A DNA stretch of 64,000 nucleotides from an uncultured Bacteroidales bacterium (GTDB taxonomy: Bacteria; Bacteroidota; Bacteroidia; Bacteroidales; P3), in contig CALUMK010000006.1 of NCBI GenBank assembly GCA_944321735.1, positions 1-64,000 on the forward strand, read 5' to 3'. The notes beneath the pieces were generated by a model, which had not been told where the DNA came from, did not search any database, and saw only the letters and a program-made list of their open reading frames with translations. Each line of letters opens with the position of its first letter. Positions within the stretch are counted from its first letter, which is position 1. A program made the translations under genes and the position numbers. Shown in pieces: positions 1-64,000 of this stretch.

Positions 1-441
1 AAGATTCTCCGCCTGATTGCCGCCGAGGACACGACCACTTACGACTGGGGCACGGCCACCTCCTTTGCCGTTTCCGGACTGCTGCCTGAAACCGAGTACA
101 TTGCCGAAATACGCGCCGTCTGCGCGCCCGGCGATTCCAGCGACTGGGGGGCTACAACCACTTTCACGACCGAGAAAGCCCCTTGTCCTACGCCTACCTG
201 GCTCGGTGTGCGCGACATCACCTACGATTCGGCCGGGTTCGTCACTTTCAGCCCCGAATCCAAGATTCTCCGCCTGATTGCCGCCGAGGACACGACCACT
301 TACGACTGGGGCACGGCCACCTCCTTTGCCGTTTCCGGGCTGCTGCCTGAAACCGAGTACATTGCCGAAATACGCGCTGTCTGCGCGCCCGGCGATTCCA
401 GCGACTGGGGGGCTGCCACCACCTTCACGACCGAGGAAGCC
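1..441 (+). repeat. Tandem 261-bp repeat inside the fibronectin-III coding region
   Basis: Bases 1-180 reappear at 262-441 with only a handful of differences, mostly silent (gga/ggg and gcc/gct, with a few changes near the module end). The period is 261 bp, or 87 codons, so copy-number change would stay in frame. The array begins before the window, so the number of copies is unknown. Confidence 0.92.
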
Positions 442-966
442 CCTGTTGTGCCCATCTGCGGAATCCCTTCGCAACTGGAATCGCAATGCGACTCGCTTTC
501 GGCCGAACTGCAATGGATTCCAGGGGAAAACAACATTGCTTTCAACTTGATTTACAAATTGGAAGAAAACCAAACCTATGATACCTTGTCAACGGTGGAT
601 TCCTATACCGCACTTATAGGATTGGCACCTGGCTCCTATAGATGGACCGTGCGAGGACTCTGCAATAACGACACCAGCGATTTCGCCGAAGAAGTCGGAT
701 TCGATATCGAGCAGCTTGCCAATCAAACAAGGCAGACATTCGGACTGAACTGTTTCATGCAAGAAGGCAGGTTGCACATCCTGAACCCAGGAAATATCCT
801 GATAAAACGAGTTCAGATATTCAACAGCATAGGACAATGCCTGTCGACCATGGAAACGCAAACGTCCCTGGATATGCAAATCGAATTCCCAATCCAACAC
901 CAAGTCTTGTTGGTTCTCGTCTTGACCGACCGAGGAAGGGTCGCTTTCAAGATTTATGCCCGTTAA
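1..966 (+). CDS. Fibronectin type III repeat surface protein with T9SS-like C-terminus (5' partial)
   Basis: The reading frame is open from base 1, so the start lies outside the window; the stop is TAA at 964-966. The visible 321 residues hold two nearly identical fibronectin-III-like modules with a period of 87 residues, recognisable by the motifs TEYIAEIRAVCAPGDSS and DWGTATSFAVSGLLPE, then a more divergent third module (about residues 155-235). The last 80 or so residues resemble a type IX secretion sorting domain: beta-rich, with VQIFNSIGQCL and a basic end (FKIYAR). By family knowledge such proteins are exported by SprA and anchored or released at the cell surface; an adhesin role is inference. 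The next gene starts 26 bp downstream and is also a CTD protein, so the two are probably co-transcribed. The ligand is unknown. Confidence 0.8.
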   Translation, partial: KILRLIAAEDTTTYDWGTATSFAVSGLLPETEYIAEIRAVCAPGDSSDWGATTTFTTEKAPCPTPTWLGVRDITYDSAGFVTFSPESKILRLIAAEDTTTYDWGTATSFAVSGLLPETEYIAEIRAVCAPGDSSDWGAATTFTTEEAPVVPICGIPSQLESQCDSLSAELQWIPGENNIAFNLIYKLEENQTYDTLSTVDSYTALIGLAPGSYRWTVRGLCNNDTSDFAEEVGFDIEQLANQTRQTFGLNCFMQEGRLHILNPGNILIKRVQIFNSIGQCLSTMETQTSLDMQIEFPIQHQVLLVLVLTDRGRVAFKIYAR

Positions 967-992
967 ATAGTACGTTTCTAAATTCGAAAATC

Positions 993-3900
993 ATGCAAAA
1001 GATATTTTCCTTCATATTGTCTTTCTGCCTGTTTCCTGCTGGTGTCTTTGCCCAGCAGGAAACCCGGAATTGGCAAGAAGACATCCCCTATAAAGTATTC
1101 CAACGCGGGATTCATTCCATACGTACCTTGCCAGAACCCGCAACCACGCTGAATCCTGCAGGCCGGACCATCAAAAACGAACAAAAAGCCAAAATCACCT
1201 TGGATGTCCAAATGGATTGGGGTGATGGTTCCGGCTATCAGATTCTATTGGATTCCAACCATAATGCCTATGGCAACATTATTCCTGAAGACCGGTTTCT
1301 ACCCGTCTTGGGGAACGGGAACCTGCCGGACGATTTTTATGATGTATTCGAATATACGATACCGGAAAATGCAAATGGTAATCTGAACGACGGATATTGG
1401 GTGTCGGCTCCCGACAGAGTGACTATCGACATAGAACCCGGAGTGTATGACTATTGCGTGATTAATCCGAGTCCCGGCCAGATCGTCTATGTGGCATCCG
1501 GCGAAGATGCCGTAGGCAACGACATAGCCTTTCAAGCCGGATTGGAATATGTTTTTACCATCCAACGCAACGGGAATTACGATATATGCACACGGGAAGT
1601 GGTAGCGCCTGTCGAGATGGGCATACTCGACATCCTGTTGCCTGAAGACGGCTGGAACCTGGGAGAAGAAAGCGTGCGGGTCAAATTAGTCAACCGAGGA
1701 ACAGAGGATATCGCTTCATTCCAGATACGGTTGCATGTGGATGATCAAGCGCCCCTCCAGGAAACAGCCGACATGGTCATCCTTGCAGGAGACACCGCAG
1801 AATATACGCTACAAAAAAAAGCCGATTTGTCGGTAGCCGGACGGCACACTTTGAAAGTAGCCGTCGTTGCCGAACATGATGCAGACCCTCGGAACGATTC
1901 CATTGAAAAGATAGTTTATCATATAGAGGCTCAACCGACTCCATATGAATGCAATTTTGATCAGCCCGGAGATTTTGACCGATGGAACACCTTGGATTCC
2001 AATGCGGACGGAAAAACTTGGGAATGGGCGCAAGGCCGTGATGCCAATGGCAATTCCAAAGGCGGTTATGTATTGGTGAATTTTTCTCCCAAGGGCATAG
2101 AAACAGATGATTACCTGATTACGAAAGACCCTGTCATCCTTAAAGCCGGAAAAAACCATATCGCCTTCAAGTACACGGCTTATTCCTCGTCCTATCAGGA
2201 ATCCTTGGAAGTATTCTATGGAACAGAGAACGACATACGGCAAATGGAGAAGCTTTGGGAAGACACGCTTTTCAGTGCCGATCAGGACAATTGGCTATTC
2301 GAATCCGTAGAGTTCAGCCTGGCGGAAGAAAACGAATATTATTTTGCATTCCACGGATTCTCCAAGCCGGAACAATGGGCGGTCTTACTGGACAATATAG
2401 TCGTTGATACCGGATCGTATATCGGAGAACCGGATATTTGCGTGAACCAAGTAGTCCTGCCTTTGTCCGATTGCAGCCTCGCTCAGGAACGCATTGGCGC
2501 AAACCTGTCAAACAAAGGCACGCAGGATATCTCCCGATTCAGTTTGTCCTATCAAATAGGCAATGGCCCTGTCGTTTTCCAAGAATTCACCGATTCCTTG
2601 CCATCCGGCGGCGAAATAACCGTCTATTTTGATCAGGAAGCGGACTTGTCCGAGCCTGACAGCACCTATCAGGTAGCGGTGAGCGCGGAAATCATTCCTG
2701 CAGACGGGCAGACGGAAGAAAGCGTCCTGTTCAATAACCGCGCGGAAAGAGCCATATCGCATTTCTCCCCACACGAACTGCCATTCCATACCCTGTTTTC
2801 CGACAGCAGCCAGAGAACGGCATGGACATCGGAGGAAAGGGCATGGCTTTATGATGCCAGCACCGAAGCCATCGCCAACCAATCCTCCAAACCATTAGCA
2901 TCCCAATGCATCAACTTGGAAGAAGGGGCTGAATACAGCATTTCACTCAGATTCAAGGCAGGAACTCTCATGTGGGACGTTTTCCAGGCAACGGAAAATT
3001 TCAAGGTGATATATGGGTCTTCTGGTACGGATATGGAAAACTGGGATTCCCTGTTTCATTTCAAGGAAGCTTATACCGATGAGGAATTCGTTACGGAAAG
3101 CAAGGATTTCTTTGCGCCAGGCAGCGGGGAATACAGCTTTGCCATTGTTCCTGTCACAACGAATTACACGATACGGATACAGGACATCTCCATTGTGAAA
3201 ATCCAAGATTACGATATCGCTATCAATGCTTTCGATGCCGGTTTGGCAAGGATGGTTCCGGCTGTGCAAGTCAACACGAAATTCATGACATCCACGGTCG
3301 TGCAAAACAAGGGGTTGTATCCTGTCGACAGCGTAAGGGTCTTGATATCCCATTCAGGAACTCCTCTTATGGAAAGCCGTGTCGCTATGGGATCCATGGG
3401 AGAGCCTGACTCCTCCCTCTCCATTGAACTTCCTGTAAGCATGAACGGACTGAAAGCCGGAGACAGCTTGGTACTGACCGTTGAAGCTTCCATAATCGGT
3501 CATGAGAACCAAGATTACACGGATGACAACTCTATGCATCTCTGCACACTGCTGACCGACAGTATCATGGGCTATGACAAAGCAACAGCCGAATCGTACC
3601 TGTCCGGATTGGGCATTGGAGCAAGGACTCCGTTGAATCTGGGATTAGTGTACCATCTGAATGCTTCCGACACGCTGACAGGATTCGCTATCGGATGGGC
3701 AGAAGGCGACGACCAAGCAGTAGGCATCGCCGTATACCGATGGATTCCTGAAGAAAACCGCATGGGCGAATGCCTCTTCAGCGATACGGTCGACCGAGGG
3801 GTTCAAGCGGGAGAAAGGGCATACCTTATACCGGCTTTATACTTGGAAAACGGAGATTACATGTTCGAAGCCCAGCAATTGAGCCAAATCAATTTCGCCA

Positions 3901-4286
3901 TGATTTCAGACTTCTCGCCCGAAGGGTATTTCTATGTCACCAGCAATTCCCCCCTATCGATTCAAAGGAATCTAGGTTTTCCTGTTTTCCGTGCCATCTT
4001 TGGCAAAGCCACATCTGCTCCTGCATCCAATACAAAAGAAATACCGCCGTCGGAAAGGTCCATCTCCATATACCCGAATCCTGCCAAGGAAACGGTTCAC
4101 ATACAATTGGATGAGGGAAATCTATCGGAAATCCTGGTTTTCAACAGTCAAGGTCAGCTGCTGCGCCGTTGGTCAGGAAATGGAAAATCGGCCATTTTAA
4201 ATATAATAGACTTGAAGCCAGGTGTTTATATAATAAAAGCACTATCGGATGAAGGTATTTTCCATAGTAAATTCGTTAAGTTGTAG
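993..4286 (+). CDS. Large secreted adhesin-like protein with T9SS type A sorting domain
   Basis: 1097 residues. I chose the ATG at 993 because it gives a clean signal peptide (MQKIFSFILSFCLFPAGVFA, cleaved before QQ); the frame stays open upstream to 837 but that part overlaps the previous gene and lacks signal features. Middle regions resemble CARDB-like modules (paired phrases such as VRVKLVNRGTEDI and IGANLSNKGTQDI) and choice-of-anchor J or cleaved-adhesin modules (YECNFDQPGDFDRWNTLD and a following DDYLI). The C-terminus has the sorting-domain hallmarks SIYPNPAKE, a GQLLRRWSG turn, LKPGVYIIKA and terminal KFVKL. By family knowledge it is exported by type IX secretion and attached to the surface or released. 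No catalytic motif is visible. A sibling of the same build lies at 44584-48726. Confidence 0.85.
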   Translation: MQKIFSFILSFCLFPAGVFAQQETRNWQEDIPYKVFQRGIHSIRTLPEPATTLNPAGRTIKNEQKAKITLDVQMDWGDGSGYQILLDSNHNAYGNIIPEDRFLPVLGNGNLPDDFYDVFEYTIPENANGNLNDGYWVSAPDRVTIDIEPGVYDYCVINPSPGQIVYVASGEDAVGNDIAFQAGLEYVFTIQRNGNYDICTREVVAPVEMGILDILLPEDGWNLGEESVRVKLVNRGTEDIASFQIRLHVDDQAPLQETADMVILAGDTAEYTLQKKADLSVAGRHTLKVAVVAEHDADPRNDSIEKIVYHIEAQPTPYECNFDQPGDFDRWNTLDSNADGKTWEWAQGRDANGNSKGGYVLVNFSPKGIETDDYLITKDPVILKAGKNHIAFKYTAYSSSYQESLEVFYGTENDIRQMEKLWEDTLFSADQDNWLFESVEFSLAEENEYYFAFHGFSKPEQWAVLLDNIVVDTGSYIGEPDICVNQVVLPLSDCSLAQERIGANLSNKGTQDISRFSLSYQIGNGPVVFQEFTDSLPSGGEITVYFDQEADLSEPDSTYQVAVSAEIIPADGQTEESVLFNNRAERAISHFSPHELPFHTLFSDSSQRTAWTSEERAWLYDASTEAIANQSSKPLASQCINLEEGAEYSISLRFKAGTLMWDVFQATENFKVIYGSSGTDMENWDSLFHFKEAYTDEEFVTESKDFFAPGSGEYSFAIVPVTTNYTIRIQDISIVKIQDYDIAINAFDAGLARMVPAVQVNTKFMTSTVVQNKGLYPVDSVRVLISHSGTPLMESRVAMGSMGEPDSSLSIELPVSMNGLKAGDSLVLTVEASIIGHENQDYTDDNSMHLCTLLTDSIMGYDKATAESYLSGLGIGARTPLNLGLVYHLNASDTLTGFAIGWAEGDDQAVGIAVYRWIPEENRMGECLFSDTVDRGVQAGERAYLIPALYLENGDYMFEAQQLSQINFAMISDFSPEGYFYVTSNSPLSIQRNLGFPVFRAIFGKATSAPASNTKEIPPSERSISIYPNPAKETVHIQLDEGNLSEILVFNSQGQLLRRWSGNGKSAILNIIDLKPGVYIIKALSDEGIFHSKFVKL

Positions 4287-4372
4287 GAAGATTCCAATGT
4301 CCGTTTGAAACGGATGCCGGAAGAGAAAACCTTCATCGAGGTTTCCGTCAACAATTTTGATGGAAGATTCGG

Positions 4373-4410
4373 AAAATCGACCACATGGCGGTGCTACGTG
4401 GTCGATTTTT
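4373..4410. terminator. Bidirectional terminator between convergent genes
   Basis: A perfect 12-bp stem (aaaatcgaccac / gtggtcgatttt) with T tracts on both strands lies between the stop at 4286 (+) and the stop at 4414 (-). It should serve both genes. Confidence 0.85.
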
Positions 4411-4413
4411 CAC

Positions 4414-5643
4414 TTACGACCCAATGGAATCCACCGTGGCCAAGAAAGCGAACGAAGAAGGATTCAGGCCTACGTTGTGCAGGGCGAACTGCTGGCGACC
4501 TTCCCGGGAAAAGCAATACACGCTGCCGGAAATCATGTAATTATAGGCATCGCCGATATAAATCCGGTCCATGTTCGGATCATAGGCAATGGCGTAAGGT
4601 GTCTGAACCTTGGTCCCGTCTGTGATAAACTCGCCCGGCAGCAGCGTCTGCGTCCGCAAATCCATCACCCGGATCCAGGATTGTGAAGTATTATAGTCGT
4701 AATGATACAGATAAGCCGTGTCCCCGGCAATGCAGAAACTCAATACCGGAATATCGAAGACATGGTCCACGCTGAGGCTTTCGGGGTCGATGCGGTAAAA
4801 ATTGTAGCCTTCGCTCTTGCTTTCCTTCGCGGCTCTTTTGAGTTTTTCCGAACCAAGCCCGGCGCCTCCGGCCAAGCCTTTTTCCTTAAAATCGCCTCGC
4901 GCTGAAAAGCCGCCTTGCACCGACTTCTGGTTGAAGCCTTCATAATCCCCTCTCGTGCAGACATAGACGAAGCCTTGCGCGTCGGTTTCTATGGTATAGG
5001 GATTCCTCCCTACTTTTATCTTCTTGATTTCCTTGAACGAAGCCAAGTCCACCACCGAAACCGTGTTGTCGCAATCCGGGAAATCCAAGCCCCCCGAATT
5101 GCTGACAAACAAGTAATCTCCACAAACACAGATTCCATCCGGGTCCCGTCCCACTTCCGTCACCGCCTCCACTTCCAAAGTAGCGGTATCGATCCGGCAG
5201 ACCGTGTTGTCGAAATTGCAGACATAGGCTTTGCCGTCCGAAAACGCGATGTAACGGGGCTGGCGGCCTATCCCCTGCGCATCCACCAATGGAATCTGTT
5301 TGAGGGAAAGGGCGGTTCGGGCATCCGTCACTTCTATCAGGTTGGAACCGTTCATGACGATGTAAAGCTTGCTGCCGTAGATACCCATATCATTGCCGGT
5401 GTCGCCCAAGCCCCGGGCATTCTTCTCCCGGAAGACATCCCGCTTGCTTTCGCCGGTCTGCATTTCCCGGCTGTAGAGCGTGGAATTGTTCATGCCGTAC
5501 AAGCCTTCGCAAAGCACATACAGGCGGCTTGTGGTGGAACGGGCATCTCCCTCCGGATCATCGCCATTGGCCGGTTCGGGTGGTTTGCAGCTGCAAAACA
5601 AGGATAGCAAAACGCCCAAGAGGGCGACAAGACGGGTTCGCAT
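4414..5643 (-). CDS. Surface lipoprotein with YncE/DUF5074-type beta-propeller, probable BtuG-like B12-binding protein
   Basis: 409 residues. The N-terminus is a lipoprotein signal (VLLSLFCSC, lipid cysteine at about 17-19) followed by an acidic, glycine/aspartate-rich linker (PANGDDPEGDA), which suits surface export of lipoproteins in Bacteroidota. The rest has repeated propeller-blade phrases (LYIVMNGSNLIEV, AYVCNFDNTVCRID, DYLFVSNSGG, FVYVCTRG). Its neighbour downstream of the foldback is a BtuB-like TonB receptor. In Bacteroides, BtuG is a YncE-like propeller lipoprotein that caps BtuB and captures cobalamin; assigning that job here rests on fold and pairing, not on a B12-binding motif. 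Unlike many such loci, no cobalamin riboswitch was recognised. Another ligand for the pair is possible. Confidence 0.7.
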   Translation of the reverse strand: MRTRLVALLGVLLSLFCSCKPPEPANGDDPEGDARSTTSRLYVLCEGLYGMNNSTLYSREMQTGESKRDVFREKNARGLGDTGNDMGIYGSKLYIVMNGSNLIEVTDARTALSLKQIPLVDAQGIGRQPRYIAFSDGKAYVCNFDNTVCRIDTATLEVEAVTEVGRDPDGICVCGDYLFVSNSGGLDFPDCDNTVSVVDLASFKEIKKIKVGRNPYTIETDAQGFVYVCTRGDYEGFNQKSVQGGFSARGDFKEKGLAGGAGLGSEKLKRAAKESKSEGYNFYRIDPESLSVDHVFDIPVLSFCIAGDTAYLYHYDYNTSQSWIRVMDLRTQTLLPGEFITDGTKVQTPYAIAYDPNMDRIYIGDAYNYMISGSVYCFSREGRQQFALHNVGLNPSSFAFLATVDSIGS

Positions 5644-5660
5644 TGTAAACTATTTAAAAA

Positions 5661-5682
5661 CAACCATCCTGAAGGATGGTTG
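5661..5682 (-). terminator. Terminator-like hairpin in the leader of the propeller lipoprotein gene
   Basis: On the minus strand a 9-bp perfect stem (caaccatcc / ggatggttg, loop ttca) is followed directly by TTTTT at 5660-5656, about 17 nt before the start codon at 5643. A -7-like box lies upstream at 5709-5716, so the hairpin would fall inside a leader of roughly 60 nt. It could be an attenuator or simply the end of transcripts coming from upstream. Confidence 0.6.
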
Positions 5683-5708
5683 GACTACAGTAAAACTAAC
5701 AAATGTAA

Positions 5709-5716
5709 CAAAAGTA
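5709..5716 (-). promoter_or_regulatory. Bacteroidota -7 promoter box for the propeller lipoprotein gene
   Basis: TACTTTTG on the minus strand matches the TAnnTTTG -7 element of the Bacteroidota primary sigma factor. It would give a transcription start about 60 nt before the start codon at 5643. I did not identify a convincing -33 element. Confidence 0.5.
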
Positions 5717-5741
5717 AAGCGCACAGACAACAACTTGCTTG

Positions 5742-5938
5742 AACCCAAATCGGTCATTAGACATTGGGGAGATTGCCCGCTTGTGTCATGCAGCATGCTT
5801 CTCGCCTAGCCGAAGGCGTAGCGGGCTACGTCGAGGCGTAGCGAGAAACAGGATGCGGACAGAAGCGGGCAAGATGCCCGAAAGCCTCATTTCCCCAATC
5901 AGAAACGGACACGGCGTGTCTAATGACCGATTTGGGTT
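5742..5938. repeat. Nested foldback element with 22-bp terminal inverted repeats
   Basis: The ends are perfect inverted repeats: aacccaaatcggtcattaga plus ca at 5742-5763, and its reverse complement at 5917-5938. Nested inside are further complementary arms: attgggga 5763-5770 with tccccaat 5892-5899, and tgcccgcttgtgtc 5774-5787 with a one-mismatch partner at 5858-5871. The core carries short direct repeats of ggcgtagcg. It fills most of the 457-bp gap between the B12-type receptor and lipoprotein genes. Solo copies of the end motif occur at 41891-41908 and 44498-44517. No transposase gene is present. Bases 5939-6064 hold nothing I recognise. Confidence 0.85.
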
Positions 5939-6064
5939 GAATGCAAACGCAGGAAAAAGATTCTTTGCTCTTGGTGATGTACAACCCTATTATGGACAGG
6001 CTGTTGAATTCAAAATCGCCTTGATAGGCTATGACAAGGAGGACTGACTGGTACAATCATGGAT

Positions 6065-6095
6065 GGAAAACGCCCCGCAGGGTCTTGCGCTGCGG
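6065..6095 (-). terminator. Probable terminator after the BtuB-like receptor gene
   Basis: Just past the stop at 6101, the minus strand has ccgcag / ctgcgg arms (6090-6095 and 6075-6080) followed by a short T-rich stretch (gcgttttcc). The stem is short, so this is moderately supported. Confidence 0.5.
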
Positions 6096-6100
6096 AGAGC

Positions 6101-8128
6101 TTAGAACCGGCATTTCAGATGCACCCGGTAGTTGGAGCCCGGCATCGGGTAGTTCTTCACGATATCGTAGCGCTCGTTGGTGAAATTGAGCCAGTCCAGA
6201 CCGATTTCCCATTCGGTTTTCCAAGTCTGGAAACGTACATCCAGACCCAGGCTGTGCTCTACATAGGCAGCCAGCAGATTCTCCGGGATATTCTGATTCA
6301 AAGCATAGCGTTCCCCGCTGAAAACCGCCCGGTAGGAAAGCGTGACATAGGGCATCGCAAGGCTGAGCTGGGCCGAGCCGGAATGCACCGGCGTATAGGC
6401 AATTTGATGATTGTAGGTAGGGCCGTCCGGGTCGGTCTTGTCCAGAGCGTACTGGAAAGTGTAGGAAGCCTGCATGTCCCAGCCGAAACGCGAGGCATGC
6501 CCGCTCCTGCCCAAACGGCTTCCAAGACGCAGCACCGCATCCAGGCCGGTAATCTCCACCTTGTCCACATTCATCATGCTCCAGATGAAAAGATTAGTGG
6601 TCGGATAGGCCACAATCTTGTCCTTGACCCAGTTCCGGTAGAAGTCGCCCGAAATTTCCCAATGCCAGATCCGGTCTTGTCCGGGCAGCACGTAAGTAAT
6701 GCCGGCATCTATTTGGGAAGCCTGCTCGGGCCGCAGCCCGGTGTTCCCTACCCGGCTATAGTACAGGTCGTTGAACGTGGGCATACGGAAGATGTCCTTG
6801 TAGTAAACCCGGAGCGAGAGCGAACGCTTCCCCAGCGGGAAGACGGCTATCGAGACGAACGGGCTTATCCGGAACTTGTCCTCGGGCTGCGGCCCTGTCC
6901 GAACCCTGTCTAAAAAGGCCGATGCCAAGCCGTTGGCCATCGCTTCCACGTACTTGTGGGTGTATTTTGCCGCCACGTTGAACCAGAGCGAAGTGCGCCA
7001 AGGGGTAGCAAAACCATCCTCGTTGGAACGCAGGAAGCCGAAAGCCGCATCCAAAGCCCCGCTCAGGCACAACCCCTTGACAGGCGTCAGGTACTGGGTC
7101 ACGGAACTCAAATAGGCTTCCTGCTGCCAGTAGCGGTCGTCCACCGGCAAGGATGCCAGGCTCTCCGGGTCTTGGAACCGGTTGTAGGAAAAATTGTATT
7201 TGACCGCATTGCGCTGGATTACCGAAGGGGAAATCTGCCAGGTATGCTTCAGGACACCAAAGAAAGCCTGATCCTCCAAACGCTGGGCCGATGGCTTGTA
7301 ATAATAAATCACCGCGCCCGGCAAACCCCGCTCGCTGCCGTAATAGACCATTTTGAAGTCGAGGCGGTGCTTGCCGGATGGCAGGAAATTCAGGTTGAAC
7401 TCCGCATTGCCCGACTGCACGTCCGAATTTTCCCGTTTGAGCCTTTCCGTGCTGCCACCCAAATCGACTTCGAAAGGGTAATTCCCATAAACGTAATCGT
7501 AGCGTAAAGCCGCGCTGACGCCCAAACGAGGACTCAGTTTCTTCCGGAAAGCGAAAGAGGGCGAAAGCAGGCCGAACGAACCGAACGAGAACCCGGCTTG
7601 GAACGGGCTGAGGCTATCGAAATCGGGCAGCGAATACGACTCCATTTCCAGAAGCGCCGCCGAAGCAAAGTTCCGGGCCGGTTGGAAGATGGACGGGCTT
7701 TGGCCATTGTACAGGCTCATCCGCTTGACTTGGTCCAAATAGACCTTGCTCAGGTCTATCTGCCCGTTCTGGGCATCGGAAAGCAATATCCCGTCGTAAG
7801 AGACGGCGGTATGCGCGGCCCCCAACGAGCGGACCGAAACGGTCTTCATTCCTCCCACCCCGCCGTAATCCTTGACATTGACCCCGGCAAACTGCTTCAA
7901 GGCTTCGGCCGCCTGCTGGGGATGGAACTTCTGCAAGTCGGCCGCCTGCAAGGTTTGCACCGAAGTCAAAAGATTCTCCACCCGGCCAAGCTGTCTCCTT
8001 GCCCGCACTTCCACCGGATGCAGATGCTGCACGCTGTCCAAGGGGCTTTGGGCAGAAATCGGAATCGAAACGCCCCCCATGGCAAGCAAAAGCGAAATGC
8101 AGCGGAAAGACTTAAGGACAGGAAACAT
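6101..8128 (-). CDS. TonB-dependent receptor, BtuB-like (probable cobalamin uptake)
   Basis: 675 residues from the ATG at 8128, which yields a signal peptide (MFPVLKSFRCISLLLAMGG, ending near SIPISAQ). The longer frame to 8269 is rejected because its extra 47 codons run through a palindromic intergenic repeat. After a short TonB-box-like region the plug domain follows (about residues 35-150: LQAADLQKFHPQQAAEALKQ, VSVRSLGAAHTAVSYDGI), then a large beta-barrel ending in a terminal aromatic (CRF), as usual for BAM substrates. There is no N-terminal carboxypeptidase-regulatory extension, unlike SusC-type receptors, which fits the BtuB class. It transports a ligand across the outer membrane using TonB energy. 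Pairing with the propeller lipoprotein at 4414 suggests cobalamin, by inference. Confidence 0.75.
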   Translation of the reverse strand: MFPVLKSFRCISLLLAMGGVSIPISAQSPLDSVQHLHPVEVRARRQLGRVENLLTSVQTLQAADLQKFHPQQAAEALKQFAGVNVKDYGGVGGMKTVSVRSLGAAHTAVSYDGILLSDAQNGQIDLSKVYLDQVKRMSLYNGQSPSIFQPARNFASAALLEMESYSLPDFDSLSPFQAGFSFGSFGLLSPSFAFRKKLSPRLGVSAALRYDYVYGNYPFEVDLGGSTERLKRENSDVQSGNAEFNLNFLPSGKHRLDFKMVYYGSERGLPGAVIYYYKPSAQRLEDQAFFGVLKHTWQISPSVIQRNAVKYNFSYNRFQDPESLASLPVDDRYWQQEAYLSSVTQYLTPVKGLCLSGALDAAFGFLRSNEDGFATPWRTSLWFNVAAKYTHKYVEAMANGLASAFLDRVRTGPQPEDKFRISPFVSIAVFPLGKRSLSLRVYYKDIFRMPTFNDLYYSRVGNTGLRPEQASQIDAGITYVLPGQDRIWHWEISGDFYRNWVKDKIVAYPTTNLFIWSMMNVDKVEITGLDAVLRLGSRLGRSGHASRFGWDMQASYTFQYALDKTDPDGPTYNHQIAYTPVHSGSAQLSLAMPYVTLSYRAVFSGERYALNQNIPENLLAAYVEHSLGLDVRFQTWKTEWEIGLDWLNFTNERYDIVKNYPMPGSNYRVHLKCRF

Positions 8129-8151
8129 TATGCTTTCTTGAAGATTATTCA

Positions 8152-8277
8152 GACGGCGTGTCAGAACGGGACTGGTGCAAGGTGCCAAGGTCGAGGCGGA
8201 TGGAAACGTACCCTTGCACGTGACCGAGGCCGAGACCCGATGGCAACGAAGCTGATGCCTCGTCATCACACGCCGTC
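8152..8277 (-). repeat. Palindromic intergenic repeat, copy A
   Basis: On the minus strand the element is bounded by gacggcgtgt and acacgccgtc (8277-8268 and 8161-8152). Its core contains the family signature TCGGTCACGTnC, four variable bases, then GTACG. The same core, with unrelated but again self-complementary ends, occurs at 38933-39059 and 39408-39536. This copy lies between the sprA stop and the BtuB-like start. Confidence 0.82.
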
Positions 8278-8282
8278 ATGGT

Positions 8283-11200
8283 TTAGTCGGTAAACTTGTA
8301 GGTAAGACTGACTCCGCCTCGCCCGTTGGTATTATAGAACTGGTTGGCGATATACGGCTTGTTCAAAGTCATGTCGTAGAACACTCTTGCCGTGAGCTGC
8401 CGTGTAATCTCGTACTCGGCATACACATTGATCGAGGTAAGGACAGCACCTTCCGAAGGCGTGTTTATATCCTGGTCGATTCGGCGCAAAAGACGCAAAT
8501 TGTCTCGTATGCTCAAATCCGCCCGCAATACGATGTCGCTGCTGACCCTGCGCTTGCTGGCTCCCCCGGAATTGACACGGAAGCCGACATTCTTGATCCG
8601 GTATCCGGCACCGATAACCCACTCCTTCGTTCTCATTTCGGTAAGCTGGTTGTTGACAAAACTCAAACCGATCTGCCGGCTTTGCCGATACTCGAAGTTG
8701 AGCGAAAGATCGTTGACAAAAGTCATGCTGAGCTTAATCAAGGGCGAGAACTGCTCGCTGAGCACGATGCCTTCCATGATATAACGCGAACGGAAGTTTT
8801 CGGTTTCGTCCATGTTCTGCATATAATCGATGGCATTCGAGTACAAGAGGTTATTCGTATAAGAACCCACCGTGTACGAAGAACTGTAGGCATGCGAAAT
8901 AGAAAAGTTCTTGAACACTTTGCGCATCCCTTTGATTCGAGTCAGACCGGAATAGGTTACCGACCAGTTCGGCATCGGGAACTTGTCCAAAGCCGACAAG
9001 GAAACCTTGGAAGGATCCCTTCCGGTATAAGCGGCAATCAAAGCCGGAATCATCACATCCTGGTTGTTCGACTTGAACCCTTGCGGGAACATGCCGCCTG
9101 CCGCCGTGTCCCATACCCGCACGGAGGGATCGTACCCGGGAGTTTCCATTGCTTTCTGTTCTGCCAGACGGTCGGCGATAATCAGACGGTTGTCCAGAAA
9201 GTCCTGGAAAGTCTCATCCCAATAATTGTCGTCAAGCTTGGTGAATGCCGTCCCAATCATCACGTTCGTCACGTTATAGCTGCCCATCAGGTTCGGATTG
9301 GTTTCCGTAAATTCGCCCATCGCGCTGTTGAACGTATAATACGAGGAATTATTCTCCGTCCGGTTGTAACCGAAGTTCACCGTCACGCGGAAATCCCGGA
9401 AAGGTTCCAACGAAATCTGGGCTTCCACGCTTTCTGTAAACTGGTTGTAATAGGGCTGCGTCAGCAAACTGTCTTTCGACAACCATCCGTTCATTGCCGC
9501 TTTCTGACGGATATCGGCTTGGGAACCGAACAAGGCGAATCCTGCCCCGGGAGCATTATGGCTGAAATTGACCCCGAACAAATCCGGCTGGAGCATGAAT
9601 CCCGGCAAGGTTGTCCCTGCATTGCGATTCCAGCTGATATTGGCATCCCGCACCATCATCAAAAGCCGGATAAAACCTTTGTAAACCGTTTCAAAAGCCG
9701 TATTCTCCTTCTTTTCCTCTTGGTTCGACTGGGCAGAAGAACGAACCATGACAGAATTGCTCCGCGTATTCCGCCGACGCTGATTCCCATCGTTTATCTT
9801 CTTCAGGAAGGGAATCTTGTTGTAAAGGTTCACGAAATTGGCCGAACCGTTGGCCGAAAGGTTCATCGAGTTGCTGATGATGTTCCCCAAACGATCCCGG
9901 GTCGCTACCGCTCCGCCTTCCCAACGGTACAAAGCCTCGTAAGCCGCGCTTCCTTCAATCCAGTCCAAAGCAGGAATTTTGTTGATAGGCAATGTATAGG
10001 TAAACCTCAGATTCTGGTCGTAATTATTCATTTCGCCCCCGCCCCAGAAACTATGCCATACCGAATCCCGTTTGCTCCGGGTATTTATTCGCCCGTAAGG
10101 CTCGTTCAGATAGCTGTTGGCATTTGCCGTGTAATCGATGCTCAACGACTTGGTAATGTCGTAGCGGAAGGCATAGTTCCTGCTCCAGTCGAAACGCTTG
10201 TAGACCGTTTCGGGCATGATGATGTCCCACTCCGGATTCTTGTTGCGCATCTTGCTTTCGGCATATTCCCGTTCCAACTCCATATTGAACGAAAACATAT
10301 TGGGAATATAGTTGATATTGAAATCCGTCAGGATTGCCGCCCAAGGGCTTTCGGCCATCTTGGTCTGCGCCAGCGGTTCGAAATACTTGGCCGATGTGGA
10401 ATAATCGTAACCGAATCCTCCCCGATGGATCACTTGATTGTCGTATTCCATGTCCGCGTCCCTATGTTCCACGGTAGAATAAGCATAGGAAACATTGAAG
10501 TTCTCGATGTCCCAGAACTGGGGCGTTTTTTCCGAATTGGTTCTTTCCTTGCGAACGTTCATGAAGTTCACATTCTGGCGAATCGTGTAATCCTGAACCG
10601 ATTTCTTGAACTCTTTCTTGTCCTCGTCCGTCTGATAGGTTTCCAATGCGTCCTTGGTCAGCACATCCGGATCCAACGGATTGTATTTGGGGTTGCTGAT
10701 TGTAGCCGAAATATCGTAGTGCATGGGAACTTTCAATCCGGCTTTTTCGGGAGCGAACCGGCCTAATTCCAAATCGACCGCTACATCGAACGAACCCACG
10801 TTGTCCTGCGACAAATCAGTCAGTTTCTGTTCTATCTGCCCGAAATTGGCTTGGGTGAACGACCCGGCTACCGACACGCTTCCCAAATCGCCCAAGGTGG
10901 CCTGCATACGTCCTGTGGCCGCCACCCCGCCTTCTTTCTTGAATTCATTCAAACTGAACTCGTTGATCCAGACTTCGACCGATTTCGGCTGCCCATCGTC
11001 GGATGTTGGCTGAAGCCGGTTCTGCTCAGGATTCTTAAGTCCCACCAAAAGCGCGTCCACCGTGCTTATCGAAGGCGTGCCTTTTACCCGGTATGTCGCT
11101 TTCCCTATTACTTTCTCGTAAACATCCGTGTATTGGCGAGGGCGCTGGTTCCCGTTCGCATCCACAATGATTTCGCTTTCCCGTATGGCAAGGTTGCGGT

Positions 11201-14200
11201 CCTCTTTCACCGACACCAGTTCGGCCAAGTCGATTTCCACCTTGTTGGCGTCCGGCCAGACCGCCGTGCGGGTCTGCTGCCCCCATTCGGTGTAACTCAA
11301 AGGAATCTCGTACTCGTAATAATTGTCGTTGTAGTCTGCCCCCAACCGGATAATCAAGTGTACATCCCCGTCCGTCACTACATCGTTTTCGTTCACTTTC
11401 TCCATATGGACGAACATCTCGACTTTCTTGAACTGCCGCATATCGAAGGAGGTGTTCTTGTAGATGCCTCGGGCATCCCCGTCCTGAAGGTCAAGCACGC
11501 GCAGGCTCAATGACTGTTCGTTCAAAGCGATATTTCCCTGCTGAGCCGGGTCCATCACCCGTTCGATACCGGGAGGCAGCACATAAGGCACCGGCTCCCT
11601 GCTACTATTCTCTTCCAAACTTACGGTCGAAATCTCGAAAGTGGTTCCGCTGCTGCCGGGAACAGTACTGCCATCGTCGAGCAAGGTGTTTTCGTATTTA
11701 CGCCAATCCGAGCGTACCAAGTCCAAGGAGGCGAAACGCAGGATGACAGGATCCTTGAACCCTTTCAAGAACGCACGTACATAGCGTACCGACTGCAAGT
11801 TCTGCATTTGACCCACAACCTTGTCAGGGTCTTTGACGGGAATCTTGAACTGATACCAACGAACCGTGGTATGTTCCCCGTTCTGCAATTCCACAGGCGC
11901 ATCCAAAATATCGGTTATGTAGCTGTCCTCTCCTATCTCCATGCGTCCCGGTTCCAAATGAACCTTGTATTGGTAATAGTTTTCAGCTTCGCTCAAGGTA
12001 TTGTCCTCGCCAATGTCTTCCGTATTTGGGTAATTGGTCTGCTGGGTCGGGTAGGATTCCGGATTGTCCTGGGTAGAAGGCGAGTTACCTTCCATATTGT
12101 TATAGAATTTGTAGCGGTCGGCGATTTTGGTGGCGGAATGCTCCACGGTATCCCAGACACTGCGGCGGAAGTACATGTAATCGTCCGATGAAGGGTCGGC
12201 ATATACCTTCCGATAGGCTTCCGCATCGACCAGCCCCGACATTTTGTCCAAAAATTCCGCAAAGAACTCGCGTTCGTATTCCGAGGAAAGTCCGTCAAGA
12301 CCTATATCCTGATAACGACGTGTAGCCGGGTCGTTATCGAAACTGTTGACAATAGCCTGCACGGTCGGTACTCGTCCCCACTGGGTCTCTTCCACCCCTT
12401 CCCCGGCAGCCGTCGCCTCAGCCGTGGTCGGCATCCCATGTTCGTACGACTTGCGGCCGTCCCGAAGCACATCTTCAGAAATATCTCCCAGATTGAAGTA
12501 CAAATCACCTCCCGAATGCCGCGGGTTCCCATCCCGGCCATCCATTCCGATGAAAGGGTCCATCATCCAGAACTCGATATATTCCACATTGGCAGCCTCG
12601 AAATCGGTATTGTTCATCTTGCGCATGATACCGCCCCATCGATCTTCCGGACGCTTCAAGCTTCCGTCCCGATTGACCCCGGCCGATACGGCGGTCCCTT
12701 CGGCATCGAAATTGTACGGACCACGTTCCGAAGGATAGAATGCAAGGTTCAAGACCGTCAAGGCTTGCGCCTCGCTTGCCGAAAGCTGACGGGATGGAAA
12801 GACTTCATTGACCATGACCCGGCGAGTATAATGATAGGACAGGTCTTCCCGGTTGATATTGGAAGGCGCGCCGCTGCTGTAAAAGATAGGGTCAACCGAA
12901 TACCACGCTAATTTGGCCCGGTTCATGCCTGTTTCCAAACCGGATGCATACTGGTCGGCCGATTCGGGGAACAGGTCGTTCTGCTTCTGCGGCGTGCTGG
13001 CCAACGACCATGCATAAGGTTCTTTCAGGTTAATCGTGCTCTTGCTTCCCTCAAAGTCATCGATATAGGTAATCCCCTCCCGGCCGATAGCCCGCGAATG
13101 CCCCGGCAGGAAATGGGCGAATTCGCCGTAGAGCGAAATCCGGGACGGTGCCTTGCTGTCCTCGAAAGGCAAGATAAAATCGACCGCCTTGGTCAGCCAG
13201 CGGCTTTCCCGGTCGTAAGACACGTCGAAACCGTAGATTGTATTGGAAATGGGTTCTTCTCCATAGTTGACTTTCTGTGTCAGGGAACTCTGGTGCAGGT
13301 TCATGAACGTACCCCCGATGTAGAAATCCTGATCGAAGAAATGTTCCACGCGCAAACCGGTCATTCGCTTGGTAAGCAGGCTATTGGACATGTTTTCGGT
13401 CTGGATGTTGATGGGTACGCCCGAATTGAGAACCCCTTGATTGATAATCTGGACGATACCAGCCGAATAATTGACGGTATAGTCTTCGTTTTCCACCAAA
13501 GGCGTGTTTCCGGCCATCACCTTGACCGAACCTTCCGGCAAATTATAGACACCCAAGTTGATTTCGCTGCCTCCGGAGGATTTGAAACTCCCCACAAAAG
13601 AGTACTTGTTCTTTTCCGTGTATTGCTGGGCTTCGGTTTTTGTCAAGCGATAAAGTTCATCGAAACGGTAAGGGCTCGGGTCATAACGTATCGTATCCAA
13701 ACCAGCCTCTTGGAACATCTTGGGCAAGTCGCTACCGAAAGGCTCGGGCCATGGCAAGAACACAAGACCTTGGTTGGATTGCACATAACCGGCTCCGGTA
13801 GCCGCCCCGTCGATATAGTCGAACAAGCCATCCGGATTCTCGTTCTGCCTTTGATCCAATCTGTCCAAACCGAAAAGTTGAATCAAGGGCATCCCGCTGA
13901 GACCGGAAACAGGGAAATAACCGGCAGGGACACCCCGGTCGTTACCGGAATACATGATGTTGAAACGGAAATCTTCCCCGCTGAGCTGGTAAGTATTGAG
14001 CGAATAGACGTTTTTCATCATCAAGTCCCAAAGCGGAGAGTTCGTGTTCAGAACCGACGATTTCAACAATTTGACGACCAACACATCGGGATCGGTAATC
14101 CCTTGGTCGGAAAGTTCCCCGACCTGGTACACTTGGTCATCGCCCACGATTTGGTACTGGTAGGCAACTGCCAAGACCTGGTCGTTGTTCAGGCTTTGGT

Positions 14201-15644
14201 TCAATGAAATGAAACCCAACTGCGGGTTCAGGGTATATTCGCTTGGATCCAATCTGCGGGCGCTTTCCACTTTCTCGAATTCCCGGCCGTTCGTATAACC
14301 TCTTCCAGACAAATACTGGCTTACCGTATTGAGGTTACGCATGGAAGACTTATTGAAAACCGACAGCAGGTTGTTCGACTTTTTCTCGTCCGGATAGGCT
14401 TGGCTTGCATAACCGGTGATATTGTCGGCCAAAGGTTGGTTTTCCCCCAAGTCGGTCAAAGCCACAATGTTACGATTGTTCTCGACCGGAGAACCCACGT
14501 TGGTGACCCAGACTTCGATCTTGGTAATCGTGATGCGGCTGTTGACCAAAGGCAGCTGAGCCAAAGCTTCGTGGTAATGATCCCGGAAATACTGCGCAAG
14601 GAAGAAGTGCCTGTTTTCTTCATAATCGTCGGCCTTTATGTCGAACTCCGTGCTTTGCGCCCCCCCTTGTATTTGGATGCTGGTGCTTTCGGAACGTTGC
14701 TCGGAGAACACACCGGTAATGAAAGTCTTTCCGAATTGCAACTTGGCCTTGATACCGAAGAGTTCCTGAACCCCATTGATCAATGTGGTATTCAACGGGA
14801 AATCCACATTACCGGCGCTGATGCTCTTGATAATCTCATCCTCGTCCCCTTCGTATTCCAATTTGAACTTGTTGTCGAACTGGAACATGGCCTCGGTATT
14901 GTAACTCACGTTGAACTTGACTTTTTCGGCAATCGAGGCGTTCAGGTTGAGATTGATATCCGGAGCGAAATCAAAAGAAAAGGTCCTGCGGTGACGGATA
15001 TCCAACGAAGGGTCGTCGCGGCGCGTTCCCATTAGCGCGAACTCCAGACCCAATGTACCATTCAAGTCTATGTCGATCAAGTCGCTCAAACGCCTCAGAA
15101 AATTGGTGTTGATATCCAATCCGGGAATCAAGCCTTCAAGTCCGGAAGAAGTGGTAGGCGTATAGGCAGCCTTCGACTTCCAATAATCCCGGACCGACTT
15201 GTCCATATCGTAATCCAGGTATTCCTCCAGTGTCATGCTGCGGCGCGACAGCTCCAAATCCCCGATTTTACGAATCAGGACATATTCACCCGTAGCCGGG
15301 TCGAACACTACGTTCTCTTCAATCCTGTCTTGAAAATACAGACTTTTGCTTTGGGGCTGATCCTCTCCCGGTCCGGCTTGCGGGATGGAATAATGCAAAG
15401 AATCCTCGCTCGATACGGATGCGGCAGCAGAAGGGGCTGCCGGGATGGAAGCCGACGGCCCTTCCCCTGCCCCATGGTAGGCTTCGTACATCATATAGGC
15501 CACTTCGGGCATATCTTCCCAGCCGGGCAGATAAGGCAAAGTGGGACGATAGGCAACGGCCCGGGCGTATGATTCTGTCAATCCGGAAGACAGCACCATA
15601 ACCCCTGCAGCAATCAGGATGCCATAAAACCAGTATTTCAACAT
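8283..15644 (-). CDS. sprA: Type IX secretion system outer-membrane channel SprA (Sov)
   Basis: 2453 residues, the expected size for SprA/Sov, by far the longest protein in the window. The N-terminus has a hydrophobic export segment (about residues 5-22) and a proline-rich start (YRPTLPYLPGWEDMPE). The remainder is a succession of aromatic-rich beta strands typical of this single-chain, 36-strand barrel, including LDININTNFLRR-like N-terminal SprA domain sequence, DLNGTLGLEFALMGTRRDDP, and a C-terminal strand (GRGGVSLTYKF). SprA forms the translocation pore through which CTD-bearing cargo crosses the outer membrane. It lies directly downstream of ruvA, a gene order I know from other Bacteroidota. 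It supplies the export route for the four CTD proteins seen here; other T9SS core genes are not in this window. Confidence 0.95.
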   Translation of the reverse strand: MLKYWFYGILIAAGVMVLSSGLTESYARAVAYRPTLPYLPGWEDMPEVAYMMYEAYHGAGEGPSASIPAAPSAAASVSSEDSLHYSIPQAGPGEDQPQSKSLYFQDRIEENVVFDPATGEYVLIRKIGDLELSRRSMTLEEYLDYDMDKSVRDYWKSKAAYTPTTSSGLEGLIPGLDINTNFLRRLSDLIDIDLNGTLGLEFALMGTRRDDPSLDIRHRRTFSFDFAPDINLNLNASIAEKVKFNVSYNTEAMFQFDNKFKLEYEGDEDEIIKSISAGNVDFPLNTTLINGVQELFGIKAKLQFGKTFITGVFSEQRSESTSIQIQGGAQSTEFDIKADDYEENRHFFLAQYFRDHYHEALAQLPLVNSRITITKIEVWVTNVGSPVENNRNIVALTDLGENQPLADNITGYASQAYPDEKKSNNLLSVFNKSSMRNLNTVSQYLSGRGYTNGREFEKVESARRLDPSEYTLNPQLGFISLNQSLNNDQVLAVAYQYQIVGDDQVYQVGELSDQGITDPDVLVVKLLKSSVLNTNSPLWDLMMKNVYSLNTYQLSGEDFRFNIMYSGNDRGVPAGYFPVSGLSGMPLIQLFGLDRLDQRQNENPDGLFDYIDGAATGAGYVQSNQGLVFLPWPEPFGSDLPKMFQEAGLDTIRYDPSPYRFDELYRLTKTEAQQYTEKNKYSFVGSFKSSGGSEINLGVYNLPEGSVKVMAGNTPLVENEDYTVNYSAGIVQIINQGVLNSGVPINIQTENMSNSLLTKRMTGLRVEHFFDQDFYIGGTFMNLHQSSLTQKVNYGEEPISNTIYGFDVSYDRESRWLTKAVDFILPFEDSKAPSRISLYGEFAHFLPGHSRAIGREGITYIDDFEGSKSTINLKEPYAWSLASTPQKQNDLFPESADQYASGLETGMNRAKLAWYSVDPIFYSSGAPSNINREDLSYHYTRRVMVNEVFPSRQLSASEAQALTVLNLAFYPSERGPYNFDAEGTAVSAGVNRDGSLKRPEDRWGGIMRKMNNTDFEAANVEYIEFWMMDPFIGMDGRDGNPRHSGGDLYFNLGDISEDVLRDGRKSYEHGMPTTAEATAAGEGVEETQWGRVPTVQAIVNSFDNDPATRRYQDIGLDGLSSEYEREFFAEFLDKMSGLVDAEAYRKVYADPSSDDYMYFRRSVWDTVEHSATKIADRYKFYNNMEGNSPSTQDNPESYPTQQTNYPNTEDIGEDNTLSEAENYYQYKVHLEPGRMEIGEDSYITDILDAPVELQNGEHTTVRWYQFKIPVKDPDKVVGQMQNLQSVRYVRAFLKGFKDPVILRFASLDLVRSDWRKYENTLLDDGSTVPGSSGTTFEISTVSLEENSSREPVPYVLPPGIERVMDPAQQGNIALNEQSLSLRVLDLQDGDARGIYKNTSFDMRQFKKVEMFVHMEKVNENDVVTDGDVHLIIRLGADYNDNYYEYEIPLSYTEWGQQTRTAVWPDANKVEIDLAELVSVKEDRNLAIRESEIIVDANGNQRPRQYTDVYEKVIGKATYRVKGTPSISTVDALLVGLKNPEQNRLQPTSDDGQPKSVEVWINEFSLNEFKKEGGVAATGRMQATLGDLGSVSVAGSFTQANFGQIEQKLTDLSQDNVGSFDVAVDLELGRFAPEKAGLKVPMHYDISATISNPKYNPLDPDVLTKDALETYQTDEDKKEFKKSVQDYTIRQNVNFMNVRKERTNSEKTPQFWDIENFNVSYAYSTVEHRDADMEYDNQVIHRGGFGYDYSTSAKYFEPLAQTKMAESPWAAILTDFNINYIPNMFSFNMELEREYAESKMRNKNPEWDIIMPETVYKRFDWSRNYAFRYDITKSLSIDYTANANSYLNEPYGRINTRSKRDSVWHSFWGGGEMNNYDQNLRFTYTLPINKIPALDWIEGSAAYEALYRWEGGAVATRDRLGNIISNSMNLSANGSANFVNLYNKIPFLKKINDGNQRRRNTRSNSVMVRSSAQSNQEEKKENTAFETVYKGFIRLLMMVRDANISWNRNAGTTLPGFMLQPDLFGVNFSHNAPGAGFALFGSQADIRQKAAMNGWLSKDSLLTQPYYNQFTESVEAQISLEPFRDFRVTVNFGYNRTENNSSYYTFNSAMGEFTETNPNLMGSYNVTNVMIGTAFTKLDDNYWDETFQDFLDNRLIIADRLAEQKAMETPGYDPSVRVWDTAAGGMFPQGFKSNNQDVMIPALIAAYTGRDPSKVSLSALDKFPMPNWSVTYSGLTRIKGMRKVFKNFSISHAYSSSYTVGSYTNNLLYSNAIDYMQNMDETENFRSRYIMEGIVLSEQFSPLIKLSMTFVNDLSLNFEYRQSRQIGLSFVNNQLTEMRTKEWVIGAGYRIKNVGFRVNSGGASKRRVSSDIVLRADLSIRDNLRLLRRIDQDINTPSEGAVLTSINVYAEYEITRQLTARVFYDMTLNKPYIANQFYNTNGRGGVSLTYKFTD

Positions 15645-15743
15645 GTCTGCAAAATCAATTTAGTATATTGCTTCTCCCTTGTCACAAGAAGTGCAAGAAG
15701 CAATAAGAGCCATGACGGACTGCATCGTCATGCCTCCTCCGTC

Positions 15744-16331
15744 TTATAGCATCCGCAATGCCTGTTTAATTATTTCCTCTGTGCTAAGTCCTGGCATCTT
15801 GGCCAAGAGTTTATCTACTGTTTTTTCCACCAATGTTTTAGCAAAACCCAAAGTGACCAAGGCCGCCACAGCTTCCTGGCGCTCTTCGGATATTTCCGGC
15901 AAGAAAGCCTCTTGCGCCTCTGCGACTTTCAGTTTACCCACTTTGTCGCGCAAATCGACAATCAGCCGCTGAGCCGTTTTCAATCCGATGCCCTTGACCG
16001 ATTGTATCTTTTTTGCATCCCCGTCCAGAATCGCTTTGACCGTAGATTCCGGGCTCAGCGTTGACAATATCATACGTGCCGTGTTCGCCCCCACGCCCGA
16101 TACGGAAATCAATTGCAAGAATAACTCCTTCTCGGTCTTGTCCGCAAAACCGAAAAGCGTAAGGGCATCTTCCCTTACGGCCTGGTATATCCAAAGACGT
16201 ACCCTGTCCTTGTCCTTGATTTGTGTATAAGTGTGAAGCGAAATATTCACCTCATAGCCGACCCCCCCGCAATCGATCGTCACGCAAGCCGGATTCTGTT
16301 CTGTGATTTTTCCCTCTACGTATGCGTACAT
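15744..16331 (-). CDS. ruvA: Holliday junction branch migration protein RuvA
   Basis: 195 residues, normal length. Domain I (about 1-63) is the OB-fold (MYAYVEGKITEQNP, YEVNISLHTYTQI). Domain II has two helix-hairpin-helix motifs (LISVSGVGANTARMIL and IQSVKGIGLKTAQRLI, about 75-135). The C-terminal domain III (AVAALVTLGFAKTLVEKTVD, about 150-195) contacts RuvB. A RuvA tetramer holds the four-way junction open while RuvB drives branch migration in recombinational repair. The start ATG is at 16331; a -7-like box at 16552-16559 on the same strand would give a leader of about 215 nt. sprA follows 99 bp downstream. Confidence 0.96.
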   Translation of the reverse strand: MYAYVEGKITEQNPACVTIDCGGVGYEVNISLHTYTQIKDKDRVRLWIYQAVREDALTLFGFADKTEKELFLQLISVSGVGANTARMILSTLSPESTVKAILDGDAKKIQSVKGIGLKTAQRLIVDLRDKVGKLKVAEAQEAFLPEISEERQEAVAALVTLGFAKTLVEKTVDKLLAKMPGLSTEEIIKQALRML

Positions 16332-16647
16332 GCCTAAATGTTAAGAAACCACGGGGAAAGCAGGCAGGGACAGTTCCGTGCCGGCTTATGGCTTCCGTGA
16401 AACAAGCGGGCAAATATATCGGATTACGGGCAGATTTCCAAAACGGGGAATGCCAAGCGTTGTCAACCTTGTCCACAATAAGGCTCGGAACATATCTGAA
16501 TCCTTTGGAAAATAGATATCCTGCCAAGTGTATAAATAAAAGGGGGCGCATCAAAGATAGCTTGGTCTCGGCATAGCTCAAGCGAGGGAGTGGCTTGGCT
16601 CTGCTCTCGACTTTCGCTATCTTTGCGCTTCGCAAAAGAGAGCGAGT
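16332..16647. other. Divergent intergenic region between ruvA and the BadF-like kinase
   Basis: This 316-bp gap carries two outward-facing -7-like boxes, TATCTTTG at 16618-16625 (+) and the same word at 16552-16559 (-). They form the arms of an inverted repeat (caaagatagc at 16552, gctatctttg ending 16625). The sequence between has further short palindromic words around gcatagctcaagcgagg. No gene is visible. Confidence 0.55.
16618..16625 (+). promoter_or_regulatory. -7 promoter box for the BadF-like kinase gene
   Basis: TATCTTTG matches TAnnTTTG and lies 22 bp before the ATG at 16648, leaving a leader of only about 15-20 nt. The box is one arm of an inverted repeat whose other arm is the candidate ruvA -7 box. 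Confidence 0.5.
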
Positions 16648-17541
16648 ATGGACATGATTGGCATTGCAGATAGCGGGGCTTCCAAAACCGAATGGTGCTT
16701 CATCAATGAAGCAGGAGAAGAAAAGAGAGTTGTCACCGGAGGACTGAACCCGTTCATGGTCAACAAGCAGCAAATTCGGGATTGCTTGGAAAAAGACCTC
16801 TACCCTTTTATCGACAACCAGAAAGTCAGATACCTTTTCTTTTATGGGGCCGGATGCGCCAGCAGCCAGAAAAGATTGGAACTGTATCTGGAATTGGAAG
16901 ATTTTTTCCGTTATGCCGACATCAGCGTGGAAAGCGATTTGCTGGGTGCGGCGATAGCCCTTTGCGGAAAACAGCCCGGCATGGTGGCCATCCTGGGCAC
17001 AGGCGCTGCCACTTGCTATTACAACGGGGAAAGCATAGATCAGAAAGTGCCGTCCCTAGGCTTTGTCTTGGGCGATGAAGGGAGCGGAGCCCGCATTGGA
17101 GCGCATTTCCTTGCCGACTACCTGCGCGGAGGAATGCCCGAAAGCCTTCGTGCTGAATTTGCCTCTCTCTGCCCTCTGCCTCTTCATGAAATCATAGAAA
17201 CTGTTTATCATGGCCGGGATACAGGGCGTTTCCTTGGCGAATTTGCCACCTTTGCCGCAGACCGTTATCAGAACGAATATGTCAGATCCGTACTCAAAGA
17301 TGAATTCGGACGCTTTTTCCAAAAACAAGTCCTGCCTTATGGCGCGAGCGTTCACGAAAACGGCATTCATATCCTGGGATCGACCGCTTTCCATGCTGAA
17401 AGCATCCTGAGGGAAACGGCGCACGAATGCCATATTCCAATTGGGAAAATCCTCAAAGCCCCGATGGATGGCCTGGCTGCTTATTACAAGCCACAGGTAC
17501 AGGATCTGCTGAAAAAAGCCGATCCGGAAGAGGGCATCTGA
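16648..17541 (+). CDS. BadF/BadG/BcrA/BcrD-type ATPase, N-acetylglucosamine kinase-like
   Basis: 297 residues. The actin-like ATPase fold is shown by the phosphate-1 motif DSGASKTEW (about residues 8-16), a second phosphate-type motif ILGTGAATCYY, and the GDEGSGARIGAHFLADYLRG signature near 140-165, which is typical of the N-acetylglucosamine kinase branch. By family knowledge such enzymes phosphorylate amino sugars recovered from cell-wall or host glycans; the substrate here is not proven. The start could also be the second ATG six bases later (MIGIADSG). The FKBP gene begins 30 bp after the stop and may be co-transcribed, although the functions are not obviously linked. Confidence 0.85.
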   Translation: MDMIGIADSGASKTEWCFINEAGEEKRVVTGGLNPFMVNKQQIRDCLEKDLYPFIDNQKVRYLFFYGAGCASSQKRLELYLELEDFFRYADISVESDLLGAAIALCGKQPGMVAILGTGAATCYYNGESIDQKVPSLGFVLGDEGSGARIGAHFLADYLRGGMPESLRAEFASLCPLPLHEIIETVYHGRDTGRFLGEFATFAADRYQNEYVRSVLKDEFGRFFQKQVLPYGASVHENGIHILGSTAFHAESILRETAHECHIPIGKILKAPMDGLAAYYKPQVQDLLKKADPEEGI

Positions 17542-17571
17542 GGCATCAGATAACAAATAAAACCTTGCTAA

Positions 17572-18315
17572 ATGAAAAAATATGTTTTAACTGCCGCCTT
17601 CAGCTTGGGATTGCCCATGGTCGGCATTTCCCCTGCGTATGCAGCGGACAGAACCCAATCGGACACCTGCCTATCCATAGGACAAAAAAACAAATTGAAT
17701 ATTACAGATATGGAAGTAAAAGACACCGTAAGTTACTTATTCGGGTTTTCCACGGCCAGCAAACTGTATGGGAACCCTTATCAATTCGATGTGGAAAGTT
17801 TCCTGAAAGGAGTCCAGGCTGCGCTGGAAGGCAAGGATTGCGGCTTTTCCAACGAAGAGTTCCAAAAAATCGTTTCCCAATGGCAACAGGAACAACGGGA
17901 AAAAGCCCAGGAACGGAGTTTGCAGAACAAAGTGGACGGCAAGCAGTTCCTAGTCGACAACCTGGCAAAGGACAAGGATGTGAAACAGACACGTAGCGGC
18001 CTGCAATACAAAGTGCTCAAAGAAGGCAACGGGAAATCACCCAAAGCCACCGACAAGGTACTTGTCCATTACGAAGGAACACTGATCGATGGTACTGTAT
18101 TCGATTCTTCCATCAAACGAGGCGAACCCATCTCGTTTCCTCTCAATGGCGTGATTGCCGGTTGGACCGAAGGGCTTCAATTGATGAAAGAAGGCGGGGA
18201 ATACATCTTCTACATCCCTTCCGAGCTGGCATACGGAGACCAGGACAACGGCCCGATTCCCGGTGGCTCGACTTTGGTATTCAAAGTGCAGTTAATCGAA
18301 GTGAACCCGAAATAA
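17572..18315 (+). CDS. FKBP-type peptidyl-prolyl cis-trans isomerase (FkpA/Mip-like)
   Basis: 247 residues. A signal peptide (MKKYVLTAAFSLGLPMVG, cleaved near AYAA) places it in the periplasm. Residues about 45-140 form the helical N-terminal dimerisation domain of the FkpA/Mip type (charged helices such as VSQWQQEQREKAQERS). The FKBP domain occupies about 145-247 with VLVHYEGTLIDGTVFDSS, ISFPLNGVIAGWTEGLQLMK, YIPSELAYGDQ and PGGSTLVFKVQLIEV, which cover the conserved active-site aromatic and the Tyr of the AYG turn. It catalyses proline isomerisation and acts as a folding factor for exported proteins. A strong hairpin follows the stop. Confidence 0.93.
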   Translation: MKKYVLTAAFSLGLPMVGISPAYAADRTQSDTCLSIGQKNKLNITDMEVKDTVSYLFGFSTASKLYGNPYQFDVESFLKGVQAALEGKDCGFSNEEFQKIVSQWQQEQREKAQERSLQNKVDGKQFLVDNLAKDKDVKQTRSGLQYKVLKEGNGKSPKATDKVLVHYEGTLIDGTVFDSSIKRGEPISFPLNGVIAGWTEGLQLMKEGGEYIFYIPSELAYGDQDNGPIPGGSTLVFKVQLIEVNPK

Positions 18316-18326
18316 GACAGGCATGC

Positions 18327-18357
18327 GCGAAGCGGCAACAGTCTGTTGCCGCTTCGC
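18327..18357. terminator. Hairpin between convergent fkpA-like and phoR genes
   Basis: A perfect 14-bp stem (gcgaagcggcaaca / tgttgccgcttcgc) with a 3-nt loop, 12 bp after the stop at 18315. Neither flank has a clear T tract, so it may terminate poorly or act mainly as a 3'-end stabiliser. Confidence 0.6.
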
Positions 18358-18435
18358 AGCAAGAACATCCGGATCGCGATGTCATTCGCGACCAAGCCTC
18401 ACAAGTTTCTTAACGAAGTCAACGACTCCGCCGGA

Positions 18436-20181
18436 TCATTTCGACAAGGAGAAGATGAACTCCAAGCCGTGATCTTTGTACTTCCTGGCCGTGATCATCC
18501 CGCCATGGAATTGCACGGAGTTCTTGACAATGGCCAATCCCAAACCCGAACCTCCATCCTTGCGGGTCCTCCCCTCGCTGACCCGGTAAAAGCGGTCGAA
18601 AAGACGGGACAGATGCACATCGTCCACCCCGCAACCGGTATCGTAATAGTCGAAATGGTACAAACCAGCATCCTGGTCATACATCTCGATATGAATTACG
18701 ACCCCTTTGCCGGCATAATGCAGCGAGTTCTCTACCAAGTTCCTGAACAAGGCGTATAGCAAAGTCCGGTTCCCGTTCACTATTACGTCCGGTCCCAATG
18801 CATTCTCAAACACGACAGCCTGATTTTCCAAATCGATATGGAGGTCGTTCGCCACCTCTTCCACGATATTCCGGAGCACGACCGGCTCTTTCTTGAACAA
18901 GTCCGAAGCCTCCTCGATCTTGTTCAGGAAAGACACATCCTGGATCAAGTCGGTCAGACGCAAAGTCTGGTTATAAGCCCTTTCCAGAAAATACTTGCGC
19001 TGTTTCTCGTCCATGCCGTTCTCCAGCACCGTTTCCAAGTATCCCCGGATACTGCTGACAGGCGTCTTGAGCTCGTGGGCTATATTATTGGTCATCTCCT
19101 GCTTCAGCGTCTTGTTCTGTTCCAGCCGGGTCACATCGTCCAAGCTGACCTCGAAACCATTGTCGCTGAACACTAAAAGGCGAAGCTTGTACGTGCGTCC
19201 GTTCTTCTCGACCAAAGCCGAGTACGAGGGCAGCTTGGCATCGTTAGGCTGGACAGGAAGGCTCGCATCGAGAAAATCCGTCATCGCCTTGAATTCCGGC
19301 GCCGAGAAAATCCTCCCCATATCGAAAGTGGGTTCATCCAGGATGTTGCTGACATATTGGACAAACAAAGCATTGGCATAAATCTTCTCCCGTTGCGGAG
19401 AGAAAATGCAAATGCCTTCCTGCACGTAATGGAAGTGACGGATCAGCTTTTCCTGCAAGACATTGATTTCATCCTTGCTCTGCTGCAACTGCTGGTAATT
19501 GCGCATGATTTTCCTCAGGAGCAATCCCGTTTCGTTTTCCGGCAGTTTGAATTGGCTGTAATCCAGATTGGAAGGACTTTCCGAATCCAGAAAATCGCTA
19601 ATCCGGACCAGACTCTTGCGCAAGATGTCCGAATGCAGCAAGACCAAGCACAAGGCACTGAAAAACAGAAGAAGCAAAAAGATCGAGAAAAGATTGCTCG
19701 ATGTGAACAATGTTTCCGAATACACAAAAGGCATATCCATCCATAGCATGAAATCAGGATATTGCCGAGCATAGTAGAAATGCGGCTGGTCTGAACCGAA
19801 AGGAATGCGGATGCCCGATCCCGTCCCGGCAATCAAGGCGTTCTGCACTTCCGGCTCTTCCGAATAGTCGGACATGACCCCGCGGAGGGAATCCCCGATC
19901 CGGTACTCCCCAGTCGGGTTCAGGATGCAAATCTTCACTTCCGGAATAATCATATCCAAAGCTTCAGCCTGGGAAACGAACTTTTCCACGCTATCTACCG
20001 GATAATGTTGCATGAATCCCGCCGTCAAGTCGGATAAAATGGCAAACTGGAAACGGTAAAGCTCCTTGGCATGATCCTTCTCGCGTTGCAGCTGGACCCA
20101 GGCCAAAGCCAAGGAAAAAATCAGGAACAAGGCCGCACAGGCCAAAATCAGTTTGCCTTTGTAATTCACTCTCATTCGCAT
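18436..20181 (-). CDS. phoR: Membrane sensor histidine kinase, PhoR-like
   Basis: 581 residues. Transmembrane segments lie at about residues 9-28 and 165-187, framing a periplasmic sensor region. A PAS-like segment (about 240-345, EGICIFSPQREKIYANALF) precedes the dimerisation helix with the phospho-accepting His in IAHELKTPVSSIRGYLE (about 370). The ATPase domain shows the N box NLVENSLHY, the G1 box DTGCGV and the G2 box GSGLGLAIV. It lies 78 bp downstream of the PhoB-like regulator, itself downstream of phoU and the pst genes, so it most likely senses phosphate limitation through Pst/PhoU and phosphorylates PhoB. The pairing is by context; the symbol is used in that sense. MRMR offers two possible starts. 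Confidence 0.85.
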   Translation of the reverse strand: MRMRVNYKGKLILACAALFLIFSLALAWVQLQREKDHAKELYRFQFAILSDLTAGFMQHYPVDSVEKFVSQAEALDMIIPEVKICILNPTGEYRIGDSLRGVMSDYSEEPEVQNALIAGTGSGIRIPFGSDQPHFYYARQYPDFMLWMDMPFVYSETLFTSSNLFSIFLLLLFFSALCLVLLHSDILRKSLVRISDFLDSESPSNLDYSQFKLPENETGLLLRKIMRNYQQLQQSKDEINVLQEKLIRHFHYVQEGICIFSPQREKIYANALFVQYVSNILDEPTFDMGRIFSAPEFKAMTDFLDASLPVQPNDAKLPSYSALVEKNGRTYKLRLLVFSDNGFEVSLDDVTRLEQNKTLKQEMTNNIAHELKTPVSSIRGYLETVLENGMDEKQRKYFLERAYNQTLRLTDLIQDVSFLNKIEEASDLFKKEPVVLRNIVEEVANDLHIDLENQAVVFENALGPDVIVNGNRTLLYALFRNLVENSLHYAGKGVVIHIEMYDQDAGLYHFDYYDTGCGVDDVHLSRLFDRFYRVSEGRTRKDGGSGLGLAIVKNSVQFHGGMITARKYKDHGLEFIFSLSK

Positions 20182-20259
20182 TTCTCCAATGATTTTCTGT
20201 TTGCTGCCGGCACGGACAAGCTTTGGTCATACGGATTCCAGCCGGCCAGAAACCTGATT

Positions 20260-20967
20260 TTACAAAGTGGAAAAATAATAGCCGTATCCGGAGCGGTTCA
20301 TGATACGGCTGCCGTATTCTTGCAGCTTTTTCCGCAGGCGGGTGATATGCACGTCCACCGTCCGATCCAGCACGCAGCCATCCTCCGGCCAAACGGTCTT
20401 CAAGATTTCCTCCCTGGAATAAACCCGGTCCGGGCTTTCGAACAACAAGCGGAACAGTTCGAATTCCCTTCGCGTCAATTGCACAGGCATGCCATTTACC
20501 AGCACGTCCTTACGGGAATAATCGACTTTCAGGTTCTCGTCTTCCCATGTCTTGGAGTGATCGGCCGCCTTTGACAAGTCCTTGGCCACATGACGAGTGC
20601 GGTGCAACAAGGCCTTGACCCGCGCATTGACTTCCTTGATGGAAAACGGCTTGGGAATATAGTCATCGGCTCCCAAGCTGAAACCCGTCAGCAAGTCGTT
20701 TTCCGTATCCTTGGCGGTCAAGAAGATGATAGGTACATCCAGGTTCTTTTCCTTATGAATCTTGTTGGCTGTTTCAAAGCCGTTTATTCCGCCCATCATC
20801 ACATCCAGCAGCACCATGTCGAAAGAAGAATCGAGCTTTTCCAGAGCCTCCTCCCCCGAATAGGCCACCTCCACCTGGTATCCTTCGTTTTCCAAATTGA
20901 ATTGCAGGATGCGGCAGAGATCCTCCTCGTCATCCACAATCAATATCCTTGCTTTTTCCATTGTCAT
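20260..20967 (-). CDS. phoB: OmpR/PhoB-family response regulator
   Basis: 235 residues. The receiver domain (about 1-120) has the acidic pair in LIVDDEEDLC, the phospho-acceptor Asp in MVLLDVMMGG (about residue 55), the Thr of IFLTAKD and the Lys of DDYIPKPFSI. The C-terminal winged helix (about 140-232) has LTRREFELFRLLFESPDRVYS and VDVHITRLRKKLQEYG, typical of the OmpR/PhoB class. It is expected to bind DNA at phosphate-regulated promoters when phosphorylated. It sits between phoU and phoR on the same strand. The start may be the first Met or the third residue (MEKARIL). Confidence 0.9.
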   Translation of the reverse strand: MTMEKARILIVDDEEDLCRILQFNLENEGYQVEVAYSGEEALEKLDSSFDMVLLDVMMGGINGFETANKIHKEKNLDVPIIFLTAKDTENDLLTGFSLGADDYIPKPFSIKEVNARVKALLHRTRHVAKDLSKAADHSKTWEDENLKVDYSRKDVLVNGMPVQLTRREFELFRLLFESPDRVYSREEILKTVWPEDGCVLDRTVDVHITRLRKKLQEYGSRIMNRSGYGYYFSTL

Positions 20968-21019
20968 CGTTTATCTGTTCAGGATTTTCCCTTGCCTGCG
21001 AGTTTCCCTCGCCGGCAGG

Positions 21020-21715
21020 CTATTCGCTTTTGGCATCCCGGTGCTTCCAGTCCTTGCCTTCCATAAGGAACAATGCCGATTCGGCAATATTGGTGGCATG
21101 GTCGGCAATCCGTTCCATATTGTAGGCCATTGCGCTCATGCAGACTATATCCCGAAGATCCGCCTGCGTCAAGTCGGCAATCGGGGCCTCTATCAAACGC
21201 CGGGTGATTTCTTCGAGCATGGAATCCGCCACGCTGTCTTTGGCAATCGTATCCCTTGCCAACAGGTTGTCTTCGCAAGTGAACGCGAAAATAGCATTCT
21301 GGGCCATTTTTTCCGAAACGGCCAGAAGTTCGAACAAACGCCCCCGGATCCCTGCCAGAACCGGGGTCTCAGAACCGAGCTGCACCGCATATTCCGCCAG
21401 ATTCTTGGTCAAGTCCCCCATTCTCTCCAAGTAGGAAGACATGTCATGGTATGCCATGATTTTGCGCAAATCGCTGGCCCGAGGGCCATACAAAACAATG
21501 CTGCGGACTATTTCTTCGCGCATTTTCACTTCCAAACCGTCCAGAACCTTCTCGTTCATGTCCAGCTCGTTCATCTTCTCGTCCCTCAATTCCCCTTGCG
21601 CCTTGTATATTTTCTCCAGCAAATCAAACTGCTTGAGCACCAAGGTCGAAAAGACGCGAAAGTCCTCGTTCATCAATTCGAGTGCCTGTTCTATCTTCGA
21701 TTTCATCAATTCCAT
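21020..21715 (-). CDS. phoU: Phosphate signalling protein PhoU
   Basis: 231 residues from the ATG at 21715, chosen because a purine-rich aggaaaa lies just upstream; the frame also has an ATG at 21760. The protein is all-helical with two copies of the PhoU metal-binding helix pair, seen in motifs such as RASDLRKIMAYHDMSSYLERMGD-type sequence and, in the second half, a matching MAYNMERIADHATNIAESALF. PhoU dampens PhoR signalling when the Pst transporter is busy with phosphate and restrains uptake. Located between pstB and the phoB-like gene, as expected for a phosphate regulon. Confidence 0.92.
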   Translation of the reverse strand: MELMKSKIEQALELMNEDFRVFSTLVLKQFDLLEKIYKAQGELRDEKMNELDMNEKVLDGLEVKMREEIVRSIVLYGPRASDLRKIMAYHDMSSYLERMGDLTKNLAEYAVQLGSETPVLAGIRGRLFELLAVSEKMAQNAIFAFTCEDNLLARDTIAKDSVADSMLEEITRRLIEAPIADLTQADLRDIVCMSAMAYNMERIADHATNIAESALFLMEGKDWKHRDAKSE

Positions 21716-21844
21716 ATCGTTTTCCTGTTCTTTTGCGATATCCAAGACGGATAAACGCAAAAAGTTTCAAAATACAAAGTTAACAATCCAGCGGTTTGCC
21801 GTGATGGCCAAATCTGTCTCGTGCAAACGTTCCTCGGCGGCCGA

Positions 21845-22669
21845 TTAACCGAACTGACCGGACAGATACTCTTCCGTCCTCTTGTCCCTCGGATTGGTGA
21901 AAATGGTCTGCGTATCGGAAAATTCGACCAATTCCCCCAAATACATGAACATGGAGTCGTCCGATATCCGAGCCGCCTGCGACATATTGTGCGTCACAAT
22001 CAAGATAGTGAACTCTTTCTTCAGTTCCAGCAGCATGTCCTCGATCTTGCGGGTGGCAATCGGGTCGAGCGCGGAAGTCGGCTCGTCCATCAGCAGGATA
22101 CGAGGCCGCAAAGCCACCGCCCGGGCGATGCACAGGCGTTGCTGCTGACCTCCGGACAAGAAACTGCCCCTTTTCATCAGGCTGTCCTTCACTTCATCCC
22201 AAAGCCCCACGTCCTGCAATGACTTCTGCACGATTTCATCCTTTTGCGCCTTGGATACCTTGATGCCGTTCAACTTGTATCCGGCCAGCACATTCTCGTA
22301 GATGCTCATGGTCGGGAACGGATTGGGCCTTTGGAATACCATCCCGGCTTTCCTCCTCACTTCCATCGCGTTCATCTGAAGCACGTCCTTGCCGTCCAAT
22401 AAGATTTGCCCGGTGGTCTTGATTTCCGGGTAAAGCTCGTGCATACGGTTCACCGAACGCAGCAAGGTGCTCTTGCCGCATCCGGAGGGCCCCATGATGG
22501 CCGTGATGCTCCTCTCCTTGATAGCGGCGTTCACGCTCTTCACCGCCCATTTCCCTTCCGTATAGGAAATGCTCACATCCTTGAATTCCAAAATGCAGTG
22601 CTTCGGACTGCCTTGGGTCGTATCTTGCATGTTTTCCATAATCGTCATAATTAGAATCAGATTTTCCAT
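21845..22669 (-). CDS. pstB: Phosphate ABC transporter ATP-binding protein PstB
   Basis: 274 residues. Walker A GPSGCGKST (about residue 55), Q-loop FQRPNPFPMS-like stretch QRPNPFPTMSIYENV, which is characteristic of PstB, signature LSGGQQQRLCIARA, Walker B ILLMDEPTSALD and the switch His in VTHNMSQAARISD. It hydrolyses ATP to drive phosphate import through PstC/PstA. The annotated start overlaps the last bases of pstA by 13 bp; later Met codons (MTIMENM, MQDTTQG) are also possible. Translational coupling with pstA is likely. Confidence 0.95.
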   Translation of the reverse strand: MENLILIMTIMENMQDTTQGSPKHCILEFKDVSISYTEGKWAVKSVNAAIKERSITAIMGPSGCGKSTLLRSVNRMHELYPEIKTTGQILLDGKDVLQMNAMEVRRKAGMVFQRPNPFPTMSIYENVLAGYKLNGIKVSKAQKDEIVQKSLQDVGLWDEVKDSLMKRGSFLSGGQQQRLCIARAVALRPRILLMDEPTSALDPIATRKIEDMLLELKKEFTILIVTHNMSQAARISDDSMFMYLGELVEFSDTQTIFTNPRDKRTEEYLSGQFG

Positions 22670-23529
22670 TTACGGGCAATCCGCTTGGCCAGCAGGTTCA
22701 GCACCAGTATCAGCAGCAGAAGGAATAGCGAAGTGCTCCAGATCAAGCCGGACAAGTTCGGGTCATTGTAAAATTCCCAGATTTGCAATGGCAGCGCCGA
22801 CATCGGTTCGAAAATGTTCCATTCGATAGCCGAAGCCCCAAGAGCGGTCAGCATCAAAGGCGCGGTTTCCCCCAAGACACGGGATACCGCCAGCAGGATA
22901 CCGGTGAACAGCCCCCCGAAGGCAGAAGGAAGCAAGACTCGGAGAATCACCGTCGAATAAGACGCCCCCAAAGCCAGACCGGCCTCCTTTAACGAACCCG
23001 GCAGCATCTTCAATGTCTCTTCCGTAGACCGGATAATCAATGGCAGCATCAGCATCGCCAACGCGATTCCTCCAGCAAAACCGGAATAAGAACCCAAGGG
23101 TTTCACTACCCACCCGTAGATGATAAGACCGATGACAATGGAGGGCGTGCCTTGCAAAAGTTCGGCAACCGAACGCACGACACCGGAAAACCTGGATTCG
23201 GGATGCTCCGACAGCCGGATTCCGGCCAGGATTCCAACCGGAACCGCAATGACGACAGCCATCAGCACCATCAGCAGAGATCCCACCAGGCCATTGGCAA
23301 CGCCTCCCGGAATCAAATCCCCCGCATTGACCGCCATCATGGCTTCCAAGCTGTTGGGCGCTTCCTCCGTAAAGAAACTCCAGTTCAGCTGCCGATAGCC
23401 CTTTTTCAATACTTCCCAAATAATCAACACCAAAGGGATTGCCGTCAACGCTGACAACACGCAAACCGCCCCGAAAAAGATCCGGTCCTTGACCAAACGC
23501 GACTTTTTCATTCTTGTGTTCGTTTCCAT
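22657..23529 (-). CDS. pstA: Phosphate ABC transporter permease PstA
   Basis: 290 residues with about six transmembrane helices, the first near residues 15-38 (FFGAVCVLSALTAIPLVLII). The permease EAA-type loop is seen as TLKMLPGSLKEAGLALGASYSTVILRVLLP-type sequence near residues 170-200, followed by GILLAVSRVLGETAPLM, a stretch conserved in PstA. It forms the inner-membrane channel with PstC. One base separates it from pstC and it overlaps pstB. Confidence 0.94.
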   Translation of the reverse strand: METNTRMKKSRLVKDRIFFGAVCVLSALTAIPLVLIIWEVLKKGYRQLNWSFFTEEAPNSLEAMMAVNAGDLIPGGVANGLVGSLLMVLMAVVIAVPVGILAGIRLSEHPESRFSGVVRSVAELLQGTPSIVIGLIIYGWVVKPLGSYSGFAGGIALAMLMLPLIIRSTEETLKMLPGSLKEAGLALGASYSTVILRVLLPSAFGGLFTGILLAVSRVLGETAPLMLTALGASAIEWNIFEPMSALPLQIWEFYNDPNLSGLIWSTSLFLLLLILVLNLLAKRIARKWKI

Positions 23530-23530
23530 C

Positions 23531-24388
23531 TTATTTTCCCCTTTGACGCTTCATAATCAATTTGCCCAAGAAATTAATCACCGCCGTGATAATGAACAGC
23601 AACAAGCCAATCGCAATCAAGGAACTCAGCTTCAAGCCCGACGCTTCCCCGAATTGGTTGGCTATCACACTGGCCATGGTGTTCCCCGTATCTCCCAACG
23701 AACGAGGTATCTGGATCGTGTTCCCAATCAGCATGGTCACCGCCATCGTCTCGCCCAAGGCACGCCCTAAGGCCAGCACGTAACCGGCAAAGATGCCGGA
23801 TCCTGCCACCGGGAAAACCACAGTCCGGATAACCTCCAGCCGGGTCGCGCCCAAACTGTACGCGCCCTCTTTCAATTCGTTGGGTACCATGCTGATGAAC
23901 TCGGCGCTCAAGGACGAAGCATAAGGAATAATCATGATAGCCAGAACGATAGAAGAAGTCAGAACCCCGAAACCCTGATCGGAAAGCCCCCAGGATTTCA
24001 TCAACGGGCACAAGGTATAAAAACCCCACAAGCCATAGACAATCGACGGGATGCCCGCCAAAAGATCCACGATGCTGCTAATGACCGAAGCTATCCTGGT
24101 CTTCCTGAAATATTCGCCGGTAAAAAGAGCCACCGGCAACGAAAACGGGATGCACAGGACCAAAGCCAGGAAAGAAGTGTACAAAGTCCCTGTCACGAAA
24201 GCCCATGCGCCGTATTCCTCCTTCCCTGCCGTAGGATCCCATTCGGCGGAGAACAAGAAGCGGAAGAAACCGAACTGGCCGAAAGCTTGCCAAGAGCCGG
24301 AAACCAAGGAATAAACCATGGCCGCGCAAAGCAAGAGGACCAGAACGCAAGCCCCGTACAACAGTCCTCTGAATATCTTGTCTTTCAT
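23531..24388 (-). CDS. pstC: Phosphate ABC transporter permease PstC
   Basis: 285 residues, polytopic with about six helices. The motif VPNELKEGAYSLGATRLEV followed by GYVLALGRALGETMAVTMLIGN is the conserved cytoplasmic loop of PstC-type permeases. The stretch FLFSAEWDPTAGKEEYG after the first helix is also typical of the family. It partners PstA in phosphate import and lies 55 bp after pstS. Confidence 0.94.
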   Translation of the reverse strand: MKDKIFRGLLYGACVLVLLLCAAMVYSLVSGSWQAFGQFGFFRFLFSAEWDPTAGKEEYGAWAFVTGTLYTSFLALVLCIPFSLPVALFTGEYFRKTRIASVISSIVDLLAGIPSIVYGLWGFYTLCPLMKSWGLSDQGFGVLTSSIVLAIMIIPYASSLSAEFISMVPNELKEGAYSLGATRLEVIRTVVFPVAGSGIFAGYVLALGRALGETMAVTMLIGNTIQIPRSLGDTGNTMASVIANQFGEASGLKLSSLIAIGLLLFIITAVINFLGKLIMKRQRGK

Positions 24389-24443
24389 ATTTCTATCTCG
24401 TTATAATTCCGCGCCCCTCTTCCTCCCGCTTCAAGCTGAAAGC

Positions 24444-25493
24444 CTACTGTATAGGTTGGCCGTTGAATGTCATCGAAGCGATTTGCGCTTTGGCCTTGGC
24501 TGCCATGTCGGCCGAAAGCGGAGCATAATGGACTTTGACGGTCATTGCCTGAGCCTCCTGGCCGATCATCCAATAGAGGAAATCCTGCAAGGTCTTGGCT
24601 TGTTCAATCGTGCGTCCATCGTATGCCTGCTCCTGATAGGCCAGAATCCATGTCAGGCAGCTGACCGGATAGGCATCTTCCGATGCGGAATTGGTAATCA
24701 TCACACGGGTATCATCAGGAATATTTCCGGTGGCGGCAGCCGAGATGCTTTCGGTGCTGGGTTGCACGAAATTGCCCGCCGCGTTCTGCATCAAAGCCAT
24801 CGGAATCCGAGCAGAAAAAGCGTATTCGGAACCGATATAGCCAATCGCGCCTTCGGTCTGCTTGATATTGCCCGCCACACCAGGATTTCCCTTGGCCGCC
24901 ATGCCCACCGGCCATTTCAAGGCCTTGCCTGCACCTACCGTCTTGGCCCATTCCTCGCTCACTTGCGAGAGGTAATGGCTGAAAACATAGGTGGTACCGC
25001 TTCCGTCCGAACGGTAAACCGGGAAAATCTTCATATCCGGCAGCTTCACATCCGGATTGACGGCAGCAATCGCAGGATCGGACCACATGGTAAGTTTGCC
25101 CAAATAAATGTCGCTCAACAACTGGGGCGTAAGACGCAACTCCTTGACACCCGGCAGGTTGTATGCCAGCACGGCAGCCCCAAGGCAAGTGGGCACATGA
25201 ATGACCGCCGGCATGCTCTTCATCTCGTCATCATTCAGGAAAGCATCGCTGCCCGCAAAATCCACCAGACGGTCCGCCAAGCTGCGGATACCGGTACCGC
25301 TGCCCTGAGCCCCGTAATTGACAGCCACGCCAGTCGAGGTCTTATAGGCATCGAACGCCATATTGTAATAAGGAAGCGGGAAAGTGGCCCCGGCGCCTAC
25401 CAGGCCGGAAGATTTCTTTGACCCACAGGAAACCAAGGAAAGCATGGAAAGCCCTGCCATCAAGAATGCGGCAACTTTGAAGATTCTTTTCAT
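24444..25493 (-). CDS. pstS: Phosphate-binding lipoprotein PstS
   Basis: 349 residues. A lipoprotein signal ends in LSLVSC (Cys23). The mature protein opens with the phosphate-binding segment GAGATFPLPYYNMAFDAY; further ligand loops are GSGTGIRSLADRLVDFAGSD and YRSDGSGTTYVFSHYL, and the WPVGMAAKGNPGVAG turn is typical of PstS. It captures phosphate in the periplasm and delivers it to PstCA. First gene of the seven-gene phosphate block; a -7 box lies about 53 bp upstream. Confidence 0.95.
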   Translation of the reverse strand: MKRIFKVAAFLMAGLSMLSLVSCGSKKSSGLVGAGATFPLPYYNMAFDAYKTSTGVAVNYGAQGSGTGIRSLADRLVDFAGSDAFLNDDEMKSMPAVIHVPTCLGAAVLAYNLPGVKELRLTPQLLSDIYLGKLTMWSDPAIAAVNPDVKLPDMKIFPVYRSDGSGTTYVFSHYLSQVSEEWAKTVGAGKALKWPVGMAAKGNPGVAGNIKQTEGAIGYIGSEYAFSARIPMALMQNAAGNFVQPSTESISAAATGNIPDDTRVMITNSASEDAYPVSCLTWILAYQEQAYDGRTIEQAKTLQDFLYWMIGQEAQAMTVKVHYAPLSADMAAKAKAQIASMTFNGQPIQ

Positions 25494-25819
25494 GATTATG
25501 TTTTTTTGTTTGTTCAGCCAATTGAATCCTCATTGCGAGTTGCGGCAAAAGTATTTAGCTTTTCTTTCGTAGGTATTACAATTTTGTTTCGTTTTTGTTA
25601 ACTCTATAAATTAAGTGATTTTCAATTTGATACACAAAACGTATTGATTTCTGACCAGAAAGCATACGGAATCCTGCAAGACGGGCAATTCCGTGCAACC
25701 CCATGATTCCGCCCCTGAGGAATCTCTTGCCTTCAAAAAAAACGGAGCGGAAGCGATTCTACCGCAATAGCCGTCCCACCGACATCGTATCGCACGCGCC
25801 GATGAACAGAATAGCCATC
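25494..25819. other. Intergenic region upstream of pstS
   Basis: This 326-bp stretch between prmC and pstS holds the candidate pstS promoter near its left end, an A/T-rich segment at 25555-25640, and two small hairpins downstream of prmC (acggaat / attccgt around 25669-25697, and gattcc / ggaatc around 25705-25724) without T tracts. No gene is visible. Confidence 0.5.
25546..25553 (-). promoter_or_regulatory. -7 promoter box of the pst operon
   Basis: TACTTTTG on the minus strand matches TAnnTTTG and lies about 53 bp before the pstS ATG. No TTG-type -33 element occurs at the usual spacing of 19-21 bp, which would suit a promoter needing an activator such as PhoB; that dependence is inference. 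Confidence 0.55.
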
Positions 25820-26779
25820 TCAGAGAGACAATGGTTGTCGCGCCCGAACCATCCGGGCTTTCCCTTTGAAATCCTCGCGGACTTCCACATCATCAAAACC
25901 GGCACACCGCAGCAATTCCTGGTTTTCGCGGGGAAAAGCTTCGTTGATTTCCAATAGAATATAACCGCCGGCTTGCAAATAGGATCGAGCCAGCTTGGCG
26001 AGCGCCTTATAGTAAAGAAGGGGATCCTGTCCCTCCACAAACAAGGCCATCGCCGGCTCGTAATCCAATACATTGGATCGCATCTGCGCTCTTTCCGAAA
26101 GCGTTACGTAAGGAGGATTGGAAACCATTATCTGAAAAGGCCCTCTGGCGACCACATCATCGGGCAAGACGCCCTTCAAAATATCATGGCAGAACCAATG
26201 GACAGGAAGCTGTTGATTCAAAGCATTTCTTCGCGCCGTATCCAAAGCGACCGAAGAAAGGTCGCAGCCCCAGATTTCGGCATGGGGAAGCCGGGAGGCC
26301 AGTGCCAATGCCAATGCCCCGCTACCGGTACACAAATCCAATATCCGGCAAGGCATTTCCTTCCGCCAGGTATTTCCCTCCCTTGCCATGGCTTGCAGCG
26401 TGTCAAGCACCCACAAGAAAAGTTCTTCCGTTTCGGGTCGAGGAATCAGGACGCCCGGACCCACTTCCAGTTCCAATCCGGCAAAATAGGCTTTTCCAAA
26501 CACATATTGCACAGGCTCGCCTTTTTGCAAACGCGACAAGGCTTTTTCCATCCGGACGGACTGGGAAGAATCGAGTTCTTGACCCATTTCGGCCAGCAAG
26601 CGGGGTTTCGGCATCCCGCTCACCTCCTCTGCCGCCCAATAGAACAGGGATTCTGCTTCATACCTGTCATACAAGGCTGAAAGTTCTTGGACATAACGTG
26701 TTTTCCAGAAACGGAAATCAAGGCATATCGATGGCTTTCCGGACAAAAAATCCTTACGCAAGGCTTCCATTTCCATCAT
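25820..26779 (-). CDS. prmC: Release factor N5-glutamine methyltransferase PrmC (HemK)
   Basis: 319 residues. The N-terminal helical domain (about 1-95) precedes a Rossmann methyltransferase domain with the SAM motif LDLCTGSGALALALA (about 165-180), the acidic residue of IWGCDLSSVALD, and the catalytic NPPYVTLSE (about 230), the hallmark of the family. PVQYVFGKAYFAGLELEVGPGVLIPRPE-type sequence preceding the SAM site is also typical. It methylates the GGQ glutamine of release factors RF1 and RF2. A slightly longer N-terminus (MMEMEALRKDF) leaves the exact start open. Confidence 0.94.
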   Translation of the reverse strand: MMEMEALRKDFLSGKPSICLDFRFWKTRYVQELSALYDRYEAESLFYWAAEEVSGMPKPRLLAEMGQELDSSQSVRMEKALSRLQKGEPVQYVFGKAYFAGLELEVGPGVLIPRPETEELFLWVLDTLQAMAREGNTWRKEMPCRILDLCTGSGALALALASRLPHAEIWGCDLSSVALDTARRNALNQQLPVHWFCHDILKGVLPDDVVARGPFQIMVSNPPYVTLSERAQMRSNVLDYEPAMALFVEGQDPLLYYKALAKLARSYLQAGGYILLEINEAFPRENQELLRCAGFDDVEVREDFKGKARMVRARQPLSL

Positions 26780-26863
26780 TTTGGGTCTTCAGATATCAAT
26801 GCCGTTTTACAAATCATAGTATTCCAGCCCTCAACAGCAAGCCAGAAGGTGGTGCATCAGGGG

Positions 26864-27862
26864 TCAGGGCTTGTAGCGCGATATTTCCAGCACGGTCCTC
26901 GAATCCGCCCTGCTCAAGCCCTCCATATCCGTATCTTTCCTGTCCATATAGGATTCCACCATTTTCCAGCCGACGAACCAGGAAAGGCGTGCTGGAGCAC
27001 CGGGGAGCATCGGGTTGAATGGACCATCGTTGACAAAATACCGGTAGGCAAAAGGGTCGGAAGAAAACAACAAATCCTGTTGAATCAAATAGTTCCATAC
27101 CAAAGACTCGTTTTCCTCGCACCAAGCCATCTGCTCGTCGGTATATCCCAAGAGCACCGGCATGGACACATCGGGCAAAAGCCGACGCATCAGGTACACC
27201 ACCTTGCCTTCCTGCACGATATGGTCGAGCAAGCTTTTGCAATCCCGCTCGCCAAAGGCTGCCACGGCCAGAATCCGAGCCGCATCCGGCATCAGATAAT
27301 CCGGGCTGAACCTCCGGCTCATATACCTCGGAATCCCCGCTTCATCCATAAGATATTGATTCCCTTTTATATAAAAATCCAATCCCAGCACCATGACCGA
27401 ATCCATATAAATAACCCGGCTGGCATGATCCTGAAAATAAGGATAAGCCAGATACGTATAGACCTCAGGAATCCGGATTCCTGGACACATCGCCTTTGCC
27501 TTGCCGAACAGAAGCCCGAACTCGCGACTCAACTGCAGCGAATCTTTCCCGTACTGCTCCACGACAAATCCGTACAATTGCCGGACAACCGGGTCTTCCA
27601 TGAAGAGTTTGATTTGCTCGATGTTCAGGCTGTCGGTAACATCCGCACCCTCAAAAAACAAGGGGTATGCCAACGCAAGCCTTTCCAATTCTGCCTGGAT
27701 GGAGGCCGTATCCATCTGCATCACATCCACTTCATACCGATATACAGCCACCGGCTCTATCGTCTCCCCCTTGGGGGCATGGCAGGAGAACATACAGGCG
27801 ACCAACGCAAAGACAAAAAAACTTCCAGCTTGGAATTTCAAACGATTCCGCATCTTGTCCAA
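26864..27862 (-). CDS. gldB: Gliding-motility/T9SS-associated lipoprotein GldB
   Basis: 332 residues. An N-terminal hydrophobic segment ends in a lipobox-like CMFSC. The body matches the GldB family in layout: VDVMQMDTASIQAELERLA near the start, YPLFFEGA, the central segment MVLGLDFYIKGNQYLMDEAG and PRYMSRRFSPDYLMP, and the late ARLSWFVGWKMVESYM, which recalls the Zn-peptidase-like fold of DUF2268-type proteins. GldB is needed for gliding in Flavobacterium, but homologues are common in non-gliding Bacteroidales, where the role is not settled. nadE lies nearby on the other strand. The start could be at the first or the fourth residue (MRNRLKF). Confidence 0.8.
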   Translation of the reverse strand: MDKMRNRLKFQAGSFFVFALVACMFSCHAPKGETIEPVAVYRYEVDVMQMDTASIQAELERLALAYPLFFEGADVTDSLNIEQIKLFMEDPVVRQLYGFVVEQYGKDSLQLSREFGLLFGKAKAMCPGIRIPEVYTYLAYPYFQDHASRVIYMDSVMVLGLDFYIKGNQYLMDEAGIPRYMSRRFSPDYLMPDAARILAVAAFGERDCKSLLDHIVQEGKVVYLMRRLLPDVSMPVLLGYTDEQMAWCEENESLVWNYLIQQDLLFSSDPFAYRYFVNDGPFNPMLPGAPARLSWFVGWKMVESYMDRKDTDMEGLSRADSRTVLEISRYKP

Positions 27863-27947
27863 GAATTTATACGTTTGTAATTAACTTCTGCACTTTTTTT
27901 TGTGGAATACTTAGCCCGACCATTTCCCTTAACCGGGATTTTTTCGT

Positions 27948-27955
27948 TACTTTTG
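27948..27955 (+). promoter_or_regulatory. -7 promoter box upstream of the PorT-like barrel gene
   Basis: TACTTTTG matches TAnnTTTG about 135 bp before the ATG at 28091. A possible box for the divergent gldB, TAACTTTG, lies at 28026-28033 on the minus strand, so the two leaders would overlap by roughly 60 bp. Confidence 0.4.
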
Positions 27956-28090
27956 TCTTTGTCTAATCCTTGAGGATGGATTCCTGCGTTCTTATGACAA
28001 GTTCGGATAAGCCCCCACCAGCCTCCAAAGTTAGAAAAAATCCTTGATGCCGTAAAAGGATCAAGCAATGATACCCTAAAAGAGTTCATC

Positions 28091-28969
28091 ATGAATCGCG
28101 CGCTCACCCTTATCTTGACCCTTGTATTCGGGACCTGCCTGTTAGCCCAAAGCAGCAATTCCCGCTTTATCGACAGTCCGTCATGGGTTCTGGCCGGTGA
28201 CGGGAATCTGGCGGATTTGCCATCCCCTGTGGCTGCAGAAATGGAGCAAAAGAAGGCAGGCCGTGGCAACACGCCAAGCCTGTCGAGCCAAGCATCTTCG
28301 AAATCCCGGCCTCGTACATCAGCCAACGAAGGCTTTTTTCATTTGGGAATCTATGTGGCTCCGACCCTCAACTGGCTCAGTTCCGTTGACAAGGATCACG
28401 AAGGGGAACGCCGATACGAACGTACCGGTTCAAATTTTGCGGCAACTCCAACCATCATGCTCGACATGAGGCTGTTCCGCCGGTTTTATGTGGGCTTTGG
28501 CATCGCCTACAACACATGGGGCGGCAAAATCTCCAATATCAACGACAAGTATGATTCATACCGCTCTTACTCTTTCTCTTATGTGGAAGTACCTGTCCGT
28601 ATCAAACTTCAGACCCGGAATTTTGCCGACAGCCGGGCTTCGCTTTTCCTCTCCGCCGGGGCGAACCTCGGCTTTGGCGTAGATTATTCTTACAAAGACA
28701 AATATAAGGACATCCATATCACATCCCCTATTTCAGGTACGGGAAATTTTGTGACCAATAGCCAGAAAATAGACGAAGGGAAGAAACTGGCAAACCTGTC
28801 CGCCGTAGGGCAAATCGGATTAAATTACCAAATTGGCCGACGTTTGAACCTGATTTTCGGCGTCGAGTACCATTACGGTTTTATCCGTCCCCTCAAAACC
28901 GGTAAAGACTCCCAATGGCTCGATTTCAACAACCAGCAAGTAGGACTGGTGTTAGGCATCATGTTCTAA
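28091..28969 (+). CDS. Outer-membrane beta-barrel protein, PorT-family-like
   Basis: 292 residues. A signal peptide (ALTLILTLVFGTCLLAQ) is followed by a Ser/Pro/Ala-rich, probably disordered stretch to about residue 88, then an eight-strand-type barrel with alternating aromatic strands (FFHLGIYVAPTLNWLS, FYVGFGIAYNTWGG, YSFSYVEVPVRIKL, LFLSAGANLGFGVDYSY) and a terminal strand ending VGLVLGIMF. This fits the OMP_b-brl_2/PorT superfamily. PorT itself works in type IX secretion, but this superfamily is broad, so function is not assigned. The position between gldB and nadE is suggestive only. nadE begins 46 bp downstream. Confidence 0.7.
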   Translation: MNRALTLILTLVFGTCLLAQSSNSRFIDSPSWVLAGDGNLADLPSPVAAEMEQKKAGRGNTPSLSSQASSKSRPRTSANEGFFHLGIYVAPTLNWLSSVDKDHEGERRYERTGSNFAATPTIMLDMRLFRRFYVGFGIAYNTWGGKISNINDKYDSYRSYSFSYVEVPVRIKLQTRNFADSRASLFLSAGANLGFGVDYSYKDKYKDIHITSPISGTGNFVTNSQKIDEGKKLANLSAVGQIGLNYQIGRRLNLIFGVEYHYGFIRPLKTGKDSQWLDFNNQQVGLVLGIMF

Positions 28970-29015
28970 TCCAAGACAACCCGAAAACATATAACATACC
29001 CAAATCCATCACACA

Positions 29016-30578
29016 ATGAAAATCGCTCTTTTGCAAGACTGTTTCAGACCCTGCCGCATAGAAGAAAACAAGAAAAAAATCGCAGATTTTTATAAAAAGG
29101 CCAGCCAGGAAGATGCCGATATCGTTGTGGTTCCTTCGGAAGCCATATGCGGGTTCGAGCCTGAAGGGCTGTTGGATTTCAACGATGTCAATGATGCGCT
29201 GACCGATATCCAAAAAGAACTGATCCGTTCGACCAATGCCGACACCGCTTTGGTTTTCGATACGCCTTTTGCTCTGGACGGTTCGTTCTCGCCTTCGCTC
29301 ATCATCGCCTATGATGGTTGCATCCAGCATTCCTTGCCTCAATTCGACATAAGCCCGGATTGGGCCGAAAGAATCATCACTTTCCATGACGAGAGCATAC
29401 TTTTCACTTTTTTCTCTTCCATTGCCTCGCTCCATGTCACGCAAGCCATGGCTTTGATGGAACTCATCGACACCTGCATCATCCTCGACGCAAGGCCTTT
29501 CACACAAGACAAAGAACTGTCCCGATGCCAAGTATTGTCCAACTTGGCTCTTGGCATAAGAAACGTAATCTATGCAAACCAGTCGGGCTTCCAGAACGGA
29601 TATATGCTAGGCGGGGCCTCCTGCTATTACCAGCAAGGGAAACTCCGTGTCCAGTTGCCTTATTTTGACAAATCGGAATCCATTTTCGATACCGAGGAAA
29701 CCGAATGGAAACGGGTTCAGACGCTTATCCCCGACACCAAAGAAAAAATGACAAAGTGCCTGCACCATGCCGTAGTGGCCGGAATAAGGGATTACTTTTC
29801 GCAATGCGGTGTCTCCAAGGCGGTCGTAGGCTTGTCCGGCGGAATCGATTCCGCGGTGGTGCTTCCCCTGGCCGTAGAAGCTTTAGGACGGAAGAACGTA
29901 TTCGGAATCATGATGCCGTCCCAATTCTCCACGGATCATTCTGTCAAGGATGCCGTGCAGCTGGCAGAGAACCTGCAAATTCATTATGAGATTATCCCCA
30001 TCGAACCGGTTTACAAGGCTTTCATGCAGCAACTGGAACCAATTGTCAAGGGAACGCCTTTCGGCCTGACGGAAGAAAACCTGCAAGCCCGCATCCGAGG
30101 AACCATCCTGATGGCAGCAGCGAACAAGCAAGGCGCCTTCCTGCTCAATACATCCAATAAAAGCGAAGCTTCTTGCGGCTACGGAACCCTGTATGGAGAC
30201 CTTTGCGGCGCATTATCCGTGCTGGGGGATTTGTACAAAAGCCAGGTTTACGACATAGCCCGCCTCATCAACAAGCGCAAAGAAATCATCCCGGAAAACA
30301 GCATCCGGAAAGCCCCTTCCGCCGAGTTGCATCCCGGACAAAAAGACAGCGATTCCTTGCCCGATTACGATACGATAGAAAAAGTGCTCCGTCTGCATTT
30401 GGAACAAAAACTTGGGCAAAAGGAAATCGAAGAAGAAGGCGTTTCGCCCAAGAGTGTAAAACGGATTCTGGATTTGTTTTACAAGAATGTATTCAAACGG
30501 CATCAGACGCCGCCTGTAATCCGGCTTAGCCAGACCTGCCTTGACAAGGATATCAACCTGCCCTTGGTTTGCCGGTAA
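29016..30578 (+). CDS. nadE: NAD+ synthetase NadE with a degenerate glutaminase domain
   Basis: 520 residues. The C-terminal synthetase domain (about 245-520) is intact, with the PP-loop GLSGGIDSAV (about 271-280), LLNTSNKSEASCGYGTLYGD and the DSLPDYDTIEKVL motif; it makes NAD from deamido-NAD and ammonia. The N-terminal nitrilase-like domain (about 1-235) keeps the fold (VVVPSEAICGFEPEGLL, CIILDARPFTQDKELSR, GGASCYYQQGKL), but by my alignment the catalytic Glu is Ser41 (with Glu42 next to it), the Lys is Gln104, and the ICEDLW cysteine segment is replaced by residues around 126-140 with no cysteine. If so it cannot use glutamine and would depend on free ammonia. Convergent with recQ, 16 bp apart. 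Confidence 0.9.
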   Translation: MKIALLQDCFRPCRIEENKKKIADFYKKASQEDADIVVVPSEAICGFEPEGLLDFNDVNDALTDIQKELIRSTNADTALVFDTPFALDGSFSPSLIIAYDGCIQHSLPQFDISPDWAERIITFHDESILFTFFSSIASLHVTQAMALMELIDTCIILDARPFTQDKELSRCQVLSNLALGIRNVIYANQSGFQNGYMLGGASCYYQQGKLRVQLPYFDKSESIFDTEETEWKRVQTLIPDTKEKMTKCLHHAVVAGIRDYFSQCGVSKAVVGLSGGIDSAVVLPLAVEALGRKNVFGIMMPSQFSTDHSVKDAVQLAENLQIHYEIIPIEPVYKAFMQQLEPIVKGTPFGLTEENLQARIRGTILMAAANKQGAFLLNTSNKSEASCGYGTLYGDLCGALSVLGDLYKSQVYDIARLINKRKEIIPENSIRKAPSAELHPGQKDSDSLPDYDTIEKVLRLHLEQKLGQKEIEEEGVSPKSVKRILDLFYKNVFKRHQTPPVIRLSQTCLDKDINLPLVCR

Positions 30579-30594
30579 AAGCCCTCTATCGGAA

Positions 30595-32517
30595 TCAAGA
30601 TTTCCAGTAGAACGACATCCCGTTATCCGATACCAGAAGCTCTTCTGCCAGCAGTTCTTCCCAGTACTGCTTCAGAAGGGCTTCTTGCTCTTGCGGGATG
30701 CAGGCCGACAATTCCTTAAGACTCATGGCTTTCTGCTCCAACAAAGCTTGTATTTCCTGCCTCAGGCGTCGGCGGTCGCTTTCCGTAAGGCAGGGATGTT
30801 TCTTCGACAGGCAGACATCGCACAAGCCGCAGTTCCCGCTCCTGTCTTCCCCGAAATACTGCAAAAGGTAACGGCTCCGGCACAGGGAACTTTCGGTGGC
30901 ATACCCGATTACGGCATCCAATTTCCGCCGGGCGTTGGCTTTCCGGGCATCATATACTTGCGGCGGCAGAATCCAACCTCCGGACTTCCGTCTTTCCATC
31001 GCCCAGGACAGAAGGACTCCTTGGGGCAAAGGCCGGTAATCCACTATTGACACCTGATGCAATTGCACTAGAAGCCTGCTTGCTTGCGTTTCGCTCAAGC
31101 CGGCACGACGAGCCAGGTCTTTTTCCGAAACCGGCACGTAATCCGAATAAAGGCTTCCGCCATACTGCCGCAACAGGACTTGCAGCAAGGCTTCCGCCTC
31201 CGGATGTTCCACTTGGTAGCGATAGACATCCGTATAATCGGCCAATATCCTGAGCTTGGAACTTTCGCTGGCCGGTTCGGAGAAGCGGAAATACCCGGCT
31301 CTTTCCAGAAAAGACAATGCGGAAGCCGTTTCCACGACCGGGAAATCATAAGTATGGCAAAAATCCCGCAAATCGAAAGGATAGACGGCCCCTTCCCCGC
31401 TGCCGACCGGAATCTGGCAATAATTCCCTGCCGCTTCGTAGACCCGTTGGATAAACGAGATTTCCGGATAGGATTTGGCAAAATTTTCCTCGGCCTTCAA
31501 ACGGTCGGAAGCATGATAGACCAGCAAGGCGAAAGCCCGTTTCTCGTCCCTTCCTGCTCGCCCGGCTTCCTGGAAATAAGCCTCCAAAGTGTCGGGCAAA
31601 TCCAAATGGACCACGAAACGCACATCCGGCTTGTCGATTCCCATCCCGAACGCATTGGTCGCCACCATGACCTGGACTCGGTCCTCGACCCAGGCCTGCT
31701 GCCGATCGGAACGCTCCTCATGATCCAAACCGGCATGGTAATAGGTAGCCGAAAAGCCCATCTGCTGAAGGGCTTGAGCCACCTCCGCGGTCTTCCTGCG
31801 GCTGCGGACATAAACAATCCCGCAACCGCCCACTTTGCGGATGATACGCCCCAGACGGCCCATCTTGTCCTCGTCCTCAATCACGTAATAAACCAGATTA
31901 TCCCGTTTGAAGCTCTTCTGGAATACCTTCTTGGGTCGGATCCGCAGTTTTTCCTGAATATCTTCCACCACATCGGGCGTAGCGGTCGCGGTCAAGGCCA
32001 ACAGCGGCACACCGGGCAGCATGGGGCGAAGTTCGGCAATTTGCAGATAGGGAGGCCGGAAATCATAGCCCCACTGGGAAACACAATGGGCTTCATCCAC
32101 AGCCAGAAGGCAGACTTGCATCCTTTGAAGATGAGCCAGGAACATCTCGTTCCGGCATCGTTCGGGCGACACATACAGGAACTTGTAACGTCCGTGGACC
32201 GCTCCGTTCAATACCAGTTCGGTTTCCTGACGGGACATTCCGCTATAGACCGCGGCAGCGGCAATGCCCCTTTTACGGAGGTTTTCCACCTGATCCTTCA
32301 TCAACGCAATAAGGGGCGATATGACCAAGCATACGCCCCTCATGGCCAATGACGGCACTTGAAAGCAAATCGACTTGCCTCCCCCGGTAGGAAGAAGAGC
32401 TAAGGCATCGCGCCCTTGCAGCACATGTTCGATGATTTCCTGCTGCAAGGGCCGGAACTGCCTGTAGCCCCAATATTCCTTTAAGATTTGATGTATTCTG
32501 GAACTAATTGTTTCCAA
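30595..32517 (-). CDS. recQ: ATP-dependent DNA helicase RecQ
   Basis: 640 residues. Helicase motifs in order: FRPLQQEIIEHVLQGRD (motif 0), Walker A LLPTGGGKS (about 40-48), VISPLIALMKDQV, DEAHCVSQWGYDFRP (about 136-150), ALTATATP, GIVYVRSRRKT, and ATNAFGMGIDKPDVRFV with QEAGRAGRDE. The RQC zinc site follows in LCRSRY then CGLCDVC (about 560-590). The C-terminus has a helical stretch but no clear HRDC domain. It unwinds DNA 3'-5' in repair and recombination. Its start codon lies inside the 3' end of the upstream lipoprotein gene (14-bp overlap), so it is probably expressed with that operon. A second, fused RecQ is at 61663-63714. Confidence 0.94.
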   Translation of the reverse strand: METISSRIHQILKEYWGYRQFRPLQQEIIEHVLQGRDALALLPTGGGKSICFQVPSLAMRGVCLVISPLIALMKDQVENLRKRGIAAAAVYSGMSRQETELVLNGAVHGRYKFLYVSPERCRNEMFLAHLQRMQVCLLAVDEAHCVSQWGYDFRPPYLQIAELRPMLPGVPLLALTATATPDVVEDIQEKLRIRPKKVFQKSFKRDNLVYYVIEDEDKMGRLGRIIRKVGGCGIVYVRSRRKTAEVAQALQQMGFSATYYHAGLDHEERSDRQQAWVEDRVQVMVATNAFGMGIDKPDVRFVVHLDLPDTLEAYFQEAGRAGRDEKRAFALLVYHASDRLKAEENFAKSYPEISFIQRVYEAAGNYCQIPVGSGEGAVYPFDLRDFCHTYDFPVVETASALSFLERAGYFRFSEPASESSKLRILADYTDVYRYQVEHPEAEALLQVLLRQYGGSLYSDYVPVSEKDLARRAGLSETQASRLLVQLHQVSIVDYRPLPQGVLLSWAMERRKSGGWILPPQVYDARKANARRKLDAVIGYATESSLCRSRYLLQYFGEDRSGNCGLCDVCLSKKHPCLTESDRRRLRQEIQALLEQKAMSLKELSACIPQEQEALLKQYWEELLAEELLVSDNGMSFYWKS

Positions 32518-33985
32518 GCAAACGAATCCTGTTTATTTCCCAAGTGGCCATGTACTTATCATCGCTCTTATAAACAAAGGCTATACGGATCGTCTTGCCC
32601 TTGTAAGCCCTCATATCGATGTTGCCGCTCGATTCAAATTCGAAATTGTCTCCCGGATGTGGACTGGGAATCGTCAAGGTCCTCCACTCGGCCTCATTGG
32701 GGTTGGAATGCTGGCTTGGATCGTAGTCTTCCGAAACCCGGACCGTGTAATAGTCGTCCGGAGAATCGTATTTATAACTCAAAGCCTGGTCGAACGCCAA
32801 GGTCACCAAATCGAAACGGTCGGCCGGAACTTCAATCGTATCAGAAATCAGCCAGTCTTCGTTGGCCCGGGCATCCCGATTTCCTTGAAGCATCGCGCAG
32901 CCGCCGCCATAGCTGCCATGCGTCCAGGTGGCATCGCCCAAAACATTCACGATTTGGAACTGGGATATACCATCGGCAAAGGACGCATAAAAGATAGGAT
33001 AATCTACATATCGGTTATAAAAGAATTTGGCTGTATCCAAATCGCTATAGGAACGAAGGTAAAACTGCTTGGTATCGTCATAAATCGCAAAGATGCAAGT
33101 CATATCTCCTACACCTTCTGGCACCGGCTCACGGAAAAAACGGCAAGCGCTACTAGTACGTAATACCAACTCTGAAGTCTCTTTACTTCCATGAAAAGTG
33201 AAATACCGGTTGGTCGAAGTCGGGTTCGTCCCTACCGGAGGCGCCGGAGCGAATTCCTGCCCCACTTCGTCCCCGGCAAACTGCACATTGCGCAAGATTA
33301 CCAACTGGTTATACAAAGAAGGATCGTCCAATTGGGCGGCATCCGTGATTTCTATCGGCTGGGGAAGGTCAGCGCTGTCCACCGGAGGAAGCCCGGTCTT
33401 GGTCACATGCTGGGTAAAGACCACATCGGGAATACGGCCCAAGTCCACAATCCCGTTGTCATCGGCATAGCGGTAGCCCAACTGCGGCAGGTTCTCGTAT
33501 CGCCCGAAATAGAGACCGGAACATTTGATATAAAGTTCCTGGCCTACCGGGTAGAAGTTGTACAGCCCCGTCTTGTCCACGGCGATGTTCAAAGCCTGCC
33601 CCCGCGTGGCGGCGTTCGTCATGTCTTCCATGCCCGGCTGGCTGATATCGCGCACATACATGCTCTTGTACAGGTTGCCGGAAATATCGTTGCCAATCAC
33701 GACCACATGCAGGTATATATCCTTATAGACGGTATCCATGCGAGTCAAGCCGGTGAGGGAATCCGTCACGGAAACCACTTCCATGAACTGTCCTACCGAA
33801 TCGAAAGTGCCAGGGAACCGGCCTTTCAACTCTTCCACCGTCATGATCCGGGCATTTTCGGGAGCCCATCCTTCACCGGAATGATCCGGAACCGGGTCGT
33901 GTTTGTATTTGACGCAGGAAACGCTCAGCAGCCCTGCCATGCCTAACAACAGAAGCAGCTTTATCTTATTCAAACTTGTTCTCAT
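32504..33985 (-). CDS. DUF5689 lipoprotein with C-terminal choice-of-anchor J-like module
   Basis: 493 residues. Lipoprotein signal ending LLSVSC (Cys24). Residues about 45-290 show the DUF5689 pattern: MTVEELKGRFPG, then VVVIGNDISGNLYKSMYVRD, and GQELYIKCSGLYFGRYENLPQLG, an OB-like fold seen in surface lipoproteins of Bacteroidota. The C-terminal part (about 330-490) has the anchor-J pattern (EDWLISDTIEV, LAFDQALSYKY, TIRIAFVYKSDDKYMATWEI). The second of two DUF5689 genes after the TonB receptor, 42 bp after the first. It probably sits at the cell surface with the receptor; the ligand is unknown. Confidence 0.8.
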   Translation of the reverse strand: MRTSLNKIKLLLLLGMAGLLSVSCVKYKHDPVPDHSGEGWAPENARIMTVEELKGRFPGTFDSVGQFMEVVSVTDSLTGLTRMDTVYKDIYLHVVVIGNDISGNLYKSMYVRDISQPGMEDMTNAATRGQALNIAVDKTGLYNFYPVGQELYIKCSGLYFGRYENLPQLGYRYADDNGIVDLGRIPDVVFTQHVTKTGLPPVDSADLPQPIEITDAAQLDDPSLYNQLVILRNVQFAGDEVGQEFAPAPPVGTNPTSTNRYFTFHGSKETSELVLRTSSACRFFREPVPEGVGDMTCIFAIYDDTKQFYLRSYSDLDTAKFFYNRYVDYPIFYASFADGISQFQIVNVLGDATWTHGSYGGGCAMLQGNRDARANEDWLISDTIEVPADRFDLVTLAFDQALSYKYDSPDDYYTVRVSEDYDPSQHSNPNEAEWRTLTIPSPHPGDNFEFESSGNIDMRAYKGKTIRIAFVYKSDDKYMATWEINRIRLLGNN

Positions 33986-34027
33986 GTTTTCCTTGTTTAT
34001 TTTGTTGTTTTCCGGATTCCCCGCAAC

Positions 34028-34852
34028 CTAATCCAAGGGTTCTTCGGAAAAACCTATCATATCGCTCTGCATCCGCGGGAAAAACTGGAGTTCATCCCGG
34101 TAAATACCCAAAATCCCCTGGATCGATCCATACCCGTAGGGAATCGTGTCGGGCGCGAAAAGAGCGTAGGCGCTGATACGAACCGCCAAAGTGTTGTTGT
34201 ACTTGTCACGAATAAGCCGGTTCATCGCGTTTCCCGAAGTAGCCGCTGCAGCCTGATCCACATAAATGCAGCCTGCTGAATCAAACTTAACGGAATCCAT
34301 CCGGATATACATGCCTAAATAATCCCTGGCTCCAATAAAATTGACCGTATTGATTGTCAGATTCAGCGGTTCAGGCACATTAAGCTCGGAAGCATAACCC
34401 TGACGGTGGAAATGCTCATCGCATACCGGCTCGTAAATCCGCTCGGTCACATTCTCGCCCTGATCCCCGATTTGCGGCTGGCCATTGTATTCCCCGTATG
34501 CCAATCCCTTCAAATCAATCACCAGACGCTGCCCTATCGGATACTTCTGATGATTGTTGGTCATCTCAATCTCGATATCGATACCAGCCGTGGAGTCCTG
34601 CAGGAAAATCTTCTTGTAGATATTGCCGGATATATCGTTGGCTGTCACGACCCCTTCGATATACAAAGCCGTGTCGATAGCGGCAAAGGCCTGCCCTTTG
34701 TAACGGCCAATCAGTTCCTTGATCGTGATATTGGCCTTCAGGTCGGTTTCAGGCGGTTCCGGGGTGTCGCGCTCGCCCGTGCAGGCCACCGAAGCCAATG
34801 CCAGCACAGATAGAACGCCCGTCATCCAAAACAGATTCCTTATATTTTTCAT
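34028..34852 (-). CDS. DUF5689 domain lipoprotein
   Basis: 274 residues. Lipoprotein signal ending LALASVAC (Cys24). DUF5689 signature: ITIKELIGRYKGQAFAAID, VVTANDISGNIYKKIFLQDS, GQRLVIDLKGLAYGEYNG, then VNFIGARDYLGMYIRMDSV. It lacks the C-terminal anchor-J module of its neighbour. It lies 39 bp downstream of the TonB receptor and is presumably a surface partner of it. Substrate unknown. Confidence 0.82.
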   Translation of the reverse strand: MKNIRNLFWMTGVLSVLALASVACTGERDTPEPPETDLKANITIKELIGRYKGQAFAAIDTALYIEGVVTANDISGNIYKKIFLQDSTAGIDIEIEMTNNHQKYPIGQRLVIDLKGLAYGEYNGQPQIGDQGENVTERIYEPVCDEHFHRQGYASELNVPEPLNLTINTVNFIGARDYLGMYIRMDSVKFDSAGCIYVDQAAAATSGNAMNRLIRDKYNNTLAVRISAYALFAPDTIPYGYGSIQGILGIYRDELQFFPRMQSDMIGFSEEPLD

Positions 34853-34891
34853 CTTCTTTCCTTTCTCTTTTAATTCAGCAAAACGTTCAGA

Positions 34892-37627
34892 TTAGAAACG
34901 GACACTGACATTGATGAAGAATGTGGTGCCGTAGGCGTAGAAGTAACGCGGAGGATACTTGTCCACATCGTGTTCGGCATAGTCGAAACGACGCTGCTCG
35001 TAACCGCCCGTCTGGATATTGCGGTTGTTGGTCACATTCTGCACCGAAGCATTCAAGTTCAGCTGCCAGCCATTGAAACGGAACACCTTGCCCACCGAAA
35101 GATCCAACGTGAAACCGCCGTTGAGCTTTTCCTCATCCAGAATGGCGTTCAGCAAGGCCTCGTTTTCCACCGGCACGCCCTCGATGGCCGCCGTGCTGCG
35201 GCGTTCGGGGTTCATGCTCAAGTAATTCCAGTTCACATAGTTCAAGTTCGCATTCAAATAGATATTGAACGGCGCCTGGTAATTGAGCCCCAACGAACCT
35301 GCCAGCTGCGGAGTCCCGGTCACATAGTAATTCTCGTAATAAATCGTGTTGGTCCGGTCTTCAAACGCCCCGTTCTCGGCCGAGATCGTAGCCTCGGGAC
35401 GGCTGGTGTAACGGTAATTGCCCACTGTTCCGATCAAAGAAGCGCTCAACTGCGGGAGAATTTTGACATCCAAGCCCAATTCCACCCCTTGATGCACCTG
35501 GTCCACCCCGTTCAAGGTGTAGTTGACAAAGGTCCGGTAGTCGTCATGATAGAAGCTGAACGACTCCATTCCATCAAAGAACATCGTATGGAAGAGGGTG
35601 ATACGCCCTTGTACCACCGGGGTCTTGAGCACGTAATTGAGGTCGGCGGAGAAAATCTTCTCGTTCTTGAGGTCGGCCACCACATCCTTGATACGCGGCG
35701 AGATATAGGCATTGCGGATGAAAGGAGCGCGGGTCTTCCACAAGACATTGGCATAGATATAGTTCCGTCCGTTGATTTTCCAAGTGGCCCCGGCTTTCAA
35801 ACCGTAATTGTAGAAACTGTGTACATCGCCTTTCCCTTTGGAGTTGTCGGGAGCGCGGCCGTTGCGCATGTGGCCGTAACGCCAGAAATGCGTGGTGGAC
35901 AATTCCGCCCCGGCATAGAAGTCCCAATGGGAGTATTCGAACAATCCCATCGCGAACAACTCGCCATAGACCTTATGCATATCGTAGTCGTAGCCGAACT
36001 TGTCCCCTTCATGCACTATGCGGTTGGGGTTGTCCAAGTCGTTCTGGATCTCAATCGCGTTCGAAGAAAAGTCGCGTTCGGCAAACTGGTCGATGTCGCG
36101 CCAGTATTTTCCGCCCAAAAGGTCGGAAACGGTCTTGAAGTTATAGGTAACGCTGTTACGCACCCTTGCCCCGGCATTCAAACGGATGTTGTCGTTGAGC
36201 TTCTGGTTCAGAACCGAACTCAAATCGAAGTCGCTCACATCGTTGCGCCGGTCTTCAATCATATACTTCGCCTGACGGCCCAAAGCGTTCTGCGTATAAT
36301 TGACCTCGTAAAGCTCGTCCCAGTTCACTTGGCTCACGCTGGGGTCGTTGCGCCAAAGCTCGGCCACCAAAGCCGCCGTTGCCGGATCCTCGTAATAAGA
36401 AGGCAGGTAGCGGTAGTAATCCGGACGTGGGTCGGGCGCGTCGTACCAGTTGAGCGCGGTCGTCCCGTAGCGACCGAACTGGTAACAGGCTGTCGTGCTC
36501 ACCTTGGTATCTTCTTTTTCGTAATCCCAAACCAGCTGGAAGGTAGGCAGGAACATTTCCCGAATGCGGGCAGAGCGGATTTCCCCGTTCTGGTATCCCC
36601 AGTTGCCGTTGTAGTAGTTGCTTCCTACCAAATCATAGACTTCCTGGTAGGAGCCGCCCTGCATGGCCCGCTTGGTGGGCGAGCCGAAAGCCACGAAGCT
36701 CAATGAATGCCCGGTGGAGCCGAATTTCTTCGATACCGAAGCGTAATAGCCCCAGCTGTCGTACATCAGTCCGTCGGGCACGCCTTTGGAATCGTACTTT
36801 TCCGAAAAACGCGGCACACGGACCTTGGTATTTTCATTATAGACCAATCCGTTGCCCCAGCGGCGGGAAAGGCTCAGCGAGAAAGCCCAGCCTTTGGCGG
36901 TCAAACCCGAACCGTAAGTGTACATCAGGCGGTGGGTATAGGTCCGGTTGCTGAGCGAATAGGTGAACTTGTGCTGCTTGGGCATGGATGAAGCCCGCAT
37001 GTCGATATTTTCCGCGCCGCCCACGTTCCCAAAGCTGAAATTGTTCGGCTTCAGACCGCTGACCGTCTCGTTGTTCCGGGTGGCATCGTTTAAGCCGCCC
37101 CATTCCGACCAGGAAGCCCGGCCGTTTTCGGGATCGTTCATCAACGCGCCGTTGATATACACGCTGCTGTTCTGGTTGTCGTAACCGCGAGGACGGAAAT
37201 AGGAGAAACTGAGGTTGTAACCGGCATTGCGGTCGAACACGTCTTCGGAAGAGGTTTCCAAGCCCGAAACAGTCTGGCCACCATAGCCCATTTCCTCGTC
37301 CCCGTCCAGTTCGAACACGGGGAAATCGTCTTCTAACGCGCTCACGTCCAAGTAATACAGGGCGTTTTCAAAATCCTTGACCGTCACCACTATGCTCTGG
37401 TAGCCCGGAGCGGAAACCGAGAGGGTGATTTTGCCTTTTGCCGGCGCATTGTCAATCGTAAAAGTCCCGTCTTGCGCGGTCTTCAGGTTTTCCAGACCTA
37501 TCGAGACCGTAGCCCCGACAATGGGCTTGCTGTCGCGCTTGTCGAGCACCGTGCCGCTCACCTGCCGTTGAGCAAAGGCGAATGACAGCGTGCAAAAGAA
37601 CAGCAATGCGAAAATAAGATGCTTCAT
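34892..37627 (-). CDS. TonB-dependent receptor with carboxypeptidase-regulatory-like domain
   Basis: 911 residues from the ATG at 37627, which starts a signal peptide (MKHLIFALLFFCTLSFAFA). The longer open frame to 37978 crosses the promoter and leader and is rejected. Residues about 20-105 form the carboxypeptidase-D regulatory-like domain (VSGTVLDKRDSKPIVGATVS, GTFTIDNAPAKGKITL). A plug-like region follows (VYINGALMNDPENGR, GLKPNNFSFGNVGGAENIDM), then a barrel of aromatic-rich strands with a terminal Phe (INVSVRF). It imports an unknown ligand by TonB. Two DUF5689 lipoproteins and recQ follow on the same strand. It differs from SusC in having no SusD partner. Confidence 0.88.
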   Translation of the reverse strand: MKHLIFALLFFCTLSFAFAQRQVSGTVLDKRDSKPIVGATVSIGLENLKTAQDGTFTIDNAPAKGKITLSVSAPGYQSIVVTVKDFENALYYLDVSALEDDFPVFELDGDEEMGYGGQTVSGLETSSEDVFDRNAGYNLSFSYFRPRGYDNQNSSVYINGALMNDPENGRASWSEWGGLNDATRNNETVSGLKPNNFSFGNVGGAENIDMRASSMPKQHKFTYSLSNRTYTHRLMYTYGSGLTAKGWAFSLSLSRRWGNGLVYNENTKVRVPRFSEKYDSKGVPDGLMYDSWGYYASVSKKFGSTGHSLSFVAFGSPTKRAMQGGSYQEVYDLVGSNYYNGNWGYQNGEIRSARIREMFLPTFQLVWDYEKEDTKVSTTACYQFGRYGTTALNWYDAPDPRPDYYRYLPSYYEDPATAALVAELWRNDPSVSQVNWDELYEVNYTQNALGRQAKYMIEDRRNDVSDFDLSSVLNQKLNDNIRLNAGARVRNSVTYNFKTVSDLLGGKYWRDIDQFAERDFSSNAIEIQNDLDNPNRIVHEGDKFGYDYDMHKVYGELFAMGLFEYSHWDFYAGAELSTTHFWRYGHMRNGRAPDNSKGKGDVHSFYNYGLKAGATWKINGRNYIYANVLWKTRAPFIRNAYISPRIKDVVADLKNEKIFSADLNYVLKTPVVQGRITLFHTMFFDGMESFSFYHDDYRTFVNYTLNGVDQVHQGVELGLDVKILPQLSASLIGTVGNYRYTSRPEATISAENGAFEDRTNTIYYENYYVTGTPQLAGSLGLNYQAPFNIYLNANLNYVNWNYLSMNPERRSTAAIEGVPVENEALLNAILDEEKLNGGFTLDLSVGKVFRFNGWQLNLNASVQNVTNNRNIQTGGYEQRRFDYAEHDVDKYPPRYFYAYGTTFFINVSVRF

Positions 37628-37646
37628 AATACAGGGTATTTCCCAC

Positions 37647-37699
37647 GGCAACCCTCCTTCGAAATTCTGCCAAACGAGGCTTTTCCTCGTCGGGTTGCC
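37647..37699 (-). other. Structured 5' leader of the TonB receptor gene
   Basis: On the minus strand, ggcaaccc (37699-37692) pairs perfectly with gggttgcc (37654-37647), enclosing an inner hairpin acgagg / cctcgt with an aaaag loop. It lies between the -7 box at 37714-37721 and the start at 37627, so it would be in the mRNA leader. It matches no riboswitch class I can recognise. Confidence 0.6.
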
Positions 37700-37713
37700 A
37701 AGCGATTTGGGCG

Positions 37714-37721
37714 CAAAAGTA
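37714..37721 (-). promoter_or_regulatory. -7 promoter box of the TonB receptor operon
   Basis: TACTTTTG on the minus strand fits TAnnTTTG and gives a transcription start about 80 nt before the start codon, just ahead of the structured leader. Confidence 0.55.
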
Positions 37722-37883
37722 GAGAAAAAATGTTTAAATTCCGTTAAGGCATAAAGACCAATGCCGCAAAGTTCGTATCTTCGCGAGTCAAAAGGCGTGC
37801 CGGCATCCGGGAATCGGGATGCTGGCATGACTCGCCCAATCCTGATTCCGCAAGGCGACAAGCCTCCATAGAACCCATATATC

Positions 37884-38786
37884 ATGTTGATACGTATTGC
37901 CAAAAGCAATCTGGTATTCCAATACCTGCTGGTCTTTGTCGTTTCCTTGCTCTTGGCCGGGAAAGCGTTTGCATCCAAAGGATTCTTAGATGGGAATACT
38001 TGGCTTGCCTGGTTTCTTCATCTGGCATGGGCCTTGGCGATAGGATGGATTGCTGCCAAGCACCGCCTGACGCGAAATCCAGGCTTGCTGGCACTGATTT
38101 TCCTCTGCTTGGATGTGGCACACGCCGGCATGGATTATTCGTCCCGGATATGGGTTTACCCGCTCTTTATCATTTCATTCCATTACGGCCTTTCCATCTA
38201 CGGCAAGGAGAAGCCCTACCCTGCCATTTTCAATTCGGCCTTTTTCTGGAGTGCCTCCACCGTATTCTGTCCGGAACTGCTTTTCAGCCTTCCCTGTTTC
38301 TTCATCATCCTGCTCTCCTATTCGGCTACCAGCTGGAGAGAACTGGGAAGCGCCCTGCTCGGCATAGGTGTTCCTTATTGGTTAGCGGGCACTTACGATT
38401 TCTTGTGGCAAGATGATTTGCTGGTTCGTATCTGGGACAAGGCTTTGATTTTCGGTATTCCCGGATTTTCGCCGGATATCCTGCTCCCGGGGCTGTTGGG
38501 GCTGTTCTGTTCGGTGATTTCTTTTCTGGCGATGCTCTCGCTGAAGAAGAATTTGCAGGATTTGGACATGGCCGAGCGGCACCGGGCTTCTGCGCTGACG
38601 GCTCTGTTCCTCTATTTCTGCGTGTTCACGGTAGCGACCCGGATTCATCCCGACACGATATTCCCTCTCTTCATTCCTTCGGCTTTCTTCTGCACAAAAT
38701 TCTTAATCAACTTGAAAAGGGAATCTGCCAAAGACATGATTCTCTTGGCCATCATCGTGTTGAGCCTGCTGGCTTGCTATTTCTGA
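37884..38786 (+). CDS. Polytopic membrane protein, possibly DUF6427-like
   Basis: 300 residues, very hydrophobic with about eight to nine predicted transmembrane helices (FQYLLVFVVSLLLAG, WLAWFLHLAWALAIGWI, VYPLFIISFHYGLSIYG, LLFSLPCFFIILLSYS, ILLPGLLGLFCSVISFLAML, and a final AKDMILLAIIVLSLLACYF). The layout and the short conserved loops recall the uncharacterised DUF6427 family of Bacteroidota, but I cannot confirm this. No catalytic motif is visible. It stands alone between the TonB operon (divergent) and the RNase P RNA gene. Confidence 0.6.
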   Translation: MLIRIAKSNLVFQYLLVFVVSLLLAGKAFASKGFLDGNTWLAWFLHLAWALAIGWIAAKHRLTRNPGLLALIFLCLDVAHAGMDYSSRIWVYPLFIISFHYGLSIYGKEKPYPAIFNSAFFWSASTVFCPELLFSLPCFFIILLSYSATSWRELGSALLGIGVPYWLAGTYDFLWQDDLLVRIWDKALIFGIPGFSPDILLPGLLGLFCSVISFLAMLSLKKNLQDLDMAERHRASALTALFLYFCVFTVATRIHPDTIFPLFIPSAFFCTKFLINLKRESAKDMILLAIIVLSLLACYF

Positions 38787-38932
38787 TTTCCGCCTCATTT
38801 CCCCACTCTACGACCGCGACAGCATCATGTACAATCCATGCGAAGCCGCTCGCGTCCCATCTACGACTGTATATAAAAATGATTTAGGGCAAGCAGATAC
38901 GAGGCGTCGAGCCGCCTTAACACGGAAAAAAA

Positions 38933-39059
38933 TTAAACTTGCTTTATATCAGATGGATACGAGGCGACGGCTTGATGCAGGGCGAAGGAGCGTACTTAGG
39001 TACGTGACCGAGCCATGCGAAAGCCGCAACGAAGTAGACATCGATATAAACAAGTTTAA
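38933..39059 (-). repeat. Palindromic intergenic repeat, copy C
   Basis: Bounded by ttaaacttgctttatatc (38933-38950) and gatataaacaagtttaa (39043-39059), which pair with one bulge. The core carries the family signature, seen on this strand as GTACTTAGGTACGTGACCGAG-like sequence around 38991-39012. It sits directly after the 3' end of the RNase P RNA. A partial duplicate of its inner arm (gatacgaggcg) lies just outside at 38897-38907. Bases 38787-38896 hold nothing recognisable. Confidence 0.82.
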
Positions 39060-39065
39060 AAAAAA

Positions 39066-39406
39066 GGATGACCCTATAAGCCGGGTTCTGTACCATCAAC
39101 CATGGCGGCTGTCATTTATCTCGGCAGCCCGTCACCGGACTGCTCTATCGATCTACCCCCCGTCTTCGGCCGAGCCCACCTTGACATACGGTATATTTGA
39201 TCTTTCAACCCATAAGGTTTACCCCGGAGAAATGTCACCACTCCCCGCGTGAGCTCTTACCTCACGTTTTCACCCTTACCGGAAAACCGGCGGTTATTTT
39301 CTGCGGCACTAGCTGTCAGCCTCGCGGCTGCCTTCCTGTTAGGAAGTATGGCGGCTCAGTGTTGCCCGGACTTTCCTCTGCTATGCAGCGACAGCCCAGG
39401 TCATCC
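39066..39406 (-). ncRNA. rnpB: RNase P RNA (class A)
   Basis: About 341 nt on the minus strand. The 5' part contains the highly conserved GAGGAAAGTCCGGGC (around 39382-39368) right after the P1 arm ggatgacc, and the 3' part ends ccggcttatagggtcatcc, with ggatgacc / ggtcatcc forming P1. Intermediate segments include the P4-partner region with the conserved acagaa turn near the 3' end. The RNA is the catalytic subunit that removes 5' leaders from tRNA precursors. The ends are set by P1 pairing and may shift by a few bases. It is flanked on both sides by copies of one palindromic repeat family. Confidence 0.95.
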
Positions 39407-39407
39407 T

Positions 39408-39536
39408 TTTAAAGTTAAAATAAACAGGCATCTGCGGCGTTGCCTGCGGGTCTCGGCCTCGGTCACGTACAAAAGTACGCTCCCGTCGTCCTCGCCCTTG
39501 GCGGCCTTGCATCTGCCCATTTATTTTAACTTTAAA
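39408..39536 (+). repeat. Palindromic intergenic repeat, copy B
   Basis: Bounded by tttaaagttaaaataaa (39408-39424) and its perfect complement tttattttaactttaaa (39520-39536). Inside are ggcatctgcggcg and the matching tgcatctgcc arm, and the core tcggtcacgtac, aaaa, gtacgctcc. It separates the RNase P 5' end from the 3' end of htpG. The loop of this copy happens to create TACTTTTG on the minus strand (39470-39477), a possible but unproven rnpB promoter box. Confidence 0.85.
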
Positions 39537-39618
39537 CCAGTCTCATCCAAACGGGCATCTGCGGCGTTTCGCTTCCTCGGCAATGCCCGAAAGTCTGCGA
39601 AAATACGAATTTTCCCGC

Positions 39619-41670
39619 TTATTTAATCAAGTCCACGCTGCGTTTGAGGAACTTGTGCAGGGCTTCGCCTTTCAATAATCCGTTGCTCAACAAAGCCAGG
39701 TCGATAAGCTGCCCTACCACCTTGTTGTCGACACCGTACTGGCCCAGCAAGTCGCGTTCCTTCTTGCCGAGGTCGGCCAGCTGGCGATCCAAATCGGCAA
39801 TGCGGTCCTTGTCCGAAGCCGGGACATCCTCCGGCTTGACATCCTTGTTCAAAGCGTTGATATCATCCTTCTGCTTCTGCAAATCCGCCTTCTGCTGCAT
39901 TAAAGGCTGCATCTCTCCGCCCAAAGCCTCTTTTTCGGAAGCCAGCAGCTCCTTGACCAAGCGATGGTCGGTATTGACCACCAAGTTGAACTGGTCGCCC
40001 ATCTTGCCGTAGAAGCCCATTTCGGGATTGATTTCGGCCATATCCTTCATACGACGCATGAATTCCGAACGGGTAATCAGCACCGGATCCGCCTCTTCAC
40101 CCAAGGATTCGAACGAAACCATGTACATCCCACCCTCCTTGGGCAGCTGGGAATTGAAAATGCCCCGCAAATCGTCCTGTTCCTGCGCCGTCAAGCTCAC
40201 CGTCTTGGCCTCTTCCTTGGGAATCAGCTTGTCGATCACATCCGAATCCACCCTTGTGAAGCGGAAATCCGGGTTCTTCTGCTCCATGAAGTTGACGAAA
40301 GGCGTGTCGAAAACCCCGTCCATGACCAAGACATCGTAGCCCTTGGCCTTGGCCGCCTGGATGTAGCTGTATTCGCTGTCCACCTTGGAAGCATACAGGA
40401 AGACCAGCTTCTTGTCCTTGTCGGTCTGCAAGTCGGTAATCACCTTCTTGTATTCGTCCAAACTGAAATACTTGCCGTCGGTGTTCTTGAACAAGTAGAA
40501 CTCCATGGCCCTTTCGGCAAATTTCTCATCGGTGAGGATGCCGTACTGGACAAAAATCTTCAAATCGTCCCATTTGCTTTCAAAATCGGAACGCTTGTTC
40601 TTGAACAAGTCCACCAAGCTGTCGGCCACCTTCTTGGTGATATGATTCGAAATCTTCTTCACGTTGCGGTCGCTCTGCAAGTAGGAACGCGACACGTTCA
40701 ACGGGATGTCCGGCGAATCGATGACCCCGTGCAGCAAGGTCAGGTATTCCGGCACGATACCTTCCACCGTATCGGTCACATACACCTGGTTGCAGTAAAG
40801 CTGGATCTTGTTCTTCTGCAATTCCAGACGGGAAGAAATCTTGGGGAAATACAGAATCCCCGTCAGCGTGAACGGATAATCCACGTTCAAGTGGATATGG
40901 AACAAGGGGTCGGGCGCTGCCGGATACAAATCATGGTAGAAACTCAAGTAGTCTTCTTCCTTCAATTCGCTCGGCTTGCGCGTCCAAGCAGGATGCGTAT
41001 CGTTGATAATCAAATCCTTGTCGGTATCCACATATTTGCCGTCCTTCCATTCCTTTTCCTTGCCGCAGACGATTTCCACCGGCAGGAAACGGCAATATTT
41101 CTTCAGCAGGTACTGGATCTTTTCTTCACCGGCAAATTCCTCGTCCTCCTTGGTCAGATGCAGCACCACATCCGTTCCCCTCTCGGCCTTGTCGCATTCC
41201 TCCATCTCGAAATCCGTCGTGCCTTCGCAGCTCCAATGCACCGCCTTGGCCCCTTCCTGGTAGGAACGGCTGAAGATTTCCACCTTGCTGCTGACCATGA
41301 AAGCCGAGTAGAAACCTAAGCCGAAATGCCCGATAATGGCATTGCCGGCATCCTTGTACTTCTTCAGGAACTCTTCCGCGCCCGAGAACGCAATCTGGTT
41401 GATGTATTTTTCCACTTCTTCGGCCGTCATCCCGATACCTTGGTCGCTGATGGTCAAAGTACCTGCCTTTTTGTCAGCCTTGACCGTGACCCGCAAGCCC
41501 TCGGTGCTGCCCTTGAACACGCCCGACGAAGCCAGCGTCTTCAGCTTCTGCGTGGCATCCACGGCATTGGAAACCAGTTCGCGTAAGAATATCTCATGAT
41601 CCGAATAGAGGAACTTTTTGATAATGGGGAACAAATCCTGCGTCGAAACGCCAATCTTGCCTTTTGTCAT
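39619..41670 (-). CDS. htpG: Molecular chaperone HtpG (Hsp90)
   Basis: 683 residues. The N-terminal GHKL ATPase domain has FLRELVSNAVDA, the DQGIGMT ATP-lid motif (about 75-85), and GHFGLGFYSAFMVS. The middle domain carries LNVSRSYLQSDRNVKKI with the catalytic-loop Arg, and the C-terminal dimerisation domain occupies about residues 530-683. It includes a charged coiled stretch near 590-650 (ALGGEMQPLMQQKADLQKQK). It is an ATP-dependent chaperone, normally stress-induced. The promoter was not identified in the 314-bp upstream gap. A palindromic repeat lies between its stop and rnpB. Confidence 0.96.
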   Translation of the reverse strand: MTKGKIGVSTQDLFPIIKKFLYSDHEIFLRELVSNAVDATQKLKTLASSGVFKGSTEGLRVTVKADKKAGTLTISDQGIGMTAEEVEKYINQIAFSGAEEFLKKYKDAGNAIIGHFGLGFYSAFMVSSKVEIFSRSYQEGAKAVHWSCEGTTDFEMEECDKAERGTDVVLHLTKEDEEFAGEEKIQYLLKKYCRFLPVEIVCGKEKEWKDGKYVDTDKDLIINDTHPAWTRKPSELKEEDYLSFYHDLYPAAPDPLFHIHLNVDYPFTLTGILYFPKISSRLELQKNKIQLYCNQVYVTDTVEGIVPEYLTLLHGVIDSPDIPLNVSRSYLQSDRNVKKISNHITKKVADSLVDLFKNKRSDFESKWDDLKIFVQYGILTDEKFAERAMEFYLFKNTDGKYFSLDEYKKVITDLQTDKDKKLVFLYASKVDSEYSYIQAAKAKGYDVLVMDGVFDTPFVNFMEQKNPDFRFTRVDSDVIDKLIPKEEAKTVSLTAQEQDDLRGIFNSQLPKEGGMYMVSFESLGEEADPVLITRSEFMRRMKDMAEINPEMGFYGKMGDQFNLVVNTDHRLVKELLASEKEALGGEMQPLMQQKADLQKQKDDINALNKDVKPEDVPASDKDRIADLDRQLADLGKKERDLLGQYGVDNKVVGQLIDLALLSNGLLKGEALHKFLKRSVDLIK

Positions 41671-41890
41671 AATTTTTCTCCTTTTTGTTTCCGGGAAATG
41701 ATGGGAGCGAACCCATCGGAGGGAATCGCGGCAGTCCGTGTTTCCGGCAACGGTCCGCGGGCTTCAAGCTACTCACCCTCTTTTCCGGAAAATTTCCGAA
41801 CGCATCCTCCACCCAATTACGTGCCAAAGACAGAAGTATGACAAATTTGCAGAAAAGCGCCATTTTCGCAATCGAGAACGAACCCGACGA

Positions 41891-41908
41891 GTCTAATGAC
41901 CGATTGGG
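41891..41908 (-). repeat. Solo copy of the 5742-5938 foldback end motif
   Basis: gtctaatgaccgattggg is the reverse complement of most of the 22-bp end repeat at 5742, with one base missing in the run of T. No partner arm is found nearby. Confidence 0.7.
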
Positions 41909-41957
41909 ATAGAAGCAGAAGGTTGCCATTCAGGCAAAGGATGATTATATTTGCCCG

Positions 41958-41965
41958 TATTTTTG
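41958..41965 (+). promoter_or_regulatory. -7 promoter box of the DUF4190 gene
   Basis: TATTTTTG fits TAnnTTTG and lies 19 bp before the ATG at 41985, leaving a short leader. A second match, TATATTTG, lies at 41946-41953. Confidence 0.5.
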
Positions 41966-41984
41966 ATGTTCAAGAAACAAGCTT

Positions 41985-42269
41985 ATGGAAATAAACAACG
42001 CGCCAAGACCTATCATTGTTCGAGAAAGGCCTCAAACCAACGGCATGGGCATAGCCGGTTTTATCATGTCCCTCATCACGCTGTTTTTCGGATGGATTCC
42101 CGTTTTCGGCTGGGTGCTTGCGGGGCTATCCTTCCTGTTCTCTCTCATCGGTGCCTTCAAGAAGCCTCGCGGGCTTGCCATCGCCGGGCTTATCCTGTCC
42201 ATTGTCGGCGTGGTATTCATCGTGTTTCTCTACGCCTTGATTGCAGCGCTGGCAGCCGATGAGCTTTGA
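41985..42269 (+). CDS. Small DUF4190-like membrane protein
   Basis: 94 residues with a polar N-terminus (about 1-20) and two hydrophobic blocks: MGIAGFIMSLITLFFGWIPV running on through GWVLAGLSFLFSLIGAF, then GLAIAGLILSIVGVVFIVFL. The repeated GxAGxIxS pattern is typical of DUF4190 proteins. The role is unknown. It converges with the AraC-type regulator gene, the stops being 11 bp apart. Confidence 0.75.
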   Translation: MEINNAPRPIIVRERPQTNGMGIAGFIMSLITLFFGWIPVFGWVLAGLSFLFSLIGAFKKPRGLAIAGLILSIVGVVFIVFLYALIAALAADEL

Positions 42270-42280
42270 TTCCCGGCATG

Positions 42281-44182
42281 TCACGCCGTCTCGGCAGCCT
42301 TGTTCTTGGCTATCTTCCAGTATTCGGAAGGAGGCATGCCTACAATGCGCTTGAACTGCCTGAGCAAGGTGACCCGGTTGCTGAAACCGGCCTGCATGGC
42401 CAAATAATCCATCGTGTAGGTCGCATTGGCGGGATCTTCCATCAGAAGGCAAGCCCGGCGGACACGGTATTCGTTGAGCAAGGTGCTGAAGGATTTGCCC
42501 AAATGATGGTTCACCACGTAAGAGAGGTACGAACTGTTGGTACCCAGCTGCTTGGCCGCTTTCTCTATCGTGAAATCGGGCTGCAGCCAGCATTCCTCTT
42601 TTTCCAAAAGCTGCAGTATGCCCGCTATCAATTGCCGGATCCGGGTTTGGTCCAAGCGCGAATCCTGTTCCATGTTCGGAATCTTATCCGAATGAGAAAC
42701 TTTCCCTGAATGCGGAGTTTCCGGCTGCAATCCGGCTGTTTCCGAATGCGGGGCTTTTGGATGTTCATAGGCAGCCTTGAGAGACTCCTGTGTCTGAGAC
42801 GGAAAGCTTGCCGTTTGACCGGAGGGGATAGCCCCGGCTTCTTTAGCCGGATCCGCCTCGTCCGGAATTCCGCTTTCTTCGGAAACCGGCAACGTGCCAT
42901 GGCCGATATTTGCATCAAGCGGCATCAAAACATCTTCTGTTGGCAAATCCAACCCGGAGGCAAGGGCTTTCCAGCGTTCGGTCTGCGCTTGCGAAAGGTC
43001 TAACAATTGCTTGGTCTTCTCGTACAGGAGACGGTTTGTCCTCTCCTTTTTCCGTTTGCTTTGATAGAGCAGAAATAGTAGTGCGGATACCAAGAGAAAG
43101 AGCAAGGCCGAACCAATTGCAAGCAATCGCTGCTTTTTGATAATCTGGTCTTTATACAGAACTTCGTATTGGATTTGCATCATCTTCCGGGCTTGGGCAC
43201 GTTGCAAGATAACGTAGTCCAAGTTCTCGTGGCGTTCGGCTTGCGCCAGGCTGTCGCTGTAACGGGACAGTTCCATGAAGGATTCCATCTTGTCATAATA
43301 TGCCTGATGCCGCCCTAAGCGTTTGTAGATTTCGGCTTCCTGGCGGTAGATTCGCTTCAAAGACGGAATCCTTTCTTTTGCCAAATTGGCTTCCAAGGCT
43401 TTGTCATAATACCACAAGGCGGAATCGTAACGTTGCAGCCGGGCGTTCATCAAGGCGATATCCTCATAGACGGCGGCCAGAAAAGCCGTGGTGTCGGCAA
43501 AGCAATCGGCATAAGCGGCTTCGTTCCGGGCATGAATCAAGGCTTGGCGGTACTTTCCCCGCTTCATATCCAAGAACATCCCGGCTCGCTCTAGGCTAAA
43601 CTGCACGGTAGGAATGGTGTCGTATGGCTTCCGGAACATGGCCTTGGCGCACTGCCTCACTTTGGCGGTATCCCCCATCCCCATGGCGCAGGTCAGCATC
43701 GTATTCAGATCCAAGGCCGCGCTTAGATAATCCCCGGCCTTCTCCAATTGCGAATACCGCCCCCAGTTCATCTCCCAGGCACGGGAAAAGTCCATGGCAT
43801 CGGCATAAATCCCGGCAATGTTCCCGTTGACATAGGGATCTTCTATATGGTAATCCAGTGCCATTTCCAAGGCATCCAGGAAATACGACAAGGCTTGGTC
43901 GGGCGCATTCTGCTGATAGGCATAGACCCCTAAGCGCAGCACTTGATTTATCCAGCGGGCTGCATCCTGCGAATCCTGCACCGCGTAACGCATCCGCCAG
44001 ATCTCCAAGAAGTCCTGCATCGTGGAATCCTTTTGCTCCGGAAGCCAGCTATCCGGATTTTCAATAAGCAGGCTATAAGGCGGGGCTTCAGACGGGGATC
44101 CGGTAGCCGGTTCGGGCTTCGGCTGGCATGCCGCAAGGGAAAGGAATATCGGAATAGCTAGGAGGAAGTATGCTTTTCTCAT
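42281..44182 (-). CDS. TPR-transmembrane-AraC regulator with a lipoprotein-like N-terminus
   Basis: 633 residues from the ATG at 44182, preferred because it gives a lipobox (LSLAAC, Cys19); the frame stays open to 44284 without a signal. Residues about 60-335 are TPR-like helices (AYQQNAPDQALSYFLDALEMAL, YDSALWYYDKALEANL). A transmembrane helix lies at about 345-370 (LLAIGSALLFLLVSALLFLLY), then a coiled, Ser/Glu/Pro-rich linker, and a C-terminal AraC-type double helix-turn-helix at about 530-630 (FTIEKAAKQLGTNSSYLSYV, MDYLAMQAGFSNRVTLLRQF). It is probably a one-component regulator reading an envelope or cytoplasmic signal through the TPR part. Target genes are unknown; the divergent 44584 gene is a candidate. 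Confidence 0.82.
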   Translation of the reverse strand: MRKAYFLLAIPIFLSLAACQPKPEPATGSPSEAPPYSLLIENPDSWLPEQKDSTMQDFLEIWRMRYAVQDSQDAARWINQVLRLGVYAYQQNAPDQALSYFLDALEMALDYHIEDPYVNGNIAGIYADAMDFSRAWEMNWGRYSQLEKAGDYLSAALDLNTMLTCAMGMGDTAKVRQCAKAMFRKPYDTIPTVQFSLERAGMFLDMKRGKYRQALIHARNEAAYADCFADTTAFLAAVYEDIALMNARLQRYDSALWYYDKALEANLAKERIPSLKRIYRQEAEIYKRLGRHQAYYDKMESFMELSRYSDSLAQAERHENLDYVILQRAQARKMMQIQYEVLYKDQIIKKQRLLAIGSALLFLLVSALLFLLYQSKRKKERTNRLLYEKTKQLLDLSQAQTERWKALASGLDLPTEDVLMPLDANIGHGTLPVSEESGIPDEADPAKEAGAIPSGQTASFPSQTQESLKAAYEHPKAPHSETAGLQPETPHSGKVSHSDKIPNMEQDSRLDQTRIRQLIAGILQLLEKEECWLQPDFTIEKAAKQLGTNSSYLSYVVNHHLGKSFSTLLNEYRVRRACLLMEDPANATYTMDYLAMQAGFSNRVTLLRQFKRIVGMPPSEYWKIAKNKAAETA

Positions 44183-44428
44183 TAGTTCTGGCCGTATGCT
44201 GTGGGTTGTTCCTGCCGGAACGGCTTGCGAAGATAAGAAAAAGCGAGGCATTCTGCGTCCGAACACATGCCAAGGCGGATACAATAGCTAAAATGAAGGA
44301 TGCGGAGGATTTGGCGTTTTCCATGTCTTTTTGTTGTCATTCAAGTCTTTTGCAGTCTATCGGGATACATTTCGGGAAATGTTGCCATCCGGAGGGCTTT
44401 TGATGCGGCTTCTTGCGGCAAGGCTGGC

Positions 44429-44436
44429 TATTTTTG
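44429..44436 (+). promoter_or_regulatory. -7 promoter box of the 1380-aa secreted protein gene
   Basis: TATTTTTG matches TAnnTTTG about 148 bp before the ATG at 44584, giving a long leader that includes the solo repeat. Confidence 0.45.
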
Positions 44437-44497
44437 TACGTAGCTGAAAAGAAGCCGTTGGTTGAGGATGCGCCGGACTTGACGGCAACAGGCTCTG

Positions 44498-44517
44498 ACC
44501 CAAATCGGTCATCAGAC
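44498..44517 (+). repeat. Solo copy of the foldback end motif
   Basis: acccaaatcggtcatcagac differs by one base from the end repeat of the 5742-5938 foldback. It has no inverted partner nearby and lies 66 bp before the start codon at 44584. Confidence 0.75.
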
Positions 44518-44583
44518 TTTGGAGCTAACATTTTGACGAACTATAGCAAACCCACTATTTTTTAACAACAAAAACTTTTTATC

Positions 44584-47500
44584 ATGAAAAACTCTATTAA
44601 AAATTGGGCAGCCGCTCTTTTATGGCTTGCCGCAAGCGCTTTGCCTCTCTATGCGCAGGACGTATCCACGGACACCCTCTCGGAAGAACCGCTTCCGCTA
44701 CCTTTTGTGGAATATTTTGACAGCGAGGAATCTTTGGCTAATTGGACTATCCGGGACAGCGTGGGGAATATTGTGGAGGATGCGAGCGGATATATGCAGT
44801 GGCAAGACTCTCGCGGAGTTGGAGAGACGCCTTATCTGCACTATCAATCCTTGTATAGCGGAAAACAGGCATATCTGGTCTCCGCCCCTATGGATATAGC
44901 TATGGGAAAGGCTTATCTGAGTTTATTCATTACAGTCGGTTTTCAAGGCAATGGACAAATTCTGTATGGAAGCAGTTCTAATCCACAAGAGATGGAAATT
45001 TTACAAGAAATCGCTTATGAAAATTTAGAATTCAAGCATATCCTTTGTCAATTCGAAGCCTCCGGTGAACCTCTATATTTCGCTTTTTTAAACAACGGCA
45101 ATTTTATAATACCCTTTTTATCCATTGATGCCATTGAAATAGGCCAAGGCGAATATGAACCTCATCCGCGTTGCCAAATCTTGGAAATGGAGTTACCTGC
45201 TTCGGGCTATGATTTGGATTTGATTGATTTTTCGGTAACGATTGCCAATGAAGGCACCGCCCCGGCTTATGGCAAGGATATGACATTGCTATACAATGTA
45301 AACGAACAGGTGCATCGCTCCATTACATTGAATCAGGACACTATTCCAAGCAACGGCAGCAGCCTGATAGAACTGCTTGATATTGCCATGTTTCCCGGCC
45401 GGAATAAGATTTCCGTTCAATTGGAAGATGCAGATAGCATCTATTCCGGTATTGTTTACAACAATCAGCCTCTATATCCACCCCATCGAATCAATTTGGG
45501 AAGAGGGGAAATGTATGCCGGAAGCGAAGAGGCCGGGGGCTATGAATATGAACTCGGTTCTTTTGTAGGTGAAGACGATTTCCGACATTATCCTAAGGTG
45601 GAAGCTTCCGTTATCCAGAGCACAAGCCCTGTAGACTTCCCTTTTATTTCCATTCCATTTCATTTAGAGGAGGGAGTAGAGTATACAATCGGTTTTGAAT
45701 ACCAAGGAGGTTTCTATGCGGGCAGAATTGACTATGGCAATATTCAGTTGATTGTAGGCCAGCAAGGGCAGGATTATGAGACATGGAACACCCTTTGGCA
45801 TGACTCCGCCATTTATACGTTCAATTGGACAGAAAAGGAAGTTTCGTTTTCCGTAGCGGAATCCGGACTGTATTCTTTCGGTTTTTGGAATCATGGCCAT
45901 ATGATGTATATTCAAAATCCCAGAATTGAATTAGCCAATGATGAAAATGAATACGATATAGCCTTGACAGATACCTATGGGGGATACCTTCCTCTATCCG
46001 GGTGCGGTTTGGACCAGTTAGAAGTAACGGCCATGGTACAAAACCTCGGCAGCTCGGCAATACATGGTTTTGATGCCTATTATATATTGAATGAAACAGA
46101 TACCGTAAGGGAATATATCTATGCCGATATTGCACCGGATGCCACCGCAGAAATAGCCTTTAACGAATATGCGCTTTTGAACAAAGGCAAAAATACCGTA
46201 AGGGTCAATCTTGACATGTATAATGACAGGGATTATTCCAATAATATTTCTAAATTAACTGAACGGCATGTTATCTATAATCATCTCCCCTTGCAAACAC
46301 CGCACACCATAGATTTTACCAAAGAAGAAATGGGAATCAGCACAGCGGAATCCTATAGAGGATGGAGTCTCGCTCAATTGGCAAATGGAGAATGGGCAAT
46401 TGGTATGACAAACGTAATTTCTCTAATATCATCCACCTGTTTTGAATTACAAGCAGGAAAAACCTATTGCCTGAACTTTGAATATTGCGGTGGTTCTCTC
46501 TTTGCATCGGGACATACTTATATAATAGAACCCTATATTTCGCTATATTCTATTTCTGACGGCATTGAAAACGGCATAGAAATATGGAGCGAAAGCGACG
46601 TGTTAACGTATGACTACCAGAAACGGGAAGTTTATTTCAGCGTTGAAGAAGACGGCTTTTATGCTTTTTCTTTTGGGAAAAAAGATAATCCATTTCAGCA
46701 AATGGGGCGTCTATCATACAAAAATATCTCATTAACCGAAGTTTTAGAATATGACATCAGTACAGAATTGTTATCGGACATCCCTTGCCGTATGCCCATA
46801 GAACATGTCAATGGAAATCTTCCAATCTCTGTGTTGGTAGAAAACAATGGCCTATTGGAAGCAAACGCAAGGCTTGATATATTGCTGAACGATAAAACCG
46901 CCGGGACAGGTACCACAAACCTGCTTCCTGACGAAACAGGTGTCTTGGCTATTTCAGCAAAAAGTGAAAACATGGAAATCGGTGACACTGTCACCCTATT
47001 TATACAAGGCTCTATCGATGGACATGAAAACGAAGATATCAATCCCGGACATGAACTTTCAAGAACATTTACCATCAGCGATACAAGCATGTCCTATTAT
47101 TCGTCTCCTGTTTTAGGTGTCGGTTGGGGTTTTTACATTGCATCCTACGTCGTTAATGGGCCAAGAGGCATTGCCATGCCGTTCCGTTTCTCTCATCCAG
47201 ACACCGTAACATCCCTTAGCATAGGATGGAGTTCTCTCGAACAGTATCCTTTGCCGCAACTCCAATTGTCCGTTTATCCCTTTGATGCCGCAAACCAAAA
47301 GATTGCCGATATAGCCATATACCAACAAGACATAAGCCGTCCTAGGGATTCAGGATGGATGGTGTACGATATTCCCGATTTGCTGCTAAGCGGCGATGTC
47401 TTGATATGCATCATGCAAATGGATGCCAATATTATGGGAATAGCTGTGGATCGTACTTTGGAGGGGTATTATTACCGCTATACTTTGATGACCGATTCTT

Positions 47501-48726
47501 TATGGAAAGAAGACATTGCCGGTTATCCTGCCATTGCCTTGAATTTGGGTCATGACGGAGTACTGGATTTGAAACAGGATGTTGAAATGCTTGCTTTTGC
47601 CAATCCTTCCGCCAACACAGGAGCTTTTGCCGCCAACGAGCCTGTAACCGTCAGGGTCAAGAACAACAGCGCCGACAGCGTGGACGTTCCCGTGCATCTG
47701 TTCATCAATAACCAGGAAGCAGGTTCTACTACCCTGCGCATTGCCCCCTATGTCTCCGGCAATGCCGTCATCGAAGCCGATTTGTCCCAGCCCAACACCC
47801 AATACGATATCTGCGTGTTCGCGGACATGGAAAACGATGAAGACCGAAGCAACGATACCCTGCGGATGAGCCTGGCCACCGTTCCCGCCATGGATCCCTA
47901 CGTGATGGACTTTGAATACACGCCCGACTTTGCCATCTCCGATTTCCAACCGGAATGGACAACGATGGATAATGACGGGATGCCCACTTACGGATGGCAA
48001 TATGTGTCATTCCCGCATACTTTTGAAGCTTTCGGTTTTATTTCTTTCAACCCCGCCTCCACCACGCCCCCTATCATGGATGATTATGAAATGGATCCTA
48101 TTCAAGGCCGAAGGTTCGGTGCCAGCTTCAGCACGAACGCGAACGATGCCGATGATTGGCTGATTTCCCCGAAACTCCAGATGCCGGCTTCCGGATCCAA
48201 AATCAGTTTCTGGGTAAAGAGCTTTACCAAAGACTACGGTTATGACCAATACCGGGTTTTGGTATCGACCACGACCAACGCGCTTGAAAGCTTTGAGGCG
48301 GTAACGGATTTCCGGGAAGCTCCGGATTGGGACTGGAAACAAGAGGTAGTAGACTTAAGTGCCTATAACGGCAAGGAAATCCATATCGCCATACAAAGAT
48401 ACCAAGGCGAACAAGGATACGGCTTTGTATTCATGATTGACGATATCCGGGTGGACAAGACCGGCACCGGCACGGAATCCGATGCTTCTATCTTGGACGC
48501 AAGCCTTTACCCGAACCCGGCACAGGAAAAAGTCACTATCTTCTGCGATGCCGGTATCCAAGAAGTGGAAATCATAGACATGAACGGCCGTGTCCTATTT
48601 GCCAAGCAAGGTTTGAACCAAGACACTTTTGTCTATAACGTAGAAAGCCTGTCTCCCGGCCTGTACTTTGCCAAAGTCCGTAGCAGCCAAGGCTTGCAGG
48701 TATTGAAATTCACAGTTATTGAATAA
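44584..48726 (+). CDS. Giant secreted protein with CARDB-like and anchor-J modules and T9SS sorting domain
   Basis: 1380 residues. The signal peptide (AAALLWLAASALPLYAQ) is followed by alternating anchor-J-type segments (VEYFDSEESLANWTI, INLGRGEMYAGSEEAGG, IDFTKEEMGISTAES) and CARDB-like segments (FSVTIANEGTAPAYG, VTAMVQNLGSSAIHG, VRVKNNSADSVDVPVHLFIN). A late cleaved-adhesin-type module carries DDWLISPKLQM and KISFWVKSF. The C-terminal sorting domain has ASLYPNPAQEK, VEIIDMNGRVLF, LSPGLYFAKV and FTVIE. It should be exported through SprA. It parallels the protein at 993-4286. The N-terminal two thirds use more A/T-rich codons than the last quarter, which may reflect module shuffling. Confidence 0.85.
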   Translation: MKNSIKNWAAALLWLAASALPLYAQDVSTDTLSEEPLPLPFVEYFDSEESLANWTIRDSVGNIVEDASGYMQWQDSRGVGETPYLHYQSLYSGKQAYLVSAPMDIAMGKAYLSLFITVGFQGNGQILYGSSSNPQEMEILQEIAYENLEFKHILCQFEASGEPLYFAFLNNGNFIIPFLSIDAIEIGQGEYEPHPRCQILEMELPASGYDLDLIDFSVTIANEGTAPAYGKDMTLLYNVNEQVHRSITLNQDTIPSNGSSLIELLDIAMFPGRNKISVQLEDADSIYSGIVYNNQPLYPPHRINLGRGEMYAGSEEAGGYEYELGSFVGEDDFRHYPKVEASVIQSTSPVDFPFISIPFHLEEGVEYTIGFEYQGGFYAGRIDYGNIQLIVGQQGQDYETWNTLWHDSAIYTFNWTEKEVSFSVAESGLYSFGFWNHGHMMYIQNPRIELANDENEYDIALTDTYGGYLPLSGCGLDQLEVTAMVQNLGSSAIHGFDAYYILNETDTVREYIYADIAPDATAEIAFNEYALLNKGKNTVRVNLDMYNDRDYSNNISKLTERHVIYNHLPLQTPHTIDFTKEEMGISTAESYRGWSLAQLANGEWAIGMTNVISLISSTCFELQAGKTYCLNFEYCGGSLFASGHTYIIEPYISLYSISDGIENGIEIWSESDVLTYDYQKREVYFSVEEDGFYAFSFGKKDNPFQQMGRLSYKNISLTEVLEYDISTELLSDIPCRMPIEHVNGNLPISVLVENNGLLEANARLDILLNDKTAGTGTTNLLPDETGVLAISAKSENMEIGDTVTLFIQGSIDGHENEDINPGHELSRTFTISDTSMSYYSSPVLGVGWGFYIASYVVNGPRGIAMPFRFSHPDTVTSLSIGWSSLEQYPLPQLQLSVYPFDAANQKIADIAIYQQDISRPRDSGWMVYDIPDLLLSGDVLICIMQMDANIMGIAVDRTLEGYYYRYTLMTDSLWKEDIAGYPAIALNLGHDGVLDLKQDVEMLAFANPSANTGAFAANEPVTVRVKNNSADSVDVPVHLFINNQEAGSTTLRIAPYVSGNAVIEADLSQPNTQYDICVFADMENDEDRSNDTLRMSLATVPAMDPYVMDFEYTPDFAISDFQPEWTTMDNDGMPTYGWQYVSFPHTFEAFGFISFNPASTTPPIMDDYEMDPIQGRRFGASFSTNANDADDWLISPKLQMPASGSKISFWVKSFTKDYGYDQYRVLVSTTTNALESFEAVTDFREAPDWDWKQEVVDLSAYNGKEIHIAIQRYQGEQGYGFVFMIDDIRVDKTGTGTESDASILDASLYPNPAQEKVTIFCDAGIQEVEIIDMNGRVLFAKQGLNQDTFVYNVESLSPGLYFAKVRSSQGLQVLKFTVIE

Positions 48727-48739
48727 TCACGATTTCCTT

Positions 48740-48780
48740 CCGTGTGCCAAGGCTTTGCATCCAAGGATCTTGGCACACGG
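48740..48780. terminator. Long hairpin after the 1380-aa protein gene
   Basis: Perfect 12-bp arms ccgtgtgccaag (48740-48751) and cttggcacacgg (48769-48780) with a 17-nt loop, 14 bp past the stop. No T tract follows, so it may be partial termination or RNA 3' protection ahead of the subtilase gene. Confidence 0.55.
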
Positions 48781-48844
48781 CCTATCAGGATAGAAGCACA
48801 TCGTCCTGCAAAATCAAATAGAAAACACTTTAAGACCTTTGATC

Positions 48845-50758
48845 ATGAAACAATATTTCTTGCTTGTCGCCGGATTCCTCTTGGGAATTCCTGTTCTCCA
48901 AGCGCAAGGACAGACGGCTATACCGGACTATCAGCCGGATGCGCTGTATCTGAAATTCAAAGCCGGAAGCCTTGATTTGCCCAAAGGAGACAGCCGTCAT
49001 GTCCCGGTTTCCGCTTTGTTCCCAACAGCAGACAAAGGAGACTTTCGCAAATACGGGCTTCGGGCAGAGGCGTTCTGCCTGCGTTCGGGCAACAATCCGG
49101 CATTGCAATACGCTTTCAAGCTCCGCTTCGACAGCGTGCAGAATGCCGGTTTGCTGTTAAGGCAATTGCAACAAGACCCTCGCATCGAGTTGGTGGAACG
49201 GGTACCCTTGTATCGGGCATCGGCCTGTCCTTCGGATGGATTTCCCCGAAAAAACAACCCTAAAGACACACCCAATGATTCTTTTTACGGAATCGTGGAC
49301 AGCATCCATGCTTCCTGGCATTTGGACATGATGGGCTTCGATGAACTTTATGGAAAATACACCGGGAATCCCGATATCAAGGTGGCGGTGGTGGACAATG
49401 CCGTTTGGAGCGGACATGAAGACTTGGATATTTTGCCTGAAAACCTCTACAACACTTGTACCAATGCACAAGGGGAAGCCAACCCTCCATCTCATATTGA
49501 CAGGGAAATGGTATATGGAGGTGGTTTTGCCGGTATGAACCCCGCCTACAACTGGTCTCATGGCACGCATTGCGCCGGCTTGATTGCCGCTGTCAACAAC
49601 AACGGCAAAGGCATCGTTTCCTTGGCTTCCGGGATAAGTCTGATGGGGATACGCATAGCGGAATCCGAACCCAACCTCATGGCTAATGCAATGGAAGGCA
49701 TTGCCTGGGCTGCAGACCATGGGGCCAAAGTAATCAGTCTGAGCTATGGATCGGAGTATAATAGCAGTATAGAACGAGAGTTTTTCCAATCATGTATTAA
49801 TCAAGGCATTGTATTTTTCGCATCAGCAGGCAATAAGAGTAGAGACAAAGAACAATACCCCGCCTGCTATCCCGGTGTCATTGCTGTGGGTTCGGTCAAT
49901 TCCGACGGGCATCGTTCCGATTTTTCCAATTACGGGGACTGGGTGGATGTCTGGGTTCCGGGAGGCTATTACATAGACCATGACACGGTGGTGAAAGACC
50001 AGCAGATGCTGAGCACCACTTGGTGCGTCTCCCAATGGTTGGATGACAAACCCTCGTTCAGCGGCAAGTATTACGATATGATGGCCGGGACTTCGATGGC
50101 CACGCCCTTGGCCGCCTCGGCATCGGCCTTGATCCTGTCCTATTACCCAGAACTGAACGGCTATCAAATCAAGGAAATCCTGCAACAGGCCACGCAAGAT
50201 TCCTGCGTCTATGTGCCGGAAGCGTTCAGGCTGTTGGAAAACGACGGGCTTCGCCAAGTCCGGGATTTGCAAGCAGGACGAGATGAAGCCGCAGGCCAGG
50301 TGGAAGTAATCTGGAAGGCACCCGAACAGGAAGGCGTAACTGCCTACCGTCTGTATCACGGGGAAACGTATATCGGGCAGACCGAGGCCGGCACTACCCG
50401 CTTCGGCTTTTCCGCCCCCGATACCACCGGTTTCGTGGGAGTACGCGCCATCTACGGCCAGGATTCTTCCCTGCTCTGCTGCGTTCCTATCCGCAAAGGA
50501 GCACCGGAAGTGAGCAATCAGGAGCAGCCCGAATCGGCTTCCTCGTTGAGGTTCTGGATAAATCAGACCGAGCGCAGCCTGCATTTACCCGAAGGCAATT
50601 GGCATCGCTTGGAAATCTTCGATGTGAAAGGCCGTCTTGTCTTGGAAAAAAGATACGAAGCAGATGCGGTTTCCTTGCAAGGGCTTCCATCCGGGCTTTA
50701 CCTGTGCCGGATCTGGAACGATCCGGATTCTTCCACCTTCAAGTTCATCCTGCCGTGA
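48845..50758 (+). CDS. Secreted subtilisin-like serine protease with T9SS sorting domain
   Basis: 637 residues. The ATG at 48845 begins a signal peptide (YFLLVAGFLLGIPVLQAQ); a TTG six bases upstream is in frame but unlikely. A propeptide-like region spans about 25-130. The S8 triad is Asp184 in VAVVDNAVW, His239 in SHGTHCAGLI and Ser417 in GTSMATPLAAS; the oxyanion Asn is in FFASAGN. The residue pair after the catalytic Asp is Asn-Ala in place of the more usual Thr/Ser-Gly. After a fibronectin-like stretch (about 470-540) comes a sorting domain (LEIFDVKGRLVL, LPSGLYLCRIW, FKFILP). It should be an exported protease, possibly nutritional or processing other surface proteins. Confidence 0.92.
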   Translation: MKQYFLLVAGFLLGIPVLQAQGQTAIPDYQPDALYLKFKAGSLDLPKGDSRHVPVSALFPTADKGDFRKYGLRAEAFCLRSGNNPALQYAFKLRFDSVQNAGLLLRQLQQDPRIELVERVPLYRASACPSDGFPRKNNPKDTPNDSFYGIVDSIHASWHLDMMGFDELYGKYTGNPDIKVAVVDNAVWSGHEDLDILPENLYNTCTNAQGEANPPSHIDREMVYGGGFAGMNPAYNWSHGTHCAGLIAAVNNNGKGIVSLASGISLMGIRIAESEPNLMANAMEGIAWAADHGAKVISLSYGSEYNSSIEREFFQSCINQGIVFFASAGNKSRDKEQYPACYPGVIAVGSVNSDGHRSDFSNYGDWVDVWVPGGYYIDHDTVVKDQQMLSTTWCVSQWLDDKPSFSGKYYDMMAGTSMATPLAASASALILSYYPELNGYQIKEILQQATQDSCVYVPEAFRLLENDGLRQVRDLQAGRDEAAGQVEVIWKAPEQEGVTAYRLYHGETYIGQTEAGTTRFGFSAPDTTGFVGVRAIYGQDSSLLCCVPIRKGAPEVSNQEQPESASSLRFWINQTERSLHLPEGNWHRLEIFDVKGRLVLEKRYEADAVSLQGLPSGLYLCRIWNDPDSSTFKFILP

Positions 50759-50830
50759 CACGCGCCCGTCATGGCTTCTCATAAAGAAAGATGGTTGGTT
50801 TTGGTTTTCATGGTTTTGGTTGTTGAAGGC

Positions 50831-50866
50831 AGCCCGGTGCGGAAACGCCCGGGCTCCTTCGTTTTT
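50831..50866 (+). terminator. Terminator after the subtilase gene
   Basis: agcccgg (50831-50837) and ccgggct (50849-50855) form a stem followed by a T-rich tract (ccttcgttttt). It overlaps the stop codon region of the convergent gene at 50865. Confidence 0.7.
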
Positions 50867-51887
50867 ATTCCCCGCTGACAATCTCCCCGGTGGCACGGTC
50901 CAGTTCGGAGCCGTTGGCGCTATGGGGCACGCTGAAGATGCCTAACATGACGATGGCGGCCGCCAGCACGACCCAGCGGGTCCAGGAACGGTCGCCAGAG
51001 AGGCTGGCAGGCTTGCTGCCTTGCATGGCCGCTTTGCCGGTCGCCGATTCCAAGGGAGCAGTTTCGTCCATCGGCTTGCCGCCTTGCTTCATAACATCCT
51101 TTCTCTTAAGCATTTCCGAAACAGCCGGTTCGGTCATTGGCATCGCACCGCTCTCTTGCCGAGGCTTTTTCCTTGGCAAAAATGACAATACCACCGCTAT
51201 CAGGAAGGCCAAAACGGCAATCAAGGTCTTGTTGTCGGTCAAGTCCCCGCCCATCGGGAATCCCGCCCAATAGACATCGAAGGCATGCTTCTGCACCAAG
51301 CAGCCGAACACCAAGCCGCCCAAGACGAGCAGCACCAAGGTGACCACGCTGTACCGCTTGTACAAGGGATTGTTGAGCAATGCCGCCAAGCCGGCCATCA
51401 CCGCAAAGAACATGGCCAGGAACATCAAAAGGATATGCGGAACCAGCACAGCAGCCGGCACAGAACCCTTGTAGCGGATAATCAAAGGAGCTTCCTGATG
51501 ATAGGAAAGGCCGTCGGCTTCCACGTAATAAGCCAGTTTCCCCGCCATCGGCTGGCTCGGCAGGAAAGCGACCCAATAGCCCTCTTCCTGGCGCATGGGA
51601 ACCTCAATCCATTCCTCCCCTTCCAAAAACGGATAATGACGGTAATGCAAACGGGCGGCATGATGGGATTCGATAAAGGAAGAATCGCATCCGGAACATG
51701 CGGAACCCGGAACTGCGATCCGGGTATCTTCGTCCACCGTGCCGCTCCGGGGCAAAGAGAACGCGACCCGCTCGCCCCCTCTTTCCACAAAGCCGTCTTC
51801 CGGGTGCGTAGGCCCGGTCATTCGCTGAAAAGCCGCAAAGAACAGCGTCAGCACCACCGAAATCAATATCATCCAGGATTTCTTCAT
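50865..51887 (-). CDS. Uncharacterised membrane protein with a CxxC-containing periplasmic domain
   Basis: 340 residues. An N-terminal hydrophobic segment (ILISVVLTLFFAAF) precedes a periplasmic beta-rich region (about 25-140) that includes the CSGCDSSFIESHHAA motif near residue 65 and the phrases WIEVPMRQEEGYWVAFLP and GKLAYYVEADG. Three transmembrane helices follow (LVPHILLMFLAMFFAVMAGL, VVTLVLLVLGGLVFG, TLIAVLAFLIAVVLSFLP), then a charged cytoplasmic linker and a final helix (WVVLAAAIVMLGIFSV). I do not recognise the family. CxxC with nearby His residues could bind metal or do redox chemistry; this is speculation. The M28 peptidase gene lies 36 bp upstream on the same strand. Confidence 0.75.
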   Translation of the reverse strand: MKKSWMILISVVLTLFFAAFQRMTGPTHPEDGFVERGGERVAFSLPRSGTVDEDTRIAVPGSACSGCDSSFIESHHAARLHYRHYPFLEGEEWIEVPMRQEEGYWVAFLPSQPMAGKLAYYVEADGLSYHQEAPLIIRYKGSVPAAVLVPHILLMFLAMFFAVMAGLAALLNNPLYKRYSVVTLVLLVLGGLVFGCLVQKHAFDVYWAGFPMGGDLTDNKTLIAVLAFLIAVVLSFLPRKKPRQESGAMPMTEPAVSEMLKRKDVMKQGGKPMDETAPLESATGKAAMQGSKPASLSGDRSWTRWVVLAAAIVMLGIFSVPHSANGSELDRATGEIVSGE

Positions 51888-51923
51888 TGCATTCCCTTTT
51901 GCGAGTCAAAAAAACGCTTTCTT

Positions 51924-53333
51924 CTACCTTTTCCTATTGCCGGCCACAGCATCCAAATCCACGGTCACCGTCTGTTTCTTCCCGGTTTCCTTGGATATGA
52001 AGCGCACTTGAATCTGCTCGCCAAAAGACAAAGTGGCAAGCACGTCCATATAGTCATCCAGCGTATGCACCCGTTTCCCAGCCACTTTCAAAAGCACGTC
52101 CCCGCTGCGGATACCTGCGTTGTGCGCCGGCTTGCCGTCCACCACGATCATCGTGCGCAAGCCCCGCCGGTCGGTATTGTTGATATCCGGCATCAAACCC
52201 AAAGTGGCCTTGAACTGTCCCATGCCCATCATCTTGCGGTTCGGCTTGCCCGAAGAGGTAAAAGTCAAGGATTCCGCCTTGCCCGCTTGTTCCAGCAAGT
52301 CCCCAATGACGGACGACAGGCGTACCATCCCATCGTAATCCAAGGTATTCGGGTCGTCGGCCGGAGTATGATAGGTAGCGGTGGGAGGCGTGCTGAAAAA
52401 GAAAACGGGTATCTTGCGGTCGTAGAACAACGCATGATCCGAAGGCCCGTGACCGTCCGGATAGGTGGTCAGCTTCAAATCGGTCCGCTTGGCAGCTTCC
52501 TTCACCATGGATTCGGCCTCCTTGCTGGTACCTGTCCCGCAGATGCAGAAGGTATTGTCCAGCAAATGCCCTAACATGTCCAAATTGAACATGGCATCGA
52601 TCTGCCGCACAGGGAAAGGGAACTGGTCCAGGAAAGCCTGAGATCCGCAAAGGCCTATTTCCTCTCCGCTGAAAGCCACGAAAACCAAAGTCTTAGGAAG
52701 AGGATACTGCTTGTAATAACGCAAAAGCTCCAACAGCATCGCAACCCCGCTGGCATTGTCGTCCGCCCCGTTATATACTGCCCGTCCTGCATCACCGCGC
52801 GCTGTCCCTACTTTATCGCCCCAACCAAGGTGGTCGTAATGCGCGCCTATCACGATATAACGATTGGAGAGCGCCGAATCCGTTCCCGGAATCAACCCGA
52901 CCACATTGCGGCTCTCTAGTTGTTCGCCCCAACGGGCTTTGAAGCTGTAGGATTGCCAATAATCTTTCGGGTCTTTCCCCGGCTTGGCTTCACCACCTTG
53001 CAGATTCATCACCGGAAGCGGCACAAGATGAAACCTCAGAAATTCCTGAGCTATGTAAAAGGCTGCTTTCCTATCCTGGGCCGAACCGGTCAAGCGTCCT
53101 TCCATATCATCGTTGGCCAACATCAGCACATCGTGGCGCAACGCATTTTCACGAGCCTGAAACCGCCCGGATGAAAAAGCAGGAATGTCGGGAGATACCA
53201 AAAGTTCCCCTGTCGAATCAATCGCAAGTTGACCGATTGATTGCAGACGAGGTGTCGATCCAGCCTGGAGACCAGGCGAAAGTACGATGCCGAAAGCCAG
53301 CAGCAGAGGCAAAGTCCGAAGAATCTTGTTCAT
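51924..53333 (-). CDS. Secreted M28-family zinc peptidase with C-terminal PDZ domain
   Basis: 469 residues. A signal peptide (LPLLLAFGIVLSPGLQA) leads to an exported protein. The M28 domain has the dizinc ligands in order: His in GAHYDHLGWG, bridging Asp in NGADDNASG, the catalytic Glu pair in VAFSGEEIGL, Asp in MFNLDMLG and His in TYHTPADDP. A C-terminal PDZ-like domain (about 375-465: GIRSGDVLLKVAGKRVHTLDD) follows. Such aminopeptidases act in the periplasm or outside, trimming peptides. The upstream response regulator gene ends 145 bp before its start; the membrane protein gene follows. Confidence 0.93.
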   Translation of the reverse strand: MNKILRTLPLLLAFGIVLSPGLQAGSTPRLQSIGQLAIDSTGELLVSPDIPAFSSGRFQARENALRHDVLMLANDDMEGRLTGSAQDRKAAFYIAQEFLRFHLVPLPVMNLQGGEAKPGKDPKDYWQSYSFKARWGEQLESRNVVGLIPGTDSALSNRYIVIGAHYDHLGWGDKVGTARGDAGRAVYNGADDNASGVAMLLELLRYYKQYPLPKTLVFVAFSGEEIGLCGSQAFLDQFPFPVRQIDAMFNLDMLGHLLDNTFCICGTGTSKEAESMVKEAAKRTDLKLTTYPDGHGPSDHALFYDRKIPVFFFSTPPTATYHTPADDPNTLDYDGMVRLSSVIGDLLEQAGKAESLTFTSSGKPNRKMMGMGQFKATLGLMPDINNTDRRGLRTMIVVDGKPAHNAGIRSGDVLLKVAGKRVHTLDDYMDVLATLSFGEQIQVRFISKETGKKQTVTVDLDAVAGNRKR

Positions 53334-53477
53334 AATGTTCTGTCTTTGGATTCGTTATATCCGCCTTGCAAACAAATGCAAGCCGTCCCTGTTCTGTGGT
53401 CTCGCTTTCCGCATCGGCCGACGATGCCAAAACGGGCGACCAACAGTGGCGATGCATCCTTTGTACAGGCGTCAAGA

Positions 53478-54275
53478 CTAATAATTCAGCCAGCGTTTGA
53501 AGCTGTCGGCCTTCTCCTTGCTGACCAGAACCTGGTCCTTGAAAGCCGGGCTCAAAGTTACGGAAACTTTCCCTTGGAAATAGTTCTCGATCTTGCTCAC
53601 CGCGCGGCTGCAAAGCAGGATCTGCCGGGTGGCGCGGAAAAAGAGCGCCGGATCCAGTTCCTCGCCCAAGCGGTCCAAGGAATAATCCACCACCATCGAG
53701 CCTTGCTTGAAAGTCTGGGCATAGGTTATCTTGTTCTCGCTGAAGAAGTATGCCACATCTTCCACCATCAGCACTTCCATCTGGTTGCCCCGCTGCATCA
53801 GGAAACGGTTGCGGTAGGTCTTGCCCTGGCCGTTGATTTTCTCCGGAAACTCCTTCCAGTTGCTCTTTTCGTTGATCTGACGGAAATAGGCCGCTGTCCT
53901 TTTCTCGAACTTCTCAATCGCCAAACGCAAGCGGTCGGTCTCGATGGGCTTGAGCAGGTAGTCGATGCTGTCCACCGAGAAAGCCCGCACGGCATATTCG
54001 TCGTAAGCGGTCGTGAAGACAATCATGCTCTGCGGCCGCACTTCCTCCAGGAACTCGAACGACACCCCGTCGCTCAATTCTATGTCCAGGAAGAGGATAT
54101 CGGGCTGGGTCTTGTTGGCCTTGAACCATGCCACCGCTTCCTCGTTGCTGCCGCCGATATGGGTCACTTCCCAGTCGGGCCGCAGCGAAAGGATCATGCT
54201 CTTCAAAAGGCGGGCGGCGGGCAATTCGTCCTCCACAATCGCCACCCTCACCAAATTGTCTTGTTTCGTATCCAT
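53478..54275 (-). CDS. LytTR-type response regulator
   Basis: 265 residues from the ATG at 54275; the frame extends to 54362 but that part overlaps the kinase gene. Receiver domain (about 1-125): VAIVEDELPAARLL, phospho-acceptor Asp in DILFLDIELSDG, Thr of VFTTAYDEYAVRAF, Lys of DYLLKPIE. The LytTR DNA-binding domain (about 160-265) has MLVEDVAYFFSENK-like strand sequence, DYSLDRLGEELDPALFFRATRQ and the closing FKRWLNY. It should be phosphorylated by the adjacent histidine kinase and bind direct-repeat sites. Start is 25 bp after the kinase stop. Confidence 0.93.
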   Translation of the reverse strand: MDTKQDNLVRVAIVEDELPAARLLKSMILSLRPDWEVTHIGGSNEEAVAWFKANKTQPDILFLDIELSDGVSFEFLEEVRPQSMIVFTTAYDEYAVRAFSVDSIDYLLKPIETDRLRLAIEKFEKRTAAYFRQINEKSNWKEFPEKINGQGKTYRNRFLMQRGNQMEVLMVEDVAYFFSENKITYAQTFKQGSMVVDYSLDRLGEELDPALFFRATRQILLCSRAVSKIENYFQGKVSVTLSPAFKDQVLVSKEKADSFKRWLNY

Positions 54276-54300
54276 TATTTTTTTCGTTTTTTCGTTCCTG

Positions 54301-55401
54301 TCAATCCAGATCCAGCATCGGCAGCTTGACAATAAAGAGATTGCCTGTCTTCTCCACCACAATCTTCTTGTCGGCCAGCAAACGGTAGCGTTCGGCCAAG
54401 TTGTTCAAACCCGTTCCTAACGAATGCACGTTCTTCTTGGGATTCACATTGTTGGTCACCACCAAATATTCCAGATTTTCGGAAAAGCTCACTTGGATAT
54501 GCAGGGGCTTGATGGCCGATATCACATTGTGCTTGAGCGCGTTCTCCACCAAAAGCTGCAAGGAGAGCGAAGGCAGGTACTTTTCCTGAAGGAAGTCGAG
54601 GTTGCTGCGGTCGGGATAGACGCATTCGTAATGCAGGCTGTCCCCCACCCTTATCTGGTTCAGGTTCACATACGATTGCAGGAATCCCAATTCTTCATAG
54701 ACCGATACCAAGGGCTTGTCCTGCTTCTGCAAGATATAGCGGTAGACCCCGGCCAGGTCTATCGTGAACTTCTTGGCGCTTTCCGGGTCGTAATCGATCT
54801 CGGAAACCAAGGTATTGAGGCTGTTGAAGAGGAAATGAGGATTGAGCTGCGTCTGCAAGGCACGGATTTCCGCCCTCGCCTGGGTCTGCTTCAGCTCCTC
54901 GCCTTCCTTGTAGAGCATGATGGTGTAGCGGGCGGTATGGTTGATGGTAATCAAGCACATGATAACCAGCTGCACCAAGGTAATCAGGGTGATTTGCAGC
55001 CAGATAGGCTCGGTAGGCACAAAAGGGTTGCCCCCGTCCGTCCCGGTAGCATAGACTTCGGCCACGTACATCAGGTAGTTGTATCCCCAGAACGAAAGCC
55101 CGATCAAGAGGAAGAAGCCCAGCATCCTCGCGCTGGTGTAATAGGTGACCGGGTAACGGCTGTTGAACACGGTGTTGAGCCGCAGCAGGCCGAAGCACAG
55201 GAGACTGAACAATATCGGATTGACAATGAATATCAGAAAGGAGAATGCATCCCCGTCGATGCAGCGTTTGAGCACATCGGTATAGAAGATGATGCCCACG
55301 TAAGCCACTTCGGACATCAAGGCGAACAGCACCACGTTCAGCACATTGTAGAAGCCATAGCCGTTGATGCCTTCAAAGAAGCCTAATCGTTTCTTAGCCA
55401 T
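54301..55401 (-). CDS. LytS/YehU-type membrane histidine kinase (His_kinase family)
   Basis: 366 residues from the ATG at 55401 (MAKKRLGFFEG), chosen for the purine-rich aagagag before it; an earlier ATG at 55443 is possible. Four transmembrane helices fill about residues 15-160. The kinase motif with the phospho-acceptor His is QLNPHFLFNSLNTLVSE (about 190-205). The ATPase part has LLVENALKHNVIS and GTGLNNLAERY. This is a standard Bacteroidota pairing with a LytTR regulator; the signal is unknown. A duplicated motif lies just upstream (see the 55402-56132 entry). Confidence 0.93.
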   Translation of the reverse strand: MAKKRLGFFEGINGYGFYNVLNVVLFALMSEVAYVGIIFYTDVLKRCIDGDAFSFLIFIVNPILFSLLCFGLLRLNTVFNSRYPVTYYTSARMLGFFLLIGLSFWGYNYLMYVAEVYATGTDGGNPFVPTEPIWLQITLITLVQLVIMCLITINHTARYTIMLYKEGEELKQTQARAEIRALQTQLNPHFLFNSLNTLVSEIDYDPESAKKFTIDLAGVYRYILQKQDKPLVSVYEELGFLQSYVNLNQIRVGDSLHYECVYPDRSNLDFLQEKYLPSLSLQLLVENALKHNVISAIKPLHIQVSFSENLEYLVVTNNVNPKKNVHSLGTGLNNLAERYRLLADKKIVVEKTGNLFIVKLPMLDLD

Positions 55402-56132
55402 CGCGCTCTCTTGGGGCGCTTTTGGATTGGGTCTGGGTCTCAATTCTTTCTAAATTATCAGTCGAGCTGCATTTTTCCTGTCCAGTCTCGGCCAAGGTCT
55501 GTCTTAATCTAAATTATCGGTCGGACTCATCTCATTGCGGCTATCCGCTTCCTTTTTGGAACGGGTTCTGGCAAAAATCCCATCGATATCCTCCCTTTCT
55601 TCGCCTCCGGCGCATGGCCGGGTTGGATTCGCTCCTGCTGGATTTCAAAGGATTGCCGCTCCAAGCTTCCATGAGTTTTGCAAAAATAGGAAAAAGGAAC
55701 TGGCACGACAGGGTTTTTCTTACCGAAAATTTCGTCGGTTTTTCCTTTTACGATGCCCATTGATGCCGATACGGCAGGAAATGCGACGGAAAGTCAGCCG
55801 CGCTCGTGTCAAATTTTCAGTTTAAATGACATATTTTCAGATATTTATGACTTTTAAGCAGGTTTTAGTGCCTCAAAAGCGGCTTTCGGTTTCCGGCACG
55901 GATATTGCTGATACCTTTCAGTGTCTTTCGGAATGAAAGTCCCGAAGACAGCCTCAAGCGGCGAGCTTGGAGCAAGCCGGAAGCGGAAGCGCGGCGGGAA
56001 CGCCAGAACCGAAGCCAAAAGCCGCAGAAAGCTTCGCCAAGGCTTGGAGGCAAAGAATCCGGCCAAAGTCCCTTCAAAGACGGAGGGCGGATTCAAAAAA
56101 GAATGTGAAATTAAATATAGGAGGTTTTAACT
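55402..56132. other. Long divergent intergenic region upstream of hsp20
   Basis: 731 bp between the kinase and the small heat shock gene. It has a duplicated 15-bp motif, ctaaattatcagtcg (55450-55464) and ctaaattatcggtcg (55509-55523), 59 bp apart, in the kinase promoter region. Bases 55860-56100 are G-rich, full of short ggaag/cggcg words and open in several frames. One plus-strand frame (55921-56130) would encode a 69-residue Lys/Arg-rich peptide. It overlaps the hsp20 ribosome-binding site and I cannot call it a gene. No terminator or RNA is recognised. Confidence 0.5.
56119..56124 (+). promoter_or_regulatory. Strong Shine-Dalgarno of the small heat shock gene
   Basis: AGGAGG with 8 bp to the ATG at 56133. 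Full Shine-Dalgarno sequences are rare in Bacteroidota, so this marks a highly translated or atypical leader. Confidence 0.75.
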
Positions 56133-56570
56133 ATGTTACCTGTTAGAAAAAATCAGAATCAAGCTTGGTTGCCCAGCATTTTCAACGACATTTTCGACAC
56201 CGATTGGATGGTTCGCCCCAATGCCACAGCGCCTGCCATCAATGTACTGGAAGATGAAAAGTCTTACAGTCTGGAACTGGCCGCTCCCGGCATGACCAAG
56301 GACGATTTCCAAGTACATGTAGATGAAAACGACAACTTGGTCATCCGCATGGAAAAGAAGACCGAAAACAAGGACGAAGACAAGAAAAGCGGTCGCTACC
56401 TGCGCCGTGAGTTCTCCTACTCCAAGTTCCAGCAAGTGATGTCCTTGCCTGACAATGTGGACAAGGAAAAAATCTCGGCCCAGGTTGAGAACGGCGTGCT
56501 GACGGTGGAAATGCCCAAGATTCAGGAAGAAGAAAAACCAGCCAGCATCAAGCACATCGAAATCAAGTAA
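56133..56570 (+). CDS. Small heat shock protein, Hsp20/alpha-crystallin family
   Basis: 145 residues, typical length. The N-terminal arm (about 1-35: WLPSIFNDIFDTDWM) is followed by the alpha-crystallin domain (about 38-130: INVLEDEKSYSLELAAPGMT, YLRREFSYSKFQQVMSLPDN) and the family motif ENGVLTVEMPK. A short C-terminal tail has the partly conserved I-x-I-type end HIEIK. It binds unfolding proteins without ATP. Preceded by a very strong ribosome-binding site and followed by a terminator. No heat-shock operator is recognised upstream. Confidence 0.95.
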   Translation: MLPVRKNQNQAWLPSIFNDIFDTDWMVRPNATAPAINVLEDEKSYSLELAAPGMTKDDFQVHVDENDNLVIRMEKKTENKDEDKKSGRYLRREFSYSKFQQVMSLPDNVDKEKISAQVENGVLTVEMPKIQEEEKPASIKHIEIK

Positions 56571-56602
56571 GGGTGTTCCCTTGATGATGGGAATGTGAAA
56601 GA

Positions 56603-56645
56603 AAAATCCCGCTGTGGAGCCATGTTCCGCAGCGGGATTTTCTTT
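56603..56645 (+). terminator. Terminator after the small heat shock gene
   Basis: aaaatcccgctg (56603-56614) pairs with cagcgggatttt (56630-56641), followed by cttttg. It lies between convergent stops at 56570 and 56714 and has A/T tracts on both sides, so it may serve both directions. Confidence 0.85.
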
Positions 56646-56713
56646 TGCGAGCGCATTCCGGGTCGATATGCCAATTGGCGCAAAGCTCATGCCCATGAAA
56701 GTTCGCATTGCCC

Positions 56714-58405
56714 CTATTCCTCCGGGATCCCCAGTTGCCGGAGCAGTTCCGCCCGGCTGGCTTTCAGTCCGGCCAACAGGGACTTGAAACCAGCCTCCTC
56801 GCGCAAGCCATCCCAAAAGGAATCATGTTCAAGATATGGAATATCCATAAAATCAGCACCATCCACAAGGCACTTTATAGCCTTTTCTTTCTCCCCCATG
56901 CACAGAAAATAATAGGCTGCATCATAAGCATACAACTCCATTTCATTGGCATTCAGCCAGTCCTTAAGTTCTTGCTGGTGCATCTCATCTTTCTCAATGA
57001 CAGCCAAAGTCCATTCTGCATCAAAAAAATCTTCCCTTTCTCCGCTTTTCAGGCATTCTTTGAAATGTTTTGCAGCCTTCCTCTTTCGTCCCATCTGAAA
57101 ATACAAAAGCCCCATCTGATAATTGCCTTCATTGCGATAATCTTCCATGGCAACTTTATCTGGCAAATCCACTGCAAATGAATAGAAAAACTTAGCCATC
57201 TCATAATTCCCATCGATTTCCAAAGCCTGCCCCAGTTCTAGAGAATGATCCACAAAAGGTTCCAATACATCAGTGCTTTCCCCTATATAAGCGAAAGCTT
57301 CTTCCAAATCCGACATGATTTCGTCGTTTCCAATCCATTCTGATATTTCCCCTTTCCTTTCATGTGCGTCCAGGACCGATAACCAATCAACAATCGCACG
57401 GCGGGTCTCCCCGATAGCCATGTAACACTTGGCACGCCCTGCGTGATAAAACATCTTCATGTAATTCAATATGCCATACGCGTATGCGACCTCTATCCTA
57501 GTACCATCTTTAGGCAAGTAGAAACTGAAAAAGAAGTCGACATCGGGTTCTTCCACCTTTTCCAAAACCAAGTCGAGACAATGGATGGTAGCTTGTGTCA
57601 GGCCAAGAAATTGATACAAACCCATCTGATTCAACATATTGCAGTAGGATATGCCGTATTTTGATTCTTGCAGTTTAAGCATCTCGAAATATGGCTTGAG
57701 CGTTGACGAATCCATGCTCCAATCGCCATACGCCATTGCACAATACCCCAAATAGCCTAATAGATTGTACAAAGCTGGACTTTCATACCTTGTGCCTGCC
57801 AATGCAGACAGGCTATCATAAAGCAGATTCATATACTCCACTGAATCAGAAACGATATCTATGGCCTCCAAAATTCTGAAATTTTCCCATAAATGGCTGT
57901 ATTCCTCATTGGACAAGACCTTGGCATACAACACGATGTTCTCTATGCATTCCTGCTTTTTCCCAAGCCAGCAATTCACATCCCCTCTTAAGAGATAGCC
58001 AGAGTAATCGTCGGGGTAATGACGTATATACCGATCCATATAGAGGAGAGCTTCCGGATAGTCCTCGTTCACATAGGCTTCATACACGGCGGCATCGTAC
58101 AAGGCATCGGGATGCAAGGAGTCCGCCGCCAAGGATTTTTGCAAATACTTAATCTGGGCAAGGTCATCGATGGCCGCAAGACTCCTAAGATAAAGGTATT
58201 CCGCATTGTCCGGCTCCACCTGCAAGAGCGAATCCACATAGGCGCCGGCACCTGCCATACCTTCCAGCTCCAATAGTTCAAAAAAACGCTGGTCCACCAG
58301 CTCTTCCTTGCTCAGTTCCGTGCTATCCTGTCCGAAAACCGGGGACAGGATGACCGCAAAGAGGCTCATTGCCAGAAGGATTCCTTTCATTGTCATTTTC
58401 TTCAT
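56714..58405 (-). CDS. Secreted TPR-repeat protein of unknown function
   Basis: 563 residues from the ATG at 58405; four Met codons lie within 22 bp (58411-58390) and the frame opens at 58453, so the start is uncertain. A signal peptide (ILLAMSLFAVILSPVFGQ) points to export. The rest is helical with TPR-like repeats (DYPEALLYMDRYIRHYPDDYS, YQMGLLYFQMGRKRKAAKHF, and others). There is no enzyme motif. TPR arrays in this setting often scaffold envelope complexes, but no partner can be named. The pseudokinase gene ends 108 bp upstream of its start. Confidence 0.75.
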   Translation of the reverse strand: MKKMTMKGILLAMSLFAVILSPVFGQDSTELSKEELVDQRFFELLELEGMAGAGAYVDSLLQVEPDNAEYLYLRSLAAIDDLAQIKYLQKSLAADSLHPDALYDAAVYEAYVNEDYPEALLYMDRYIRHYPDDYSGYLLRGDVNCWLGKKQECIENIVLYAKVLSNEEYSHLWENFRILEAIDIVSDSVEYMNLLYDSLSALAGTRYESPALYNLLGYLGYCAMAYGDWSMDSSTLKPYFEMLKLQESKYGISYCNMLNQMGLYQFLGLTQATIHCLDLVLEKVEEPDVDFFFSFYLPKDGTRIEVAYAYGILNYMKMFYHAGRAKCYMAIGETRRAIVDWLSVLDAHERKGEISEWIGNDEIMSDLEEAFAYIGESTDVLEPFVDHSLELGQALEIDGNYEMAKFFYSFAVDLPDKVAMEDYRNEGNYQMGLLYFQMGRKRKAAKHFKECLKSGEREDFFDAEWTLAVIEKDEMHQQELKDWLNANEMELYAYDAAYYFLCMGEKEKAIKCLVDGADFMDIPYLEHDSFWDGLREEAGFKSLLAGLKASRAELLRQLGIPEE

Positions 58406-58513
58406 TGCCATTCTGATTTTGCGAACCTTCCGGCTTCCTTTCGGGGCAGCCAAGACCGGCTCGGATTCAGATTTCCTTTATACCTTGATATTGTTTTACT
58501 GCCAAAGGTAACC

Positions 58514-60448
58514 TCAGTGCTGTTTCACTTTTTCGAGCATGTTTTCAATGTTGCACCACACATCGAAATCCTCCGGATCGACGCTTCGGAAGCTCCAGTC
58601 GAAAAGCGCCTGCAAGTCTTCGGAATACGGGAACGGCAAACGGCCCAATTCGGCCTCGGACAGGAGCCGGTCCGGTATCGAGGATTGAGCAGAAGCCTTC
58701 CGGGAATCCCCGCCTTCATCGTAATAGGCATCATAACCATAACCATGAAAAGGCCGCTCGCCTGCCAAGAGTTCGTAAAACAGCCCCATTATATTGCCTA
58801 TTTCACAGCATCTTTGGACGCAATACTCAATGAAGCCATAGCTGTCAAAGTCGTCCTCGGTCTTGGGAGCTTGGAAAAATTTTTCACGATTGGCTAAATC
58901 AGCGCAAGCAATGTCCTTTCCTTTGCAATAGCGAAGCAACTGGAGCCGTTCTATCTCTTTCGACAGGCATAGCGCTGGAATCCGGCAATGGCCTTCGTCA
59001 TCAAGACGCCAGGATTCTATCTTCTGGGCATCGACCCTGACCCTGTTCTCGTGAAGATAAACCATGCCTTCCAGGATATCCCGGAACCAATGCCAGGCAT
59101 CGCTTTCTTCCGCTTGCCCTGTTTTTTGCAGTAAGGGCGCATAGGACGGTGTGACGAGGTAGGCCCGTTTTCCCCAGAGTCCGTTTTTTTCCACCGGAAT
59201 CAGGTTGGGATGCGTCAAGGCGGCGATTCGATCCAGCTCCTTTTCTATCTGCGGCAGCGCATTTCCTTCCAAGGGCACGGAAATCCAAAGGCTGAGATGC
59301 CGGCCGTGGGAATCGATGGCATTCCACTCGCTGACATTTCCTTCCGAGACCTGGCGTTGCAGCTGGTAAGCGCCGTCAACGACCCAATCTCCCGGATGAA
59401 GGGCGGGAACAGGCTCGCGGCCTTCCTTGTTGAGGATATCATCGGGATTGAGGATGTCGTCGGGCGATGCCTGCGGCCGGACGGGGACAGCCCAATCGAC
59501 GTGAGACGCGGCTAGGCTTTGCAGCTTCCAGGCCGAGGGTCGGCTTTCGGGTTCGGCATCCAAACAGCTCTGAATCGAGACATCGGTTTCCGGCTTGTAT
59601 GGCTCCCCTGCCCGGCTTTTGGCTTTGCCGAAAAGACTCTTGAAAAAACCTTTGCTTGCGGACGTTCCGGCTTTCGAAGACCGCGACCATGAAAAACCTT
59701 GCGCAAAGACCAGGCTCGCCAAGGCGGGAGAGTAATTCCGGCCGATGATTTCTTCCGGATTCTCTATCTTCTTGCCTTTGGGTGCTTTTCCGGAAAAATC
59801 GTCCGGCATCACGTTTGTCCTCTTGTCTGTCAACAGATTCCGCAGGCACATTCCCAAAGCCCATATATCGCTGGCAGGCATGTATTGAGGCTCCCTGTAC
59901 CATGCTTCGGGCGCCATGTATTCCTTGTTCCCTGTTTCCGGATCGGCTTCTTCCACCACCAAAGCGTGGCGGCGCAGCAGGATTCTTTGCGTCAGGTTAA
60001 TGGCGGGCGGTGCCAACAAGAAATGCCCTTGGCCGTCCTGCCAGATGTTGCAAGGTTCCACTGCGCCGTGCAGCAAAGCCATGGAATCCAGGTAAGCCAA
60101 GGCCGAAGCCGTATCGTGAAGGAAGTTCCAGGCTTCCTGCTCGGACAGGGCATCGCTGAAGCGGTCTGCCGAGACAGGATAATACGGGATTGCCACATAG
60201 GCTTGCGCATCGCACACATCGAAGGCTTTGACAGGCAAGAGATTGGGATGCTCCAGTTTGTTCAAATAAGAATATTCCCGGATAAATCCATCGATACCGG
60301 CCTGTTCCATCGCGGGGAAAATCCGCAGCAGCACATCCTGGCCGTCCTGTTCGTCTTTGGCTCGCCATACTTGGGCCAAATCCTGATACTTCTTGAAGCA
60401 TGTCAAACGGTAGCGCTTGGCAAAAAGTGTGTTTTCTTGGTGTTTCAT
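58514..60448 (-). CDS. Tandem degenerate protein-kinase-like protein (double pseudokinase)
   Basis: 644 residues. First kinase-like domain, about 10-330: the glycine loop is absent, the beta-3 Lys position is Arg42 (VLLRIF), the catalytic loop reads LLHGAVEPCNIW in place of HRDLKPxN, the DFG region reads LAPP, yet the activation-end EYMAPEAWY and DIWALGMCL are kept. An insert of about 50 residues rich in Ser/Lys (FSWSRSSKAGTSASK) lies in its C-lobe. Second domain, about 355-640: similar layout, catalytic loop MVYLHENRVRVDAQKIESW, also lacking HRD and DFG, with MGLFYELLAGERPFHGYG. Both are probably inactive and might bind a partner or nucleotide. No membrane segment. The role is unknown. Confidence 0.78.
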   Translation of the reverse strand: MKHQENTLFAKRYRLTCFKKYQDLAQVWRAKDEQDGQDVLLRIFPAMEQAGIDGFIREYSYLNKLEHPNLLPVKAFDVCDAQAYVAIPYYPVSADRFSDALSEQEAWNFLHDTASALAYLDSMALLHGAVEPCNIWQDGQGHFLLAPPAINLTQRILLRRHALVVEEADPETGNKEYMAPEAWYREPQYMPASDIWALGMCLRNLLTDKRTNVMPDDFSGKAPKGKKIENPEEIIGRNYSPALASLVFAQGFSWSRSSKAGTSASKGFFKSLFGKAKSRAGEPYKPETDVSIQSCLDAEPESRPSAWKLQSLAASHVDWAVPVRPQASPDDILNPDDILNKEGREPVPALHPGDWVVDGAYQLQRQVSEGNVSEWNAIDSHGRHLSLWISVPLEGNALPQIEKELDRIAALTHPNLIPVEKNGLWGKRAYLVTPSYAPLLQKTGQAEESDAWHWFRDILEGMVYLHENRVRVDAQKIESWRLDDEGHCRIPALCLSKEIERLQLLRYCKGKDIACADLANREKFFQAPKTEDDFDSYGFIEYCVQRCCEIGNIMGLFYELLAGERPFHGYGYDAYYDEGGDSRKASAQSSIPDRLLSEAELGRLPFPYSEDLQALFDWSFRSVDPEDFDVWCNIENMLEKVKQH

Positions 60449-60524
60449 GTTGCGTTTGTTTTTTCCCTTTTATACCGGAAAACACAAAAAGTAACCGGGA
60501 AATTTTCTGCAACCAACCAGAGCC

Positions 60525-61643
60525 TCAAAAAAGCCGAGGTTCCACAACTTTTATGGCATACACATTGCTTCGCCCTCTCCTGTACTTGCAAACACCTTCG
60601 GATTCCATATTCTCCAAAAAGCTCTTTAGTTTCTCTTTCGACCAATCGAGCTGCAATTTGATAGCAATGTCTTGGGCTTTCAGTTCGCGACCTGTCAGCA
60701 ATTCAATCATCTTTCGCTTTATATCCTCTGTCTCAAGTGGTCTTTTATTTTCTACGACATTCCCCTCGCAATCTACCGGAACAGCTCCGCAAGCAATCAA
60801 TTCCATGTTCGCGTTCTTTTCGGTCTGGTCCGGCATCCTGACAAAAATGGAGATATCCTGTGCGTTTTTCCGTTGACGCTGGAGGCCGGCTTGAACACCG
60901 CTCCATGTGCCGCCTTTATTGTCGGATTCTGCCACGAAGATATCTTGCGCCATACCGTAAATGATTTCGTTCCGAGCCATCGCCAAACCCACATCCCAAC
61001 CGGCCTTGGGTTGAAAATAACTTACTATAAGCAATTTTCCTTGAACAAGATATTTGTACAACGCCTTATATCCGCTAGAAAATGTCATAATGCCCTGCGG
61101 CAAGACCGCAATGCTTTTCCCCTCTGCTTGCAAAGCCGACTCCAAGGCTTGCCTGTCCACTCCCTTGGCGTAGCCGCTCACAATCACTTTGCCATGGGCA
61201 ACTTCTCTTTGCGCCACTTTCCGAGTAAAATCAAGGGAAACCTGGCCAGACTTCCGAGAGCCAACAATCGCGGTAGCCGGTTTATTGAACAAAGCCCTGT
61301 CTCCCCGCGAGTAGAAAAATATCGGCGCATTGTATTTCAAGTTCGCTTTCAGCTGATTCGGATATTCCCGATCCCATATAGCGGTCATCTCGAAGCCTTG
61401 CTCCTGTAGGTTCTCCGCCATGAAAGCGTAATTCGGGATATTGGCAATGCAGGAGTTTATATTCTCTATCAACTTGGAATCCAGCAAATACTGTACTGTC
61501 TTTATCTCATCGGATGCCTTGAAGAAATCGGAAAGCTGTTCTCCTCTCGTATGACATTGGACTAAAATCTTCATCTTGTCGGCAGTATGGATGCCAGCAA
61601 GATGCGCCAAGGCCATCCAATAAGGCAATTCGTTCTTTTCCAT
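60525..61643 (-). CDS. DprA-like Rossmann-fold protein, divergent, partner of RecQ-PRTase
   Basis: 372 residues. Residues about 1-110 are helical, starting PYWMALAHLAGIHTADKM as in DprA. The Rossmann domain (about 120-300) has ATAIVGSRKSGQVSLDF, KVIVSGYAKGVDRQALESAL and KSIAVLPQGI. The usual RNRxIA motif is MARNEIIYGM, and the SGxL region is replaced by SDNKGGTWSGVQAGL. The C-terminus (about 310-372) is a winged-helix-like module (LKAQDIAIKLQLDWSKEKLK). Classical DprA loads RecA during transformation; this divergent, operon-linked form is more likely part of a specialised module with the gene 19 bp upstream. It could be a nucleic-acid or nucleotide sensor. Confidence 0.82.
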   Translation of the reverse strand: MEKNELPYWMALAHLAGIHTADKMKILVQCHTRGEQLSDFFKASDEIKTVQYLLDSKLIENINSCIANIPNYAFMAENLQEQGFEMTAIWDREYPNQLKANLKYNAPIFFYSRGDRALFNKPATAIVGSRKSGQVSLDFTRKVAQREVAHGKVIVSGYAKGVDRQALESALQAEGKSIAVLPQGIMTFSSGYKALYKYLVQGKLLIVSYFQPKAGWDVGLAMARNEIIYGMAQDIFVAESDNKGGTWSGVQAGLQRQRKNAQDISIFVRMPDQTEKNANMELIACGAVPVDCEGNVVENKRPLETEDIKRKMIELLTGRELKAQDIAIKLQLDWSKEKLKSFLENMESEGVCKYRRGRSNVYAIKVVEPRLF

Positions 61644-61662
61644 GGTTTCGTGAATATTATCT

Positions 61663-63714
61663 CTAAATATTGTCGCCTCCCACCGTCTTGGCTATGACAA
61701 GGGGGGCCGTTTCAGCAGCTCCTGCCTTGGCCAACATACGGCCTATTTCTTTGATGGTAGCTCCGCTGTCGTAAATATCATCTATCAATAGGATGGATTT
61801 CCCCATGATTTCCTTTTGATTTTGGCAAGTAAAGGCATCTTTCACATTGTCCGCCTTGCCGTAATGTTGCTCAAAAATCTTCTGGGGTTTCGTTTCCTTT
61901 TGCTTGACCAAACCGTCCGATACCGGTATTTTCAAGATTTTCCCTATCGTATGGGCAAAATTCCGCACCAAATCACCTGATTCCGTGGAAGGGACATATA
62001 ATATAATATCGAATTTCTTGTTCTTGAACCGATACCGGAATGCCCGGAGTGTCTGCCTGACCAAAACATCCGGGAAATCCCCGCCGTTTTCGTATTTGCA
62101 ATGATGAATGATTCTTCCCACATTGGAATCGCCATAATAGGAAGCCGCCACACCGGTGAGCATATTCGGGATTCTTTTGAAGGAAAGTTCCGGGAAAAGA
62201 TTCTCCTTGAAGTCCTGGACATCCAACCTATCTGCTTCCTGCACTTCTATTGTCAACTTGGGCAGGCCGGTATTGTCGCAAGTCCTCGTCCAGTCTATCT
62301 CTTCATGGTCGCCTAAATACCGGCACAGGAACTCCATCCTTGGCTGCTTCGTCTCCACATAATCCAACATCTGCTGCAAATCTTCTAATTTGGCAGCATT
62401 GAGGGAACTATAAAGGCTGTAATCGAGTTCAGGGGCATCGTACCTGTACTCGTAGAATTTTTGCCGTCCCATCGTCACTTCCTTGATGATTCCTTGCTCG
62501 ATCAAATCCTCCCGGATGACCCTGACGGCCGTCTGTTTCATGTTCGTGGCCATCATCATGCCCTTTTCACTCAAGGGTTCTTCCTTCAATGCCTCGATGA
62601 ATTGCAGGTATTTCCTTTCCGAAGGACGGGCAGAGTCGATGAACGATCGGGGAAGCCTGTAATCAGCCATAACGCCATTTTCATCTCGCTGTTCATTGAA
62701 AAACAAAATGATATCTGTCGGTTTCCCATCTCGTCCCGCCCTGCCTATTTCCTGATAATAATGGATGGGCGAAGCCGGGATCTGCAAATGAATCACAAAA
62801 CGGATATCGGGTTTGTCTATACCCATTCCCAATGCATTAGTGGAGACGATGCATTTCCAACGGTTTGACAAAAATCCTTCTTCTATTTCTTTTCTTGTCT
62901 GGGCATCGAGGCCGGCATTATATTCCACGGCATCTATTCCCTGACGTTGCAACCATTTCATATACAAAGATGTCTGAGTTCTGGTCCCTGCATAGACAAG
63001 CCCTGTACCCGGCAAGCCTTGCAAATGGTGCTTCAGCCAGACCATCTTTTCCTCTTCCGATGTGGTCTTGATGACGTAAAGCCGGAAATTGGTTCGCATG
63101 AGAGAGCCTCGGATTACCTCCAAATTATTGCCTAGCTGGATTTCTATATCATGCTGCACTTTTTCCGTTGCCGTAGCGGTGACGGCCAAAATCGGCATGT
63201 CCTGCGGCAAATAATTCCGAACCAGATTCTTGATTCGCCGGAAGGCCGGGCGGAAGTCATGCCCCCATTGAGATATGGTGTGGGCTTCATCGACCACAAC
63301 CATCGAGAGCCGAATTTTGGACACGGCTTCTAACCAATGTTCGTTTTCCTGTCTTTCTGGTGCTATGTAAAGGATTTTAAGCTTCCCGTCTATGGCTTCC
63401 TGCAAAGATTTTTCGTTATCTTCCGGAGTTTCTTCGCAATTGATGCAACGGGCGGCGATACCGCGTCTCCTCAATGCCGTCACTTGATCTCGCATCAAGG
63501 CAATCAAGGGGGAAAAGACAATGGTGGTGCCTCCAAAGAGTACTGCCGGGAATTGATAGCACAAAGACTTCCCGAAACCGGTTCTCTCTATGACCAATAT
63601 CCGGCGGCCTTGCAGCAATGCGCTGATAGCCTTCCATTGTTCGTCATAAAAACGCGAAAATCCGAAAATCTGCCGTAACTTTAGCTCCGCTTCTGTCCTT
63701 GTCATGGATAACAT
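61663..63714 (-). CDS. RecQ-type helicase fused to a ComF-like phosphoribosyltransferase
   Basis: 683 residues. RecQ core (about 10-350): Walker A RTGFGKS (PTGGGKS is usual), VFSPLIALMRDQV, DEAHTISQWGHDFRP, AVTATATE, STNALGMGIDKPDIRFV and QEIGRAGRDG. The RQC zinc cysteines of ordinary RecQ are missing; a winged-helix-like part (about 385-440) and a linker follow. The C-terminal third (about 500-683) is a ComF-type phosphoribosyltransferase with the PRPP loop SILLIDDIYDSGATIKEIG (about 638-656). It presumably couples DNA unwinding to a nucleotide-related chemistry. Immediately upstream of the DprA-like gene. TAAGTTTG at 63719-63726 (-) could be its -7 box, giving a nearly leaderless message; a second Met at 63705 is a possible start. 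Confidence 0.88.
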   Translation of the reverse strand: MLSMTRTEAELKLRQIFGFSRFYDEQWKAISALLQGRRILVIERTGFGKSLCYQFPAVLFGGTTIVFSPLIALMRDQVTALRRRGIAARCINCEETPEDNEKSLQEAIDGKLKILYIAPERQENEHWLEAVSKIRLSMVVVDEAHTISQWGHDFRPAFRRIKNLVRNYLPQDMPILAVTATATEKVQHDIEIQLGNNLEVIRGSLMRTNFRLYVIKTTSEEEKMVWLKHHLQGLPGTGLVYAGTRTQTSLYMKWLQRQGIDAVEYNAGLDAQTRKEIEEGFLSNRWKCIVSTNALGMGIDKPDIRFVIHLQIPASPIHYYQEIGRAGRDGKPTDIILFFNEQRDENGVMADYRLPRSFIDSARPSERKYLQFIEALKEEPLSEKGMMMATNMKQTAVRVIREDLIEQGIIKEVTMGRQKFYEYRYDAPELDYSLYSSLNAAKLEDLQQMLDYVETKQPRMEFLCRYLGDHEEIDWTRTCDNTGLPKLTIEVQEADRLDVQDFKENLFPELSFKRIPNMLTGVAASYYGDSNVGRIIHHCKYENGGDFPDVLVRQTLRAFRYRFKNKKFDIILYVPSTESGDLVRNFAHTIGKILKIPVSDGLVKQKETKPQKIFEQHYGKADNVKDAFTCQNQKEIMGKSILLIDDIYDSGATIKEIGRMLAKAGAAETAPLVIAKTVGGDNI

Positions 63715-63811
63715 GCCACAAACTTACACATAATTTCTGGTTCATACCTGCATGCGCTTATCAATCGAACCGGCCAGGGAACCTTCGAAACTAAAAAAAA
63801 TGCGGGAGGAA

Positions 63812-64000
63812 TCAATCCAAGAGATATTCCGACCGCATCAAATCCGAGGGAGCCACGGCAAGCTGATCCTTGCCCATGCCTCGCCTTTTCATGACTTTCC
63901 TCATGCCGAGCAGGTTGAAATCCCCTATTTTGCGCGGTTTGGATAGCTCGATGCCGAACTGCTTCTTGTAAATCTCATAAATCAGCTCCGAGCAATACAT
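63812..64000 (-). CDS. YiiX-like papain-fold cysteine hydrolase, C-terminal part (5' partial)
   Basis: The frame runs off the right edge of the window; only the last 62 residues are visible, ending in TGA at 63812. The opening MYCSELIYEIYKKQFG matches the catalytic Cys motif (CSEL) of YiiX/YebB, permuted NlpC/P60-type hydrolases, where it lies near the C-terminus, so the Met at the edge is probably internal. Such proteins may cleave amide or thioester bonds of cell-wall or lipid substrates. It may or may not belong to the downstream RecQ-PRTase unit; the gap is 97 bp with a possible promoter. Confidence 0.55.
   Translation of the reverse strand: MYCSELIYEIYKKQFGIELSKPRKIGDFNLLGMRKVMKRRGMGKDQLAVAPSDLMRSEYLLD

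Follow-up and report, generated by a model that had tools for sequence, protein, structure and literature searches.

A probable PsyrTA/RqlHI toxin-antitoxin module, accessory within its genus, in an uncultured Bacteroidales bacterium

PsyrTA is a toxin-antitoxin pair described from Pseudomonas syringae (Sberro et al. 2013, as cited in PMC8790059 and PMC9122126), and RqlH is, by the account of Russell and Mulvey, the orthologue of PsyrT, their Escherichia coli F11 pair being called RqlHI (PMC4670107). In that paper, free E. coli RqlH toxin is reported to cause SOS induction and filamentation, and its toxicity to need the phosphoribosyltransferase (PRTase) pocket, as replacement of D663 by alanine removes the effects on growth, SOS and filamentation; RqlI binds and neutralises RqlH, and the binding is lost when the PRTase domain is removed (PMC4670107). 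The isolated RqlH PRTase domain is described there as non-toxic, the helicase mutants as complex in behaviour, and RqlH as standing alone in nearly all Gram-positives of the authors' set (PMC4670107). ShosTA, a stand-alone PRTase with a DprA-like antitoxin, has the PRTase/DprA-like pairing in common with PsyrTA. A DprA-PRTase pair, on our reading ShosTA-like, has been reported to protect against T7 and lambda, and one study found that E. coli PsyrTA slowed growth and gave no detectable phage protection. A survey found that PsyrTA is under-represented in defence islands but, where it does occur in one, co-localises with other families (PMC10924106). A 2025 Bacteroides phage study, in which PsyrTA was predicted in strain jmh43, still lists it among systems of unknown mechanism (PMC12135933). 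Among the papers listed by literature searches, we saw none testing a Bacteroidota-type PsyrTA pair.

The pair considered here lies in the window, meaning the whole stretch of 64,000 nucleotides that was analysed, and its features are the following.

61663..63714, minus strand: psyrT (rqlH), 683 aa, a RecQ-like helicase, a linker with a broken four-Cys site and a C-terminal PRTase (Pfam helicase stretches within residues 25-330, comF stretch 533-674); the proposed toxin
63559..63582, minus strand: PsyrT helicase motif I, TGFGKSLC, residues 45-52, including K49
61747..61794, minus strand: PsyrT PRPP loop, ILLIDDIYDSGATIKE, residues 641-656
60525..61643, minus strand: psyrA (rqlI), a DprA-like protein of 372 aa; the proposed antitoxin
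60510..63807, no strand assigned: accessory stretch of 3298 bp, delimited from blastn block ends and junction sequences

Both reading frames are intact, with psyrT upstream and a gap of 19 bp (61644-61662) between them, so the RecQ-PRTase gene does stand 19 bp ahead of a DprA-like gene as originally predicted. RqlHI of E. coli F11 likewise has a RecQ-PRTase gene upstream of a DprA-like gene, with the PRPP-pocket aspartates and the helicase Lys and DEAH present. Translation of psyrT probably begins at 63705 (Met4) rather than 63714, since 10 of 12 other aligned PsyrT proteins have Met in the column of Met4 and six of these ten begin there. At 63719-63726 is TAAGTTTG, which has the form of a Bacteroidetes-type -7 box; it carries no weight, because the window holds 30 such motifs against 30 expected.

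The two genes very probably form a PsyrTA/RqlHI toxin-antitoxin module. Against the PADLOC models for PsyrTA (PDLC03928/PDLC03927), PsyrT matched its model end to end with 820.5 bits (residues 4-681 on model positions 3-688 of 689). As a control, the window's ordinary RecQ reached 359.6 bits over model positions 3-373 only. PsyrA had three matches, the best to PsyrA at 243.3 bits, limited to residues 30-317 of 372, while ShosA gave 112.4. The system is thus already known and not a new candidate, and what is present here is an accessory pair in a Bacteroidales genome. The suggestion of a candidate defence or DNA-damage system stands in that the pair is in a defence database and the E. coli homologue affects DNA integrity, but not as something new. 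The DprA-phosphoribosyltransferase pairs mentioned among candidate anti-phage systems correspond to real systems, namely shosTA, PsyrTA and rqlHI. As for the roles of the two proteins, those best supported are a PRTase toxin and a DprA-like antitoxin.

Several differences separate the pair from the described ones. Identity to an E. coli plasmid pair is 33% for PsyrT and 25% for PsyrA (F11 itself being outside the comparison), and this low identity was counted against the best explanation. PsyrA has 372 aa here, 462 in the E. coli plasmid copy and, according to PMC4670107, 400 in F11 RqlI. In PsyrT the helicase is fused in frame, whereas ShosTA has none; the ShosT model gave 23.5 bits on the C-terminus of the window PsyrT, and PDB entry 9vzo, named DprA-like antitoxin ShosA, was a weak match of PsyrA (32.7 bits).

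The domain folds of PsyrT and PsyrA are those of ordinary RecQ, DprA and ComF. In PsyrT, Pfam identified DEAD (95.1 bits), Helicase_C (75 bits) and Pribosyltran (29.2 bits, cut-off 26.3). The protein scored above the RecQ subfamily model TIGR00614 (recQ_fam; 334.9 bits, cut-off 219.8), as did the window's ordinary RecQ. On the recQ equivalog TIGR01389 it fell short (373.6 bits, cut-off 640.2), which says little because the ordinary RecQ falls short too (504). The Pribosyltran match upholds the phosphoribosyltransferase of the original prediction; its ComF-like character is less clear, with 41 bits on NCBIfam comF, far under the cut-off of 233.55. The predicted PRPP loop is present, at residues 641-656 rather than 638-656. 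Across 19 aligned PsyrT proteins, a set that excludes the truncated G336 copy, there is no variation at K49, D142, E143, H145, D645, D646, D649 or T653; S650 is found in 18 of them and replaced by T in G332. Judged by motif, D649 appears to correspond to D663 of E. coli F11 RqlH, a sequence outside this alignment.

Positions 458, 475, 479 and 482 of PsyrT are taken here to be the RecQ zinc ligands, which form a four-Cys pattern. The window protein has P458, W475, C479 and T482, so that only one of the four is Cys and the pattern is broken, in keeping with the claim of a RecQ core lacking this zinc site. A RecQ-family gene with the unbroken pattern is found elsewhere in the window (30595-32517, minus strand), as had also been pointed out. 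All four Cys occur in none of 13 Bacteroidota-type PsyrT proteins versus six of six E. coli-type ones; two of the 13 (G043 and G052) have three Cys and the other 11 have one. What may be slightly new, to judge from these sequences, is therefore a Bacteroidota PsyrTA clade that has lost the four-Cys RecQ site. A refinement compatible with the toxin-antitoxin reading is that this is a divergent subtype in which the helicase serves as a regulatory scaffold and not as a RecQ-type unwinding enzyme, for which the zinc-site counts and a separate clade in the helicase tree speak. However, all 19 aligned proteins retain the motif I Lys and DEAH and can therefore be expected to have ATPase activity; another Cys, at position 464 in most Bacteroidota-type proteins, could be part of a different site; and unwinding may survive the loss of zinc. 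The scaffold proposal is rather doubtful.

PsyrA matched Pfam DNA_processg_A with 133.9 bits and lies under the dprA equivalog TIGR00732 (106.3 bits, cut-off 191.15), and calling it a divergent DprA was correct. The altered motifs are where they were said to be, RNEIIYG from residue 224 and KGGTW from 243, but they are not peculiar to this protein: R224, N225, Y229, G244, G245 and T246 are invariant in 12 aligned PsyrA sequences (11 and the window's), so the deviations mark the antitoxin family. The genome carries a separate canonical dprA on contig C3, whose product is above the equivalog cut-off (218.4) and scores 219 bits on the PADLOC ShosA model and 100.2 on PsyrA. Another DprA, on contig C11, has 186 bits on ShosA and a very long branch in the DprA tree; a ShosA label for it was dropped, because the canonical protein scores higher on the same model. 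A role as a helper in natural competence would fit with ComF and DprA, both of that toolkit, being related to the PRTase (41 bits on comF) and to PsyrA, respectively. Since the canonical dprA exists on C3 and PsyrA is under the equivalog cut-off and outside that clade, this role was set aside; the pair is moreover accessory, and we regard a competence function as highly improbable.

The trees agree with the toxin-antitoxin assignment and with the view of a specialised two-gene module apart from ordinary recQ and dprA, for which the PsyrTA model matches also argue. In the DprA-like tree of 32 rows, 17 PsyrA sequences are on one side of a branch (support 100/97), 12 other DprA rows are on another branch (100/99), and three rows that we ourselves labelled ShosA-like are on a third (97/85). 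The helicase tree of 27 rows separates 19 PsyrT from eight RecQ sequences (100/100), with the warning that long branches meet there and that locus ends truncate some of the RecQ rows. The window PsyrT is sister to that of L052, an uncultured Bacteroidales (RUG12352), with 69% identity for PsyrT and 51% for PsyrA. Three groups (G013/G024; L050/L051/L053; G031/G189/G223) recur in the PsyrA and PsyrT trees, as expected if the two genes travel together. The two trees place the E. coli-type outgroup differently, next to the window's own sequence and L052 for PsyrA and next to G043 and G052 for PsyrT, which leaves the agreement short of full co-inheritance.

Twenty psyrT loci were examined: six from 61 relatives, seven further from 395 genomes of the class, the four (L050-L053) of a single scan of genome contigs, and three from plasmids, these being the best three of nine records with at least 80% cover, a choice that favours close relatives. 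In 17 of the 20, psyrA is directly downstream on the same strand; two (G043 and G332) are solo and one (G336) is cut by a contig end. At thresholds of our own choice (E 1e-150 for PsyrT, 1e-45 for PsyrA), six of the 395 class genomes have both genes, two psyrT only (G332 and G336), three psyrA only and 384 neither, a co-occurrence with Fisher p of about 5e-10 when kinship between genomes is ignored. The DprA-like gene in each of the three psyrA-only genomes (G121, G141 and G173) adjoins a PRTase of 193-218 aa, which has 49-64 bits to the PsyrT C-terminus and 36-41 bits to ShosT. With such small PRTases beside them, these genes look like parts of ShosTA-type pairs. The PsyrA model gives their DprA-like proteins higher scores than the ShosA model does. 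The solo toxins G043 and G332 keep the catalytic residues, apart from the T for S650 in G332, and have no adjoining antitoxin gene. Together with the solitary RqlH of Gram-positives, they indicate that PsyrT/RqlH toxicity is not universal.

Full-length psyrT is present in one of 13 genomes of the genus, and so is no core gene there, in six of 61 relatives (11 of the 61 being 61-88% complete) and in eight of 395 genomes of the class. Among the 12 other genomes of the genus, just two, G001 and G011, have the kinase gene that flanks the pair; the remaining ten are without it and uninformative on the site. In G001 and G011, DNA matching the window up to 60509 and from 63808 (blastn) is separated by just 38 and 37 bp. 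The site is empty in these two, and the neighbours differ among the relatives listed. The psyrTA pair is an accessory module, and gain here or loss in relatives both fit. The accessory stretch has a GC content of 0.471 versus 0.507 for the window, which is not extreme, since 6.6% of stretches of that size have a lower value. The E. coli plasmid allele was found at an identity of at least 99% in 53 of 5426 E. coli genomes, more distant alleles being outside this count. Of 32 matching phage records, none reached 80% cover of the query at a single place. In the viral_contigs set, a search with just two peptide patterns gave 44 stretches with a match to one of them, but no relative was encoded there; with so few patterns, distant copies could be missed.

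This distribution bears on the model that Russell and Mulvey published for RqlHI (PMC4670107), in which the pair serves genome maintenance and DNA repair with no defence role, the PRTase modifying DNA nucleotides that the DprA-like protein and helicase resolve. In its favour, RqlH stands alone in almost every Gram-positive that they included, and one test of an E. coli PsyrTA saw no phage protection. Against it, the patchy spread in genus and class, the empty sites and the varied neighbours point to an accessory element and not to maintenance, and we consider a pure repair pair unlikely.

The surroundings of the window copy and of its relatives were compared with defence models. Twelve neighbours of the window copy were scanned with PADLOC for a defence island (two at E 0.01, ten at E 1e-10), and only kinase-domain matches were found. 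The downstream kinase (58514-60448) has 80.8 bits on NCBIfam MAD6, under the cut-off of 460, and was rejected as a third component because G001 and G011 carry it without psyrTA at the site. A kinase about 7.5 kb away has 228 bits to mad6 over the kinase domain alone (4-262 of 979 aa), which is read as a generic match with a defence link possible. On an E. coli plasmid the pair is between hsdS and hsdR, and on one from Acinetobacter it comes after the pglX gene of a BREX system; near the pair on a Nostoc plasmid there is no annotated defence gene. At four relative loci, eight of ten neighbours, picked as promising-looking in a scan of those four loci only, had PADLOC matches: a type I restriction enzyme (161 bits), HEC-01A (536) and PDC-S11 (369) at G113; PDC-S02 (67) and HEC-05 (88) at G387; capP (196) at G449, along with two proteins without a match; and SoFic (92) and a type IIG enzyme C-terminus (35) at L052. 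Many other relative loci, judged by eye, have housekeeping neighbours.

For the toxin-antitoxin module, a mechanism may be proposed by analogy, on the assumption that the Bacteroidales copy behaves as its E. coli homologue. PsyrA would bind the PRTase domain of PsyrT and keep it in check. The trigger would be the loss of PsyrA or its diversion, for which the most likely agent is foreign DNA, single-stranded or in replication, that the helicase and DprA folds would recognise. The freed PRTase would then use PRPP on an acceptor, be it a nucleobase, a nucleotide or DNA, and the resulting DNA damage and growth arrest would abort a phage infection or make losing the element costly. All of this, from trigger and acceptor to the effect on phage, is inferred for the window copy, and an anti-phage role for the window copy is plausible but unproven, with the balance about even. 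The solo toxin genes and the E. coli PsyrTA without phage protection count against a simple defence reading. In weighing the best explanation, the relatives within or beside restriction or BREX genes on the E. coli and Acinetobacter plasmids were counted for it, as were the published genetics of RqlHI; the non-toxic isolated RqlH PRTase, the complex behaviour of the helicase mutants, the under-representation in defence islands and the kinase-only PADLOC matches near the window copy were counted against it.

A wider idea, possible but tentative, is that the RecQ part of the Bacteroidota subtype gave up zinc-stabilised duplex handling and acts as a regulator docked on DNA, with the DprA-like protein and helicase jointly locking one shared PRTase effector; ShosTA would be the same lock without the helicase, and the small PRTase-DprA pairs of three Bacteroidia genomes would be links between both systems. 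An apparently new candidate is settled as a known toxin-antitoxin family, with a separate Bacteroidota clade in which the zinc site is broken, and close relatives that differ in whether the pair is present at one site offer a natural comparison for the action of the PRTase effector.

The RecQ-like helicase-phosphoribosyltransferase gene psyrT is not always accompanied by its DprA-like partner psyrA. Solo psyrT genes in two of the compared genomes, G043 and G332, retain the catalytic aspartates, and no psyrA adjoins psyrT in either locus; in G043 an SNF2-family gene follows directly. In the Escherichia coli plasmid NZ_OX030731.1 (locus L054, 2832-10130), psyrTA sits within a type I restriction system, with hsdS on one side and hsdR on the other.

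Loci (each numbered in its own coordinates unless the window is named):
L033 9149-14765, solo psyrT, G043
L082 6667-8685, solo psyrT, G332
Window 58514-60448 and L026 9431-18867 (contig C6 beyond the window), kinase/phosphatase/FHA/trypsin-like cluster
L027 7974-9062, additional DprA-like gene, source contig C11
L028 1-240, end portion of a fourth DprA-like gene, interrupted by the edge of source contig C19
L084 1506-3001, L085 6598-8261 and L086 1362-2897, small phosphoribosyltransferase (PRTase) + DprA-like pairs, three Bacteroidia genomes

The cluster at window 58514-60448 and on contig C6 past the window encodes Ser/Thr kinases and a PP2C phosphatase along with FHA and trypsin-like proteins. 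The kinase encoded at 58514-60448 has nine more kinase matches in the source genome, on C4 and C6, and a match in only two of the 12 other genomes of the genus.

The C11 DprA-like protein has a very long branch in the tree of DprA-like proteins and scores 138.7 bits on the dprA equivalog, under the cut-off of 191.15. Its match to ShosA, the model of the DprA-like partner in ShosTA (stand-alone PRTase + DprA-like antitoxin), is 186 bits, which is uninformative because the canonical DprA of the same genome reaches 219. For the DprA-like proteins of the three small pairs the PsyrA score exceeds the ShosA score, while the canonical DprA shows the reverse, and these pairs are possible links between ShosTA and PsyrTA.
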